NCBI RefSeq assembly: GCF_027409185.1
Contig: NC_084478.1
Span: 79,281,624 to 79,345,623 of the forward strand
Reading direction: 5' to 3'
DNA: 64,000 nt
Origin: Cynocephalus volans
Lineage: Eukaryota > Chordata > Mammalia > Dermoptera > Cynocephalidae
The stretch's first letter is position 1; every line of letters starts with the position of its first letter. The translations under genes and the position numbers were made by a program. Positions 1 through 64,000 of the stretch are shown here, piece by piece. The notes under the pieces are model-generated. The model saw only the letters and a program-made list of their open reading frames with translations. It was not told the DNA's origin and did not search any database.

Positions 1-955
1 GAATGAAACTAGATCCATACCTCTCACCATATACCAAAATCAATTCAAAATGGATCAAAGACTTAAATATAATACCTGAAACTATCAAACTCCTAAATGA
101 AAACAGAGGGGAAACACTTCAGGAAGTAGGACTGGGCATAGACTTTATGAACACAACCCCCAAAGCACAGAAAACAACAAAAATAAACAAATGGGATTAT
201 ATCAGACTGAAAAGCATCTGCATAGCAAAAGAAACAATTAACACAGCAAAAAGACAACCCACAGAATGAAAAAAACATTTGCAAACTATGCATCTGACAG
301 GGGTTAATATCCAGAATATACAAGGAACTCAAACAACTTAAGATTAAAAAAACACATAACCCAATTAAAAAATGGGCAAAGGAGCTGAATAGGCATTTCT
401 CAAAGGAAAACATACAAATAATCAACAGACACATAAAAAAAATCACACATTGAATATCATCTCATGCCAGTAAGACTATTACCAAAAGACAGAATAATAA
501 ATGCTGGTGAGGATGCAGAGAAAGAGGAAACCTCCTATACTGTGGAACTGTAAATTAGTGCAGGCATTATGGAGAACAGTATGGAGATTCCTCAAACAAC
601 TACAGATAAAACTGCCATATGATCCAGGATTCCCACTGCTGGGTATATACCCAAAGGAATGGAAATCATCGTGTTGAAGGGATACCTGCACTTCCATGTT
701 TATCACAGCACTATTTACAATAGCCAAGAGTTGGAACTAACCTAAATGTCCATCAGTAGATGACTGGATAAGGAAAATGTGGTATATATACACAATGGAT
801 CCTCTGACAAAAAAAATAATAAATTTTGCCATTCACAGAACATGGATGAACTTAGAGGAAATTATGCTAAGTGAAATAAGCCAGGCACTGAAAGAGAAGT
901 ACTGCATGTCCTCATTCACAAGTGGGAGATAAAAAATAAATAAATGAATTTTTTA
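1..955 (+). mobile_element. LINE-1 3' end (ORF2 C-terminus and short A-rich tail)
   Basis: The translation of the first ~270 bases ([20 protein letters not shown]) is the C-terminal part of L1 ORF2p, and it continues with breaks to about 930, where an A-rich tail (aaaaaataaataaatgaa) ends the element. The reading frame is broken (stop near 267, frame changes after), so this is a dead copy. The left end lies outside the window. At ~956 the sequence switches abruptly to an L1 in the opposite orientation. Confidence 0.9.
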
Positions 956-959
956 AAAA

Positions 960-3900
960 GATAATCGTATGGTTTTTGTCCTTGATTTTGTTGATTTGGT
1001 GTGTCACATTTATTGACTTGCATATGTTGCACCACGCTTGCATCCCTGGGATGAGTCCCACTTGATCATGCTGTATAAATTTTTTTGATATGTTGCTATT
1101 TTCTGTTTGCCAATATTTTGTTGAGAATTTTTGCATCTCTGTTCATCAGAGATATGGGCCTTTAGTTTTCTTTTATTGTTGTATCTTTGTCTGGTTTGGG
1201 TATCAGGGTGATGCTGGCCTCATAGAATGCGTTTGGGAGAATAGCCTCTTTTTCAATTTTTTGGAATAGCTTGAAGAGAATTGGTATTAACTCCTGTTTT
1301 AAAGTTTGGTAGAATTCAGCAGTACATCCATCCTGTCCTGGTCTTTTCTTTGTTGAGAGACTGCTGATTACTGCTTCAATCTTGCTGCTTGTTATTGGTT
1401 GGATCAGGTTTTCTATTTCTTCTTGGTTCAGTCTTGGTAGTTTGTATATGTCCAAAAATTTATTCATTTTCTCCAGGTTTACAAATTTGTTGGTGGATAG
1501 TTGTTTATAATTTGGTATCAGTTATAATGTCTCCTTTTTCATTTCTGATTTTATTATTTGGATCTTCTCTCTTTGTTTAGTTAGCCTAGCTAAGGCTTGT
1601 GTATTTTATCTTCTAAAAAAGCCAATTTTTTGTTTCATTGATGTTTTTTATCTTCATTTGGGTCTCTACTTATTTAGTTCTGCTGTGATATTAATTATTT
1701 CTTTTTGTCCTCTCATTTTGGGATTGGATTGTTGTTGTTTTCCTAGTTCTTTGAGTTGTAGCATTAGGTCATTTATTTGAAATCTTTCTATTCTTTTGAT
1801 ATAAGTGTTTATTGCAGTAAACATCCCTCTTAGTACTGCTTTTGCAGTATACCACAGGTTTTGGTATTATGTGTCTTTACATTCATTAGTTTCAAGAAAT
1901 TTTTTTGATTCCTTCTTCAATTTCTTCTTGGATCCATAGGTCATTCAAGAGCATGTTGTTTAATTTCCATATATTTGTACAGTTTAACTCATTGCGGTCT
2001 GAAAAGATACTTGAAATCATTTCACGTTTTTAAAATTTTTTTGAGACTTAATTTGTGACCTAACATGTGGTCTATCCTTGAGAATGTTCCATGTGCTGAT
2101 AAGAATGCATATTCTGTAGTTGTTTGATGAAATATCTGTAGATATCTGACAGGTCCAACTTTTCTAAGGTATAGGTTAAATTCTGTGTTTCTCTGTTGAT
2201 TTGTTGCCCAGATGATCTGTCAAGTGCTGAGCGAGGAATTTTCAGGTCCTCTACTATTATTGTACCAGAGTCTATCTCCTTCTTTAGGCCTAATAGTGTT
2301 TGCTTTATATGTCTGGGTGCTCCAGTGTTGAGTGCATATATGTTTATGATTGTAATGTCTTCTTGCTGGATAGATCTCTTTATCATTATATAGTGGCCTC
2401 CTTTGTCTCCTTTTAGGGTTTTTGGTTTAACATCTATTTTATCCAATATAAGAACAGCTACTCTTGCTCATCTTGGTTCCCATTAGCATGGTTTATCTTT
2501 TTCTGTCCTTTCAGTATTAGTCTGTGTGTGTCTTTACAGGTGAGGTGAGTCTCTTGTCAACAGCATAGAGTTGGGTCTAGCTTTTTAATCCAGTCAGTCA
2601 GTCTGTGTCTTTTGAGTGCGGAGTTTAATCCATTTACATTTATGCTTGTTGTTGAAAGCTATTGTCTTATGCCTGGCATTTTATCAATTTTTATTTGGAT
2701 GTTTTAAATACCTTTTGCTCTTTTCTTCCCCTTTTATTGTTTTTCTTTCATGTTAGCTGGTTTTTTGAGGTGGTAACATGTAGTTTCTTTCTCTTTCTCA
2801 TTTGCATTTTTGTTCTACCAGTGGGTTTTGTTCTTTCTTGTATGTTCATGATGGTGATTATCATTTTTTGGATTCTAGGTGCAGGACTCCCTTGAGAATT
2901 TCTTGCAGGGCTGGTTGTGTGTTGGTGACCTCCTGCAGCTATTGTTTGTCTGGGAAATACACTATTTCTCCTTAATTTATGAAGGATGGCCTTGGTGGTT
3001 ATAGTATTCTTGGCTGGCAGTTTTTTTCTTTTAGTATTTTTTTTTTTTTTGTCGTTTTTTCGTGACCGGCACTCAGCCAGTGAGTGCACCGGTCAGTCCT
3101 ATATAGGATCCGAACCCGCGGCGGGAGCGTCGCCGCGCTGCCAGCGCAGCACTCTACCAAGTGCGCCACGGGCTCGGCCCTCTTTTAGTATTTTTAATAT
3201 ATCATCCCACTTTCTTCTGGCCTGCAGAGTTTCTGTTGAGAAGTCTGCTGTTAGTCTGATAGGGGCTCCCTTATAGGTGACTTGATGCTTCTTTCTTGCT
3301 GCTTTTAGGATTCTCTCTTGTCTTTGAGCTTTGCCAGTTGAACTATAATGTGTCTCAGAGAGGATCTTTTAGGATTGAATCTGTATGGGGATCTTTGAGC
3401 TTCCTGAATCTGAAGGTCCATTTCTCCCCCTATACCTGGGAAGTTTTCCATTATTATTTCATTGAATAGCTTTTCAATGCCTTTTCCTTTCTCCTCCCCT
3501 TTTAGAACACCCATGATTTGGATGTTTCTGTGCTTAAGATTGTCTGCTAGCTCTCTTAGAATTTCTCCATTTTTAAAAATTATTATTATTATTTTTTGTC
3601 CACCTGGGTTATTTTTTTTTCACCTGGATTATTTTGAAGACAACCTTTGAGATCAGAAGTTCTTTCTTGTGCTTGCTCTAGCCTGCTGCTTAAGCTCTCA
3701 GTTGTGTTGTTTATTTCATTGAATGAATCCTTCAGTTCCAGGAGTTCTGCTCAATTCTTTTTTAAGATATTAATTTCTTTGCAAGTTTCCTCCTTAATAT
3801 CCTGGATTTTTTTTCATTTCCTTATGTTGTTTAACTGAGTCTCTCCATATCTCATTGAGTTTCCTTCAGATTATTGCTCAGAATTCCTTTTCAGTCACTT

Positions 3901-4385
3901 CAAGGGTTTCCTGTTCAATCATGTCTGGTATTTGAGAATTACGGTATTTTTTTAGTGGTGTCATAGTTCCTTGGTTTTTGTTATTTCTAGTCTCTCAACA
4001 TTGATGTGTGGTCATCTGGTAGAGCAGTTGCTTCTTCTATTACTTTGGAGTGGGCCTTGAGGAGAGAGACTTCCTCTTCTTTTTCTGGTTTCCACTGGTG
4101 ACTCTCTTTGTGTCAGTGCAGTTGAGTGGGCAGCAGGCCTACTGTACAGTGGCTGTGGCTGCTACTGTGGTGGTGACCTGCCCGTGTGGCAGCAGTGGCT
4201 GTAGAAGACCACCTGCATGGAAGTGGCATTTTCAAAGTGCTCCTGCCCACAGTTCCTACCAAAAGACCCTGTGTGTGCTCCTGCCTTCTGTCAGGCAGAA
4301 GATGATACCCACGACCCCTGCCTAGGACCTCATGCATGCTCCTGCCTTCTGCTGGGTGCCAAGTAAAAATTTTGTCAAAAACATT
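960..4385 (-). mobile_element. LINE-1, minus strand: 5' UTR, ORF1, ORF2 endonuclease and part of RT
   Basis: Read on the minus strand from right to left this is an L1 5' half. About 4385-3965 is 5' UTR, ORF1 begins near 3964, ORF2 near 2679 (endonuclease region) and the RT-proximal part ends near 960, just before the first RT catalytic motif. Minus-strand fragments such as [15 protein letters not shown] (around 1030-1075) and [18 protein letters not shown] (around 1300-1350) are L1 ORF2 RT sequence. Frames are interrupted throughout. A SINE sits in the ORF1 region at 3042-3180. The 5' UTR part 4022-4220 is homologous to a segment of the composite elements at 34200-34415 and 43430-43640. The 3' half is missing at 960, where a plus-strand L1 3' end abuts. 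Confidence 0.88.
3042..3180 (-). mobile_element. tRNA-derived SINE (CYN-like), young
   Basis: Minus-strand SINE with a tRNA-type head (box B GGGTTCGGATCC read on the minus strand) and a poly(T) run on the plus strand at 3042-3050 representing the A-tail. It is flanked by a 15-base target-site duplication, tcttttagtattttt, at 3027-3041 and 3181-3195. It lies inside the ORF1 region of the older minus-strand L1, so it is the later insertion. Confidence 0.9.
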
Positions 4386-4884
4386 GTCTCTCTTAAGAAC
4401 ACACAAAAATAGGCAGAGTGAGATATCAAAGGAAGAAATTTCATCCTGAACAAAGAATACTTCTGGTTTAGCAGCTATGGGAAGAGAACTGGTTGCTGTA
4501 ACATCAGAATTGGGTGAGGGGTATCTTCAGGTCCCAGCACAGAAGCATTGAAGAAAGTTACTGAAAAAGTTAACTGAAATCATTGAAGAGAAAGGCTACT
4601 ATTTGCAAACAAGTCTCTAATGTCAGTGGAACAGATTTTTTGTAATCTAATGTTGTCACAAATCTACAATGCTGAGAAATACAAATCAAGACCTGGCTAT
4701 AAAGCAGAGGTGGTTGAATTGTTAGATTCTCAAAGTAACCCAGCCATAAAGATTTGATTGAAACAGGAGAGCAAGAGATCACTGTTAGTGTTGCCATAGA
4801 AATTTGCCTGCTCCAAATATTTACCATGTGTCATTACATATCTCATTGATGACAAAAACTTTCCAGAGAGATGACACTATTTTA
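4386..4884 (+). pseudogene. Unidentified degenerate coding-like segment
   Basis: No known repeat is evident. Between about 4560 and 4840 plus-strand translation gives coding-like stretches in successive frames, for example IIEEKGYYLQTSL, then MSVEQIFCNLMLSQIYNAEK, then DLIETGEQEITVSVAIEICL, separated by frame changes and stops. The pattern fits a decayed processed pseudogene, but I do not recognise the parent gene. It could also be an internal part of an old transposon. Confidence 0.3.
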
Positions 4885-5340
4885 AAATACACTTGGAAGG
4901 TCGTGAGGGCAATGAAGAATGCCTGAGTTCAGTCATATGGCTAAATACAAGATAATATATGCAAATATCAATTTTTCCTGTGTACCAATAACAACAAATT
5001 AGAAAATATAATGGGGAAAAAAAGATCTACAAAAAAGTATAGAAATGCATAACAGACTGTGTGAGTAAATGAAGAGATGTACCATGTTCCTGGATGAGAA
5101 AACTCAATGTTGTGAAGATATTATTTGCAAATTAAATTGTATGTTTAATACACTTCCAATTAAAATCCTAGTAGAGTTTTGTTTGGAACTTGAAAGTTAT
5201 TCTCAAATTCATCTGAAAGAATAAACAGTAGAAAATAAATAGGCAATTTTTGAAAACTAAGAGTAATGAGGAGGAACTAGCACAACTAGACGTTAAAACA
5301 CATTATAAATATCCAAACATTAAAATAGAATAGTAAATAG
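4885..5340 (+). mobile_element. Ancient LINE-1 fragment
   Basis: The stretch around 5080-5220 (accatgttcctggatgagaa followed by a diverged aattaaaatcctagtagag) matches the part of L1 ORF2 where young copies in this window read 'tcttggattggaag ... atccccatcaaaattcc'. It is strongly diverged and non-coding, so an old L1M-type copy. Confidence 0.6.
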
Positions 5341-6160
5341 TACTACGTCAATCCAAAACCCCAGGCCAACAGTACAGCACAATTACCTGAGTGTGCAGCA
5401 AAATCAGTGGCCTACGTCTCTTAGATTTTGTTGAGCTGAAAAGCATTGAACAGAGTCTCTGCCTAGGCATCCCTCAACAGGCTTCCCTCAGGTGCCACAG
5501 GCCCAAGCTCACCTCTATCCTGTGGCTGCATAACAAGAAAGCATTAAGAGAGACAATGGAGAGAAGTTGGATAGAAAATAGATAAAGGGAGGGTTCCTTG
5601 TTGGGGGAGGGGAAGAGACCTTCAGACACCTGCTGCACCCAGGTCCAAGACTATTACAGGGACCCACCTTTTCCAAGCCTTCACAGCACAAACCACTACA
5701 GTCTCAAGGCATAACGTCTAAGGAAGAACTAAGAAATTTTTAGGGCCTAAACTCTGGCTCCTGGGGGAGCTTTTTCTCAGTAACCAGTTTTCCTCTGTTT
5801 CCTCCAGTAACTGTAAGAAAACAGAGCTTAGGGATGGCCTAAGACAGGGAACCAGTGAGTCATAAAACAGGGTAGTCAGGTTGATAGCTGGAGGAGGACT
5901 CCACCTCCTTTCCAAACCCAGCTGCCTGGAGGTAAGCCAGGTAGTGCAGCCCAAAAGCATCTGTGCAAACAAGTCCTCCCTGAAAACAAGTAGACTCAGG
6001 GGGTGCCTCATTCTTTATCCCCCAGATCACTCACACCATATGACATATACAGGTCATGATAGCAGACAGTGTTCCTAAAGGATTAGCAGTTCATCAAATG
6101 CATCTGCCAGACACATCACTCAGTGCTTTCAAGCTATCGTTACACTATTCTTTTGTTCTC
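5341..6160. other. Unique-looking intergenic DNA
   Basis: No gene, RNA gene or recognisable repeat seen. Short open frames here have no family resemblance. Confidence 0.5.
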
Positions 6161-6164
6161 TTAA

Positions 6165-6665
6165 ATGCTTATGGAGTTCCTACTATGTGGCAGGCACCAT
6201 TCTAGATGCTTGGGATTGCAGCACTGAATAAAACCAAGACCCTGCCCTCACAGTTTGCATTCTAGTTGGGGGAGGCAGATGACTAATCAATCAAGCAGGC
6301 AACACCATCAGGCAGTAGTGATAAGTGCCATGAAGAAAACCAAGCCTGTAAGGGATCAGCGGCCGATGGGGAGTCCTATGTTAGCTAGGGTGATGAGGGA
6401 GGCCCTCTCTGGAAATGGTTATTTTATCTGAACAGAGATCTCCAGTCCTGGTAATATCAGGGAAGAACAGTCCCAGGAGAGGAAAAAATAAGAACAAAAT
6501 ACTTGAGGGGGAATCTACTTGGCATTTTCAGAGAACGGCAAGATGGCCTGGTAACTGGTTTGAATTGAATGAACAGGAGAAGAATGGAAGACAAGGCAAG
6601 AGAGGTGGACAGGAACCAGATCAAGCAGGCCCTCACAGGCAATGGTGATGACTTTGAATATTTTT
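6165..6665 (-). mobile_element. LINE-2 remnant
   Basis: Contains the reverse-strand L2 3' signature (ctactatgtggcaggcacca, then gggattgcagcactgaataa, then a 'ccctgccctcacagtttgcattctag'-type stretch) and further upstream L2 sequence to about 6665. Ancient and diverged. Confidence 0.75.
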
Positions 6666-6689
6666 CTAAGTGAGAGGAAGAGTTGTTGG

Positions 6690-7590
6690 AGGGTTTAGAT
6701 TTTTTTATTACAAAAATTTTAAAACATATACAAAAGTAGAATAGTATAATGAACTTCCATAAACTCATCATCTACATTCAACAATTATCAAGATATTGCC
6801 AATTGCTTCATGTATTCCAATTTTTATTTTTATTTTTTTGCTAAAGTATTTTAACGCAAATTTTGTCCTTGTGTATATCACATCTAAAATATGTAACCTT
6901 TTTATATAAAAAATAAAGCCATTATCATGCTTAATAAAGTTAACAATTCTTTGGTATCATCTAATAATCTATAATCAAATTTTCCTTATTGCCTTCAAAA
7001 TGTTTTTCTCCACTTGGTTTAGGATGTCCCATAATTATTTTAATCTAGATCAGCCCTCTGCCTACCCTCCTCCACTTTTTCTATACCCACTGACTTCTCC
7101 AAGAAACTAAGTCATTGTCCTATAAAAAGGCCCATATTCTGAATTTATCTGTTTGCCTCCTTATGATGTCTTTTAACTTGTTCCTTTATTCCTCCTATTT
7201 CCTATAAACTGGAAATCAACCTGAGGCTCATTTAGATTTGGGTTCAATTTTGAAGACAAGAATACTTTACAGTTAGGTATAAGTAAGTAATTTATATTAA
7301 GTTGTCCCAATTTTAGTAATTCTAAGATTGATCAGAAGTGCCAGGTGGTAACAACCGGATCTTTTCATTGTGACATTCCACATCAACCTTTTACCTCATG
7401 GTTTTAGCAGATAGTGATGATCATTGCCTGACACTGTTATTTCATCAGAGGTTGTACAATAATGTTTTTCTATTTCTATCAATCCCTCCAAACTTATTAA
7501 CTGATATAATACAGTATATTCAGATAAGTCTCACTTCCAACTCCACCCCCATCCAACCTGTTCCTTTCATCTTTCTATAGGTAATCATTT
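6690..7590 (-). mobile_element. Ancient LINE-like A/T-rich remnant
   Basis: The run of motifs (accattatcatgctta-type, gtcattgtcctataaaaagg, tgatgtcttttaacttgttc, ctggaaatcaacctgaggct) resembles an old mammalian LINE 3' region on the minus strand that I know from other mammals but cannot name exactly. No intact coding frame. Confidence 0.4.
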
Positions 7591-7619
7591 TGTTAATTTG
7601 GATTTTTCCTTCTAGAGAC

Positions 7620-7990
7620 AGTCTACAAACTAGGAGAAAGAGAATTCATTCATCAATATTGCTGAGCATCTCCTACATGCCAGCCACAGCCAACAGCCCT
7701 TTGGATACATCAGTGAACAAATCAAAACAAAAATCCCCACTCTTGGGAGCATTTTATTGGAAAGTATGCATTAATTACTATGGAGTAGGCTAGGTACTTT
7801 ACACATATTAACTCATTTAATCATCACAATAACTCTATGAATTAGGTGCTCCACAGATGAGAAAAATGAAGCTCAAAGAGGTTAAGGAAACTGAGCACAG
7901 AGGAGTTAAATTGCATGACATCATACAGTTAGTAAAGGGTGGAGATGGGATTTGAATCCAGGCAGTGTGGCTCCAGAAAACATGTCTTCT
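7620..7990 (-). mobile_element. L2 fragment followed by MIR (minus strand)
   Basis: 7630-7770 resembles a reverse L2 3' end (tgagcatctcctacatgcca, cagtgaacaaatcaaaacaa). 7790-7985 is a reverse MIR: 'tttacacatattaactcatttaat', 'cacagatgagaaaaatgaag', then the tRNA-like end 'gggatttgaatccaggcag'. Confidence 0.7.
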
Positions 7991-8024
7991 ATACCTTACT
8001 GTATATTGTTATATTGACAGTTGC

Positions 8025-9190
8025 AGTATCTAATTGACAAAGGATTAATGTATGAAATATATCAAGAGCTCCTACAAATCAATAAAGGAAAAACAACCAA
8101 TAGAAAAATCAGCAAAAGACATAAACAGGTATTTTCCAAAAGAAATATGGATCATAAACACATGAATTCATGCCCAACCTCATTAGTAATTAGGGAAATG
8201 CACATTAAAACCACAGTAGGGGGCCGAGCCTGTGGCGCACTCGGTAGAGTGCTGCGCTGGGAGCGCGGCGACACTCCCCGCCGCGGGTTCGGATCCTACA
8301 TAGGAATGACCAGTGCACTCACTGGCTGAGTGCCAGTCACGAAAAAACTACAAAAAAAAAAAAAAAAAAAAAAAAACCACAGTAGGGTAGCATTTCACAC
8401 TAAATTGATTGGTAAAAACATAAAAGTTAGTTAAAGCCAAGTGTTAGAGAGGTTATGGAGCAACATGAACTCTCATGCTCTGGTGAAGACATATGTTGAT
8501 ACAATCACTTCGGAAAACACAATCTAGCATGTCCTAGTACAACTGAATATGCACAGACCCTATGACCCAATTCCACTCCTAGGTATAGATCCTACAAAAA
8601 CTTTTGCACTTGAACACCAGAAGATATGTATAAGAATGTTCTAGAAGCACTATACATAATAGCAAAAAACAAGCTGGAAGTAACCCAAATATCCATCAAC
8701 AAGAGCATGGATAAATGAATTATTGTATATCCATGTTCATACAATGGAATACAAAAAGCAGAGCTAAATATGTTAACAAAGACAAATCTCAAAATCTTAG
8801 TGTTGAGTGAAAACAATCAAATCACAGAATACTGTATACATATGTGATACATACATGTCTTTGTCTGTGCGTGTGTGTGTGTTTCTATGTCAAAAGCATC
8901 CTAAACAATGTCTTATTGTTTAGGGAGACATACATACACATGTGATGAAACTACAAATAAAAGCAAGGGATTGATAGACAAACACATCACTATAGTGGTT
9001 ACTCATGATGGGGGAGGGCGTGAGAGAACGAGATCAGGGAAAGGTGTGCGGGGGCTTTGGAAGTTACTATTTCTCAAGCTGGCACACCATGTGTCTGCAT
9101 TATTATTCTTTCAACTCTTTTATATGTATGATATATTTCATAATAGTACAAAGAAAAAAGAAAAGAAAAACCCAGCAGACCTGAAAAGGA
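8025..9190 (+). mobile_element. Ancient L1 (L1M-type) ORF2 end and 3' UTR
   Basis: 'gacaaaggattaatgtatga' and the following bases match the ORF2 C-terminal region of the young L1s in this window (compare 30096-30300), but with much divergence. The 3' UTR-like part runs to about 9190. A young SINE with its TSD splits it at 8222-8372. Confidence 0.7.
8222..8372 (+). mobile_element. tRNA-derived SINE (CYN-like), young, with long A-tail
   Basis: tRNA-type head with box A-like 'tggcgcactcggtagagtg' and box B 'gggttcggatcc', the tail module 'gctgagtgccagtcacgaaa', then about 26 A. Flanked by the 15-base TSD aaaaccacagtaggg (8207-8221 and 8373-8387). Inserted into an ancient L1. Confidence 0.93.
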
Positions 9191-9193
9191 TTA

Positions 9194-9299
9194 TACAAGG
9201 GGTTTTCAAAAAGTTCAAAAAAAAAAAAAAAGTTCATGGAAGGATTAGTATTGTCTTTTAATTCCATTTTTCCACAAACTTTTTGAAGCACCTTCATAT
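9194..9299. mobile_element. Short mariner-like MITE
   Basis: About 100 bp with imperfect terminal inverted repeats: left 'aggggttttcaaaaagttc', right end 'cacaaactttttgaagcacc'. The same termini occur in the larger element at 48314-48736. An internal A-run (9218-9232) has expanded the left arm. Tc1/mariner type, probably Hsmar2-related. Confidence 0.65.
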
Positions 9300-9619
9300 A
9301 TTCTTTTCAGAAATAAGAAGGCTGGGAAGGAGCTGGAAGGCCATGCCTGTTTCTGCTAGTCCATCCTTTGGTCCATGTCAGATCTTTCTGAGGTTGACCA
9401 CACTACCAGGACTTACTCTTGGCACCCCACATTTGGTCTGTGCCCCTCATACCAGCCCTTCACCAGTGACCACAAATTAGAAGCACTTGGGCCAAAACTG
9501 TTTGCAGTTGCATTTTCTTTAGACAGCACAGTTATCACATTGTTTCTAAAATTTGAAATCGCTGAAAAAACAAGCTATGTACATATGTACATACATACAT
9601 ATAGAGAGAGGTAAAATAA

Positions 9620-9745
9620 ATATGCACTATATTAACAATTGTTGAATTTAAGAGGTAGATGGTATACAGGTGTTTATAACACTGTTCTTTCAACTCTCCT
9701 GTAAGTTTGAATCGTTTACAATAAAAAGTTTTTTAAAAAATTAGT
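9620..9745 (+). mobile_element. Ancient L1 3' terminus
   Basis: 'gttctttcaactctcctgta' ... 'caataaaaagttttttaaaa' is the end motif of an old L1 3' UTR; related ends occur at 14740-14770 and 35620-35650. Confidence 0.5.
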
Positions 9746-10492
9746 TTGAAGGCCTTTAAAAGGAGAATGCTCTTTCTGGGTCACCACACTCCCCACCATT
9801 CCCTATTACAACTCTCATCCTGGTTCCCTTATTTCTAGTACCACTGATCCCTAGAGATGTTTGAGTTTGCAACCTCCGGCTCAGGTTGCAGGTCTTGACT
9901 CCTCCTAGATTTCTCTGCCTCCTGCATGTAAACAGGTCATGGTGTTGGGGCATGACAGATGTTTTTCTCATTCCTATAGGCTTAATAAACCATATACCAA
10001 GTTTAGTTTTAAAAACAGGTTAAGGACAATAAAAGCTGATGTAATTCTCCACTGCCCTACAGTGAAGGGCAGTCCTCTCTACCCACCTCCCAGCAGCTAC
10101 AGTAACTTTGGCAAGTATGCTCTATCTTATAAGATAAAGGTGGGGCCTTGGAAAAGTCAAGCCAGCTAGCTTCTCCCAGAAGATTAGATGAAGAATTTTA
10201 TGATTCTTTATGACTCCTGTAGTCTCTCTGGCACCAAAGGTGAAAAGATTGGGAATCTAAGATCTTCCAGAAATATCAAGGGGAAAATAGGGTAAACTAC
10301 TATATCAAAGATATAACATACAAGATTAATGGTTGGTACCTGGTGGGCACTGGCAGCCATCTCTGGATTTATGAGTTAGAAAGGGTCCCTTGAGGGTGCT
10401 TAGGCCCCAAGGAGTTATCAAGCAATAAACCATTCCTCTTCAGACTGATTGGTTCTTAGTCCCTCACAGTCCAATTACATTGGTGAAATTGA
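9746..10492. other. Unique-looking intergenic DNA
   Basis: No gene or recognisable repeat seen between the old L1 end and the SINE target site at 10475. Confidence 0.5.
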
Positions 10493-10601
10493 GGGGCCGG
10501 CCCGTGGCTCACTCGGGAGAGTGTGGTGCTGAGAACACCAAGGCCCCGGGTTCGGATCCCATATACGGATGGCCGGTTCGCTCACTGGCTGAGCGTGGTG
10601 C
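10493..10601 (+). mobile_element. Tail-less, 3'-truncated CYN-like SINE
   Basis: Head 'ggggccggcccgtggctcac', box B 'gggttcggatccc', then 'gctcactggctgagcgtggt', ending just inside the second tRNA-like unit with no A-tail. It is flanked by a perfect 18-base duplication, ttacattggtgaaattga (10475-10492 and 10602-10619). The full two-unit form is seen at 39449-39619, which shows that about 60 bases of the second unit are missing here. Confidence 0.92.
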
Positions 10602-10619
10602 TTACATTGGTGAAATTGA

Positions 10620-11310
10620 AGCAGCTTCCCAGTTAGCATTTGCCTAGCCATATTCCATGATATTGACAGGTTCTTTCTTTGCAAACTATGGTTTTCATTC
10701 CTGCAACTATCACTCTGCACTAAAGAAATTCTCATTCCCTACCACCCACAGCTTGGCTATTTCCATACACACCATACAGCATGGATTTATCCAATTGTTT
10801 AGCACACAAAACAAGCTTAGAAGGAATAGGCAGATAGCCAGGGGCAGGCAGGGTCACTTGGGGATAAGCTGAGGTTGGCCAGCAACACCGTATGACAGGC
10901 TGGCCCACTGTGTCAAAGTGGGTGGGGAAACAGTGAGACCCCTGTCTGATAGTTCTAATCACCTGGACAAAGAGGTCAAGATCACTTACCCTTCTGATAT
11001 CCACTAATCTTTGACCTAGGACTAGACCTGGATGGTTTCCACTGGCTTGGTCACCTTTTGGAATGGCCTTGCCTCTTGGCCAAGATGCTGATAAACCAAC
11101 ACGTTGATAAAACACAGATTTCTTACCTTAGTTTGTTCTGTGCACAAGCTGACTTCAGTGATCCATAACTTACAAGTCCCATTTTTCCAGGCTTCACCTC
11201 AGCCCTGGACTTGGCTTACACTTGAACATTCCCTCAATTGAAGCTGAGGTGAATCTAAACAGCAGCCCCGCCAAATCTAGTAGGATTTGGGGGGCCTTTA
11301 TGAAACCTGC
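10620..11310. other. Unique-looking intergenic DNA
   Basis: No gene or repeat recognised. The 127-codon minus-strand open frame at 10732-11115 has no family resemblance. Confidence 0.5.
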
Positions 11311-11311
11311 T

Positions 11312-11685
11312 TAGTCCATTTTGTGTTGCTATAACAGAATACCAAAAACTGGGTAATTTACAAAGAAAATAAATTTATTTCTTACAGTACTGGAGTCTGG
11401 GAAGTCCAAGGTCAATGGGCCCGCATCTGGAGAGAGCCTTAGTGTTGTGTTATCCCACAATGAAGGGCAAGAGAGAGCTAAAGCAAGAGCGAGAGAGAAC
11501 CAAACTCACTTTTATAACAAACCCCCTCTCTTGATAAACCCACTCCTGTGATACTGACATTAATTCATTCATGAGGGCTTGGCCTAATCACCTCTTAAAG
11601 GTCTCACCTCTCAACACTGTTGCATTGGAGATTAAATTTCCAACACATGAACTTTTGGAGACATGTTCAAACCATAGCACCTGCT
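11312..11685 (-). mobile_element. ERVL-MaLR-type solo LTR remnant
   Basis: On the minus strand the sequence reads as a MaLR LTR: it ends on the plus strand's left side with 'ttagtccattttgtgttgct ataacagaatacc' (the classic LTR 3' end in reverse) and begins near 11685. Diverged and solo; no internal retroviral genes are present. Confidence 0.75.
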
Positions 11686-12009
11686 TGCTGAGCTGCTTGG
11701 AGAAGAGAGTCAAGCCCTCTCTTCAGACCCAGTCATCTCCTTGGAAAGAGAGTCAACTCTGCTTACCTGGCTATCTGGTCCCTTTACCCTACCCAGGTTA
11801 ATGGAGGCTTGAGAACAGTCCTGCTGTCTGCACCACTAACTCCTAAAAACCTCTGGGGGAGAGGACATCAAGCAGCACCACAAAAGGGGCTGCAGGTAAA
11901 GGAGGATTTCTGATTAGTAACCTTTCACCTACCATTAAAGACCTAGAAATCTGACCAGAGTATGGAAGAGACATGTCTAAAAATCAGTGTTTTCTCCATA
12001 ATAGGAGAT

Positions 12010-12600
12010 TGGTTAAATTAATTATGACATATCCCTACAATGAAATGCCATGTATCATGATATAGAAGAAAATTGACATGAAAAATGTCCACAATAGACC
12101 ATTAGGTAAAAAAGCAGTTTACAAAACAGGACACAGAATATGATCTTATTTTGGTTAATAAATTATATATAATAACATTTATTGAGCTTTTAATATAAAC
12201 ATATATATGAGCAAGGCACTGAGCAAAGTGCTTTACATGAATGATTTTATCTCCAAGACAACTCTATGATGTGGCTATTATAATTATCTTCTTACAGATG
12301 AGAGAACTGAGGCATTAAGAGGTTAAATCATTTGCCATAGTTCACTTAAGTGGCAGAGCTGAGATACAGACCTAGATATGTTGAACTCAAGAACCCAGAC
12401 TCTTAACAATGACACTATATTTATGCCTAAATTTGTATAGAAAAAAGTAAAGAAAGATAGATACCAGGGTGTTAACAGTTAACAGTGGTTATTTCTATGT
12501 GGTGAGACTATGAGTGGCTTTTGTTCCCTTTATACTTTCCCGATGAGTACTCTGAAAATTTTATGATTTACATGGATTATTTTTATAATCAGGAAAAACA
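12010..12600 (+). mobile_element. Ancient LINE 3' region split by a reverse MIR
   Basis: 12010-12170 and 12430-12600 look like the end of an old LINE ('ggttaaattaattatgacat', then 'tatactttcc ... tttttataatcaggaaaaac'). Between them 12171-12425 is a minus-strand MIR (acatttattgagctttta, 'cttacagatgagagaactga', 'agtggcagagctgagataca'). Confidence 0.6.
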
Positions 12601-13660
12601 ATAAACCAATTTCCATTTTGAAAAAAGCAAACAAGCCATTGTTTCCAATTTGTGGGCAACAAACTGCTGGGGAGTAGGGGAGTAACTTAATTATTACAAG
12701 GACTCTGGAAATCCCTGCCTGACCCAAGCATTGTCTAGAATGAATGAATAATATGCTTGCAACATATGTTTTTTCCAAATGTATGTAAATATTGTCATGA
12801 TGTATACACATAGTGGCTTTAGTCTGTTATATATTTCTCAATCAATTGATATTGAAAATACAGCTATTATCACGTGGAGGTCCATGGCATTTTAAACATT
12901 AAAATACTAAAGCAAGGGTTGGGATCTGGTGCTAAAAAGAAAATATACACAGATAAACTCTTTGTAGCTTGAGTGTCTTCTCAACGACTTACTTCCTTTT
13001 TTTCCCCAGGGGAGCAGGAGGAAATAGAGAAGATTTCACACAGTATTAAAAGTTAACCCAGGAGGCTTGCTTTCTGGAGAAGACAATCTACAAGGATGAG
13101 AGAGAGTGAAGAGGGGGTTGATGTAGGCCCAGGATATCTTATTCTGGAAAGACAGAATTCTTATCTCGCGTGTACTGCCAGGGAAGTCCCCACCCTCAAC
13201 TACAGGGATGTCAACACATCCATAGGGCAGTACTGCGGCAACACCTGAGCATGACATTTGTTCTACGGCCAGGCTGATTTCCAGTCATCAGGAAGACTTG
13301 GTGTGGGAGGACCCTCCAGGGATAGGGGAGTCAAAGTATGTGCAACTTTCTTTTTTGCCAAATTGCCTCAAAGGTCAGCACCTGCTTTCCTTTCTCTCAT
13401 TCTTTCTTCTCCCGTTTTGTAATGTGCCCCTTGTCCCCTATTTCTGTATAGCCTCTTGTCCCCAACTCAGGTCAACAGGACACACTCTTCCATAAGACTC
13501 CAGTGATCTCATTACATGTACAAAACCATCTGATCACAGACCTCAAACTAAGACGCTCACTTACTGTTCGTTCAGTCAACACTGAGGGCCTAGGACTTTC
13601 CAGGCATTAGGAGAAAATACACTATCAAACAAGATATGGTCCCTACCCCTTCAGAAGTAC
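12600..13660. other. Unique-looking intergenic DNA
   Basis: No gene or recognisable repeat seen. Confidence 0.45.
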
Positions 13661-13661
13661 A

Positions 13662-13925
13662 CAATCTTTTTTTTATTGAAACATGATTGTAGATACCTGT
13701 GGGGTACCATGTTGAATACCCATACCTGTGTGCAATATGTGATACTCAAATCAGGATCATTGGTATATTCTCCATTACACATGTAATCATTTTTTGTGGC
13801 CCTTTACCAATTTCTTGCTAACCCCCTCCTTTCTCCCTTTCCCACCTCTTGTAACGTCAGTTCTGTTCTCTCCTTTTCAAAGTTCAATGTATTGTTGTAT
13901 CTTTCTTTTTTTTATTAGTTTATTT
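13662..13925 (-). mobile_element. Old L1 3' UTR fragment
   Basis: Starts with a T-run then 'attgaaacatgattgtagat' and 'gtggggtaccatgttgaata', the reverse complement of an old L1MA/MB-like 3' end; compare the related 3' end at 31422. Confidence 0.65.
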
Positions 13926-13927
13926 TT

Positions 13928-13930
<3 letters not shown>

Positions 13931-13967
<37 letters not shown>
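13931..13967. repeat. (CA)n microsatellite
   Basis: Uninterrupted ac-dinucleotide run of about 37 bases. Confidence 0.97.
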
Positions 13968-13968
<1 letters not shown>

Positions 13969-14229
13969 AATTTGCTTTAATGGGCATAGAGTTACAACCA
14001 GGTAAGGGACAGGAGGCAGAGAGAGGAATGAGGGCTTTGCTTTCTACCTCCTACTTTGTCCTGTATTTGAGACTAACACAGGAACCAGGTTCCACACCCC
14101 ACCACTACTCAGGGAAGCTGGTGCTGAGTCCTGGAAGACTGGCTTACTCCAAGGAAAACAAGTCTTCAGTAAGTCAATGGCACGGGGGGGAAAAGGAGGG
14201 CAGAAAGGGGGATTGTTCTGCATTAAAAG

Positions 14230-15505
14230 CAAATCAAGATTTTGCCAAAGGGCTCAAATCTGAATCCAGTCCAGTCTTTGAATCCAGCTGCCAATCTGCA
14301 GGAAATACAGAGGGACGTGCTGAAATACACAGTGAGTATGCGATAAGCAAAATCCAGACTGGGAGTTCTACAGGTCCAACGTCGAGTGTTCTTCAACAAC
14401 TAAGTCGTAAGGAAAGGAAAGTATTAGAGGGGAGCCTGTATATTAAAATAGACTTAAATTCATCATAAGTGCCAAGGTCATGAAAGACAAGGAAAGGCCA
14501 AGAAACTGTCACAGACTGGAGGAGACTAAAAAGACATGATGATTAAATGTAATGTGGGATCCCCAGAACAGCAAATAGACATTGGTGAAAAACTGGTGCA
14601 ATCTGAATGAAGCCAGTTTAGTTAGTAGAAATGCACCAATATCGGTTTCTTAATTGTGATAAATATACCATGGTTATATAAGATGTTGACATAAAGGGAA
14701 AGGGTGTTATGGAACTCTCTGTGCTATCTTTGCAACTCTCCCATAAATCTAAAATTATTCCAAAATAAAAGTAAAATAAAGAGAGAGAGAACTTAAAGTA
14801 CATACAAATTTTTTAAGTGGACAAGACTAAATCATAGTTATTAGGAAAATACACTTGGGTAAGAAAATCATAGAAATGCAAGGAAAAGCTGACTCAAAAT
14901 GTCAGGATAATGGCTGCTTTGGGAGGAGGAAGAGGCTTATGATTGAAATAGGGCACATGGAGAGGGTTCTGGGGTGGGTAAGAATGTTCTGTTTCTTCAC
15001 CTAATGGTGGTTACGAGGTGCTTTTCTTATAATAATTCATTACACTATACATTGTTTGAAGTGGTTTTCTGTATCTGAGTTTCATTATACAGTGAGAGAT
15101 AGAGATAAAGAGAGACTTAAGAGACATAGTATCCAAATATGACCACCCAACCGTGTTTGGATCCTGATTTAAATTAACCAGCTATAAAAAGACATTTGAA
15201 TATGGACTGGGTTTTAGATATTGTTAGGGAACTATTAAATTTGTTACAGGTGATAGTGGTGTTTTTATGGAAGAAAATATTTGTATTTTTTATAGATGCA
15301 TAGTGAAGTATTTAGGGATGAAATGACATGATGCCTAGACTTGCTTTAAAATTCTCCAGGAGAAAAAAAGGGTGGGGAGACAGATGAAACATGTATGGAA
15401 AAATGTTAATAGTCACTGAAGATGAACATGAGGATGAAAATTTGTTGCATTCTCTAGTTTTGTGTGTGTGTGGAAATTTTTAAAATAAAAAGTTAAAAGG
15501 GGGGC
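14230..15505 (+). mobile_element. Ancient L1 3' UTR blocks in tandem
   Basis: 14460-14775 (ending 'ctaaaattattccaaaataa') is paralogous to 35330-35650. 14860-15110 and 15130-15500 look like two further old L1 3' UTR pieces, the last ending 'tttttaaaataaaaagttaa'. All are plus strand, diverged and non-coding. Exact subfamily not assignable by eye. Confidence 0.5.
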
Positions 15506-15967
15506 AGCCCTAAGCCAGTCTGCTTCTGGGCAACAGAGACCTAATCCCAGGTGCTCCCCACCCCACAAACCCCCGGAACTCCCTTCCCACCAGTCATCTC
15601 ATTAAGGTCATAACCTCTATCGCCTCTGAGTAGCCTGTGTGAGGTGTTTCCCCTCTCTGGGTCTTCCGGTCACTCAGACTGGATGGCAGTCATTCTTACC
15701 TTCCTTCATCCTGATGTCTTAGTAGTCCCAGGAAAGAGAGTCAAAGGCAAATGGGCTGGCCCAGACCTGATGGGGCAGTCCTCTGCACTCCAGAGACTGC
15801 CCCCTGCAGTGGGTGGGGAGTGTGAGGTAGGACAAGGAAGGGAGAGGACAGGTGCAAACTCCTCATAGTCGCATGCATTCACTACTGAGTGAGCTTCCAG
15901 AGGCTGGCAGCACCTTTGGTTGGAACACTGTTCTGGGATCTCTGCCTCCCTCAGGCTCCTGGGCATC
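15506..15967 (+). promoter_or_regulatory. AWAT1 upstream region and 5' UTR
   Basis: Non-repetitive stretch directly upstream of the AWAT1 start codon. The base before the start codon context is favourable (A at -3: catcATG). I see no convincing TATA box or CpG island; the exact transcription start cannot be fixed from sequence alone. Confidence 0.4.
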
Positions 15968-18900
15968 ATGCCTCATTCCAAGCAACCTAACCACTTCCAG
16001 AGTCTGATGCTTCTACACTGGCCTTTGAGCTACCTTGCCATCTGTGAGTACCAACCCAAGGGTGCACAGCAAGAAGCCAGAGTCAGAGGCCAGGGCCAGA
16101 TCTGGGGTTATTTTTATGGCCATGGGAAGCCTCATTTCTAGTCTTTTGATTATCTGATCTGGTACTATAGAGTAAAGCCAAGGAGTCTCAAATTCCATGA
16201 GTGCCCTGGAGAAGGAAGAGATAGAGCCCCAGGAGACAGTGAGAATGGGCAGAGGGGTGAAACAGGGTCATGATGAATATGACAAGTGGACACGTGTAAT
16301 GGATGGGCAGGACCTAGATTGTGCTGAGGGCCAGGACCAGAGGCTTGGGTAGTACGGGCGGCTGGTAATGGGACTGGACAGGGTCAAGTTCTGCTGGCAG
16401 TACAAATTTAGTCTAACCTGATCCTTCATCAGTTTGGATCTTGCAGCCATTGTTCATTTGCCTGCTGTTTACATCCTTGTGGCCACTACCAGCACTTTAC
16501 CTTGGCTGGTTGTTCCTGGATTGGAAGACCCCAGAGCAAGGTAAGACTCATAGACCTAAAAAGAATGCTCCACCTTAACCCACAACCAGGGAGTCCCACT
16601 CACCACATCACAGGCCTCTCGTCCAAGTTCTCAGAGTCACAGCAGCTGGGCCAGCCAGGACCATCCTGGGGTCTGTTCCCTTCTCACCCCTCTTGCAGAG
16701 TCACAGTCCCTCCCTGCTACTAGGGAAGCCCTGGGTGAGTGGGAGGTATGGGGTGGCACACATCGACATCATCTCCTACTGGTATTTTTGTCTCAGGTGG
16801 CAGGCGTTCAGCCTGGGTAAGGAACTGGCACATCTGGACCCACATCAGAGACTATTTCCCCATTACAGTAAGTGTCTCTTTCCCAATGGCCCTCACAGTT
16901 CCCAAAATACTAGGGTTGTCCATAGGAACATAAGCATCCCAGAGAAGTCTCAGTCCAGACTAGGTATACTTCACGATCCAACATTTCTGCTGAGCACTCT
17001 ATACCCCGCTAGGATACTTTGAACACCCTTGGCATGACCTGCCAGATGACAGGGGCAGAAGGCAAATATAGTTCAATTCAGTTTAACAAACATTTATTCA
17101 AAGTCTACTCTGAACTACATGTTTGGGATACACAGAAGTGAAGAGGAGATAATTCTCTTCCGTCAAGGAGCTTACATTTAATGGGGAGGACAGACAAGTA
17201 CATAGTTACAGTACAGAAGTAGTTCAGATGGGGGATAAGGAAAGGTTTCAAAGACATGATGATATCTAAACAAGGTTTTCAAAGTTCAATAAAAGTTACT
17301 TAGGCAGGCACTGGAAGGGAAGTGGGGGAGAGAAAATACTAGGAAGAGCTTCCAGAAATGTACTGCTGTGCTTATCCTCTGGGCACTCTTTGGAGTAGAC
17401 AACAAACACTGCCCTGATTTTTAGAGCAGAACTTCCAAACTTTTTCACATATCAGTTCTCATAGAAAAAGATAACTTGCACAAAGCGCACTGACATAGAT
17501 GGCCAAGACTACTCGCAGCCACAGACAGGAGGCCTGGCAATTCTAGTTGCCCGAGATCTTGCCTTGTTGCCCAAGGGCTGAGGAAACTAATATCTTGGCT
17601 TCTCATCTGTGGTCTATCTGTTGGAAACCCCTGAAGTCTTCACCCTGTTTCCCCATGTGATCTCACTCCACTGCCTCTGGACTTTCTCTCTATGGCTGCA
17701 GATTCTGAAGACTAAAGAACTGCCACCTGAGCACAACTACCTCATGGGGGTTCACCCCCATGGCCTCCTGACCTTTGGCGCCTTCTGCAACCTCTGCACT
17801 GAGGCCACAGGCTTCTCGAAGACCTTCCCAGGCATCACTCCTCACTTGGCCACGCTGTCCTGGTTCTTCAAGATCCCCCTTATTAGGGATTACCTCATGG
17901 CCAAAGGTGCTTCTGACCATACTTACTGGAGCTTCTGGTCCACTTCTTTGCTTGGAAATGCTCCTATGAAGCCCCATCCCCTCCCCGCACCATAGCTTAG
18001 TAGTCAGAATCATACATTCTGGAGCTGAACTGCCTGGGTTTGAATCCTGGCTCTGCCACTTGCTGTGTGGTCTTGGGAAAACTAGATAACCTTTGCAGGC
18101 CTCAGTTTCCTCATCTGTAAAGTGATGCTGATGATAATAGTCCAACCTCAGATGTGATGTGATCACTAAATGAGATAATGCAAGTAAAGCATTCAATATA
18201 GCACCTGCCAGACAGGATGTGCTCAGTAACTAATAGCAGGTGCAATTAATGGAAAAGGAAAGGGGAGAATTATAGTTAGGATTCAGAAAGTTCTTCTGTT
18301 TATTCCACTGAAACGTTTCAACCCAGTGCCTCCTGAAAAATGGAGATACTGCCTCCAAGTGAAACGTGTTCTGTTTGCCTACAGCCTTCTCTTCTCCACA
18401 CTTCTTTAGTTCCATCTCAGGGAGCCTCTCCTCCTAGGACTCATGGGAACAGAGGGCATACAAACAAGCTACTGAAGAGCAAGAAAGGAGGTGTTCCCTC
18501 TCAGCCATTTTCTACTCTCCTTATCTTTTTGCACTTCTGCTCCTTGGTTCTCTTCAGGTGTGTGCTCTGTGAGCCAGCCAGCCATCAACTACCTGCTGAG
18601 CCATGGCACTGGCAACCTCGTGGGCATTGTAGTGGGAGGTGTGGGAGAGGCCCTGCAAAGTCTGCCCAACGCCACCACCCTGATCCTCCAGAACCGCAAG
18701 GGATTTGTACGCACAGCCCTCCAGCACGGGTAGGTGTTTCCCCCAGAGGAGGAGTGGGTGGCCTTCTCTGAGCAGCATGACCCTGTAGGCAATGCCAAGA
18801 TGAATCAGACGCGAATCTTGCCCTCAGAGAACTTACTACTTACAGACTAGGGAATATGGGCATAGAATTTCAAAAAGGTTTAGGTGGTTCGACTCCTTCT

Positions 18901-20747
18901 GAGCCAAAGAAGGTCAGACTAGCATGTAGATGATGCCCACATTATCGCTTTAAATACTGATATCTACACCTGTCTGTTAATGGAAAGTGTCAGAGGCAGT
19001 GCAGTATAGTGAGTGTGCGTGTGGGATCTGGAGTCAGGGGCCTGATTTAAAGTCCTGGCTCCCTGACTTACCTACCATGCATTCTGGAACAGATACTTAA
19101 CCATTCTGAGCCTTCATGTTTTTCATCTTCGTAACGTGGCTAATAATAATTGTACCTACTCTGTGGGTAATTGTGGACTTTAAAGGAATTCATCCACATA
19201 AAACGCCTATCATGTGCCTGGCACGCATCAATACATGTTAGCCTCTCTAACTTAGAGGTAAAGAGCAGGAGCCCAAGGATGGCAGCAGGCCAGATTACTG
19301 GACACAGGAACAATCGTCCTATTGCAGACTCAGAGAAGAGGGGAGTATTTCTTCTAAGGACCTTTCTTCTAAGAGGCCTGTTCATCAGTTTGAAGCATAA
19401 TGTAGAGGAGGGAGCTCTGAGCTGGGAGGAAGGAGTCCTGGGTTCTAGTCCAGGTCCTGTCACTCACTGACTGCCTGGATGACCTTCCCCTTCTGAACCT
19501 GGGCTTCTGTATCCCCCACCATGTCGTCCACTGTCTTTGCTGTGAGGAACGAGCAAAGTAACATATGTTAAAGTGCTAAGAGATTTTTATTAGCAATTCA
19601 CAAAGATTTGTATAAGAAAGACTATGTTCTCTTTTCTCTCACTGAAGGAATTTAAGGAGCCTGATTCTCTACCTAGGGCTTCAAGTTGGATTCTCATGAT
19701 CTGTGGAAGGAAAACAACTTTTCTCTGCTCTAATCCCATGACCCAAGGTCAGAATACCTTAAGCATAGCCTCCTTGGGTGAGAGGCATATCATATATGAG
19801 CATCTTTACAAAATCATCATCTCTGTGCTTTCAACTAATAGAAACAGAGTCAGATATTCCCTTCCTTGACACCTCCTGGAAGCTTTTCACAATGTGGGTC
19901 TCTGGGGACCCCTGCCCAACTCCTCTTTCCTTCCTGCATCTTCATATTACCCAGGATTACGCTTGTAATCCTGGCCCAGAGATAGCACTCTCACTGGCCT
20001 TGAAAAATCCAGGCCAAGAGACACTAAACAGGGGAGCCCTGTTTAGTACAAAAAGAAATGCTTTGTACCACCGGGATTTTATCATAATAATAGACAGAGG
20101 TGTGGCTGTGAAGAAATGTTCTTCCAGGGTGGTTCCCACCCTAGCCATGTTTAGGAAATAAATCGGGGCCTTCCCACAGGGCTCATCTGGTCCCCACCTT
20201 CACTTTTGGAGAAACCGAGGTGTATGAGCAGGTGCTGTTCCATCAGGACAGCAGGATGTACAAGTTCCAGAGCTGCTTCCGCCGTATCTTTGGTTTCTAC
20301 TTTTGTGTCTTCTATGGACAAGGCTTCTGGAAAGGCTCCATTGGACTACTGCCGTACTCCCGGCCTATTGTCACTGTGGGTGAGTGCGGCTCTCAGCCCC
20401 AAGGCCACCTCGTTCTTTCTCAGCATCAGCCTCAGCCCTCTCCACCCTACCCCCACCAAAGAAGAGAGCAGCAGAGGGGGAGAATCTGAGAGCTGACTTG
20501 GGAAGCAAGAGGGTCAGGCCCAGGGAAGGAGAAGGAGGTTAAAGGAAGAGATCTAACACTTTCCCTTTCTCTTTTCCCATCTCTCTTGGTAGTCGGGGAG
20601 CCTCTGCCACTGCCCAAAATTGAAAAGCCAAGCCAGGAGATGGTGGACAAATACCATGCACTCTATATGGATGCCCTGCACAAACTGTTCGACCAGCATA
20701 AGACCCAGTATGGCTGCTCAGAGACCCAAAAGCTGCTTTTCCTGTGA
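15968..20747 (+). CDS. AWAT1: Acyl-CoA wax alcohol acyltransferase 1, seven coding exons, intact
   Basis: Coding exons: 15968-16043, 16433-16540, 16797-16867, 17702-17906, 18558-18729, 20180-20379, 20593-20747. They sum to 987 bases (328 aa plus stop), every intron is GT-AG and phases join without a break. AWAT1 esterifies long-chain fatty alcohols with acyl-CoA to make wax esters in the endoplasmic reticulum, mainly in sebaceous gland; it belongs to the DGAT2/MOGAT family. Residues ~12-58 are hydrophobic (membrane anchor). The family active-site HPHG motif is at residues 103-106 (exon 4), and the conserved LVPTFTFGE block lies at about 214-222 (exon 6). The N-terminus (MPHSKQPNHFQSLMLLHWPL) and C-terminus (YGCSETQKLLFL) match my memory of human AWAT1 closely, which distinguishes it from AWAT2 and DGAT2L6. 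The start was chosen by this N-terminal match. Introns carry L2 and MIR copies but no young L1. No disabling change seen. Confidence 0.95.
17080..17340 (-). mobile_element. L2 remnant in AWAT1 intron 3
   Basis: 'aacaaacatttattcaaagt', 'gggatacacagaagtgaaga', 'aaggagcttacatttaatgg' are the reverse L2 3' end pattern. Confidence 0.7.
18000..18235 (+). mobile_element. MIR in AWAT1 intron 4
   Basis: Nearly full-length MIR: 'tgcctgggtttgaatcctgg', 'tctgccacttgctgtgtggt', core 'cctcagtttcctcatctgta', then 'taaatgagataatgcaagta'. Confidence 0.88.
18985..19235 (+). mobile_element. MIR in AWAT1 intron 5 (first copy)
   Basis: 'ggcagtgcagtatagtgagt', 'aaagtcctggctccctgact', 'cctatcatgtgcctggcacg' follow the MIR order on the plus strand, diverged. 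Confidence 0.75.
19405..19590 (+). mobile_element. MIR in AWAT1 intron 5 (second copy)
   Basis: 'gagtcctgggttctagtcca', 'cctgtcactcactgactgcc', 'acatatgttaaagtgctaag' follow the MIR order, diverged. Confidence 0.65.
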
Positions 20748-21040
20748 CTAAAGGGATTGCATGCCCAAAGGCACAAGAGCACCCGCCTTGGAGAGGAGAC
20801 TCACCTGCTACTAACCGTAGAGAGGCCTGGGGAGGAAGGGAGACGAGGGAGGCTGTGCACAGTGGGGCGGGCATTAGGAATTCTTTCCTCGCACAGAGCC
20901 CTCACAGGGGCTCTCCCTGAGGCCCCTCACGCCCTGCTCCCTCCTGCCTTTCCTCTCTGAGCCTGATACCCCAGGTCCTAAAGGACTCAAATGATGGCCA
21001 GGCAGCCCCCACTGTTTGGTTTGGTTTTTTCTAGTCTTTA
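20748..21040 (+). other. AWAT1 3' UTR / downstream flank
   Basis: Unique G/C-rich sequence after the stop codon. I do not see an AATAAA here; an AATAAA occurs only farther on (about 21776, within 'gagtaaataaaaac'), so the polyadenylation site is undetermined. Confidence 0.4.
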
Positions 21041-21044
21041 TACA

Positions 21045-21545
21045 ATTTAAAAATTGATATGTAATCTGTATACCATAAATTTAACCTGTTTAAAGTGTAA
21101 AATTCAGCAGTGTTTAGTATATTCACAGAGTCGTGCAACCATCACCGCTACCTAATTTTAGAATGTTTTTCAGTACCCCCAAAAGAAACCCAGTGCACAT
21201 TAGCGGTTACTACCTATTCCCCCATCTCCCCCAACTCCTGAGCAACCACTAATCTACTTTCTGTCTCTATGGATTTGCCCATTCTGGACATTTCATATAA
21301 ATGGAATCATACAATATGTGGTCTTTTGAGACTAGCTTCTTTCTCTTAATATAATGTTTTCAAGGTTCATGGATGTTGTAGCGCGTATCAGTACTTCATT
21401 CCCTTTTAGGCTGGATAATATTCCATTGTACATATACACCACATTCTGTTTATCCATTCACCAGGTGATGGACATTTGGGTTGTTTCCACTTTTTGGCTA
21501 TTATGAATAGTGCTGCTATAAACTTTCATGTTCAAGTTTTTGTGT
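21045..21545 (-). mobile_element. Ancient L1 (L1M-type) 3' end
   Basis: Reverse-strand old L1: 'acctgtttaaagtgtaaaat', 'ttcatataaatggaatcata', 'tggataatattccattgtac', 'gggttgtttccactttttgg'. The same family occurs at 47845-48310. Confidence 0.8.
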
Positions 21546-22030
21546 GGTAATCTGCTGTCCCCAGATATAAAAGCTCACCTTATGCCCACACCACCGACAT
21601 CATTTTTCAGCTGGCATTTCACATAAGTCACTTTGTGCTCATAATGATTCTCTGACTTCATGATCCCAAAGTATTCGCAACCATCCTGATAGCCTACTGT
21701 GGGGAATCACTTGGTTTCTATGTTTTAAATCATAGAGTTCTTCTTAAAGCTGTATTCTGAGAATTCCAAAAGAGTAAATAAAAACACAGATGTCTCTCCC
21801 TTCACAAGGCAACCAACAAGAGACACACTTAAAAATATAGCAAATGACCAAAAGTTACAAGACCATTTAGACTACTAGCCTTTTTCTCCTTTGCTTAACC
21901 CTTACATATTGGGTCTTGGTGGGGTCCCCCCCTTCTCTGATTTTACACTGCTTCAGGTCTAAAATATTTACTTCGAACCCAGATTTTTCTTATAAGCCAT
22001 AGCCCAGTATATCCAATTTACCAATCTCCA
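21546..22030. other. Unassigned intergenic DNA
   Basis: No gene or recognisable repeat seen. Confidence 0.45.
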
Positions 22031-22129
22031 ACAAGCACCTTAACCTCAACATACCCAATACCAAGTGAATCGTCACCCTCCTCCCAACCTCACATCGTAT
22101 CACCAAGTCCTATCAATTTTATCACCTTA

Positions 22130-22665
22130 ATATTAATCAAACCTGTCTCCTCTCCTTCTCCACTGTCATAACCTAGTCAAGACTGTCATCAACTTTCATA
22201 GACTATTGCCACTCCCTCTAGTAAACTCTCTAATCAACCCATCCATCACACAACTTCCAGGGCAATCTTGCTAAAACTTAAATTTGGCTTGTCACTCCCC
22301 TGCTTAAAATCCTTTATCTCTCCTATCATGCCCCTAACAGAATATCCTGAATTGTGCTCTAGATACCACTATTGTTCCTTAGATGTTAATGAATATAGCA
22401 CAAAAAAAAAAATGGTTCTGTGGTAAATAAACAGATGTATTTATTGAAGTATTTTCAGTCTTAAATACAGTAATGGGCACTGTGACTTTCCAAAAGGGAG
22501 TAATTTTACAAACTTATCTGACAAAGGAAGCCTGGTTTCAAATAACACCTAGAAACATCTCATGGAACATTTAGAGTTCCTCTAAATACAGTCTTGTAAG
22601 TGCTGGCCTACAGGATAAAATTCCAACTCCTTAGCACGGCACAGAAGGCTGCTGGTAATACAAGG
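22130..22665 (+). mobile_element. L2 fragments, interrupted
   Basis: 22190-22350 (cttccagggcaatcttgcta, tgcttaaaatcctttatctc) and 22598-22660 (ggataaaattccaactcctt) are plus-strand L2 internal pieces. 22380-22597 between them is not recognised and contains an A-run at 22400. Confidence 0.55.
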
Positions 22666-23535
22666 AAGGTGGCTGATCTGGCTTGGGAGCCTATCAGATT
22701 GGAAGAAGCCTTTGTAGGAGAAGTTGGACTCATAGGGTGGATTAAAACCTTGTATGTGGTTGATCAGAAGGTAATTGAATAAAAGGGGAACTGGTTTGAA
22801 TTGTTCCAACCTGTTTTGGTTGTTTCTTCCAGGAAAGGGAAATGAGAGCAGAGTTTTTCCAGAAAAGTCTCAAGGGCACACATAGGAAGGAGGCTGTCTG
22901 TGTTTCACGTTCATGGCTCCCTGGAAGAATAAAAGAAGAGAGGGACGGCAGTTTAAGTCATTGCTTTCTTATTAGCATCAGCCAGTTGCTCCTCCTCAAA
23001 AATTCACTCTCCCAATATCTTTTCTCCTCCCCCGCTCCCCCACACTGCAATCTCTCCCTCTCCCTCCCCCTGCCTCTCTCTGAATATTTTTGAGATACCC
23101 TAATACTCTAAGTGTTTGCTCCATACTCTGGATGTCACAGTGACTTCGTATATGGTCCTCATCAAGAGAACTAATCAGTAGGACTTGATCATGGAATGTG
23201 AGGGTGGGAAGGAACATTTCCAAAGAGTGGCCAGGATGGTGACCCCTAGAGGACCGAATAGCCAGGGATCTGTCTGAGGTAATCAAGGAGGCAGAAAGGA
23301 GTGGTGTCCAGAGGGTTGCCCCACAGAGGGAAGAGCTGTACTTGGTCATAGGTTTTTGGACCCAGGCTATCAGTCAGGAAGTTTAACTCCTCCCCTACAC
23401 ATGGTAGTTGATTGGTGCATCATGAAAGCCAACAAAAGCTCCCCACACTCTGGACTCTATTAATCTTTTCAGCCTTATCTCTAATCACTCCCTATCATAA
23501 TCTAAAGAAGTACACAGGACAACATCAAGTTTTCT
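22666..23535. other. Unassigned intergenic DNA
   Basis: No gene or recognisable repeat. A pyrimidine-rich stretch lies at about 23020-23080. Confidence 0.45.
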
Positions 23536-23539
23536 GAAT

Positions 23540-23870
23540 ATTTTCACATCTCTTTGCCTGTGTTCATGTTCTCTCTACATGGTAAAGCTTATTCATCTTT
23601 TAGTCCTCATCAAATACCACCTCAATGAAGATCTCACCAGGCAAAATAAATCACCCCTTCTCTCATTCTTCCATAGCCTTTAGTTGGCTCTACTATGGCA
23701 CTTACCGTATTATATTACAGCATAATTATTTGCTTCTAAGCAAGTCTTTCCTACTAGTTTGAGAGATTCTTGAGAACAGAAACTATGTCTTATTTGTTGT
23801 AGCATTCCCAATGTCTACAGCAGTGCCTGGCATTTGATAGCCACTAAAGGTATATTTCTAGGAAGGAAAG
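23540..23870 (+). mobile_element. L2 3' end
   Basis: 'tcatcaaataccacctcaat', 'gagattcttgagaacagaaa', 'cagtgcctggcatttgatag' follow plus-strand L2 order. Confidence 0.7.
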
Positions 23871-24094
23871 AAGGAGTTTTATAGGAGATTTCATAGAAGA
23901 AAAGCATTAATGAGATCGATAAAGTCGGGGTACATGGGTCAAAAGTATGCTACACGTTGAAAGTCTAATAAGCTAAATAAGATAGCATAAAACTACATAA
24001 ATGAAAAACTGATGAAGTTTGAGGAAAACTTTAAACTTAGAGGAAAACTTTGGAATTTATAGATTTAACATAGCTTCAACAATCTCCAAGCAAG

Positions 24095-24215
24095 CTTCAC
24101 TACACTAAAGCTCCATGAGTACAGGGGCTATGAGTGTGTAGCTCATCTCTGTATCCTCACCCCTTAGCCCAGTGCCTGACTCATTGCTGGTACTCAAGAA
24201 ATAACTGTTGAATGG
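24095..24215 (+). mobile_element. L2 3' end (second copy)
   Basis: 'aaagctccatgagtacaggg' ... 'agcccagtgcctgactcatt' ... 'aataactgttgaatggatga' is the L2 3' terminus. Confidence 0.75.
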
Positions 24216-24463
24216 ATGAACCCAAAAGGACCATGACATGTGGGCAATTCTAATTTTGCTAAAGCAAGTCACGTAGCTAGTGAATGAACTGAAACACATC
24301 AAAATGTAAACTTGGTCTTGTCACTCTCTATGCATGGTTAACCCCATTAATGGTATGAAGGAAATTTTTAGTTATACTTTCATTGCACTTTATGGATGAA
24401 AATCATATGGTCTCAAGATGCGTGCCTGAGATATACTCCTCACGCTATATAATGTAACTGGAG

Positions 24464-24660
24464 TCTCTCTGCTTCCACCATCTTGCAATGTGAGACCCCT
24501 GGGTCACTGTCACCACCACCAGATGGACTTTGGACTTCTCAGCCTCAGAAACTGTTTTGTGTGTCTGACCCTGAGCTTTGGAGTGTCCATCCCTCTCTTA
24601 GCACATCTGCACAAAGAATTAAATATGTGGTGAAGGACTGAAATTCTCAGTAACTGAACT
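24464..24660 (+). other. Non-L1 leader inside the L1 TSDs (candidate 5' transduction)
   Basis: Other L1 and composite 5' ends in this window begin at 'ggcttccagtcaagatggca'-like sequence directly after the TSD (32491, 37706). Here the equivalent 'cttctggtcaagatggtgga' begins only at about 24664, with ~197 bases between TSD and L1 start. 'ggacttctcagcctcagaaa' within it weakly resembles the end of a MaLR LTR. Confidence 0.65.
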
Positions 24661-24766
24661 TGGACTTCTGGTCAAGATGGTGGAATAGACGGTCCCTAGA
24701 GTCACTCTCTCCCACAAATCAACCTATTTAAACTATAAAAATGTAACATCAAGTTCATACGGAATG

Positions 24767-25440
24767 GGGAGATGTCCAGCGGGGGAGGCAGAAGCTCCGC
24801 GGAGACCACATGCCCTGCGGGACCACTGTTGCACGATCCAGCAGATAAGGTTCACTGCTGCCACCCAGCTCCATTCCCAGCCCAGCTCAGTGCACACAGA
24901 GAGGGGAGACATCCGGCAGGGGAGGCAGAGGCTCTACAGAAACCACACACCCTGTGGGGCCGCCACTGCATGATCCAGCAGGTAGGCTTCACTGCAGGCA
25001 CCCGGCTCCATTCCCAGCCTGGCCTAGTGCGCTGGGAGCAGGGAGACATCCGGCAGGGGAGGCGGGAACTCCACGGGGACCACACTGCTGCCACGCAATC
25101 CAGCAGCCCGGCCCAATGCATACGGAGTACAGAGTCATCCAGCAAGGGAGACAGAAGCTCCGTAGAGTCCACACACCCTGTGCGGGAACTGCTGCCGTGC
25201 GATCCAGCAGCAGTAGGCTTCACCGCCGCCACCCGGCTCCATCCCAAGCCCGGCCTAGAGTACATGGAGCAGGGAGACAACCAGCAGGGGAAGGGGAAGC
25301 CACAGAGACTACACGCTCTGCGGTGCCTCGGTGCATCCCAGCAGCCCAGGCCAGAGCACACGGAACAGGGAGAAGTCCAGCAAGGGAGGTGGAAGCTCAG
25401 CAGAAACCACACACCCTGCAGTACTGCCCCATGATCCAGC
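24767..25440 (+). repeat. L1 5' UTR tandem monomers (~136 and ~90 bp)
   Basis: Unit starts marked by 'gggagacatccggcagggga'-type sequence fall at about 24767, 24903, 25040, 25130, 25272 and 25367. Spacings are about 136, 137, 90, 142 and 95, so long and short units coexist; the short ones lack the 'taggcttcactgc ... cggctccattcccag' part. G/C-rich and stop-poor, giving long spurious frames on both strands. By analogy with mouse L1 monomers it is probably the promoter. Confidence 0.88.
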
Positions 25441-25629
25441 AGCCCAGGAAAGTCCAAGCTGACCAGAGAGGGGGCTCCCCAGAGAGGCCCAAGACCCGAG
25501 GTAACCACACATGCAAGGCACTAGTGGCCAACTGAGTAGTCACTGAGGTAGCCATACCAAATTGGCAACCACAGCAACATCCTAGTCAGTCAAAAGTGTC
25601 AAACCTGTGGACTGTGAAACCCTGCCACA

Positions 25630-26536
25630 ATGAATAAACATCAAAGAAAAGATACCAGAAATATGAAAAATCAAGAAAGTACACCAACAAAGGGTAATAA
25701 CTCTCAAGCTCTAGATCCTATAGAACAAGAAGCCCTTGAAATGACTGACAAGGAATTTCGAGTGATAATTCTAAGGAAACTGAATGAGATACAAGAAAAC
25801 TCAGCTAGACATCATGATAAAACGAGGAAAAGTATACAGGACCTGAAAGAGGAAATGCACAAGAAAATCAATGCCCTGAAAAAAAATGTAGCAGAACTTG
25901 CTGAACTGAAGAAGTTATTCAGCGAAATAAAAAACACAATGGAGAGTTTAACCAGCAGGCTTGCGGAAGCTGAAGAGAGAACCTCTGAACTTGAAGATGG
26001 GCTGTTTGAAATAACACAAGCAGACAAAAAAGAAAAGAAAAGGAAAAAGAATCAAAGGCATTGAAGAAAATCTGAGAGAGATATCAGACAACCTTAAGCG
26101 CTCAAATATCCGAGTCATGGGTATTCCAGAAGGGGAGGAAAAAGGAGATTGCATTGAAAAGATATCCAACAAAATAGTGGCAGAAAACTTCCCAGGTATA
26201 GGAAAAATCACAGATCTTCAGATCCAGGAAGCTCAAAGATCTCCAAACATATTCAACCCAAAAAGGTCTTCCTCAAGACATGTTATAGTCAAATTGGCAA
26301 AACTCAAAGACAAAGAGAGAATCTTAAAAGCTGCAAGAGAGAAGCGTCAAATCACCTATAAGGGAGCCCCAATCGGGCTAACATCAGACTTTACATCACA
26401 AACCCTAAAAGCCAGAAAGGAATGCGATGATATATTCAAAATCCTAAAAGACAGAGATTGTCAGCCAAGAATACTCTACCCTGCAAGGCTATCCTTCCAA
26501 AATGAAGGGCAAATAGTGTATTTCTCAGACAAATAA
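25630..26536 (+). pseudogene. L1 ORF1p, frameshifted
   Basis: ORF1p is the RNA-binding coiled-coil chaperone of L1. Residues 1-144 (25630-26064) give the N-terminus and coiled coil (KKINALKKNVAELAELKKLF). The frame then breaks in an A-rich stretch at about 26030-26065 and resumes one frame later at 26117-26536 with the RNA-recognition and C-terminal domains (PEGEEKGDCIEKISNKIVAE, SSRHVIVKLAKLKDKERIL, ILYPARLSFQNEGQIVYFS). No other stop is apparent, so the copy seems to have died by a single frameshift here. Confidence 0.92.
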
Positions 26537-26813
26537 AAACTGTGGGAGTTCACCACCACACGACCACCCTTACAAGAAATTCTCAAGGGAGCACTGGCTT
26601 TGGTTCCTGAAAAATAACTACCACTGCCATAAATACCCAAGAAAAATCAAAACCCACTAGTATAAAAAAATGGCATTCACGAAGAGAAAACAAACAAACA
26701 AAAAGGCTATCTACAACCTAAGGAACCAACAAACACAGAAAACAAACACTAAATCAGAGAGTATTAACAAAAGACACCTAAGACAAACAAACAATAATCA
26801 ATAAAATGCTAGG

Positions 26814-26982
26814 GCTGAGCCCGTGGCGCACTTGGTAGAGTGCGGCGCTGGGAGCGCTGTGATGCTCCCACCACGGGTTCGGATCCTATATAGGACTGGC
26901 CGGTGCACTCACTGGCTGAGTGCCGGTCACGAAAAGGACAAAAAATAAATAAATAAATAAATAAAAATAAAAATAAAAATAA
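26814..26982 (+). mobile_element. CYN-like SINE at the ORF2 start of the L1
   Basis: tRNA-type head (ggctgagcccgtggcgcact; box B 'gggttcggatcc'), tail module 'gctgagtgccggtcacgaaa', then an A/T-rich (AAAT)n tail. TSD aataaaatgctagg at 26800-26813 and 26983-26996; the duplication contains the ORF2 initiator ATG. Confidence 0.94.
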
Positions 26983-26988
26983 AATAAA

Positions 26989-29900
26989 ATGCTAGGAATA
27001 AATCAACACTTTTCAATAACAACTCTTAATGTAAAAGGCTTAAATTCCCAAATCAAAAGACACAGACTGGCTGGCTGGATTAAAAAGGAGGACCCAACTA
27101 TATGCTGCCTTCAAGAGACCCACCTCACCCATAAAGACTCACATAGATTTAGAGTGAAAGGATGGAAAAAGATTTACCATGCAAACAGAAAAGAAAAATG
27201 AGCTGGAATAGCTATTCTTATATCTGACAAAATAGACTTTAAACTAAAAACCATAAAAAGAGACAATGAGGGACACTATGTAATGATAAAAGGATTGATC
27301 CATCAAGAAGACATAACAATCATAAATATGTGCACACCCAATGTTGGAGCAGCCAGATTTATAAAACAAACTCTATTAGACCTAAAGAAGGAAATACACA
27401 CTAATACCATAATAGCAGGGGACCTGAACAGCCCACTGTCAATATTGGACAGATCATCTAGGCAAAGAATCAGCAGGGAAACACAAGATCTATACAATAC
27501 TCTAGACCAATTGGACTTGGCAGATACCTATAGAACATTCCATCCAACAACCTCAGAATATTCATTCTTCTCATCAGCACATGGATCACATATTAGGTCA
27601 CAAATCAAGTCTCAACAAATTCAAAAAAATTGGAATTATCCCATGTATTTGCTCAGACCAAAACTGATTAAAATTAGAAATCAATAACAAACGAAATTCT
27701 GGAAACTAAACAACACATGGAAATTAAACAGCATTCTACTTAATGACATGTGGGTCCAAGAAGAAATCAAGCAGGAAATCAAAAATTTATTGAAACTAAT
27801 GAAAATAATGATACATCGTATCAAAACCTGTGGGATACTGCAAAAGCAGTATTAAGGGGGAAATTTATTGCATTAAATGCTGACCTTAAAGAACGGAAAG
27901 ATGGCAAGTGAACAACCTAACACTTCACCTTAAAGAACTAGAAAAATAAGAACAATCCAAACCTAAAGTTAGCAGATGGAAAGACATGATTAAGATCAGA
28001 GCAGAACATAATGAAATTGAAACCCAAAGAACAACACAAAAGATCAATGACTCAAAAAGTTGGTTTTTTGAAAAGATAAATAAAATTGACAAACCATTAG
28101 CATGGCTAACAAAAAAAGAGAGAAGATTCAAATAGCAAACATTAGAAATGAAAAAGGTGATATTACAACTGATTCATCTGAAATACAAGGAATCATTTGA
28201 GACTACTATAAACAACTGTAGGCCAACAAATTTGAAAATCTGGAGGAAATGGATAAATTTCTGGACACACACAAGCTCCCAAAACTGAGCCATGAAGACG
28301 TAGAAAATTTGAACAGACCAATAACAATAAAGGAGATTGAAGCTGTAATCAGAAGACTCTCAACAAAGAAAAGCCCAGGACCAGATGGATTCACAGCAGA
28401 ATTTTACCAAACATTCAAAGAGGAATTGACACCGATTCTTTACAAACTATTCCAAAAGATTGAAACAGACGCAAATCTCCCAAACTCATTCTGTGAAGCA
28501 AACATCATCCTGATACCAAAACCAGGTAAAGATATAACCAAAAAAAGAAAACTACAGGCCGATATCCTTGATGAATATAGATGCAAAAATCCTCACTAAA
28601 ATAGTAGCAAACAGAATACAGCAACACATATATAAACTTATTCACCACGATCAAGAGGGATTCATCCCAGGGATGCACAGTTGGTTCAATATACGCAAAT
28701 CAGTAAATGTGATACACCATATTAATAAAATCAAACACAAGGGCCATATGATCATCTCTACAGATGCTGAAAAAGCATTTGATAAAATTCAACATTCATT
28801 CATGACAGAGACCTTCTATAAGTTAGGTATAGATGGAAGGTATCTCAACATAATTAAAGCCATATATGATAAACCTACTGCCAATATCATCCTGAATGGG
28901 GAAAAGCTGAAAGCTTTTCCTTTAAGAACAGGAACTAGACAATGATGCCCACTCTCACCACTCCTATTCAACATAGTGTTGGAAGTACTAGCCAGAGCAA
29001 TCAGAGAAGAGAAGGAAATAAAGGGAATCCAGACTGGAAAAGATGAAGTCAAACTGTCCCTGTTTGCAGATGACATGATCCTATATATCGAACAGCTGAA
29101 AGCCTCTACAAAAAACCTCTTGGAGTTAGTTGATAAATGATTTCAGCACAGTAGCAGGATACAAAATCAACACGCAAAAATCAGTAGCATTTCTATTCTC
29201 CAATAGTGAACATGCAGAAAGAGAAATCAAGAGAGCCTGCCCATTTACAATAGCCACCAAAAAAATAAAATACTTAGGAATTGAGTTAACCAAGGATGTG
29301 AAAAATCTCTATAATGAGAACTACAAACCACTGCTGAGAGAAATTAGAAAGGATACAAGAAGATGGAAAGATATCCCATACTCTTGGATTGGAAGAATCA
29401 ACATAGTGAAAATGTCCATACTCCCCAAAGTGATATACAAATTCAATGCAATCCCCATCAAAATTCCAATGACATTTTTCTCAGAAATGGAAAGAACTAT
29501 CCAGACATTTATATGGAACAACAAACAACCATGCATAGCCAAAGCAACGCTGAGCAAAAAGAATAAAGCTGGAGGCATAACACTACCTGACTTTAAACTA
29601 TACTACAAAGCTGTAATAACCAAAACAGTATGGTACTGGCATAAAAACAGACACACTGATCAATGGAATAGAATAGAAATCAACCCACACACCTACAGCC
29701 ATCTGATCTTTGACAAAGTCACCAAGCCTATACACTGGGGAAGAGACTGCCTCTTTAGCAAATGGTGCTGGGAGAACTGGATATCAATATGCAGGAGAAT
29801 GAAATTAGACCCATACGTTTCACCATACACTAAAGTCAACTAAAAATGGATTAAAGAATTAAATATACACCCTGAAACAATAAAACTTCTTAAAGAAAAC

Positions 29901-30772
29901 ATAGGAGAAACACTTCAGGAAGTAGGACTGGACACAGACTTCATGAATACGATCCCAAAAGCATGGGCAACCAAAGGAAAAATAAACAAATGGGATTATA
30001 TCAAACTAAAGAGCTTCTGCACAGCAAAAGAAACAATTAACAGAGTTAAAAGACAACCAACAGAGTGGGAGAAAATATTTGCAAAATATACATCTGACAA
30101 AGGATTAATATCCAGAATATATAAGGAACACAAACAACTTTACAAGAAAAAAACAAGCAACCCAATTAAAAAATGGGCAAAAGAACTAAGTAGGCATTTC
30201 TCTAAGGAAGATATACGAATGGCCAACAGACATATGAAAAAATGCTCAACATCACTCAGCATCCGGGAAATGCAAATCAAAACCACACTGAGATACCATC
30301 TAACCCCAGTTAGGATGGCTAAAATCCAAAAGACTCTGAAGGTTGCGGAGAAAAAGGAACTCTCATACATTGTTGGTGGGACTGCAAAATGGTGCAGCCT
30401 CTATGGAAAATGGTATGGAGGTTCCTCAAACAATTGCAGATAGATCTACCATATGACCCAGCTATCGCACTGCTGGGAATATACTCAGAGGGATGGAAAT
30501 CATCAAGTCGAAGGTATACCTGTTCCCCAATGTTTATTGCAGCACTCTTTACAATAGCCAAGAGTTGGAACCAGCCCAAATGTCCCTCATCGGATGAGTG
30601 GATATGGAAAATGTGGTACATCTACACAATGGAATACTACTCAGCTATAAAAACGAATGAAATACTGCCATTTGCAACAACATGGATGGACCTTGAGAGA
30701 ATTATATTAAGTGAAACGAGTCAGGCACAGAAGGAGAAATACCACATGTTCTCATTTATTGGTGGGAGCTAA
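26989..30772 (+). pseudogene. L1 ORF2p (endonuclease-reverse transcriptase), multiply broken
   Basis: ORF2p nicks target DNA and reverse-transcribes L1 RNA. Start MLGINQHFSITTLNVKGLNS (26989) aligns with the usual ORF2 N-terminus. The endonuclease CLQETHL motif follows; a stop falls after KIYHANRKEK (27201). Later pieces: MIKGLIHQEDITIINMCTPN (27283), thumb/RT approach at 28249-28599, RT motif [12 protein letters not shown] (about 28758-28790), motif C FADD (about 29064-29075), C-terminal domain at 29130-30443 and the end at 30772. At least five frame breaks or stops make it inactive. Confidence 0.92.
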
Positions 30773-31002
30773 AAATAAATAAATAAATTCACACACCAAG
30801 AAAAACGGGGGGGGGGAAGAAGACATAACAACTACAATTCTTTGAAGTTGATAAGACAAGGAAACAGAAAGGACATTGTTGGGTGGGAGGGGGACAGGGA
30901 GGAGGGAGGGAGGTTTTGGTAATGGGTCATAATAATCAACCACATTGTATATCAACAAAATAAAATTAAATATATATATATATATATATAATGTAACTGG
31001 AG

Positions 31003-31420
31003 ACCTCAACACTGCTATTGGAATATGACAGATCTCCTAAACAAAAAAGTGATTTAAAAAAGTAGGGAGCTAAGTAACACAATAAATAATGTACACTAGG
31101 CTGTCAAATGAAAGGAACTTAGTGAGCAGGACAAGAAATTACAGTTTCTTTACAAGTGTACATAAATCACTCACATTTATTATTTACATAATTAAAAAAT
31201 AAAAATGATCTTAGTAAATAAAAAAAAGCAGAAATTCTACATACTTTAGTCACAGGACATAATACAGTAAAGTTAGAAATAATAAATATAGAATTAGAGA
31301 GCACAGCTGAATGGGAATTAAAAATATTCTCTTGACAACTGACTTAGAAAATAAATTTAATAAAATATAAATATAGCATGTAAAAATGTATGGAAATACA
31401 ATGTTATCTCAAAGCATCTT
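31003..31420 (+). mobile_element. Probable old L1 remnant at the insertion target
   Basis: 'ggagacctcaacactgctat' next to the TSD resembles an L1 endonuclease-region sequence, and 31270-31330 (agttagaaataataaatata, gaatgggaatt) resembles the following ORF2 part, strongly diverged. Confidence 0.4.
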
Positions 31421-32490
31421 TTTTGTTTTTGTATTTTAACATTTATTTGTATATATTTGTGGGGTACAGTGTGTTGTTTCAATACATGCACATACTGTGC
31501 ATTGTTTCACTTAGGATAGACAGCATAGCTTTGTACCTGTTAATCCACCACTTCCCCTTCGGAACCCCCCCTTCCCTCCTGGCCTCTAATAACCATTATT
31601 CTACTCTCTACTTCTATGGGAATTCTATGAGAACCGCTTTTTAGATTCCACATATTAGTGAGATCATGCAGTATTTGTCTGTGTCTGGCTTATTTCACTT
31701 AACACAATGGTCTGCAGTTTTATCCATGTTGCTGTAAATGACAGAATTTCATTTTTTTACAGCTGAATAGCATTCCATTGTGTGTATATACCACAGTTTT
31801 TTATCCATTCATCCATTGATGGGCACATTTAGGTTGATTTCATCCTTTGGCTACTGTGAATAGTGTTACAGTGAACATGAGAGTGCAGGTGTCTCTTCAA
31901 TATGTTGATTTCATTTCCTTTGGGTATTTACCCAGTAGCGGGATTGCTGGATCATAAGGTAGTTCAATTTTTAGTACTCTGAGTAACCTCCATACTGTTT
32001 TCCACAATGGTTGTACCAACTTACATTCCCATCAACAATGTAGAAGAGTTCCCTTTTCTCCACATCCTCACCAGCATTTATTATTTTCTGTCTTTTTGAT
32101 AATAGCCATTTTAACTAGAGTAAGATGATATCTCGTTGGTGTTTTAATTTGCATTTCCCTGATGAGTAGTGATGTTGAGGTTTTTTTCATGTGCCTCTTG
32201 GCCATTTGTATGTCTTCTTCTGAGAAATATCTGTTCAGGTCCTTTGCCCATTATTTAATTGGGTTATTTGGGGGTTTTTTGCTATTGAGTTGTTTAAGTT
32301 CCTTATATAGTCTGGATATTAACCCCTTGTCTGCTGTGTAGTTTTCAAACACTTTCTCCTGTAGGTTGTCTTTCTCCTCTGATAATTGTTTTCTTTGCTG
32401 TGCAGAGCTTTTTATTTTGATGTAGTCCCATTTGTCTATTTTTTATTCAGTTGCCTGTGCCTTTGTAGTCTTGTTCAAAAAAGCACTGCC

Positions 32491-34710
32491 AGGGCTTCCA
32501 GTCGAGATGGCAGAATAGACAGTCCCCAGCGTCACTCTGTCCCACAAATCAACAAATTTACAACTATAAAAATGTAACATCATCCAAGCTGGGGCCACTG
32601 GAGCTCAGAGGAAGGGAGGAGAGACCTACGGAACTCATGAAGGTGGGAGAAACCACGATGAGAGAAAGAAAAAACTGCTCTCTGCATTTCGGGTTGTGGC
32701 CACTTTAATGCTGGAGCACATGGAGCAGGAGCCGTCAGAAGCCACAGCTGTGCCCTTTAGATGGAGTTACTTGGAGGCGGAAGGAGAGAAGAGGACTTTG
32801 GCAGCCCCCAGGACAGCAAGACCACTAATAGGGTTCCCATGGACCCATGCAGGAGCGAGGAGCCAGAACAGCTGAAAAAGGGGAGCCATTCAGAAGCCGG
32901 TGAGTCATCACAAGGGACCGGCGCAGGGCCCGTCCCATGGGAAGTGTTTGGAGCATGGGCGGTGGAGGAGACGGGCCCACCAGCGGAACACTGGGACACA
33001 GCAAGGACAGCCGATCCACCCCACAATCAGTGCAGGAACACTCAGAGGAGACTGGTCGGGAATGCAGAATTGCATGGGGTACAGTTTGATGAAAAAACTC
33101 AGGCCCAGATGGGAGTTTCTACACAACCCAGGTGCATCAAGTACCTGGAGAGCCGTAAGTACCTATAAGGTCAACCATTAAACCCTGAGCTGCACAAAAA
33201 GCCTTCCCTAGGGAAACAGTAGCAAAGCAACAATTTACTCAACCACACAGCTCAAGCACTGGTTCCCACAGAAAGTTCCTCCATGTTAGAAGTAAGCATA
33301 AGACAAAAAGTTGGTTCCAGTCCAGGCACGCCATCAATGCCTTGGGGCCCACCATGAGACATGAGGCATGGAGCCAGGGGCAGGACCCCCACCCACAACC
33401 ACTCACATGACCAGCCCCTCTGAGGATTAGAGCCAGGACCAGACCCCACTCCCACATCCAGGCACACCACAAACTCCTTGGGTCCCGCCCAGGGACCCGG
33501 AGCTAGCAGCTGGAGACTGGACCCCCTTCCCAGACCCAGGCACACCATGACAGCACCTCAGGGCCCCACCCAAGGGCCTAAGACATGGAGAAAGGGACCA
33601 GACCCCCCTCCAGCAAACAAGAACACTGTGCCAACACCTCAGGGCCTGACCAGGGACCCGGGGCTTGGAGAAGGGAACCAGACCCCCCTTCCACAACCAG
33701 GTACATCTTGCCAGCACCTTGGGGCCTGCCCGGGGTCCCAGGGTATGGAGCCAGGGACAGGACCCCTATTCCCACAACCAGGCACACCACACCAGCACCT
33801 CAGGGCCCACCCAGGCTCCCAGGGTATGGAGCCGGGAACAGGACCCCCATTCCCACCACCAGGCTCACCATGCCAGCACCTCAGGACACACCCAGGGTCC
33901 TGGGGTATGGATCTGGGGACCGGACACCCCTCCCATAACCAGGCACACTGGGCCAGCACACCGGGGCCCACCTGGGGACCCAGGGTATGGAGATGGGGAC
34001 CAGACCCCCCTCCTCCAACCAACCACTCCATGCCACTGCCTCAGGGCCCACCTGGGGAACTGGGGCATAGAGAAGGGGACCAGACTCCCCTCCCACAATG
34101 AGGCACACCATGCCAGCACCTCAGGGCCCGCTAGGGGACTCGGGGTATGGAGCCAGGGATCAGACACTCTCCACAGCCAGGCACATTGCCAGCACCAAGG
34201 AGCATGCCAAAATCATCTCCTCCATGTGGGTGGCCTACTACAGCCACCACAATATCCATGGCTGCCGTGAAGGCGGCTAGATGCCACAACCACCACGCAG
34301 ATGGTCTGCCAGCCACTGGATGCATTGATACAAGGAGAGTCACCAGCAGAGATAAAGAAAGGAGGAGGATGTCTCTCTCCACAGAGCCCATTCCAGAGTG
34401 ACAGAAGAAGTATCTGCTCTATGATAATATTGGGAGACCTGAACACACCCCTCAGCATTGGACAGATCATCTAGGCAACAAATCAACAGAGTAAACATTA
34501 TTCTTTTAGAGGGAGAGAAGAAATCTAGGGTGATTAGAGGGGGAAGAGGGGAGGGAAGAGGGGATGGGGAGGGATTGGACAAGGGGCATAAAGAATAATT
34601 ACGATTTGTAACAATATATATGCTAGTAATATTGATTTGATCAACATATCTTAATGTTGAACCCAAAAAATATGTATAATCAATTTTGATTCAATAAAAA
34701 TTAAATTTAA
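32491..34710 (+). mobile_element. Composite VNTR retrotransposon (SVA-like layout), apparently complete
   Basis: Bounded by a perfect 14-base TSD aaaaaagcactgcc (32477-32490, 34711-34724) within an older L1. Parts in order: L1-type 5' end (32491-32580, compare 24664-24750); non-repetitive G/C-rich region to ~33320; VNTR of ~80-base units (33323-34200); L1 5' UTR-like segment (34201-34415, compare minus strand 4022-4220); L1 ORF2 endonuclease-region fragment (34432-34491, compare 27418-27476); a G-rich tract (34538-34573) and an A/T-rich 3' end with A-tail. No ORF1 or RT is present, so it must be mobilised in trans, presumably by L1. A truncated relative lies at 43090-44021. Confidence 0.88.
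33323..34200 (+). repeat. VNTR of ~80-bp units inside the composite element
   Basis: Unit marker 'ccaggcacaccatgccagca'-like recurs at about 33458, 33535, 33615, 33697, 33778, 33858, 33938, 34015, 34096 and 34177: spacing 77-82 bases, about 11 units including the first irregular ones. Units share 'cctcagggcccacc' and 'gggtatggag'. The array is free of stops in several frames, which explains long open frames on both strands here. Confidence 0.93.
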
Positions 34711-34756
34711 AAAAAAGCACTGCCCACTCCCATTCATATAGCATTGATCCTGGAGC

Positions 34757-35660
34757 ATCTTGAAGTGTTAGAAAGCAAACAAGTGCCCCAAAACAAAAGA
34801 ATGTAGATGTGTCAAAGGGACACAGGAGCAACCTGAAAAATCTCTCAATAGTTAAAGCTGGAACAATTTGGGCAACAAGATAAATGATGTAGTATTAGAT
34901 TATAATCCAAAGTATAAAATATATATACATAAGTTTATATTGATATAAATAAATGATTAAATAAATGGTCGGAAAAAGACAAATCTTTTTTACAGAAGAA
35001 TTACAAATAACATAGGTAGATATTTCCCCCTCCAGGAGGTGGAGTTTAATCTCCTCCCCACCCCCAAATATAGGCTAGACTTAGCAACTCAATTCCAAAG
35101 AATAGAGTGTGGGAAGGGAAAAATAGTAACTTTACAGCGGAGAAACCAAGCAAACGCTGCTACCTTTACCCAGCAATCAAGGTTAACATCACACCTGATA
35201 AGTCATGTTAATATCTCGTGATGAGAAGGGCACTTCGCCTCTGTGCTATTCTTCTCCAATCCCATAAACCCAGACTAATTATGAAAAAGATATCAGACGA
35301 ACCCAAATTGAGGGATATTTCACAAAATACCTGACCAGTACTCCTCAAAATCATCAAAGTCATGAAAACAATGAAAGACAGAAACTGTCACAGACTAGAG
35401 GACTAAATGCAATGTGGTATCCTAAATAGCATCCTGGAATTGAAAAAGGACATTAGTGGAAAAACTGGTGAAATGTGAATAAAGTCTGGAGTTTGGTCAA
35501 TTTCTCTGTTTTGACAGGTATACCATGATTATATAAGTTATAACTATATAAATGTTAACACTATTGGAAATTGAGTGAGGGGGTTTATGGGAACTCTGCA
35601 TATCATGTTTGCAGTTTTTTTGTAAATGTAAAATTATTCCAAAATAAATAATTTACTTTA
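34757..35660 (+). mobile_element. Ancient L1 3' UTR region
   Basis: 35330-35650 is paralogous to 14460-14775 ('gaaactgtcacagactagag', 'aaaactggtgaaatgtgaat', 'gtaaaattattccaaaataa'). 34780-35330 is probably the upstream part of the same old element. Confidence 0.5.
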
Positions 35661-35829
35661 AAAATGTATGTTTTTTCTACCAAATTGTTTCAGAAAGGAA
35701 AACTTATCACTTTAAAATATTTTTATTAATAAGAAAAGAAGAGAAAAGTAATTAATGATATTCCTACCTTAGAAGCATAAAAGGTGAAAGGAGAGCTAAT
35801 TAATTAAAATATATCTAAAATGAATCCCA

Positions 35830-35846
35830 CGTGTGTGTGTGCATGC

Positions 35847-35898
<52 letters not shown>
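35830..35898. repeat. (TG)n microsatellite
   Basis: Long gt-dinucleotide run with a few interruptions at its left end (gtgcatgcgtgcgtg). Confidence 0.97.
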
Positions 35899-35902
<4 letters not shown>

Positions 35903-35934
35903 AATCCTAGGTAGATTCACAGAATTTGGCCAAT

Positions 35935-36355
35935 GACCCTCTGTATTAGTCAGCTCAGGCTGCTATAACAAATTTCCACACACTGGGTGGCTTAAACAAC
36001 TAAAATTTATTTTCCCACAGTTATGGAGGCTGGGAAGTCCAAGATGAAGATGCCAACAAACTTGGCTCCTGGTGAGGACTCTCTTCCTAACTTGTAGTGG
36101 CTGTCTTCTTACTAGGTTTTCATATGTCCTTTCCTTGATGTGCAGCGTGAAAGTGAAAGAGAGCTCTCTGGTGTCTCTTCTTATAAAGACACTAATTTTA
36201 TTGGATCCAGGACCCCACCTTTATGAAACCTCATTTAACCTTGATTCCTTCCTTAGTGGCCCCATCTCCAAATACAGCCACACTGGGGGTTAGGGCTCCA
36301 ACATATGAATTTGGGCTGGGGGAGAACACAAACGTTCAGTCTATAACAGACTCCA
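35935..36355 (-). mobile_element. ERVL-MaLR-type solo LTR
   Basis: Plus strand starts 'tattagtcagctcaggctgc' and 'gggtggcttaaacaactaaa' and ends 'caaacgttcagtctataaca', i.e. a reversed MaLR-type LTR of about 420 bases with no internal region. Better preserved than the copy at 11312. Confidence 0.78.
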
Positions 36356-36459
36356 TGTTGTATACCCAGGGCAGAAGAAGATCTTTTAGACTTTAAGAAA
36401 TCTTCCATGTCAGAATCCATATTCTAATTGGTTTTCAATTAATAGTGTTTGCTCTGTCA

Positions 36460-36679
36460 GGTATATAACAGCAAAATCATGGGAACAATCTTAATATCCG
36501 TCAGTAGGGAAAAGGCTAAACAATAAAAGGCTAGCTATGTCTATGCAGCGGAATATTACACAGCCATTAAAAGTGATATTACAGAGTTATTTTTAACTGG
36601 AAAAAAATGTTATCAATAAATTAAATAAAAAGTAGAGTTGACAAAACAGTATATATAGAATTATCTAATTTTTGTAAAA

Positions 36680-36710
<31 letters not shown>

Positions 36711-37150
36711 CTGTGTGTCTGTGTACAGAGAGAGAGAGAAGCCAGCCTGGTACTGACAGCTATGCCATGTTATTCTCCTCTTGGCATAATATATCTCACA
36801 GAATACCAACCTCAGACTAACTTACTCTGACACTATGATAAAGTGAAACAAAACAAGGTCACTTTACAATTTCATCTAAGCACAGACAAAATAAAGTTAC
36901 TGTGGCACCCACAAAATACTTAACATCCCCTCTCACAACCAAAATGAATGACTGCTGCTTCTTTACCAATTACAACTTTATCCTTGTTCTAATCTTCTTT
37001 CCTGTTAGGTCGGCGAGACAAACAGAATGAAAGACCCCGAGCCAAACGTTTATCCAGCAAAGTGGTTCCCCATGACATGTTCTCCCTCACATCAATGAGT
37101 AATAAACCTGACTCGTTCTTGGTGGTCTTTGGCTGGAGGGGGTTGGCAAT
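36460..37150. mobile_element. Ancient LINE piece, (TG)n and LTR-like remnant
   Basis: 36470-36620 looks like an old LINE ('gcggaatattacacagccat'). 36683-36725 is a (TG)n run with tgtc interruptions. 36770-37150 ends in an LTR-like 'gtaataaacctgactcgttc' with AATAAA and is possibly an old ERV LTR; family not recognised. Confidence 0.4.
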
Positions 37151-37691
37151 ATATATATATGAGTTTGTATGTGTTTATTCACAACTTCAATGTCATTTCT
37201 GTAGCCACTGAATTTGTGTGTGATCAATGATCATGTGATTTCATGGTTAACACTATATCTAGCCAGCATAACATCATAGTATTATGAATGTGAGATGTTA
37301 TTTGGATTTATTATTAATATCTGAATATATACTTTCAAATATAGGTAAGTATTCTAAATATAGTTTGGAGTTTAAGGACTTCTATGCTTTATATGTTGAA
37401 ATTCTATCAAATACAAATGCACATACATTGTAAGAATTATTCATAGTAATTGTGGAAGCTGTCAATTTTGTGTACAAAAATAGTTATTAAGACCTTTCAA
37501 ATAGCTAACTAAATATGGGAAAAGATTGATAGTATGAACACTAAGAGAGAATGTATTACCTAGATAACTTTAGAATGTTATATCTTTTTAAACAAGCAAA
37601 TGTTTATAAAAATTTTAAATATAAAGATTAAATTATATCTCAATTTTAATCTTTACAGAACTGTTTGATGTACTTGCCTTAATAACATTAA
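37151..37691. other. A/T-rich intergenic DNA
   Basis: No gene or recognisable repeat. Confidence 0.5.
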
Positions 37692-37806
37692 AAATAACTT
37701 TTAGGCTTTCAGTCAAGACGGCAGAGTAGATGGTTCCTAGCATTGGTCTCTCCCACAAATCAACCAATTTGCAACCATTAAAAGGCAACAATGGGAGGCC
37801 CAAGAG

Positions 37807-38050
37807 CCATGCCAGAACAGGCAGGAGCCGCATGCCACGGGACCCCCAACCAGGCCAGCGCCCACTGCTCAGAGAGGCCTGAGAACCACCAGGCCCACAC
37901 ACGCCGAGTCAGCCATGCTGGAACAGGTAGGTGCCCTGGGACCCCCAGCTCAGGCCTGTGCCCACAACACAGAGAGGCTTGGGAGCTGCCAGGCCCACAT
38001 GCCCCAAGCCAGCCATGCCAGACAGGCAGGTGCTTTGGGACCCCCAGCCC
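37807..38050 (+). repeat. L1 5' UTR tandem monomers (~100-105 bp)
   Basis: 'gccatgccagaacaggcagg' recurs in variant form at about 37807, 37912 and 38010, followed each time by a 'gggacccccag' motif and 'aggcccaca'. About 2.5 units; the sequence differs from the 136/90-bp monomers of the other L1. Confidence 0.82.
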
Positions 38051-38143
38051 AGGCTAGTCCCCACTGCCCAGAATTGGCAATCCCTTCAGGATCCAGGCCA
38101 GACTTCAGGGTGGAATGAGTGGACCTTGATACCTCCTGTCACA

Positions 38144-39030
38144 ATGACTAAACACCAAAGGAAAGATAGCAGAAATATGAAAAATCAAGAAAGTACATCA
38201 CCAGCAAAGGAAAATAATAACTCTCAAGCTCTAGATCCTATAGAACAAGAAGTCCTTGAAATGACTGACAGGAATTTCGAGCAACAATTCTAAGAAAACT
38301 AAATGAGATATAAGAAAACTCAGACAACGCAATGAAATGAGAAAAAATATACAGGACCTGAAAGAAGAAACATACAAAGAAATCAATGCCCTAGAAAAGA
38401 ATGTAGCAGAGCTTGTAGAGCTGAAGGATTCATTCAACAAAATAAAAAACACAACAGAGAGTCTAACCAGCGGCTAGAACAACCAGAAGAGAGAATTTCT
38501 GACCTTGAAGACAGACTGTTTGAATTAACACAGGAAGACCAGAAAAAAAGAAAAAAGAATTTAAAAAATTGAAGAAAATCTAAGAGAGATAACAGACAAC
38601 CTTAAGCACTCATATGTCCGAATCATGGGTATTCCAGAAGGGGAGGAAAAAGGAAATGGCATTGAAAACATATTCAACAAAATAACAGCAGAAAATTTCC
38701 CAGGTATAGGGAAAGTCACAGATCTTGTCAGATTCAGGAGGCCCAAAGATCCCCAAACATATTCAACCCAGTAAGGTCCTCTCCAAGACATGTTATAGTC
38801 AAACAGGCAAAACTCAAAGACAAAGAAAGAATCTTAAAAGCTGCAAGAGAGAAGTGGCAAGTCACCTATAAGGGAACTCCAATCAGAATAACATCAGACT
38901 TTTCATCAGAAACCCTAAAAGCCAGAAAAGAATGGGATGATATATTCAAAATACTAAAGGACAAAAATTGCTAGCCAAGAATACTTTACCCAGCAAAGCT
39001 ATCCTTCTGAAATGAAGGACAAATCATAAA
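38144..39030 (+). pseudogene. L1 ORF1p, degraded
   Basis: N-terminal part MTKHQRKDSRNMKNQEST at 38144 is homologous to 25630. Later matches include 'attccagaaggggaggaaaa' at 38631 and the C-terminal region near 38970-39030. Several frameshifts and stops, more than in the copy at 25630. Confidence 0.85.
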
Positions 39031-39448
39031 TTTTTCAGACAAACAAAAACTGTGGGAGTTCACTACCACACAACCAGCCTTACAAGAAATTCTCAAGAGA
39101 GTACTGGGTTTGATACCACAAAAACAACCATCATTGCCATGAATACTCAAGAAAGAACAAAACCTACCAGTAAAATAAAAATGCTAACAATAAAGAGAAA
39201 ACATAATTTGTCTACCACCCCAAGAAACCAACAAATATAGAAGACAAACAGAAAATCAGAAAAAAAGCAACAAAAGATATATAAGACATCTAGACAAAAA
39301 TTAATATTTTTGTCTAGGGGTAAATCAACACCTTTCATTAATAACTCTAAATGTAAAAGGATTAAATTCCCCACTAAAAAGACACAGACTGACTGACTGT
39401 ATTAAAAAGATAGACCCAACAATATGCTGCCTTCAAGAGACTCACCTC

Positions 39449-39619
39449 GGGGCCGGCCCATGGCTCACTCGGTAGAGTGTGGTGCTGATAACACCCAGGC
39501 CACAGGTTCAGATCCCATAAAGGGATGGCCAGTTAGCTCACTGGGTGAGCATGCTGCTGACAACACCAAGTCAAGGGTTAAGATCCCCTTACTGGTCATC
39601 TTTTAAAAAAAAAAAAAAG
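39449..39619 (+). mobile_element. Full two-unit CYN-like SINE
   Basis: First tRNA-like unit 'ggggccggcccatggctcac' with box B 'aggttcagatccc'; second unit 'ggccagttagctcactgggt' with 'gggttaagatcccc'; then 'tggtcatctttt' and a 14-A tail. TSD gagactcacctc (39437-39448, 39620-39631). The second box B (ggttaagatcc) is a variant. Dimeric architecture. Confidence 0.92.
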
Positions 39620-39724
39620 GAGACTCACCTCACCTGTAAAGACACACATAGATTAAGAGTGAAAGGATGGAAAAAGATATACTGTGCAAATAGAAATGAA
39701 AAACGAGCTGGAGTAGCTATTCTT

Positions 39725-39905
39725 TTTTTTTTTTTTTTTTTTTTTTAATTTTATTTTGTCGATATACATTGTAGCTGATTATTGCTCCCCATCACCAAAA
39801 CCTCCCTCCCTTCTCCCTCCCCCCTCCCCCCCAACAATGTCCTTTCTGTTTGCTTGTCGTATCAACTTCAAATAATTGTGGTTGTTATATCTTCTTCCCC
39901 CCCCC

Positions 39906-39940
<35 letters not shown>

Positions 39941-41848
39941 TTATATATTAATTTTTAGCTCCCTCCAATAAGTGAGAACATGTGGTATTTCTCTTTCTGT
40001 GCCTGACTTGTTTCACTTAATATAATTCTCTCAAGGTCCATCCATGTTGTTGCAAATGGCAGTATTTCATTCGTTTTTATAGCTGAGTAGTATTCCATTG
40101 TGTAGATGTACCACATTTTCCGTATCCACTCATCTGATGATGGGCATTTGGGCTGGTTCCAACTCTTGGCTATTGTAAAGAGTGCTGCAATAAACATTGG
40201 GGAACAGGTATACCTTCAACTTGATGATTTCCATTCCTCTGGGTATATTCCCAACAGTGGGATAGCTGGGTCGTATGGTAGATCTATTTGCAATTGTTTG
40301 AGGAACCTCCATACCATTTTCCATAGAGGCTGCACCATTTTGCAGTCCCACCAACAATGTATGAGAGTTCCTTTTTCTCCGCAGCCTCGCCAGCATTTAT
40401 CGTTCATAGTCTTTTGGATTTTAGCCATCCTAACAGGGGTTAGATGGTATCTCAATGTGGTTTTGATTTGCATTTCCCGGATGCTGAGTGATGTTGAGCA
40501 TTTTTTCATATGTCTGTTGGCCATTTGTATATCTTCCTTAGAGAAATGCCTACTTAGCTCTTTTGCCCATTTTTTAATTGGGTTGCTTGATTTCTTCTTG
40601 TAAAGTTGTTTGAGTTCCTTATATATTCTGGATATTAATCCTTTGTCAGATGTATATTTTGCAAATATTTTCTCCCACTCTGTTGGTTGTCTTTTAACTC
40701 TTTTAATTGTTTCTTTTGCTGTGCAGAAGCTTTTTAGTTTGATATAATCCCATTTGTTTATTTTTCCTTTGGTTGCCCGTGCTTTTGGGGTCGTATTCAT
40801 GAAGTCTGTGCCCAGTCCTATTTCCTGAAGTGTTTCTCCTATGTTTTCTTTAAGAAGTTTTATTGTTTCGGGGTGTATATTTAAATCCTTAATCCATTTT
40901 GAGTTGATTTTAGTATACAGTGAGAGGTATGGATCTAGTTTCATTCTCCTGCATATGGATATCCAGTTATCCCAGCACCATTTGCTGAAGAGGCAGTCCC
41001 TTCCCCAGTGAATAGGCTTGGTGCCTTTGTCAAAGATTAGATGGCAGTAAGTGTGTGGGTTGATTTCTGGATTCTCTATTCTATTCCATTGGTCAGTGTG
41101 TCTGTTTTTATGCCAGTACCATACTGTTTTGGTTATTATAGCTTTGTAGTATAGCTTAAAGTCAGGTAGTGTTATGCTACCAGCTTTATTTTTTTTGCTC
41201 AGCATTGCTTTGGCTATGCGTGGTCTTTTATTGTTCCATATAAATGTCTGAATAGTTTTTTCCATTTCTGAGAAAAATGTCTTTGGAATTTTGATGGGGA
41301 TTGCATTGAATTTGTATATCACTTTGGGGAGTATGGACATTTTCACTATGTTGATTCTTCCAATCCAAGAGTATGGAATATCTTTCCATCTTCTTGTATC
41401 CTCTCTAATTTCTCTCAGCAGTGGTTTGTAGTTCTCATTATAGAGATTTTTCACATCCTTGGTTAACTCAATTCCTAAGTATTTTATTTTTTTGGTGGCT
41501 ATTGTAAATGGGCAGGCTTTCTTGATTTCTCCTTCTGCATGTTCACTATTGGAGAAAAGAAATGCTACTGATTTTTGTGTGTTGATTTTGTATCCTGCTA
41601 ATGTGCTGAAATCATTTATCAATTCCACCAGTTTTTTTGTAGAGGTTTTAGGCTGTTCGATATATAGGATCATGTCATCTGCAAACAGGGACAGTTTGAC
41701 TTCATCTTTTCCAATCTGGATGCCCTTTATTTCCTTCTCTTCTCTGATTGCTCTGGCTAGTACTTCCAACACTATGTTGAATAGGAGTGGTGAGAGTGGG
41801 CATCCTTGTCTAGTTCCTGTTCTTAAAGGAAAAGCTTTCAGCTTTTCC
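39725..41848 (-). mobile_element. Young 5'-truncated LINE-1 nested in the older L1
   Basis: T-run on the plus strand at the left end (A-tail on the minus strand), reversed L1 3' UTR with a (TG)n at 39910-39937, then ORF2 C-terminal half. TSD ctggagtagctattctt, 17 bases, perfect (39708-39724, 41849-41865). Truncated just upstream of the RT catalytic motif. Little decay: one open frame of 518 codons remains. Confidence 0.95.
39955..41772 (-). pseudogene. L1 ORF2p C-terminal half, one in-frame stop
   Basis: Minus-strand frame 41772-40216 starts [20 protein letters not shown], includes the RT catalytic LFADDMILY, the thumb and the C-terminal Cys-rich region ([18 protein letters not shown], spacing C-x3-C-x7-H-x4-C). 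It ends at TGA 40218-40216; the same frame then continues to 39955 with the usual ORF2 end (EKYHMFSLIGGS). Other copies have CGA (Arg) at that position (30510 region and 62546 region), so the stop fits a CpG transition. Non-functional anyway because the N-terminal half is absent. Confidence 0.93.
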
Positions 41849-43089
41849 CTGGAGTAGCTATTCTTATATCAGATAAAATAGACTTTAAAGCAAAAACCAT
41901 AAAAAGAGATTAAAAAGGCCACTATACAATGATAAAAGGATCTATCCATCAAGAAGACATAACAATCATAAATATATATGCACCCAATGTCAGAGCAGCC
42001 AGATTTATAAAGCAAACACTATTAGATCTAAAGAATGAGATGGACACTAACACCATAATAGCAGGGGACCTGAACACCCCACTCTCAACATTGGACAAGA
42101 TTATCTAGGCAAAAAAATCAATAGAGAAACACAAGATCTAAACAACACTTTGAACCAGTTGGACTTGGCAGATACCTACAGAACATTTCATCCAACGACC
42201 TCAGAATATTCATTCTTCTCAACAGCTCATGGAACATTCTCCAGGATAGACCACATGATAGGCCATAAATCAAGTCTCAACAAATTCCAAAAAAATTGGA
42301 ATTATTCCATGTATTTTTTCCAATCACAATGGATTAAAATTAGAAATCAATAATAAATGAAACTCTGGAAACTATACAAAAACATGGAAATTAAACAACA
42401 CTGTACTTAATGACATTTGGGTCCAAGAAGAAATTAAACAGGAAATCAAAAATTTTCTTGAAACTAATGAAAATAATGACACATCCTACCAAAACCTGTG
42501 GGATACTGCAAAAGCAGAACTAAAGGGGAAATTTATTGCATTAAATGCTTACTTCAGAAGAATGGAAATATGGCAAATAAACAACCTAACACTTCACCTT
42601 AAAGAACTAGAAAAACAAGAACAATCCAAACCCAAAGTTAGTAGAGGGAAAGAAATCATTAAGATCACAGCAGAACTAAAAGAAATAGAAACCCCCAAAA
42701 TGATACAAAAGATCAATGAAACAAAAAGTTGGTTTTTTGAAAAGATAAATTAAACTGACAAACCTTTAGCAAGGCTAACAAAGAAAAGAAGAGAGAAGAC
42801 CCAAATAACAAAAATTAGAAATGAAAAAGGTGATATTACAACTGATACCTCAGAAATACAGGGAATCATTAGAAAAAACTATAAACAACTATATGCCAAC
42901 AAATTTGAAAAGCTGGAAGAAATGGATAAATTTCTGGGCACATACAAACTGCTAAAACTGAGCCAAGAAGATATAGAAAATCTGAACAGACCAATAACAA
43001 TAAAAGAGATTGAAGCTGTTATGAGAAGGCTCCCAACAACGAAAAGCCCAGGACCTGATGGGTTCACTGCAGAGTTCTACCAAGCCTTC

Positions 43090-44021
43090 TTATTTTTTTT
43101 TTTATTGTCCAGGCCAAAAAAATTATATATTTTTATAATTTTTTTATTGAATCAAGATTATACGTATTTTGGGGGTTCAACATTGAGATATGTTGATAAA
43201 ATCAATATTACTAGCATATATATTGTTACAAATTGTAATTATTCTTTGTGCCCCTTGTCCAATCCCTCCCAACCCCCGTTTCTCTTCCCCCTCCCCCCTC
43301 TAATTACCCTAGATTTCTTCTCTCCTTCTGAAAGAATAATGGTTACTCTGTTGATTTGTTGCCTAGATGATCTGTCCAATGCTGAGAGGGGGGTTCAGGT
43401 CCCTCAATATTATCATAGAGCAGATGCTTCTTCTGTCACTCTGAAATGGGCTTTTGTGGAGAGAGACATCCTCTTCTTTTCTTTATCTCTGCTGGTGACT
43501 CTCCTTGTGTCAATGCACTCCAGTGGTTGGTGGACCATTTGAGTGGTGGTTGTGGTGTCTAGCCAATTTTGTGGTAGCCATGGTTATTGTGGTGGCTGTG
43601 GTGGGCCACCCACATGGAGGTGATGTTTTTGGCATGTTCCTTGGCACTGGCAGTATCCCTGGTTGTGGGGTGTGTATGGTCCCGGCTCCATATCTCGGGT
43701 CCCTGGGCAGGCCCCAAGGCACTGGCGTGGTGTGCCTTGTTGTGGGAAGGGGTTCCAGTCCCCTTTTCCATGCCTCAGGTCCCCAGGCAGGCCCCAAGGC
43801 ACTGGTGCAGTGTGCCTGGTTGTGGGAGGGGGGTCCGGTCCACAGCTCCATGCCTCAGGTCCCTGGGTGGGCCCTGAGGCACTGGCATGGTGTGCCTAGT
43901 TGTGGGAAGGTGTCCAGTCCCTTTTTCCATGTCTTGAGTCCCTGAGCAGGCCCCAAGGTGCTGGCAGGTTGTGCCTGGTTGTGGGAGGGGTGTCTGGTCC
44001 CCTTCTCCATGCCTCAGGTCC
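43090..44021 (-). mobile_element. Truncated second copy of the composite VNTR element
   Basis: On the minus strand: about 4-5 VNTR units of ~80 bases (43640-44020), the L1 5' UTR-like segment (43430-43640), the same endonuclease-region fragment (43346-43405), a G-rich tract (plus strand C-rich, 43261-43300) and the A/T-rich 3' end with A-tail (T-run 43091-43103). TSD ctaccaagccttc / ctaccaaaccttc (43077-43089, 44022-44034; one mismatch). 5'-truncated within the VNTR. Confidence 0.9.
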
Positions 44022-46382
44022 CTACCAAACCTTCAAAGATTAATTGATACCAATCCTCTGCAAACTTTTCCAAAAGACCAAAACAGAGGCCATTCTCCCA
44101 AACTCATTCTATGAGGCTAACATCACCCTGATACCAAAACCAGACAAAGATACATCAAAAATAGAAACCTACAAGCCACTATCCTTGATGGATATAGATG
44201 CAAAAATTCTTAGTAAAATACTAGCTAACAGAATACAGCAACACATACACAAAATTATACACCATGATCAAGTGGGATTCATCCCAGGGATGCAAGCTTG
44301 GTTCAAAATACCCAAATCAATAAACATGATACACCACATCAATAAAAGCAATGACAAAAACCATATGATCATCTTATAGCTGCTGAAAAATTATTTGACA
44401 AAATTCAACATTTGTTCATGATAAAGACTCTACAAGTTAGGTTTAGATGGAAAGTATCTCAACACAATTAAAGCCATATAAGATAAGCCCACTGCCAATA
44501 TCATCCTGAATGGGCAAAAGTGAAAAGCTTTTCCCTTAAGAACAGGAACTAGACAAGGATGCTCACTCTCACCACTCCTATTCAACATAGTGTTAGAAGT
44601 CCTAGCCAGAGCAATCAGAGAAGAGAAGGAGACAAAGGGCATCCAGATTGGAAAAGATAAAGTCAAACTGTCCCTGTTTGTGGATGACATGATCCTATAT
44701 ATTGAACAGCCTAAAGCCTCTACAAAAAATTCTTAGAGTTGATAAATGATTTCAGCAAAGTTGCAGGATAAAAAATCAACACGCAAAAATTGGTAGAATT
44801 TCTATACTCCAACAGTGAACATGCAGAAAAAGAAATCAAGAAAGCTAGCCCATTTACAATAGCCACCAAAAAAAAAAAAAATACTTAGGAATAAAGTTAA
44901 CCAAGGATGTGAAAAATCTCTACAAAGAGAACTACAAACCACTGTTGAGAGAAATTAAAGAGGACACAAGAAGATGGAAAGATATCCCATGCTCTTGGAT
45001 TGGAGAAATTAACATTGTGAAAATGTCCATATTATCCAAAGCTATCTGCAGATTCAATGCAATCCCCATAAAAATTCCAATGACATTTTTCTCAGAAATG
45101 GAAGAAACTATCCAGACATTTATATGGAATGACAAAAGACCACACATAGCCAAAACAATCCTGAGCAAAAGAAAATAAAGCTGGTAGCATAACACTACCT
45201 GACTTTAAACTACACTACAAATCTATAATAACCAAAACAGCATAGTACTGGCATAAAAACAGACACATGGATCAATGGAGTAGAATAGAGAACCCAGAAA
45301 TCAACCCATACACCTACAGCCATCTGATCTTTGACAAAGGCACCAAGTCTACACACTGGGGAAGAGACTGCCTCTTCAGCAAATGGTGCTGGGAAAACTG
45401 GATATTCATAGTCAGGAGAATGAAACTAGACCCGTACCTCTCACCACATGCCAAAATCAACTCAAAATGGATTAAAGAATTAAATATACATCCTGAAATA
45501 ATAAAACTCCCTAAAGAAAACATAGAGGAAACACTCTAGGAAGTAGAATTGGGTATAGACTTCATGAATAGGACCCCAAAAGCACAGGCAACCAAAGGAA
45601 AAATAAACAAATGGGATTGTATCAAACTAAAAATCTTCCGCACAACAAAAGAAACAATCAACAGAGTGAAGAGACAACCAACAGAGTGGGAGAAAATATT
45701 TGCAAAATATACATCTGACAAAGGATTAATATCCAGAAAACACAAGGAACTCAAATAACCCAATTTAAAAATGGGCAAAGGAGCTGAATAGGCATTTCTC
45801 AAAAGAAGATATTCGAATGGCCAGCAGACACATGAAAAAATGCTCAACATCACTCAGCATTCGAGAAGTGCAAATCAAAACCACTTTGAGATACCGTCTC
45901 ACTCCAGTTAGGATGGCTGATATCAAAAAGACTGAGAATGATAAATGCTGATGAGGTTGTGAGAAAAAGAAACTCTCATACAATGTTGGTGGGACTGCAA
46001 AATAGTGTGGCCTTTATGGAAAATAGTATGGAGGTTCCTCAACCAATTACAGATAGATCTACCATATGATCCAGCAATTCCACTGCTGGGAATATACCCA
46101 GAGAAATGGAAATCATCATGCCGAAGGGATACCTGTATGCCCATGCTTAGTGCAGCACTATTTACAATAGCCAAGAGTTGTTACCAACTCAAATGTCCAT
46201 CATCAGATGAGTGGATAAGGAAACTGTGGTATATTTGCATAATGGAATTCTGCTCTGCTATAGAAAAGAATGAAATACTACCATTTGCAACAACACGGAT
46301 GGACTTAGAGAAAATTATATTAAGTGAAATAAATCAGGCTCAGAAAGAGAAATACCACATGTTCTCACATACCTGTAGGAGC

Positions 46383-46413
<31 letters not shown>

Positions 46414-46535
46414 ATACAAAGAAATAAATGGTGGCTGGGGAAGAAGACACAATAATCACAACAATTCCTTGAACTTGTTAAGACAAGTGAACAGATATGA
46501 TGTAGTGTGGGGGGAGTGGAGAGGGAGAGGAGTGA

Positions 46536-47190
46536 AAAAGCAACAGGTAAAGTGTTGTTTTGCCTCCCATGGATTTGCCACCCCTTTTCCCCTGGGTGAC
46601 AGAGCTGCCAAAGATTACTCAAAGCCCATCTCTTTTGAGCAGTGAGAAGCCCCAGAAAGAGGTTAATATCCCAGAACTTCCTCAAGCATGAGACATTTCT
46701 TCCATTTGGGAAATTAACCATGAATTGGGGTTCTCTTCCTGCATTTATTCTCCAGACCAAGAAGTTACAAGAAGAGACATAGGTGGGGGTTTGCTAAGTA
46801 CAGTTTAACAAGTTTTACAATAGAAGCTCGTAACATGCACTAAAAACAAGTCAGATGACATTCTGTTAGGCAATTAAGTGATCCACTAACAAAGGCTTGA
46901 TTTAGCAAGCATTCCTTTTCCCTCTAGCAACTTTTTAGTAACTTTTCATATCAATAACTTGTCTGTCTTTGAGCCAGCAACCTTGCTGTGTTGTAATTCT
47001 TATCTTGCAACAGAGACTCAATAGCCTGGGGGAAATTTCCTGTTCTTTGCAAGGTCAATATTTGAAACTGCAAGGCTTTGGAAAACCAGGCCCTGCAAGG
47101 TACATTTGTTTTATGAATCCTCTACAGTAAAGAGACATGAAAATCAACTACAATGCATCTTAAGAAGTTAAATTTTTTAAAAAATCTTTT
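46536..47190. other. Non-L1 DNA inside the TSDs of the second L1
   Basis: Follows the L1 3' UTR G-rich tract (46508-46535) and ends at the right TSD. It lacks the usual L1 terminus (compare 30915-30970, 'ttttggtaatgggtcataat'). No repeat or gene recognised; it might be 3' transduced DNA, a switched template, or an unrecognised LTR. Confidence 0.55.
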
Positions 47191-47204
47191 AAATAACTTT
47201 TAGG

Positions 47205-47840
47205 AGCTATATTTAATTTTAGATAACTAATTGAATGTAGGTTGTGAGTAATGTTCTTTCACTGACCTCAGCTGAAAATGACCATTTATTTAAACGGGCA
47301 AATTTACAAAACAGTAAGCACAAGAACAATCATGCAGTTCATGGTACTGAGACATTATAGTTCCTGCACTTTAATGTCAAATTTCTTAAAAATTGCTACT
47401 GGAAATTTTAAGTTATAATACTTATTTTTAATAGAGCTTCATGTTTATTCTCATATACCTGGGATTCATGCTAAAATGGATAGTAATATTCAACTTTATC
47501 CTGAGCTTCAGTTGAATATTGACTTTAATACTTGGCCATTCAGCATTTTGCCTAAATGGGTCTGCAATGCTGCTCGTATCTGTGCATAAAAAAGATCCGA
47601 AACGATATACACCAAGGTATGAACAGTGACTCTCAAATTTCTTTATGGTGGACTTTATTTCCCCCACATTATGAAAATTTTCAGGCATATAGACAAATAG
47701 AAATATGTGTACAGTGACATTTTGATATATTCTTTATCACATATCTATTCATCAATCCATCTTGTTTTCAAAATAAAGTGCAGCCATCAGTACACTTCAT
47801 CTATAAATACCTTGGCATGCATAACATTAATTATAGTTCA
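47205..47840. other. A/T-rich intergenic DNA
   Basis: No gene or recognisable repeat seen. Confidence 0.45.
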
Positions 47841-48313
47841 GTATTTGTTTACAGTTTTATTTTTCAAGTAAAGTTTACATACAGTTAAATGCACAAATCT
47901 TAAGTGTACCATTTTAATGCGTTTTGACAAATACATACACCTGTGTAACCTAAACCTTATCAAGATATAGAACATTACCATCACCCCAAATTTCCTTTGT
48001 GCACCTTCCCTGTCAATCCCTGCCCCCAAGCTCTCCAGAAACAACTTTTCCACTATATATTCATTTTGCCCATCCTGGACTTTCATATAAATGGAATCAT
48101 ACTCTACAAACTCTTTGTGTCTGCCTTTGTCACGCAGCATAATATTTTTGAGATTCATCCATACTGTTGGGTATATCAGTGGTCCATCCCTTGTTATTGC
48201 TGCACAGTATAAATGTGCCATCATCTGTTCATTATCCTGTCAATGGGCACCTGGAATGTTTCCAATTTGGGGCAAGTATAGAGCTACTATAAACACCTTT
48301 ATATGGACATATA

Positions 48314-48736
48314 TGAGGGTACCTCAAAAAGTTCATGGAAAAATAGAATTAAAAGGTAATACAAGTGTGACATTGACCAAGTCACTTGACCTATCCATGC
48401 CTCAGTTTCTTCTTTAGTAAAATGGAGGTAATAATGTCTCATGGGAAGTCATGAAGGACATTTGGTTTAGGTGTCACATTTCCTAGAGGGTCTCAAGTTT
48501 AGATTTTTGGCATTATCTCCAAATGAGTCACAGAGAGATGAGTGGGGCTGAGAGAAGACATTTGTCATACAATTGAAGTTTCTGTCCTATTACTTGCAAC
48601 AGTATGTTGCATTGTGTTTTTATATGTAATAAGTGTTAATGTATTCAATATTAGCACTCAAAATATACTACAATTTTTGTAATCTTTTTAAAAAAGATAA
48701 TACAAACCTTTCCATGAACTTTTTGAAGTACCCTTG
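48314..48736. mobile_element. Mariner-like element with foreign internal DNA
   Basis: TIRs: left 'tgagggtacctcaaaaagtt' and right end 'aactttttgaagtacccttg', flanked by TA (48312-48313, 48737-48738). Inside, a near-direct repeat (aaaaggtaatacaa 48351-48364; aaaagataatacaa 48692-48705) brackets ~327 bases of non-mariner DNA including a MIR core (48366-48450, 'tgcctcagtttcttctttag'). No transposase frame. Hsmar2-related by its termini, from memory. Confidence 0.72.
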
Positions 48737-49124
48737 TATTTCTCTTGGGCAAATACCTAGGAATGTAATTTCTGGGCCTTAGGGTAGGTGTATGTTTACT
48801 TTTATAAGAAACTAACAGACTCTTTTCAAAAGTAGTTGTACCACTTTACACTCCCATCAACAATGTATGACATTTCTGGCTGCTTCACACTCTCACCAAC
48901 ATTTGGTATTATAAGTCTTTTTAATTTTAGCCATTCTAGGGAATGTTCAGTGGTATCTCATTGTGATTTTAATTTTCAGTTTCTTGATGACTAATAAATG
49001 TTAAACATTTTTTACATACTTATTAGCCATTCATATATCTTCTTTTTTGAAGTATCTGCTTATAACTTTTGCCTATCTTGTGGGGTTGTTTGTGTTTTTA
49101 TTACTGAGTTTTAGTAGGAATTTT

Positions 49125-49245
49125 GCTTGTTTGTTTGGTTTTGGTTTTGGTTTTTTGCAGGGAGCTGGTGCATGGGATCTGTACCCATGACCTTGGTGTT
49201 ATAAGGCTGCGCTCTAACCAACTGAGCTAACTGGCCAGCCAGCCC
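49125..49245 (-). mobile_element. Monomeric tRNA-derived SINE
   Basis: Reverse strand tRNA-like sequence: 'ggccagttagctcagttggt' type box A (plus strand 'accaactgagctaactggcc') and 'tgggtacagatccc' box B-like; degraded A-rich tail (plus strand ttgtttggttttgg). Short imperfect TSD aggaatttt / aggagtttt. Older than the other SINEs. Confidence 0.75.
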
Positions 49246-50339
49246 AGGAGTTTTTTATGTAGCCTACATACCAGTACTTTGTCAGATAGATGTAATGCGA
49301 ATATTTTCTCCCACAAAGTGGCTTGTCTATTCATGTGTTAATGGTCTCTTCAATGAGCAAACTTTTGTTTGTGTTTTTATATACTTTATTGTTTGATATA
49401 GTTTTAGATTTACTGAAAAATTGAGAAGATAGTACAGAGAGTTCCCATATACTCCACACCTAGTTTTTCTTCTTGTTGACATCTTACATTAGTATAGTAT
49501 ATTAATATTTGTTACAATTCATGAAATGATATTGATGCAATATTATTAACCATACTTTATTCAGATTTCCTTAGTTTTTACCTAATGTCTTTTTGCTGTT
49601 CCAGGATCCCACCCAGGATACTAAATTATGTTTAGGTATTGTGTCTCCTTTGGCTCCTCTTGGCTGTGACAGTTTCTCAGACTTTCCTTGTTTTTAATGA
49701 CCTTGAGAGTTTTGAAAAGTGCTGGTCAAGTACCTCGTAAAATGCCTCTCTATTGAAATTTGTCTGACGTTTTTCTCATGATGAGACTGGGGTTATGGGT
49801 TTGGGAGAAGAAGACCACAGAGGTGAAGTGCCATTTTTAACACATCGTGGCTAGGATACATGCTATCAACATGACTTATCACTGTTGATGTTGACCTTGA
49901 TCACCTGGCTGAGGCCGTGTTAGGTTTCTCCATTATAGAGTCACTCCTTTTTCCCCCCTTTCCATACTATACTCTTTGGAAAGAAGTCTCTATGCATGGT
50001 CCACACTTAAGGAATGCGGTGTTAGGCTTCCCCCTCCTTGAGGATGGAGCATCTACGTAAATTATTTGGAATTCTTCTGCACTGGAGATTTGTCTCTAGC
50101 AATTTTTAAAAATTTTTGATGAAGTCTAATTTACCAAATTATTTCTTGTGGCTATTGTTTTTTAGGTCCTGAGAAAACTTTGCCTACCCTATGGAGTTCT
50201 TTTGGCGTGTCTGTATTTTCTGATCTTTCTGTAATGAGAATGCATTGCTTTTGCAATAATAAAAAACAAGTTTTAAAAACATAATTTAAAAAATGCGTAA
50301 CTCTTCAGATGTGGGTTTTTTCCTACTACATTTTTTGGA

Positions 50340-50658
50340 GTTTTATTTCTAATTCATTTTTAGACAGTTATACCAGTTCTGCTGGTTTGGTAATATCTTC
50401 ATCAATTAAAAACTTTAAACCCAAATTTTGAAAAACAAAGATGTTTAAAGATGCATAAGAGATTGCAAAACCCATCTCTAGCACACCAAAATTACGAACA
50501 TGTGAAGAATCAGTAGCAAATTGCTTTTGAATCAACTGCTGATAGTTGACAGCTGATTGCCATTTTCTCACCTGGCAGGCTAGTCCTTTCCTACTCTGGA
50601 GCTGGATCTTCCTTGATAACCTAGGGCCCTGACATGTCTTCCTGGACACCTCAGACAT
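50340..50658 (-). pseudogene. Coding-like segment of unknown identity
   Basis: A 96-codon minus-strand frame (50658-50368) ends in a plausible protein-like stretch (NFGVLEMGFAISYASLNIFV, then FQNLGLKFLIDEDITKPAEL) followed by a stop and, 22 bases on, an AATAAA. The first ~35 codons overlap L2-like sequence and are probably not coding. It may be a processed pseudogene 3' end. Parent not recognised. Confidence 0.3.
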
Positions 50659-50860
50659 TCAGTCATTCATTCACTTCATTCAGCAATATTTACTGATCAC
50701 CTGTTATGTGCTAGACATTGGAGGAAACACAAAAATAAGTCAGACATCCACTCTTTCCTTCAGGAGCTCACAGTCTGTTGGATGAATGCTCAAGTGCGGT
50801 TGACAGTTACAGTATTAATATTAACTTACTATGTATCAAGCATTCTCACATGCAGACTGT
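50655..50860 (-). mobile_element. L2 3' end
   Basis: 'cattcattcacttcattcag', 'atcacctgttatgtgctaga', 'caggagctcacagtctgttg' follow the reversed L2 3' end. Confidence 0.75.
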
Positions 50861-50970
50861 ATAAAGCTTTGCATATGAAAGGGAAGTGATGATGTCAGCC
50901 TATAATAGTATGTTCACAATGAGTACAAGGCAATTTGGGGGAATTTAAATTGTTAAATTCAAGATTAAGG

Positions 50971-51071
50971 TTGGCCAGGTAGCTCAGTTGGTTAGAGCAC
51001 AGACTTATAACACCAAGGTCACAGGTTTGGATCCCCAAACCAGCCAGCTGCAAAAAAAAAAAAAAAAAAAA
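50971..51071 (+). mobile_element. Monomeric tRNA-derived SINE with A-tail
   Basis: 'ttggccaggtagctcagttg' (box A) and 'caggtttggatcccc' (box B), then 'ccagccagctgc' and about 20 A. Single tRNA-like unit; likely the ancestral SINE form. Confidence 0.88.
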
Positions 51072-51072
51072 G

Positions 51073-53505
51073 AATCAAGGTTCATTAGGTTCTTGGTTTT
51101 CCAAAAAGTTGCTCAAGCTAATAATAAATATGATTTTAAAAATCGTATACTGTTAATTTTGCTTTTGTAATTCTGAGCTTTCCAAGAAAGTAGTTTAATT
51201 ATGTTACAGAAGGTTACCATGGACAAACCAGTTTTTAAATCAGAAATAAACCAAGCAGTATGTGATCGAGCCTGCTAGTGTCTTACCCAATACCAATTAT
51301 CCCTATCTTCCTCACTCAGAAAACACCAACTTTGTTTGGGGCAGCAATATACTCAACTTCCCATACGTATAGCTCAGGGTCGCCACATGACCTAGCTCTG
51401 GCTAGTAAGGTGTAAGCAGAAGTCTACTAGATGGAGTTTCCAGAAATGCTATTGTTTTCTTGATAAAAAGAGTTTAGTTTACCAGATTCTTTAACCCTTT
51501 GCTTTATGCCCTTACCCCTTTCTTCCTGTGTAGAACACGGACAAGGTGTTTGGAAGTTGCACAGCCATTTCACAACCATACAGATGGAAAACGCACATTA
51601 AAAAGATTCTAAAGCGGGAAGCTGTAAGGATTCTCTTGAGCAGCTGCACCTATTGTGTATTGCTTACGAGGAATTTTTTGTTAAAAAAAGCAAACAAAAA
51701 AAGACCCCACCTATTTTGTTGAGCCTCCATAATAGGGTTTCTGTTACAGGCAGTCAAATGCAGTCCTGATGTATACACGACCTCAAAAGAAAAAGGTTTG
51801 CAGGAAAAAATATTTTACTTTTTACTAGGAGAAGGGGAAAATGCCTTCCTTCTGATTTGAAAAGCAATGGGATTTCCTGGCAAATGTAGAAAAGCATTTT
51901 CTACATTTCTACATGCAAAAGAAGAAAAGAACTTTTCTTTTGTTGGTCTGTATTTGCCCATGGTGGAGACAAAAAATCTAGGAGAGGAGACATAAGCTAA
52001 CTCCTGCTCATTGACTGAGTGGTTTTAAGATAGTAGTTTTCCCTTACTAAACCAGTGTTTCCTAAAATGTGTTTTAGCGTAGTAAGTTCTTGAGATGTAC
52101 CTCAGGGAAAAAAGGTTCCTTGGTCAATACGTTTGGTGGATATTGCATATCAAACCCCCTCCTCTTAGAAATTCACACTGGACATTACCTCTAGACAAAT
52201 CCTCTAGAAAAGAAACCTGGTTCACATTGTTTAACCCAATCCCTTAAAAATTTAGTAGCACCTATTTCTATCTCGGGAAATGTGCTTTGGGAAACTTCAT
52301 TAGAGAAATGAATAAAGACAAAAACTTTTAAAATCAAACTAGGTTAAATCCTCAAAGAACCAGAACAATGTCTACCCTCTGGAAATGAATCTAACAAGAT
52401 TCAGAGAGAATAAAAAGAAATGTTTTATTCACATTGGAGGGAGAGGGCCATCGGTGTAGTAAAGGGAATGAGGTATACAATGAGCAGTAAGTAAAATATC
52501 GTGAGAAGCAACACAAATTAAGCATGCGCCATCAGCACAGTGTCCCCTGAGAGGACATCAGTTGATTTTTCTCTTGAGCCTTCCAAGTATATCTGGTTTC
52601 TCCTTCCCATCAATAGATCCAAGAACACAACTAGGGCCTCAAACTATGATACAAAATTGACAGTAATAACCAGCCAGCTCCAAGAAGGATTTCATTTTCC
52701 TCTTTCTCTTGAGGAGTTCTCACCATTTAATAATTACACTTTGACTTGAGGAGGGATAATTTGTCTTCTTCCCACTTTGTGACCAAAGTACCTAAGCTCT
52801 GGCAATCAAACATACACCAAGGTGCCCTCTTAGACAGACTCGCTCCTTGGTCGCACTCAAGTATTTCTGTACTTCCTTTTGGTGACAAGCCACATCTCAA
52901 CTCATACTGAAAATATCAGCTCTGTAGGCTATGGCGAGTAACTCATTCAACGTGTTATTCTGAAATCTTCAGAAAGAGGTGGGATCACCTAGGAACTCAA
53001 AGTGAAGAAGGAGTATAAATGCGTGTAAACAGATCTTGATTACAAAAGGTACTGAGATTGGCTAATATTATTTTTATGCATAAGTCCAGGTTGGCAGGGA
53101 ATCAAGAATTTTTTTATTAAGTGTTTTCTTAGTGTCTCGTCCCCCCTGAATTCTCATAGGCATTTAACATGGTTGCTTACTTTCTTAATCTTTCATTCAA
53201 AGGTTTTTTTAAAAAAAATAACTCTTATTAGTCCCTCTTTTTGAAACTCTCTTCTCTTTTGAGGCAATGCCAGTCCTAATCTGTTTCCTCCCAATCCATC
53301 GCTATGGCCATCCCTCAGTGATCAGTTCTTAGCCCTCTGCTTCTCACACTCAAGGGTTTATTCTTTGTCATGATCTTAACTATCACTTCTAAGCAGCACC
53401 AGACCTAAATCATAAAATCATAAATTCTGGTTACTCCTCCAGCTACACTAAAGTTGAAAACTGTTAAAAGGGGGTTCCCACCCACAGGAACTGTAAGTGA
53501 TGTCT
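51073..53505. other. Unique-looking intergenic DNA
   Basis: No gene, RNA gene or clear repeat seen over ~2.4 kb. Confidence 0.45.
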
Positions 53506-53509
53506 CTTC

Positions 53510-53690
53510 ATCCATTAGTCCACTGACTCTTAACAACAGCCCTGTCAAGTAGGTATTCCTATCCCAATTTATCAATGAGGAAACTGGAGCTCAGAGATAT
53601 CAACTAACTTGTCCAAGATCATGCAACTAGTGAGTGGCAGATCAGGGATTGAAAGCCAAGTCTAGTTATCTGATGAAAATTGTTTGTTCT
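53510..53690 (-). mobile_element. MIR (minus strand)
   Basis: 'tcccaatttatcaatgagga', 'aactggagctcagagatatc', 'agtgagtggcagatcaggga' follow reversed MIR order. Confidence 0.75.
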
Positions 53691-54109
53691 TCCCACTACC
53701 CCTCATCACCTCCTTCACCAAAATGCTGGCTTTCATCACATCAGTGAAGAAGAACAGTCCTAGGTGAAGCATTTTGTCTAACCAGCAGGGATTATGAGAT
53801 GAAAAAGTAGAGAATGTGGGAAAAGTGAAAGTTCAGATGTGTTACCTTCTCCTCCTTTCCACATCCAGGTTAGCCTTACAGGCAGGCCAAGTAGTGAGTA
53901 GCTCACCTAGTGGAATGTGAGAGATGCTGGATAGGCCTACTTCCCTTCAAAACATCTTTCCAATGCCTTCCCCACCCCCACTGCTCCTAAAGTCTCCCTA
54001 GGTCTTTAATTCCTTGTGGTTCTTGTGTCTTCTTAAAGGGAGATGAAACAATAAACTCAATTATTCACATGTACTCATTTGGAATATATTTATAAACACT
54101 ATTTATTAA

Positions 54110-54330
54110 GCAAATGGGATGATATGATAACAACCACTTGTGTTTGTTTAGCTCTCTAGATTTGCAGAGCTTCATCATAATCTGAAGAAGTACTTAAGGC
54201 TGAGATTATGATCTTCATTTTACAGATAATGAAATTGTGGCTCAAAGAGTCTGAGTGACCCATCCAAAGTGACACATTTGAGCCCCACTTTCAAAACCAG
54301 GGCTCAGACTTGGTCTGAGCTCTTATTTTC
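54110..54330 (-). mobile_element. MIR-like fragment (minus strand)
   Basis: 'cattttacagataatgaaat', 'tgtggctcaaagagtctgag', then a 'gcccactttcaaaaccaggg' tRNA-like end; diverged. Confidence 0.6.
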
Positions 54331-54479
54331 AGTCTTATGCTCTTTCTTTTCTATCATAGTAACTCAAGGGGTTTACAGGTGAGAACTCAAGACAAACATA
54401 CGTGAAGAGTTAAATAACAATTCAAGGTAATAGTAAAAGTAATGTCAAAAGACAATAAAAGTTCCAAATGACTGAAAGA

Positions 54480-55000
54480 CAACGATTACTGTAGGAGTGA
54501 CAAGGAAGGTCACTGTGGGTAAGAGTCAGCAGAGAAGACCTCAAAGAGGAAGTGGGATATAAGCCTGGCCTTGGAGACCGGGCAGGAAAAGGACAGATAG
54601 AGAAGAAAGGGAGGGCATGCTAGTGTGGGGGACAGGAATAATAAAGGTACAGAGGTGAGAAAGTACAGATCTTGTTTGGAGAGAGAATGAGATCAATTTA
54701 GTTAGAGAAGAGAGATTTGTACTGAGAAAGAATGGAAAATAAGATTGAAATAGCGCTCCTGAATTTCTGACTAAAGGATTTCGACTTGTCTTACAGACAA
54801 TAAGGAACCATAAAAGGGTTTTAAGTAAGAGAGTGAAACTGTGAAAGCAGTGTTGGGCAGATTAATCTGGCAACGTGCATTATATAGGATGCATTTGTGT
54901 GCAGAGAGACTGGAGGTAAAGAAGACCAGTTAGGAGCCTATAACAGTCCATCAGGTATAGGGTGACCAGAGCCAGTGTTAGAACGGTAGTGCTGGGACCA
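54480..55000 (-). mobile_element. L2 internal fragment
   Basis: 'gaagacctcaaagaggaagt', 'gggttttaagtaagagagtg', 'gcagattaatctggcaacgt' match reversed L2 order; continuous with the type seen at 63054-63570. Confidence 0.65.
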
Positions 55001-55284
55001 TAAAGGAAGGCCAAGTGTAATTTGCCAGATGGAGAAGGAAATGTCAGAACCTGCTGAAATAAGGAGAGAGAAGAGTTGAAGTTGCCCGAGAATTTTCAAG
55101 CATAGGCGACCTGAGGAAAGAAGATGCCATGAACAGAAATGAGCAAGAGAGGTAGAGGAACTGGTCCAGGAAGTTTAGTTTTCAACTTCTTGGGTTGGAA
55201 GCAACAATGGAAGGTCCAAGTGGAACTGCCCAATGGGCAATTGAAGATGTAGAGGTGGAGCTTGGGAGAAAGGTCAAGCACAGA

Positions 55285-55430
55285 ACTGAGTTGGCCTGGT
55301 ATAACGGAAGGAGCACTGGGAGTCAGGAGACCTGGGGCCTCGTCTCTGCTCTGCCACTAATCTGTGTAGACCTGTTTTCTCCACTGTAAAGCAAGTGGAT
55401 GCTCAGGCCTTGCATATCTCTGAGGTACTC
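55285..55430 (+). mobile_element. MIR-like fragment
   Basis: 'gtataacggaaggagcactg', 'ggagtcaggagacctggggc', 'tctgctctgccactaatctg' follow MIR order on the plus strand. Confidence 0.55.
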
Positions 55431-55689
55431 TCAAGGACTATGAGTCAACTGCACTGTATTCACCTGAATATATGTTCTAAGAGAAAATCAATGTTCTGAT
55501 GGAGGAAGGGCATTAAATAATCCCCAAATGCTGACTCTGTGATAGATCTCAGAAACTCTATTCACTTAAGGAGTAAAAGAGGAAAAATCCAGCAAAGGAG
55601 ATAGAGAAGAAGTAATCAGAGCAGGAGGAGAGAAGCTCTAAATAGAAGGGATAAAATGAGGAACCAAAATTAAAAGTATTACAATAAGT

Positions 55690-56075
55690 AGGATAAATAT
55701 TTTCATCAAATATGATAAAGAATTAACATGTGTATTGAACGGAAACATTCATATGTCATTGTGGCACTGAAAATTTGTACAGTCATGTTGGAAATCATGA
55801 TTCATAAAAACATTTGTGCTCTTTGGTCTGGTAATCCCACTCCTGGAAACGTGTCCTAAAGAGAGCATTACACAGAAGAAAAAAAGCCATACACATTAAT
55901 ATGTTCAAAGCACAGAAAAATTGAGAGTTATCTAAATGTTCAATAGTAGGGAAACAGTTGAATCAAATATAATCTACTGATGGATGTAATTTTATGCGGC
56001 CATTGAAATGACAAATATGAAAGACTGTAGCAACAGGAAAAATATTTACAATAAAAAGTTTTTTAAAGCAGAATT
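55690..56075 (+). mobile_element. Ancient LINE 3' region
   Basis: 'ctggtaatcccactcctgga', 'ttatgcggccattgaaatga', then 'ttacaataaaaagtttttta' resemble an old L1-like 3' end. Confidence 0.5.
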
Positions 56076-58680
56076 TTTAAAGATATGTATACTGTAATTA
56101 TACTTATTATGTATATGTATGCAAACTGACAGAGCATGGCACATGAAAAAATGAAAATAATTGTCTTGTGTTTGCAGTATAGGTGAATATTTTCTTTTAA
56201 ACTTTCCTTTAAAGTCACAGTGGGATTTTTAAATGTTGTTTTTATTAAAAAAAAATTTAAAGAGGACATGCAACAGTGTCAAATGAAGTAGAGAGTTCAA
56301 AGAAGATGAAGATAGAGAAAAGGTCATTAAAGGTACTTCTTAAGAGGTAATTTGTGTTCTTTTAAGTACAGGAAAGTGTAAGAAGGAAACTAAATTCAGA
56401 GAATTAAGGGGTGATCTTGTGGTGAGGAAATAAAGTTTATAGTAGTCGTTCCAGCAATTTGGAAGTGAAACAAACAAAGTTGAATAGAATGGTAGCTGGA
56501 ATAGACAGCAGGATTAAAGTATCAGTGGTAATGCTTTTGTTGGTTTTGTTTTTGTTGGTTTTCATTTTAAGATGGGATAAAAATCAGTGATAGAAAAGAC
56601 TGTAAATGATGAAGGGAATAGATAAACAAAGGAACAAGAAGGAGGACCACCTCTTATTCTGGTACTGCAGGAAAGAGAGGGAGAAAGACAAAGCAGACAT
56701 AGAAGCAGAGTTATCGTGAATGGGAACCTTGACTTAAAAGAAACTGAAACTGAACGTTTTAAAGCATCGGATTTATTGAGCCAATGTGATGATTGCAACT
56801 GGCAAAACACATAGGTCAGGTCGCCCTGAGAAATGCACTTCAAAGAGGGCCAGCAGAGTTTAGCATTTTATAATCACAAGTAGGGGGAAGGGTCAAAGGA
56901 AAGAAAGACATCCCCGTCTAATTACTTCATCAGGTTTTACTAGGATGTTACTAGGTTACATCCTACATGCAGGGATCTAGGGTAAGGGTAACAAGAAGTA
57001 TTCTCGGTTACTTTATGACTTTCTGCTGTCATCATGTCTGCTTCTAAGTAAAATTGATCTTACGATAACGTTTTCCGGGACAGGTGGACGTGGCTACTGA
57101 CTTATCCCAGGTCTCCCGAGGCACTACAATTTAGCCGACCTGGTTAGAGCAGATTTTTTTTTGTTATCAAGGCAGGGAGAAGTTGAAGTATTAGATCTTC
57201 TCAGTTCTTTAGGAGACAAGGTAAGTCTTGAGAGTTTACAAGAATGAAGTTGGGGCCTTGAGAAGGTGAAAAAGACAGAAAACTGCTGTGAAATGTTCAC
57301 TGGGGACACAGCAAGCTAAGGAATGAAGGCTTAGGCAAAGTTCCAGGACATGAAGTTTTAGTGGGTCAAGACAGCCTTGTGCTCTGGCTTCATGTGCAAT
57401 CCCCTCTAGTCCTGGGAAAGAGGAAAAGATTAGCCTACAGTGAAAGTCAAGGGGGTTAAAGCTAAAGTTTAAGGGAAAGCAGCCTTAAAGTAACAGATCA
57501 CGAAGTCCAGGTAATTAGTCTTAATTAAGCATATGGGAGTTAAATGGACTGAGGAAATGAAGGAGGCTAGGTCAGTTGTGACGGGGAGAGATGGCGGGTA
57601 GGTGGGGATAATGGGCAAAGAGGCCGTGGTCATAGGAATAAAAGGGAGAGAGTGAAGATGAGGAACAGGTCATGTAACAGTGGCAGTGGGCATGAGACTG
57701 GGAAGCTAGTAAGAAGTGGAGAAGAAGGCCAGTCCATTTACCCTAACCAAAGGGATCCTGCGTAGTAGGAGAGTCCTGGATATCTAGGGAAAAAGAGGAA
57801 TCCCTTCAAAGAATGAAAAGGGGGATTTAGAAGTATTGAAGTCATTTTTTTTTCTGTAGTCCAGCCCCAACCCTCCTCTCCAGAGAGAGACCCTTTAGAA
57901 GCCAATAAGAATTAGGTATCTCTAGACAAGTAAACTATCAGAGCCAGGTCAGCAAGGGTGAGACAAGAGAAAGGCAAGGCTGGGGTCTGACTCAGGAGAC
58001 CAACAGGCTGGAAGGCAATTTTAGAGGGAGGGGGCCTAGAAGCATGAGCCCACCCTTCCCACAAATGCCTACCCAGAAACTCTTACTTCTCAAGGTTTGG
58101 GGGTTAGCTTCCCAAGTTCCATACCCCCCACCCAATCCTATAAACCTACAAGTGTTAAGATGGTATTGAAGGAGGAGAGGAATGAATGGGTGGAAAACTG
58201 AGGGGAACTAACCTAGTCCCAGTGCCCCACCCTGGCCTCAAAGTCCTAAAGCCTGATCTGAAAGAGCTGTAACAGATTTATCATTTATCTGGGGCAGCAG
58301 CCAGAGAAAGGGGAGAGGCCAGTGAAGATCCAGTTCTGGGCGTCAATTCCTGTCACCACCCCATCCTCTGTACAAACCTGCTCTACCCCTCAGTGCCGGA
58401 ACCTACAGCCATAGACAGAAGAGCTCCTCCCCCTCAGTCCGAGCAATCCACTGTTCCTTTCATTAAGTACAGGCAAGCTGTCAAATGTGTTCTCAGCAAA
58501 TATCATAAAGGAGATCAAGTCCCATTCCTGTTCCAAAGGCTGCTATCTGCTTGGGCCCTGCCCCCTGAGGCTCCTCGGGGTTCCCATCCCATAAAAAGAC
58601 TCTAACTAATGGATGCACACCAATTCAACAGTGCCAGGCCTCCAGCTGCATGTGGGGGACCCTGGCACGCAGGCTCCCTG
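56076..58680. other. Mostly unique DNA, possible LTR remnant at 56750-57130
   Basis: No gene found. 56750-57130 ('catcggatttattgagccaa' ... 'tagccgacctggttagagca') has the look of an old reversed LTR but I cannot name it. The rest is purine-rich unique sequence. Confidence 0.35.
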
Positions 58681-58689
58681 AGTTAGCAC

Positions 58690-58695
58690 TTTATT
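58690..58695 (-). terminator. Candidate P2RY4 polyadenylation signal
   Basis: AATAAA on the minus strand (plus strand tttatt), about 570 bases beyond the P2RY4 stop codon. Position plausible for a 3' UTR end; not proven. Confidence 0.4.
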
Positions 58696-59267
58696 TCAGC
58701 ACCTTGGTAGGCAAGACTATCCTGTCTTCAAGGGGGAACCAGGAAATGGGTGTGGGTGCCACATATGGCACATCCTTGGTATCTGTTATATGCCAGTGCC
58801 CCACTTCCTGATTCTGGCTATCACCATCAGATAAGTCAGGCCAATCCTGAGATTACCCCACCTTCTCCACATCTTCAGTTGAATGCTCTCGTCTGGCTGG
58901 AGAAACATATGCTATAGGAGGATGAGGGGAAATGGGATGGGGAAAGAGGACTAGGGAAGATCTCCAGGAAGCCTTATAGGATCAAGAAACAGAACCAATG
59001 GCCCCAGGAAGGGCCATAAACACAGAAAAAGAAGTAGAGGCAGAGGAGTGACTGCTACTGCCTTTGGCTAAAGAGGAGCAGGCAAGTGAAGGGTTTATGA
59101 GCAATGGGGTCACACATGATTTCTCTGCCTCCCCCCAGCCCTCAGGGTGAGGGCTTCTCTCCAGAGCCTGGGAAAGAGAAGGAAGTGCCTTATCAGGTAT
59201 CACTATTGGGTTCTCACATCTCTGCCCTGCACTCACCCCCTTTTCTCTCACTTCCCAGCTTCCAGAG

Positions 59268-60365
59268 TTACAATCTATTTGCCCTAGGGGTAGGGCAGCC
59301 AGTGTCCTGGGGGGTGGCTGCCCACCTGCAGCTGCTATCCTCAGGCAGGGACACCAGCGCCAGGGAGGAGGCAGCTGTAGAGGGCTGGGGCCCGTCACTA
59401 AAGCAGAGCCGCCGAAGCTGACGTCGATACTTGTCCCCCGTGAGCAGATAGAGCACAGGATCCAGGCAGCTGTTGGCGCTGGCCAGGGGCCGAGTCACTT
59501 TGTAGACCATGTTGACAATGTTCAGCACCTGGCAGTCAGCTTCCAACAGCCTTGCCAGGTAATAAATGGTGCGGGTGATGTGGAAAGGCACAAAGCACAC
59601 AGTGAAGACAGTCAGCACTGCAGCAATGGTGCGGAGGGAACGGAGACGAGAAGATGACTGGGCAGCCCCTGGCAAGGGCCGATACAGGCGCTGGGCCGTG
59701 AGCCCATAGCAGACTAGAATGACCAGGCAGGGCACACCAAACAGCAGCCCCATGACTGCCGAGCTGAAGTGCACATAGTGGTCAAACTTCTCAGACTGAG
59801 TGGTGTCATGACACACGATGGTGGCCTCCTTCATGCTAGTTGTGACAAAAAACAGGTTGGGCACAAGGCAGCCAGCTACAACCAACCAAACTGCCAGGCA
59901 GAGAAGGCTGGCCAGACGAGGGCGGCCCCAGTGTAGTGCCCGCAGAGGGTGGCAGATGCCCACGTAGCGGTGCACACTGATGCAGGTGAGGAAAAGGACA
60001 CTGCAGTAGAGGTTCCAATAGAAGAGAAAGCGGATGAACTTGCAGAGCCCAGTGCCAAAGGGCCAGTGGTTGCGGGCTGCATAATAGTAGATGAGGGTGG
60101 GCAATGACAGCACATACAAGGTGTCTGACAATGCCAAGTGGAACATGTAGGTGGCCGTTGCATCCCAGGGTCGGAGGCGAAAGAGGAAGAGCCAGAGGGT
60201 CAGGGCATTGAAGCCCAGGCCCAACACAAAGACAACTGCATAGCTCACAGGTAGCAAGATGAACTTGAACTCCTCGTCAAACCAGCAGTCTTGCTCCACC
60301 TCACTGCTGCCAGCACCTGAGCGGGGGCCTAGGAATCTGAGCAGCGAAGACTCTGCACTGGCCAT
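59268..60365 (-). CDS. P2RY4: P2Y purinoceptor 4, single coding exon, intact
   Basis: 365 codons. G-protein-coupled receptor of the plasma membrane for extracellular nucleotides (UTP; Gq-coupled in human). Seven hydrophobic segments start near residue 35. Visible marks: D81 in TM2, the ECL1-ECL2 disulfide pair C108 and C185, the extra P2Y pair C27 and C278, HRY at 132-134 at the end of TM3 (in place of DRY), HITR at 262-265 in TM6 and KVTR at 289-292 in TM7 (nucleotide-binding signatures of P2Y1-like receptors), and DPVLY at 302-306. The C-terminal tail is Ser/Thr-rich. The ATG at 60365-60363 was chosen because it gives the N-terminus MASAESSLLRFLG and the length I recall for human P2RY4, with a strong context (gggccATGG). 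An in-frame ATG lies 219 bases upstream; that extension is unlike the family and is probably 5' UTR. AWAT1 is the plus-strand gene to the left, as in human Xq13.1. Confidence 0.96.
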   Translation of the reverse strand: MASAESSLLRFLGPRSGAGSSEVEQDCWFDEEFKFILLPVSYAVVFVLGLGFNALTLWLFLFRLRPWDATATYMFHLALSDTLYVLSLPTLIYYYAARNHWPFGTGLCKFIRFLFYWNLYCSVLFLTCISVHRYVGICHPLRALHWGRPRLASLLCLAVWLVVAGCLVPNLFFVTTSMKEATIVCHDTTQSEKFDHYVHFSSAVMGLLFGVPCLVILVCYGLTAQRLYRPLPGAAQSSSRLRSLRTIAAVLTVFTVCFVPFHITRTIYYLARLLEADCQVLNIVNMVYKVTRPLASANSCLDPVLYLLTGDKYRRQLRRLCFSDGPQPSTAASSLALVSLPEDSSCRWAATPQDTGCPTPRANRL

Positions 60366-61020
60366 GGCCCCCCTAGAGGTGGAAAGAGCATAAATGAGGT
60401 ATCTGGGTTTCCCTGGTCCCCCAGCCCTGACCTGGGGTGAAAAAGGAGAGAACAGGGAGAGAGCAATGGTTGAAGCACTAGGGAGAGTGAGTGGAGGGCA
60501 TCCGGGTGCAGCCCAGGCCAGCCCAGCTCCGACCTGAGCTCCCCTGGTCCAGCCCTGTGTGTGGTGGGCAGCAGGCACCGGCACTCAGGAGTGCGGTCAG
60601 CAGGTTTGGGTTATTCTCATGCTGCAGCTGACTCTGTCCTTCAGAGCCTGGCTGGCTGAATAGGGTGGAGCCCACCAGCACTTTCCAAAGTGTGAAGATG
60701 CCCAGACCCAAATTGTCTCCTAACTCGTCATCACAATTGTGTCCCTATGAAGCGGGGTATCTCTCCCCAGGCTGCCTTCACCTCCCCTTTCACCCTGGTC
60801 CCGGTGTCTCCATACTACATTTACCTCTGACACCTTCCTCCCACCTGCCTACAGTCCAGAAGCCCCATCCCTACCCTTGCCCAAGTACCTTGGCACATCT
60901 CCTACCTGGTCCCCTTGAAGCTGAGCCTGGATGACTCTGTCACCCTTCCCTTCGGCAGCCAGAGGGCATATCCAAGGGGGCGGGGTTAGGGTGGGGCCTG
61001 TCCCTCCTCCCACCTCAGGA
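60366..61020 (-). promoter_or_regulatory. P2RY4 5' UTR and upstream region
   Basis: Unique, G/C-moderate sequence upstream of the P2RY4 start, open in frame for 73 codons. No TATA or CpG island recognised; transcription start and any non-coding 5' exon cannot be fixed. 61020-61120 contains a short MIR-like stretch ('gagattatccagcccaaccc'). Confidence 0.35.
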
Positions 61021-61291
61021 GATTGTCAGAGCTAGAAAGGCCCTTTGAGATTATCCAGCCCAACCCACTCATGGTACAGATTGGGAAACTGGACCCAGCA
61101 AGATTACTGTTTAACAGCTTCGAAATGACTGTAGGAGGGAGTACACAAGGAAACATCCAAGTTTACAGATGAAGAGCCTGGCCACTGGGGATAACTAAAT
61201 TACAGGAACATTACAAGTCTGTGTAAGTGAGCAGAAACATGGGAAATGAATTTTAACATGGGAAGTGCAAGAAAACATGTTGAAAGACTTT

Positions 61292-61455
61292 TTTTTTTTT
61301 TAAAGATGACCAGCAAGGGGATGTCAACCCTTGACTTGGTGTTGTCAGCACCACGCTCAGCCAGTGAGCAAACCAGCCATCCCTATATAGGTTCCAAACC
61401 CATGGCCTTGGTGTTATCAGCACCGCACTCTCCCAAGTAAGCCACGGGCCGGCAC
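61292..61455 (-). mobile_element. Two-unit CYN-like SINE, minus strand
   Basis: Reverse of the dimeric form at 39449: T-run, 'gatgaccagcaaggggatgt', 'ccttgacttggtgttgtcag', 'ccaaacccatggccttggtg', ending 'ccacgggccggc'. TSD ttgaaagacttt (61280-61291, 61456-61467). Confidence 0.93.
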
Positions 61456-61524
61456 TTGAAAGACTTTAAAAAATCTAAACTACGACATAAATCTTAACTT
61501 CATATGCATACAATTATACCAAAT

Positions 61525-61760
61525 ACTAATATAGCACTTACTATGTGCCAAGCAATGTTCTAAGTACTTTATACTTATTAATGACCCCATAGGCTCTCTA
61601 TGAAGTAGGTACTGTTGTTGTCCCTATTTTGCTAATGAGAAAAACTAAGGCACAGGGAGTTTAAGTATTTTGGTAATTAGTGGTGGAGTCAAGATTTGAA
61701 TCCAGGTGGACTTGCTTTTGGGCCAGACTCAAGCATCCATGACTTAATTGCTGTGCTTAG
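61525..61760 (-). mobile_element. MIR (minus strand)
   Basis: 'gcacttactatgtgccaagc', 'tgaagtaggtactgttgttg', 'tttgaatccaggtggacttg' follow reversed MIR order; near full length. Confidence 0.88.
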
Positions 61761-61799
61761 TTGCCTCTCTAAACCACTGGCACAATCTAGGAAAGGACC

Positions 61800-62825
61800 A
61801 AAAAATATATACTGGGAGCCTACTATGTGTGTGGTTCAGCTTTAGGCACTGATAGTTCACTAGGAGTGAACAAAACACAAAAACTCCCACCCTAATATGC
61901 TTACATACTATCGGAGGGGGGCAACATAATAAAATTAAGTAAAACATATAGATTGTGATCACTGTTACGGAGAAGACTAAAGGAGGGAAGGGGAATAGAG
62001 AAGGTTGCTGTTTTCAATATTAGGGTGACTTTTTTTTTTTTTTTTCCCCAACAGACCTCAATTTATTTATTTATTTATTTATTTTTTATTTATTTTTTGT
62101 TTTTACATGGTGTAATTCTGTTTAATAAGCCAGCATTTACAGAATATAATTTTATTTGAATTTTAAGTTTTATAAAAACATTATACAAGAAATACATTTA
62201 CTTATTATAGAAGAATTAGAAAATACAGCTAAGTAAAAAGAAGAAAATAAAAATTTCTTACAGTCCTCTACCTAGAGATAACTACCACCAACTTTTTAGT
62301 CTGCGTATGAACTTGATACCATCTAACCCCAGTTAGGATGGCTAAAATCCAAAAGACTATGAACGATAAATGCTGGCGAGGTTGCGGAGAAAAAGGAACT
62401 CTCATACATTGTTGGTGGGACTGCAAAATGGTGCAGCCTCTATGGAAAATGGTATGGAGGTTCCTCAAACAATTGCAGATAGATCTACCATACGACCCAG
62501 CTATCCCACTGTTGGGAATATACCCAGAGGAATGGAAATCATCAAGTCGAAGGTATACCTGTTCCCCAATGTTCATCGCAGCACTCTTTACAATAGCCAA
62601 GAGTTGGAACCAGCCCAAATGCCCATCATCAGATGAGTGGATACGGAAAATGTGGTACATCTACACAATGGAATACTACTCAGCTATAAAAACGAATGAA
62701 ATACTGCCATTTGCAACAACATGGATGGACCTTTAGAGAATTATATTAAGTGAAACGAGTCAGGCACAGAAAGAGAAATACCACATGTTCTCACTTATTG
62801 GTGGGAACTAAAAATTAATATATAA

Positions 62826-62859
<34 letters not shown>

Positions 62860-63570
62860 CCGGGGGGGGGGCGAAGAAGATATAACAACCACAATTACTT
62901 GAAGTTGATACGACAAGCAAACAGAAAGGACATTGTTGGGGGGGCGGGGGGGAGGGAGAAGGGAGGGAGGTTTTGGTGATGGGGAGCAATAATCAGCCAC
63001 AATGTATATCGACAAAATAAAATTAAAAAAAAAAAAAAAATAGGGTGACTTTTGAATAAAGACCAGGTGTTGTGAGGAAGTGGAAACATAGAATATGAGG
63101 TCAGAGAGTTTGTCAGGGACCAAGTCATGAAGGTCCTTGGAGGCCATCATAGAGCCTCCTTGGCTCTTACTTTCAGTGAATTGGAAGCCACTGAGGGTTT
63201 AGAGGAGAAAGATGTCATCATCTGATTTACATTTTAGAAGGCTCTCTGGCCAGCTCTATGTTGAGAATATACTATAGGGCGGCACAGGGGGAAGACCAGT
63301 CAAGAGGCCATTGCCAAGAGATGATAGTAGCTTGGACAAGGATGATGGAGGTGGTGAGAAGTGGTCAGATTCTGTATAGATTTCGAAAGTGGAGACAACA
63401 AGATTTACTGATGTGGGGTATGAGAGAAAGGAGTCAGGAATGACTCCAAGATTTTTGACCTGAGCAACTGGAAGAACATAGTTACTATTTACAGAGATAA
63501 GGAGGCTGTGAGAAGAGCAGATTTGGGGAAAGATAGGGAGCTCATTTTCAGCCTGTAGATTTTGAGATAC
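61800..63570 (-). mobile_element. Long L2 copy split by a younger insertion
   Basis: 61800-62033 (cctactatgtgtgtggttca, cactaggagtgaacaaaaca) and 63054-63570 (aagtcatgaaggtccttgga, 'tcagtgaattggaagccact', 'gagtcaggaatgactccaag') together form one reversed L2 of about 750 bases around the insertion at 62034-63040. Confidence 0.8.
62034..63040 (+). mobile_element. Chimeric retro-insertion: inverted A-tailed fragment joined to a young L1 3' end
   Basis: Perfect 13-base TSD tagggtgactttt (62021-62033, 63041-63053) inside an L2. Left part 62034-62314 begins with a T-run and, read on the minus strand, is an A-tailed RNA copy with AATAAA ~20 bases before the tail; it resembles an old LINE 3' region and not young L1. 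Right part 62315-63040 is the plus-strand end of a young L1 (ORF2 C-terminus [20 protein letters not shown] from 62338; 3' UTR with (CA)n at 62829-62857; A-tail 63026-63040). The open frame has a stop at 62734. Confidence 0.85.
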
Positions 63571-64000
63571 CTATCATACATGTAAGAGGAGATGGCCAGG
63601 AGGCAGTTCACGCCTCCCTAAGGAAACTAGCCAGTAAACTTCCCTTACAGACTCCACCCCTTCCTACACAGCAACCCCTCATCTCTCCCAATCACTCCCA
63701 GAAACCCTGGTCTGAATACAGTGGAGAAGACACAGAGAGCAAGCCTAGATGTTTGAGAGCCCAGTGGCAGGGAACACCCAGTTGACAGCAGCTCTGGATC
63801 TGGGGCTCCTGGAGCTAACTGCAACTCTGTAAGTATTGATGTGTTAGGCACAGGAAGCAAACACAGTCTGGACGACTGTGAGGATGAGGTGGGCAGTGCG
63901 CTTAGGGAGGGGTGAGCAGGCTGGAGCAGAATCCACACTGAATGGAGCTCGGAAGCAATGGGGACTCTGAACCTGATCCTCAGGTCTCAAGAATGTTACC
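63571..64000. other. Unique DNA at the window end
   Basis: No exon could be confirmed. In human the next gene after P2RY4 is ARR3, but no ARR3 protein-coding sequence is visible here. Confidence 0.4.

Follow-up and report, generated by a model that had tools for sequence, protein, structure and literature searches.

What kind of element occupies a 2.2-kb insertion that combines a VNTR with pieces of L1 in the colugo Cynocephalus volans, and by what route did it arise? The insertion lies in a stretch of 64,000 nt of contig NC_084478.1, which was analysed as a whole and is referred to here as the window. A preliminary description had read it as a member of a composite retrotransposon family with an SVA-like layout, evolved independently in this lineage and mobilised in trans by L1. 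Our analysis supports a many-copy family that lacks coding capacity, bears a VNTR, is made of L1 pieces and carries L1-type insertion marks. As to its origin, we consider it likely that internal deletion of a LINE-1 gave rise to this non-autonomous family, in which 5'-UTR repeats turned into the VNTR.

The window copy is flanked by a TSD that is perfect over 14 nt, as first described, and is divided here into six parts, M1 to M6 (Table 1). The A-tail reported along with the TSD stood only in part: the tail region is A-rich, but the tail of this copy is short and hardly distinguishable, consisting of eight As, six of which were counted within the TSD. The reported absence of ORF1 and RT was borne out, since in a search with L1 protein pieces the matches to the element (E < 1e-3) came from the endonuclease region alone. 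Of the 27 listed ORFs, 7 were compared with Pfam; none had a match above cut-off, and the one sub-threshold match is attributable to chance. The four Rfam matches all fell under their gathering scores, with no Alu or SRP RNA family at E up to 1. In an empty-site test of this copy the joined flanks aligned with an L1, but the test is a weak one, as the right flank alone scored 20, below the shuffled maximum of 39.

Table 1. Positions in the window of the element, its parts and junctions, its second copy and a related L1
Feature	Position	Strand	Basis or remark
Whole element	32491-34710	+	flanking TSD; parts M1-M6 in order
TSD, 5' copy, 14 nt	32477-32490	.	exact match to 34711-34724
TSD, 3' copy, 14 nt	34711-34724	.	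exact match to 32477-32490
M1, L1 5' end, 92 nt	32491-32582	+	L1 matches in the window
M2, 753 nt	32583-33335	+	kept by full-length family members
M3, VNTR of about 80-nt units	33336-34196	+	TRF array at 33436-34196
M4, end of L1 5' UTR, tether-like, pre-ORF1 block, about 225 nt	34197-34421	+	match to window L1
J1, M4/M5 junction	about 34421/34422
M5, L1 endonuclease-region scrap, about 75 nt	34422-34497	+	79-82% identity to three L1s in the window
J2, M5/M6 junction	about 34497/34498
M6, L1 3' UTR, 213 nt, with AATAAA and A-rich sequence at its end	34498-34710	+	match to 3' UTR in L044
Second copy, 5'-truncated inside the VNTR, within an L1	43090-44021	-	82% identity over 880 nt; same junctions
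Second-copy TSD, 13 nt with one mismatch	43077-43089 and 44022-44034
Older L1, 5' UTR end and ORF1 start, carrying the M4 block	3800-4300	-	M4 alignment

The proposal that the insertion represents a family was tested by searching the genome (2.81 Gb, 130 contigs) with its 3' end. This yielded 1,885 first-look candidates. Scores were computed for the best 40, the window copy included, and all 39 other scored loci were fetched with about 5.5 kb of upstream sequence. Because only best-scoring matches were taken, the fetched copies are biased towards close relatives of the window copy. Among these best of the 1,885 candidates, M6 is preceded by the endonuclease scrap or its junction in 39 of 39 loci and is joined to the end of ORF2 in none of the 39, while the M4 block is present in 37, the exceptions being loci L022 and L023. 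The family claim was thereby upheld, and the possibility that only two copies exist genome-wide fell with the 39 further loci. The junctions J1 and J2 are the same in 38 of the 41 copies aligned over M4-M6 (the 39 loci and the two window copies), a few of which have small internal deletions; the alignment of 38 copies excludes L022 and L023, which are truncated at the junction, and L036, which has a deletion in M4.

The 38 copies differ from their majority sequence by a mean of 0.061 K2P (range 0.043-0.090) and from one another by a mean of 0.102; for comparison, two pairs of L1 stretches in the window differ by 0.046 and 0.122. Linked variants among these copies indicate at least two subfamilies. 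Locus L022 additionally holds, at 4500-5111 on the minus strand, an older relative that is 67-84% identical by part and has the same order of parts, so the family plan is not recent.

Independent insertion was examined through the flanks, with a TSD required to be exact, at least 9 nt long and to contain at least four letters other than A. Such a TSD was found at 13 of the 23 full-length copies, compared with a mean of 1.8% and a maximum of 10% when flanks were re-paired at random as a control. The ten full-length copies without an exact TSD of at least 9 nt may reflect decay or misplaced ends. Same-strand flanks were unrelated both upstream of the 23 copies and downstream of the 40 loci, apart from one 26-nt upstream match, and the tails of many copies are A-rich or consist of AAAT-type repeats. 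Segmental duplication and satellite amplification were ruled out by the separate TSDs and unrelated flanks.

Four of the six parts trace to L1, and they do so in L1 order: the 5' end, the pre-ORF1 block, the endonuclease scrap and the 3' UTR. The L1 5' end noted earlier was recovered as M1, which matches the L1 at 24662 with 86% identity over 91 nt (E 2e-23; z 32, with 0 of 200 shuffles reaching the score) and the L1 at 37704 with 78% identity over 87 nt. M1 was found in 22 of the 39 copies fetched as best matches of the 3'-end search. In the majority row the family begins with GTCAAGATGGCAGAATAGAC, which we take to resemble the start of human L1.

The neighbouring part M2 is 81-91% identical across the 22 M1-bearing copies, yet it could not be traced to L1. 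It had no match elsewhere within the window and none beyond shuffles in the 5' UTRs of the L1s at 24.7, 37.7 and 4.2 kb or of the L1 in locus L035. Against the 700 nt upstream of the M4 block at eight L1 loci, the score of M2 was reached by 10-186 of 200 shuffles, and over the separate comparisons of M1 and of M2 the range was 10-187; these eight L1s may themselves be 5'-truncated. A coding role for M1-M2 was also considered, as the majority row contains a 135-aa ATG ORF, and was rejected: in 21 aligned copies of 23 the longest such ORF measures anything between 43 and 184 aa, and there was no family match above cut-off.

The L1 5' UTR-like block of the preliminary description corresponds to M4, which aligns with an L1 at about 4020-4250 on the minus strand, close upstream of its ORF1 (z 29.5, 0 of 200 shuffles). 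This L1 likely represents the parent lineage of the family. A genome query with its 5' UTR end and ORF1 start gave 6,343 first-look candidates, and the 40 that were scored were 77-85% identical to it, the query itself aside. M4-like sequence stood just before ORF1 in all eight of the L1 loci examined (L048-L055, with L048 being the window's own), covering most of M4 in L049 and L050, two pieces of it in L053 and its last ~140 nt in the others. Because the query held both the M4 block and the ORF1 start, this is not an independent test of the arrangement; it shows that the arrangement is common in one L1 lineage. In locus L035, an L1 at 1800-2900 on the minus strand also has sequence similar to M4 in its 5' UTR (z 10); a sequence resembling the end of M4 lies several hundred nt further on, just before ORF1.

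The block from the L1 endonuclease region was likewise confirmed, as M5. The 3' end, by comparison, is not the distinct sequence it had been taken for; M6 is the L1 3' UTR of another L1 lineage. It matched the 3' UTR following ORF2 sequence in locus L044 with z 21 (0 of 300 shuffles), and also the 3' ends of older L1s in the window (z 15.5 at 13660-13920 and z 7.6 at 31400-31620, both minus strand). For the younger L1 at 30.8 kb, the 3' UTR gave no clear match (z 4.5, reached by 1 of 200 shuffles), and the relatives of M6 in L1 are only about 66-72% identical to it.

The central array agrees with the approximately 80-bp VNTR originally noted: TRF reported a period of 80, 9.6 copies and 71% matches, and its G+C content is 64%. 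Comparison among copies, which had been suggested as a check, revealed that the array is variable. The M2-to-M4 stretch measures 240-1,669 nt in 22 full-length copies, whose whole length is 1,578-3,029 nt, and between 1 and 20 units were called per copy (23 copies), with a spacing of mostly 78-81 nt. Mean unit identity was 0.732 both within and between copies (225 units, at least 60 aligned positions), so that no recent homogenisation is seen, and arrays of differing length therefore appear to draw on an already diverse pool of units. Between copies, the last units were 0.771 identical and the first units 0.711.

We compared this array with the eight ORF1-bearing L1s, using the 700 nt that precede the M4 block in each. 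In five of the eight it beat all 200 shuffles (z 5.9-8.6) and in the other three its score was reached by 2, 4 and 6 of 200, a modest likeness among G+C-rich repeats, for which dinucleotide shuffles can flatter scores. The result with the window's own L1 (4.2 kb) was marginal (1 of 200 shuffles, and 2 of 300 in a second run), and two L1 5' UTRs with unrelated repeats gave no match to the array. The repeats of the older relative in L022 match only some of the eight L1s, and L052 has a 63-nt tandem repeat directly upstream of its M4-like block. Elsewhere in the window, L1s carry other tandem repeats after the common 5' end, at 24766-25085 (137-nt units) and 37839-38054 (100-nt units), both unrelated to the array of the element. 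L1 5' UTRs in this genome may exchange repeat arrays often.

The L1 order and orientation of the recognisable pieces are most simply explained by an L1 that lost its coding part through one or two deletions. In an L1 related to the 3800-4300 lineage, the whole interval from the end of the 5' UTR to the 3' UTR would have been removed, apart from about 75 nt of the endonuclease region, leaving the L1 5' end, the 5'-UTR repeats and the 3' UTR in place. The repeats would then have turned into an array with 1-20 units, each about 80 nt long. YY1 binds a conserved sequence at the start of L1 (excerpt of PMC11602158), and the RNA of the family would probably be made by RNA polymerase II from the retained L1 5' end, which is a putative promoter and L1-like start. 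L1 ORF2p would act on this RNA in trans by target-primed reverse transcription, which would produce the TSDs, the A-rich tails and the 5' truncation; it is from these insertion marks that we infer trans-mobilisation by L1. M2 would presumably be the 5' UTR of the parent, and the number and order of the deletions are likewise presumptive. Against the deletion model, M2 has no match in any L1 5' UTR examined, and neither M1 nor M2 turned up upstream of M4 in the eight L1s. No L1 was found that matches both ends at high identity; M1, M4 and M6 were seen in L1s only separately, at about 66-86%.

The failure of M2 to match L1 in any test would be expected if the element were a true composite in the manner of SVA, assembled from different sources: the 5' end of an L1, an M2-VNTR cassette of foreign origin and remnants of L1. 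The ends also fit such a history: M1 is like the younger L1 at 24.7 kb and M6 is of an older 3' UTR type that does not clearly match the 3' UTR of that same L1, so the two ends may stem from different L1 lineages. We nevertheless regard a composite origin as unlikely, as M4 genuinely corresponds to the block before ORF1, L1s carry similar repeats upstream of that block, and the recognisable pieces keep the L1 arrangement. Because of the L1 order, the array resembling the L1 repeats upstream of the pre-ORF1 block, and the L1 3' UTR, derivation by deletion explains the element better than an SVA/LAVA-style composite. Of the SVA-like analogue originally proposed, the coding-less VNTR family of L1 pieces thus stands, but the composite mode of assembly is not supported.

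The junctions bear on another possibility, that a spliced L1 RNA was reverse transcribed, as in SpIREs, and later amplified. The endonuclease scrap resembles an exon between two junctions, and an AG lies near the start of the scrap in the L1s at 24.7 and 37.7 kb. In the two L1 5' UTRs compared, neither of them necessarily that of the true parent, the break has no GT. Moreover, the breaks share TACCA at J1 (5' UTR TACCAGATGAC, endonuclease region TACCATAATAG) and ACA at J2, both read by eye and without a control. Together these features favour microhomology joining or template switching, and splicing appears quite improbable. Even less can be said for an autonomous L1 family sampled only as deleted copies, or for a duplicated block in place of an insertion family. 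Either might be entertained because only the best 40 of 1,885 candidates were scored, but the deleted structure is present in 39 of 39 loci and the copies have separate TSDs and unrelated flanks, making both highly improbable. Internal deletion of an L1 thus remains the origin that we prefer.

Among known systems, the VNTR composites SVA, LAVA, PVA and FVA are described as hominoid-specific and as having in common a 5' region of CT-hexamer and Alu-like sequence; in SVA, the units of the VNTR measure 30-50 nt (excerpt of PMC4432496). As far as that excerpt describes them, these elements share with the colugo family a non-autonomous nature, a central VNTR of variable length, TSDs and L1-type insertion, and the SVA array is also G+C-rich and variable in number. 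The colugo element differs in that it starts with an L1 5' end, its identified parts are L1, and its unit is about 80 nt. Membership in the SVA/LAVA/PVA/FVA group was rejected on the lack of a CT-hexamer/Alu-like 5' region and on the length of the VNTR unit. The family may be similar to SVA and LAVA in working style, and it seems to have arisen independently of ape SVA and in a different way.

The closest kind is the RIME/ingi pair. RIME of Trypanosoma brucei is a 0.5-kb deletion product of the LINE ingi (excerpt of PMC2323293), and, going by that excerpt, the two families have in common a deleted coding region, retained LINE ends and presumed mobilisation by a LINE protein. In the colugo family, the LINE ends are likewise kept, the coding region is deleted, and the same junctions recur in independent insertions. 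Unlike RIME, it is 1.6-3.0 kb long, has a variable array and an endonuclease scrap, and its host belongs to a far-away lineage. HAL1 (half-L1) is also a non-autonomous L1 derivative, with several origins in mammals, and encodes ORF1p (excerpt of PMC5753468), whereas in the colugo family nothing besides the scrap matches ORF1 or ORF2; assignment to HAL1 was dismissed given that neither the protein-piece search nor Pfam (7 of 27 ORFs) produced an ORF1 match.

SpIREs arise by splicing within the L1 5' UTR or from the 5' UTR into ORF1 and are compromised for further rounds (excerpt of PMC5860796). Missing internal L1 sequence and L1 insertion marks are common to SpIREs as excerpted and the colugo family, but the latter was amplified as a family. 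A SpIRE would have its junction at an L1 splice donor and acceptor and would retain ORF2. The colugo family was not classed with them, since the two L1 5' UTRs compared lack a GT where the break lies and ORF2 is absent save for the scrap. For the 5' half of the element, the closest picture is offered by the mouse L1 5' UTR, where tandem monomers of variable number are followed by a tether and ORF1 (excerpt of PMC9022269). In that account the mouse repeats sit in ORF-bearing L1s, whereas the colugo array precedes the M4 block, the scrap and the 3' UTR.

The family suggests a route by which a VNTR passenger can arise through deletion alone, and it is an independent system for asking what role a VNTR has in L1-driven mobility; it also provides insertion markers for the host lineage. 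A broader reading is that an L1 outside the apes shed its genes, kept and lengthened its promoter repeats and became a long-lived VNTR passenger, that the array itself aids transcription or trans-mobilisation, and that the likeness to SVA and LAVA is convergence reached by deletion. We put this forward tentatively, as a possibility towards which we lean somewhat less than away from it. A literature search recognised no publication describing the family among the matches listed; the term VNTR is absent from PMC9141288, and colugo and Galeopterus are absent from the main text of PMC13174262. If the family is already in a repeat library, the value of our analysis lies in the origin story only.

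The second copy in the window has a clear empty site, as its joined flanks read through the site against the L1 at 28.2 kb. At its 3' end (43090-43140), a short unique sequence, which may be a small 3' transduction, separates two A-rich stretches. The surrounding region, 37704-46540, is nested: an L1 is broken by a SINE-like repeat (39452-39616), by a younger L1 at about 39740-41850 on the minus strand, and by the second copy. At the start of the window (1-4300), the 3' part of a plus-strand L1 extending to about 955 meets the 5' part of a minus-strand L1 beginning at about 960; ordinary twin priming does not yield this orientation. tRNA-like SINE repeats occur at about 26824-26960 and at 39452-39616, and presumably resemble the CYN SINEs of colugos. 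Of the two tRNAs that ARAGORN called across the window, one, at 39526-39600, falls inside the second of these repeats.
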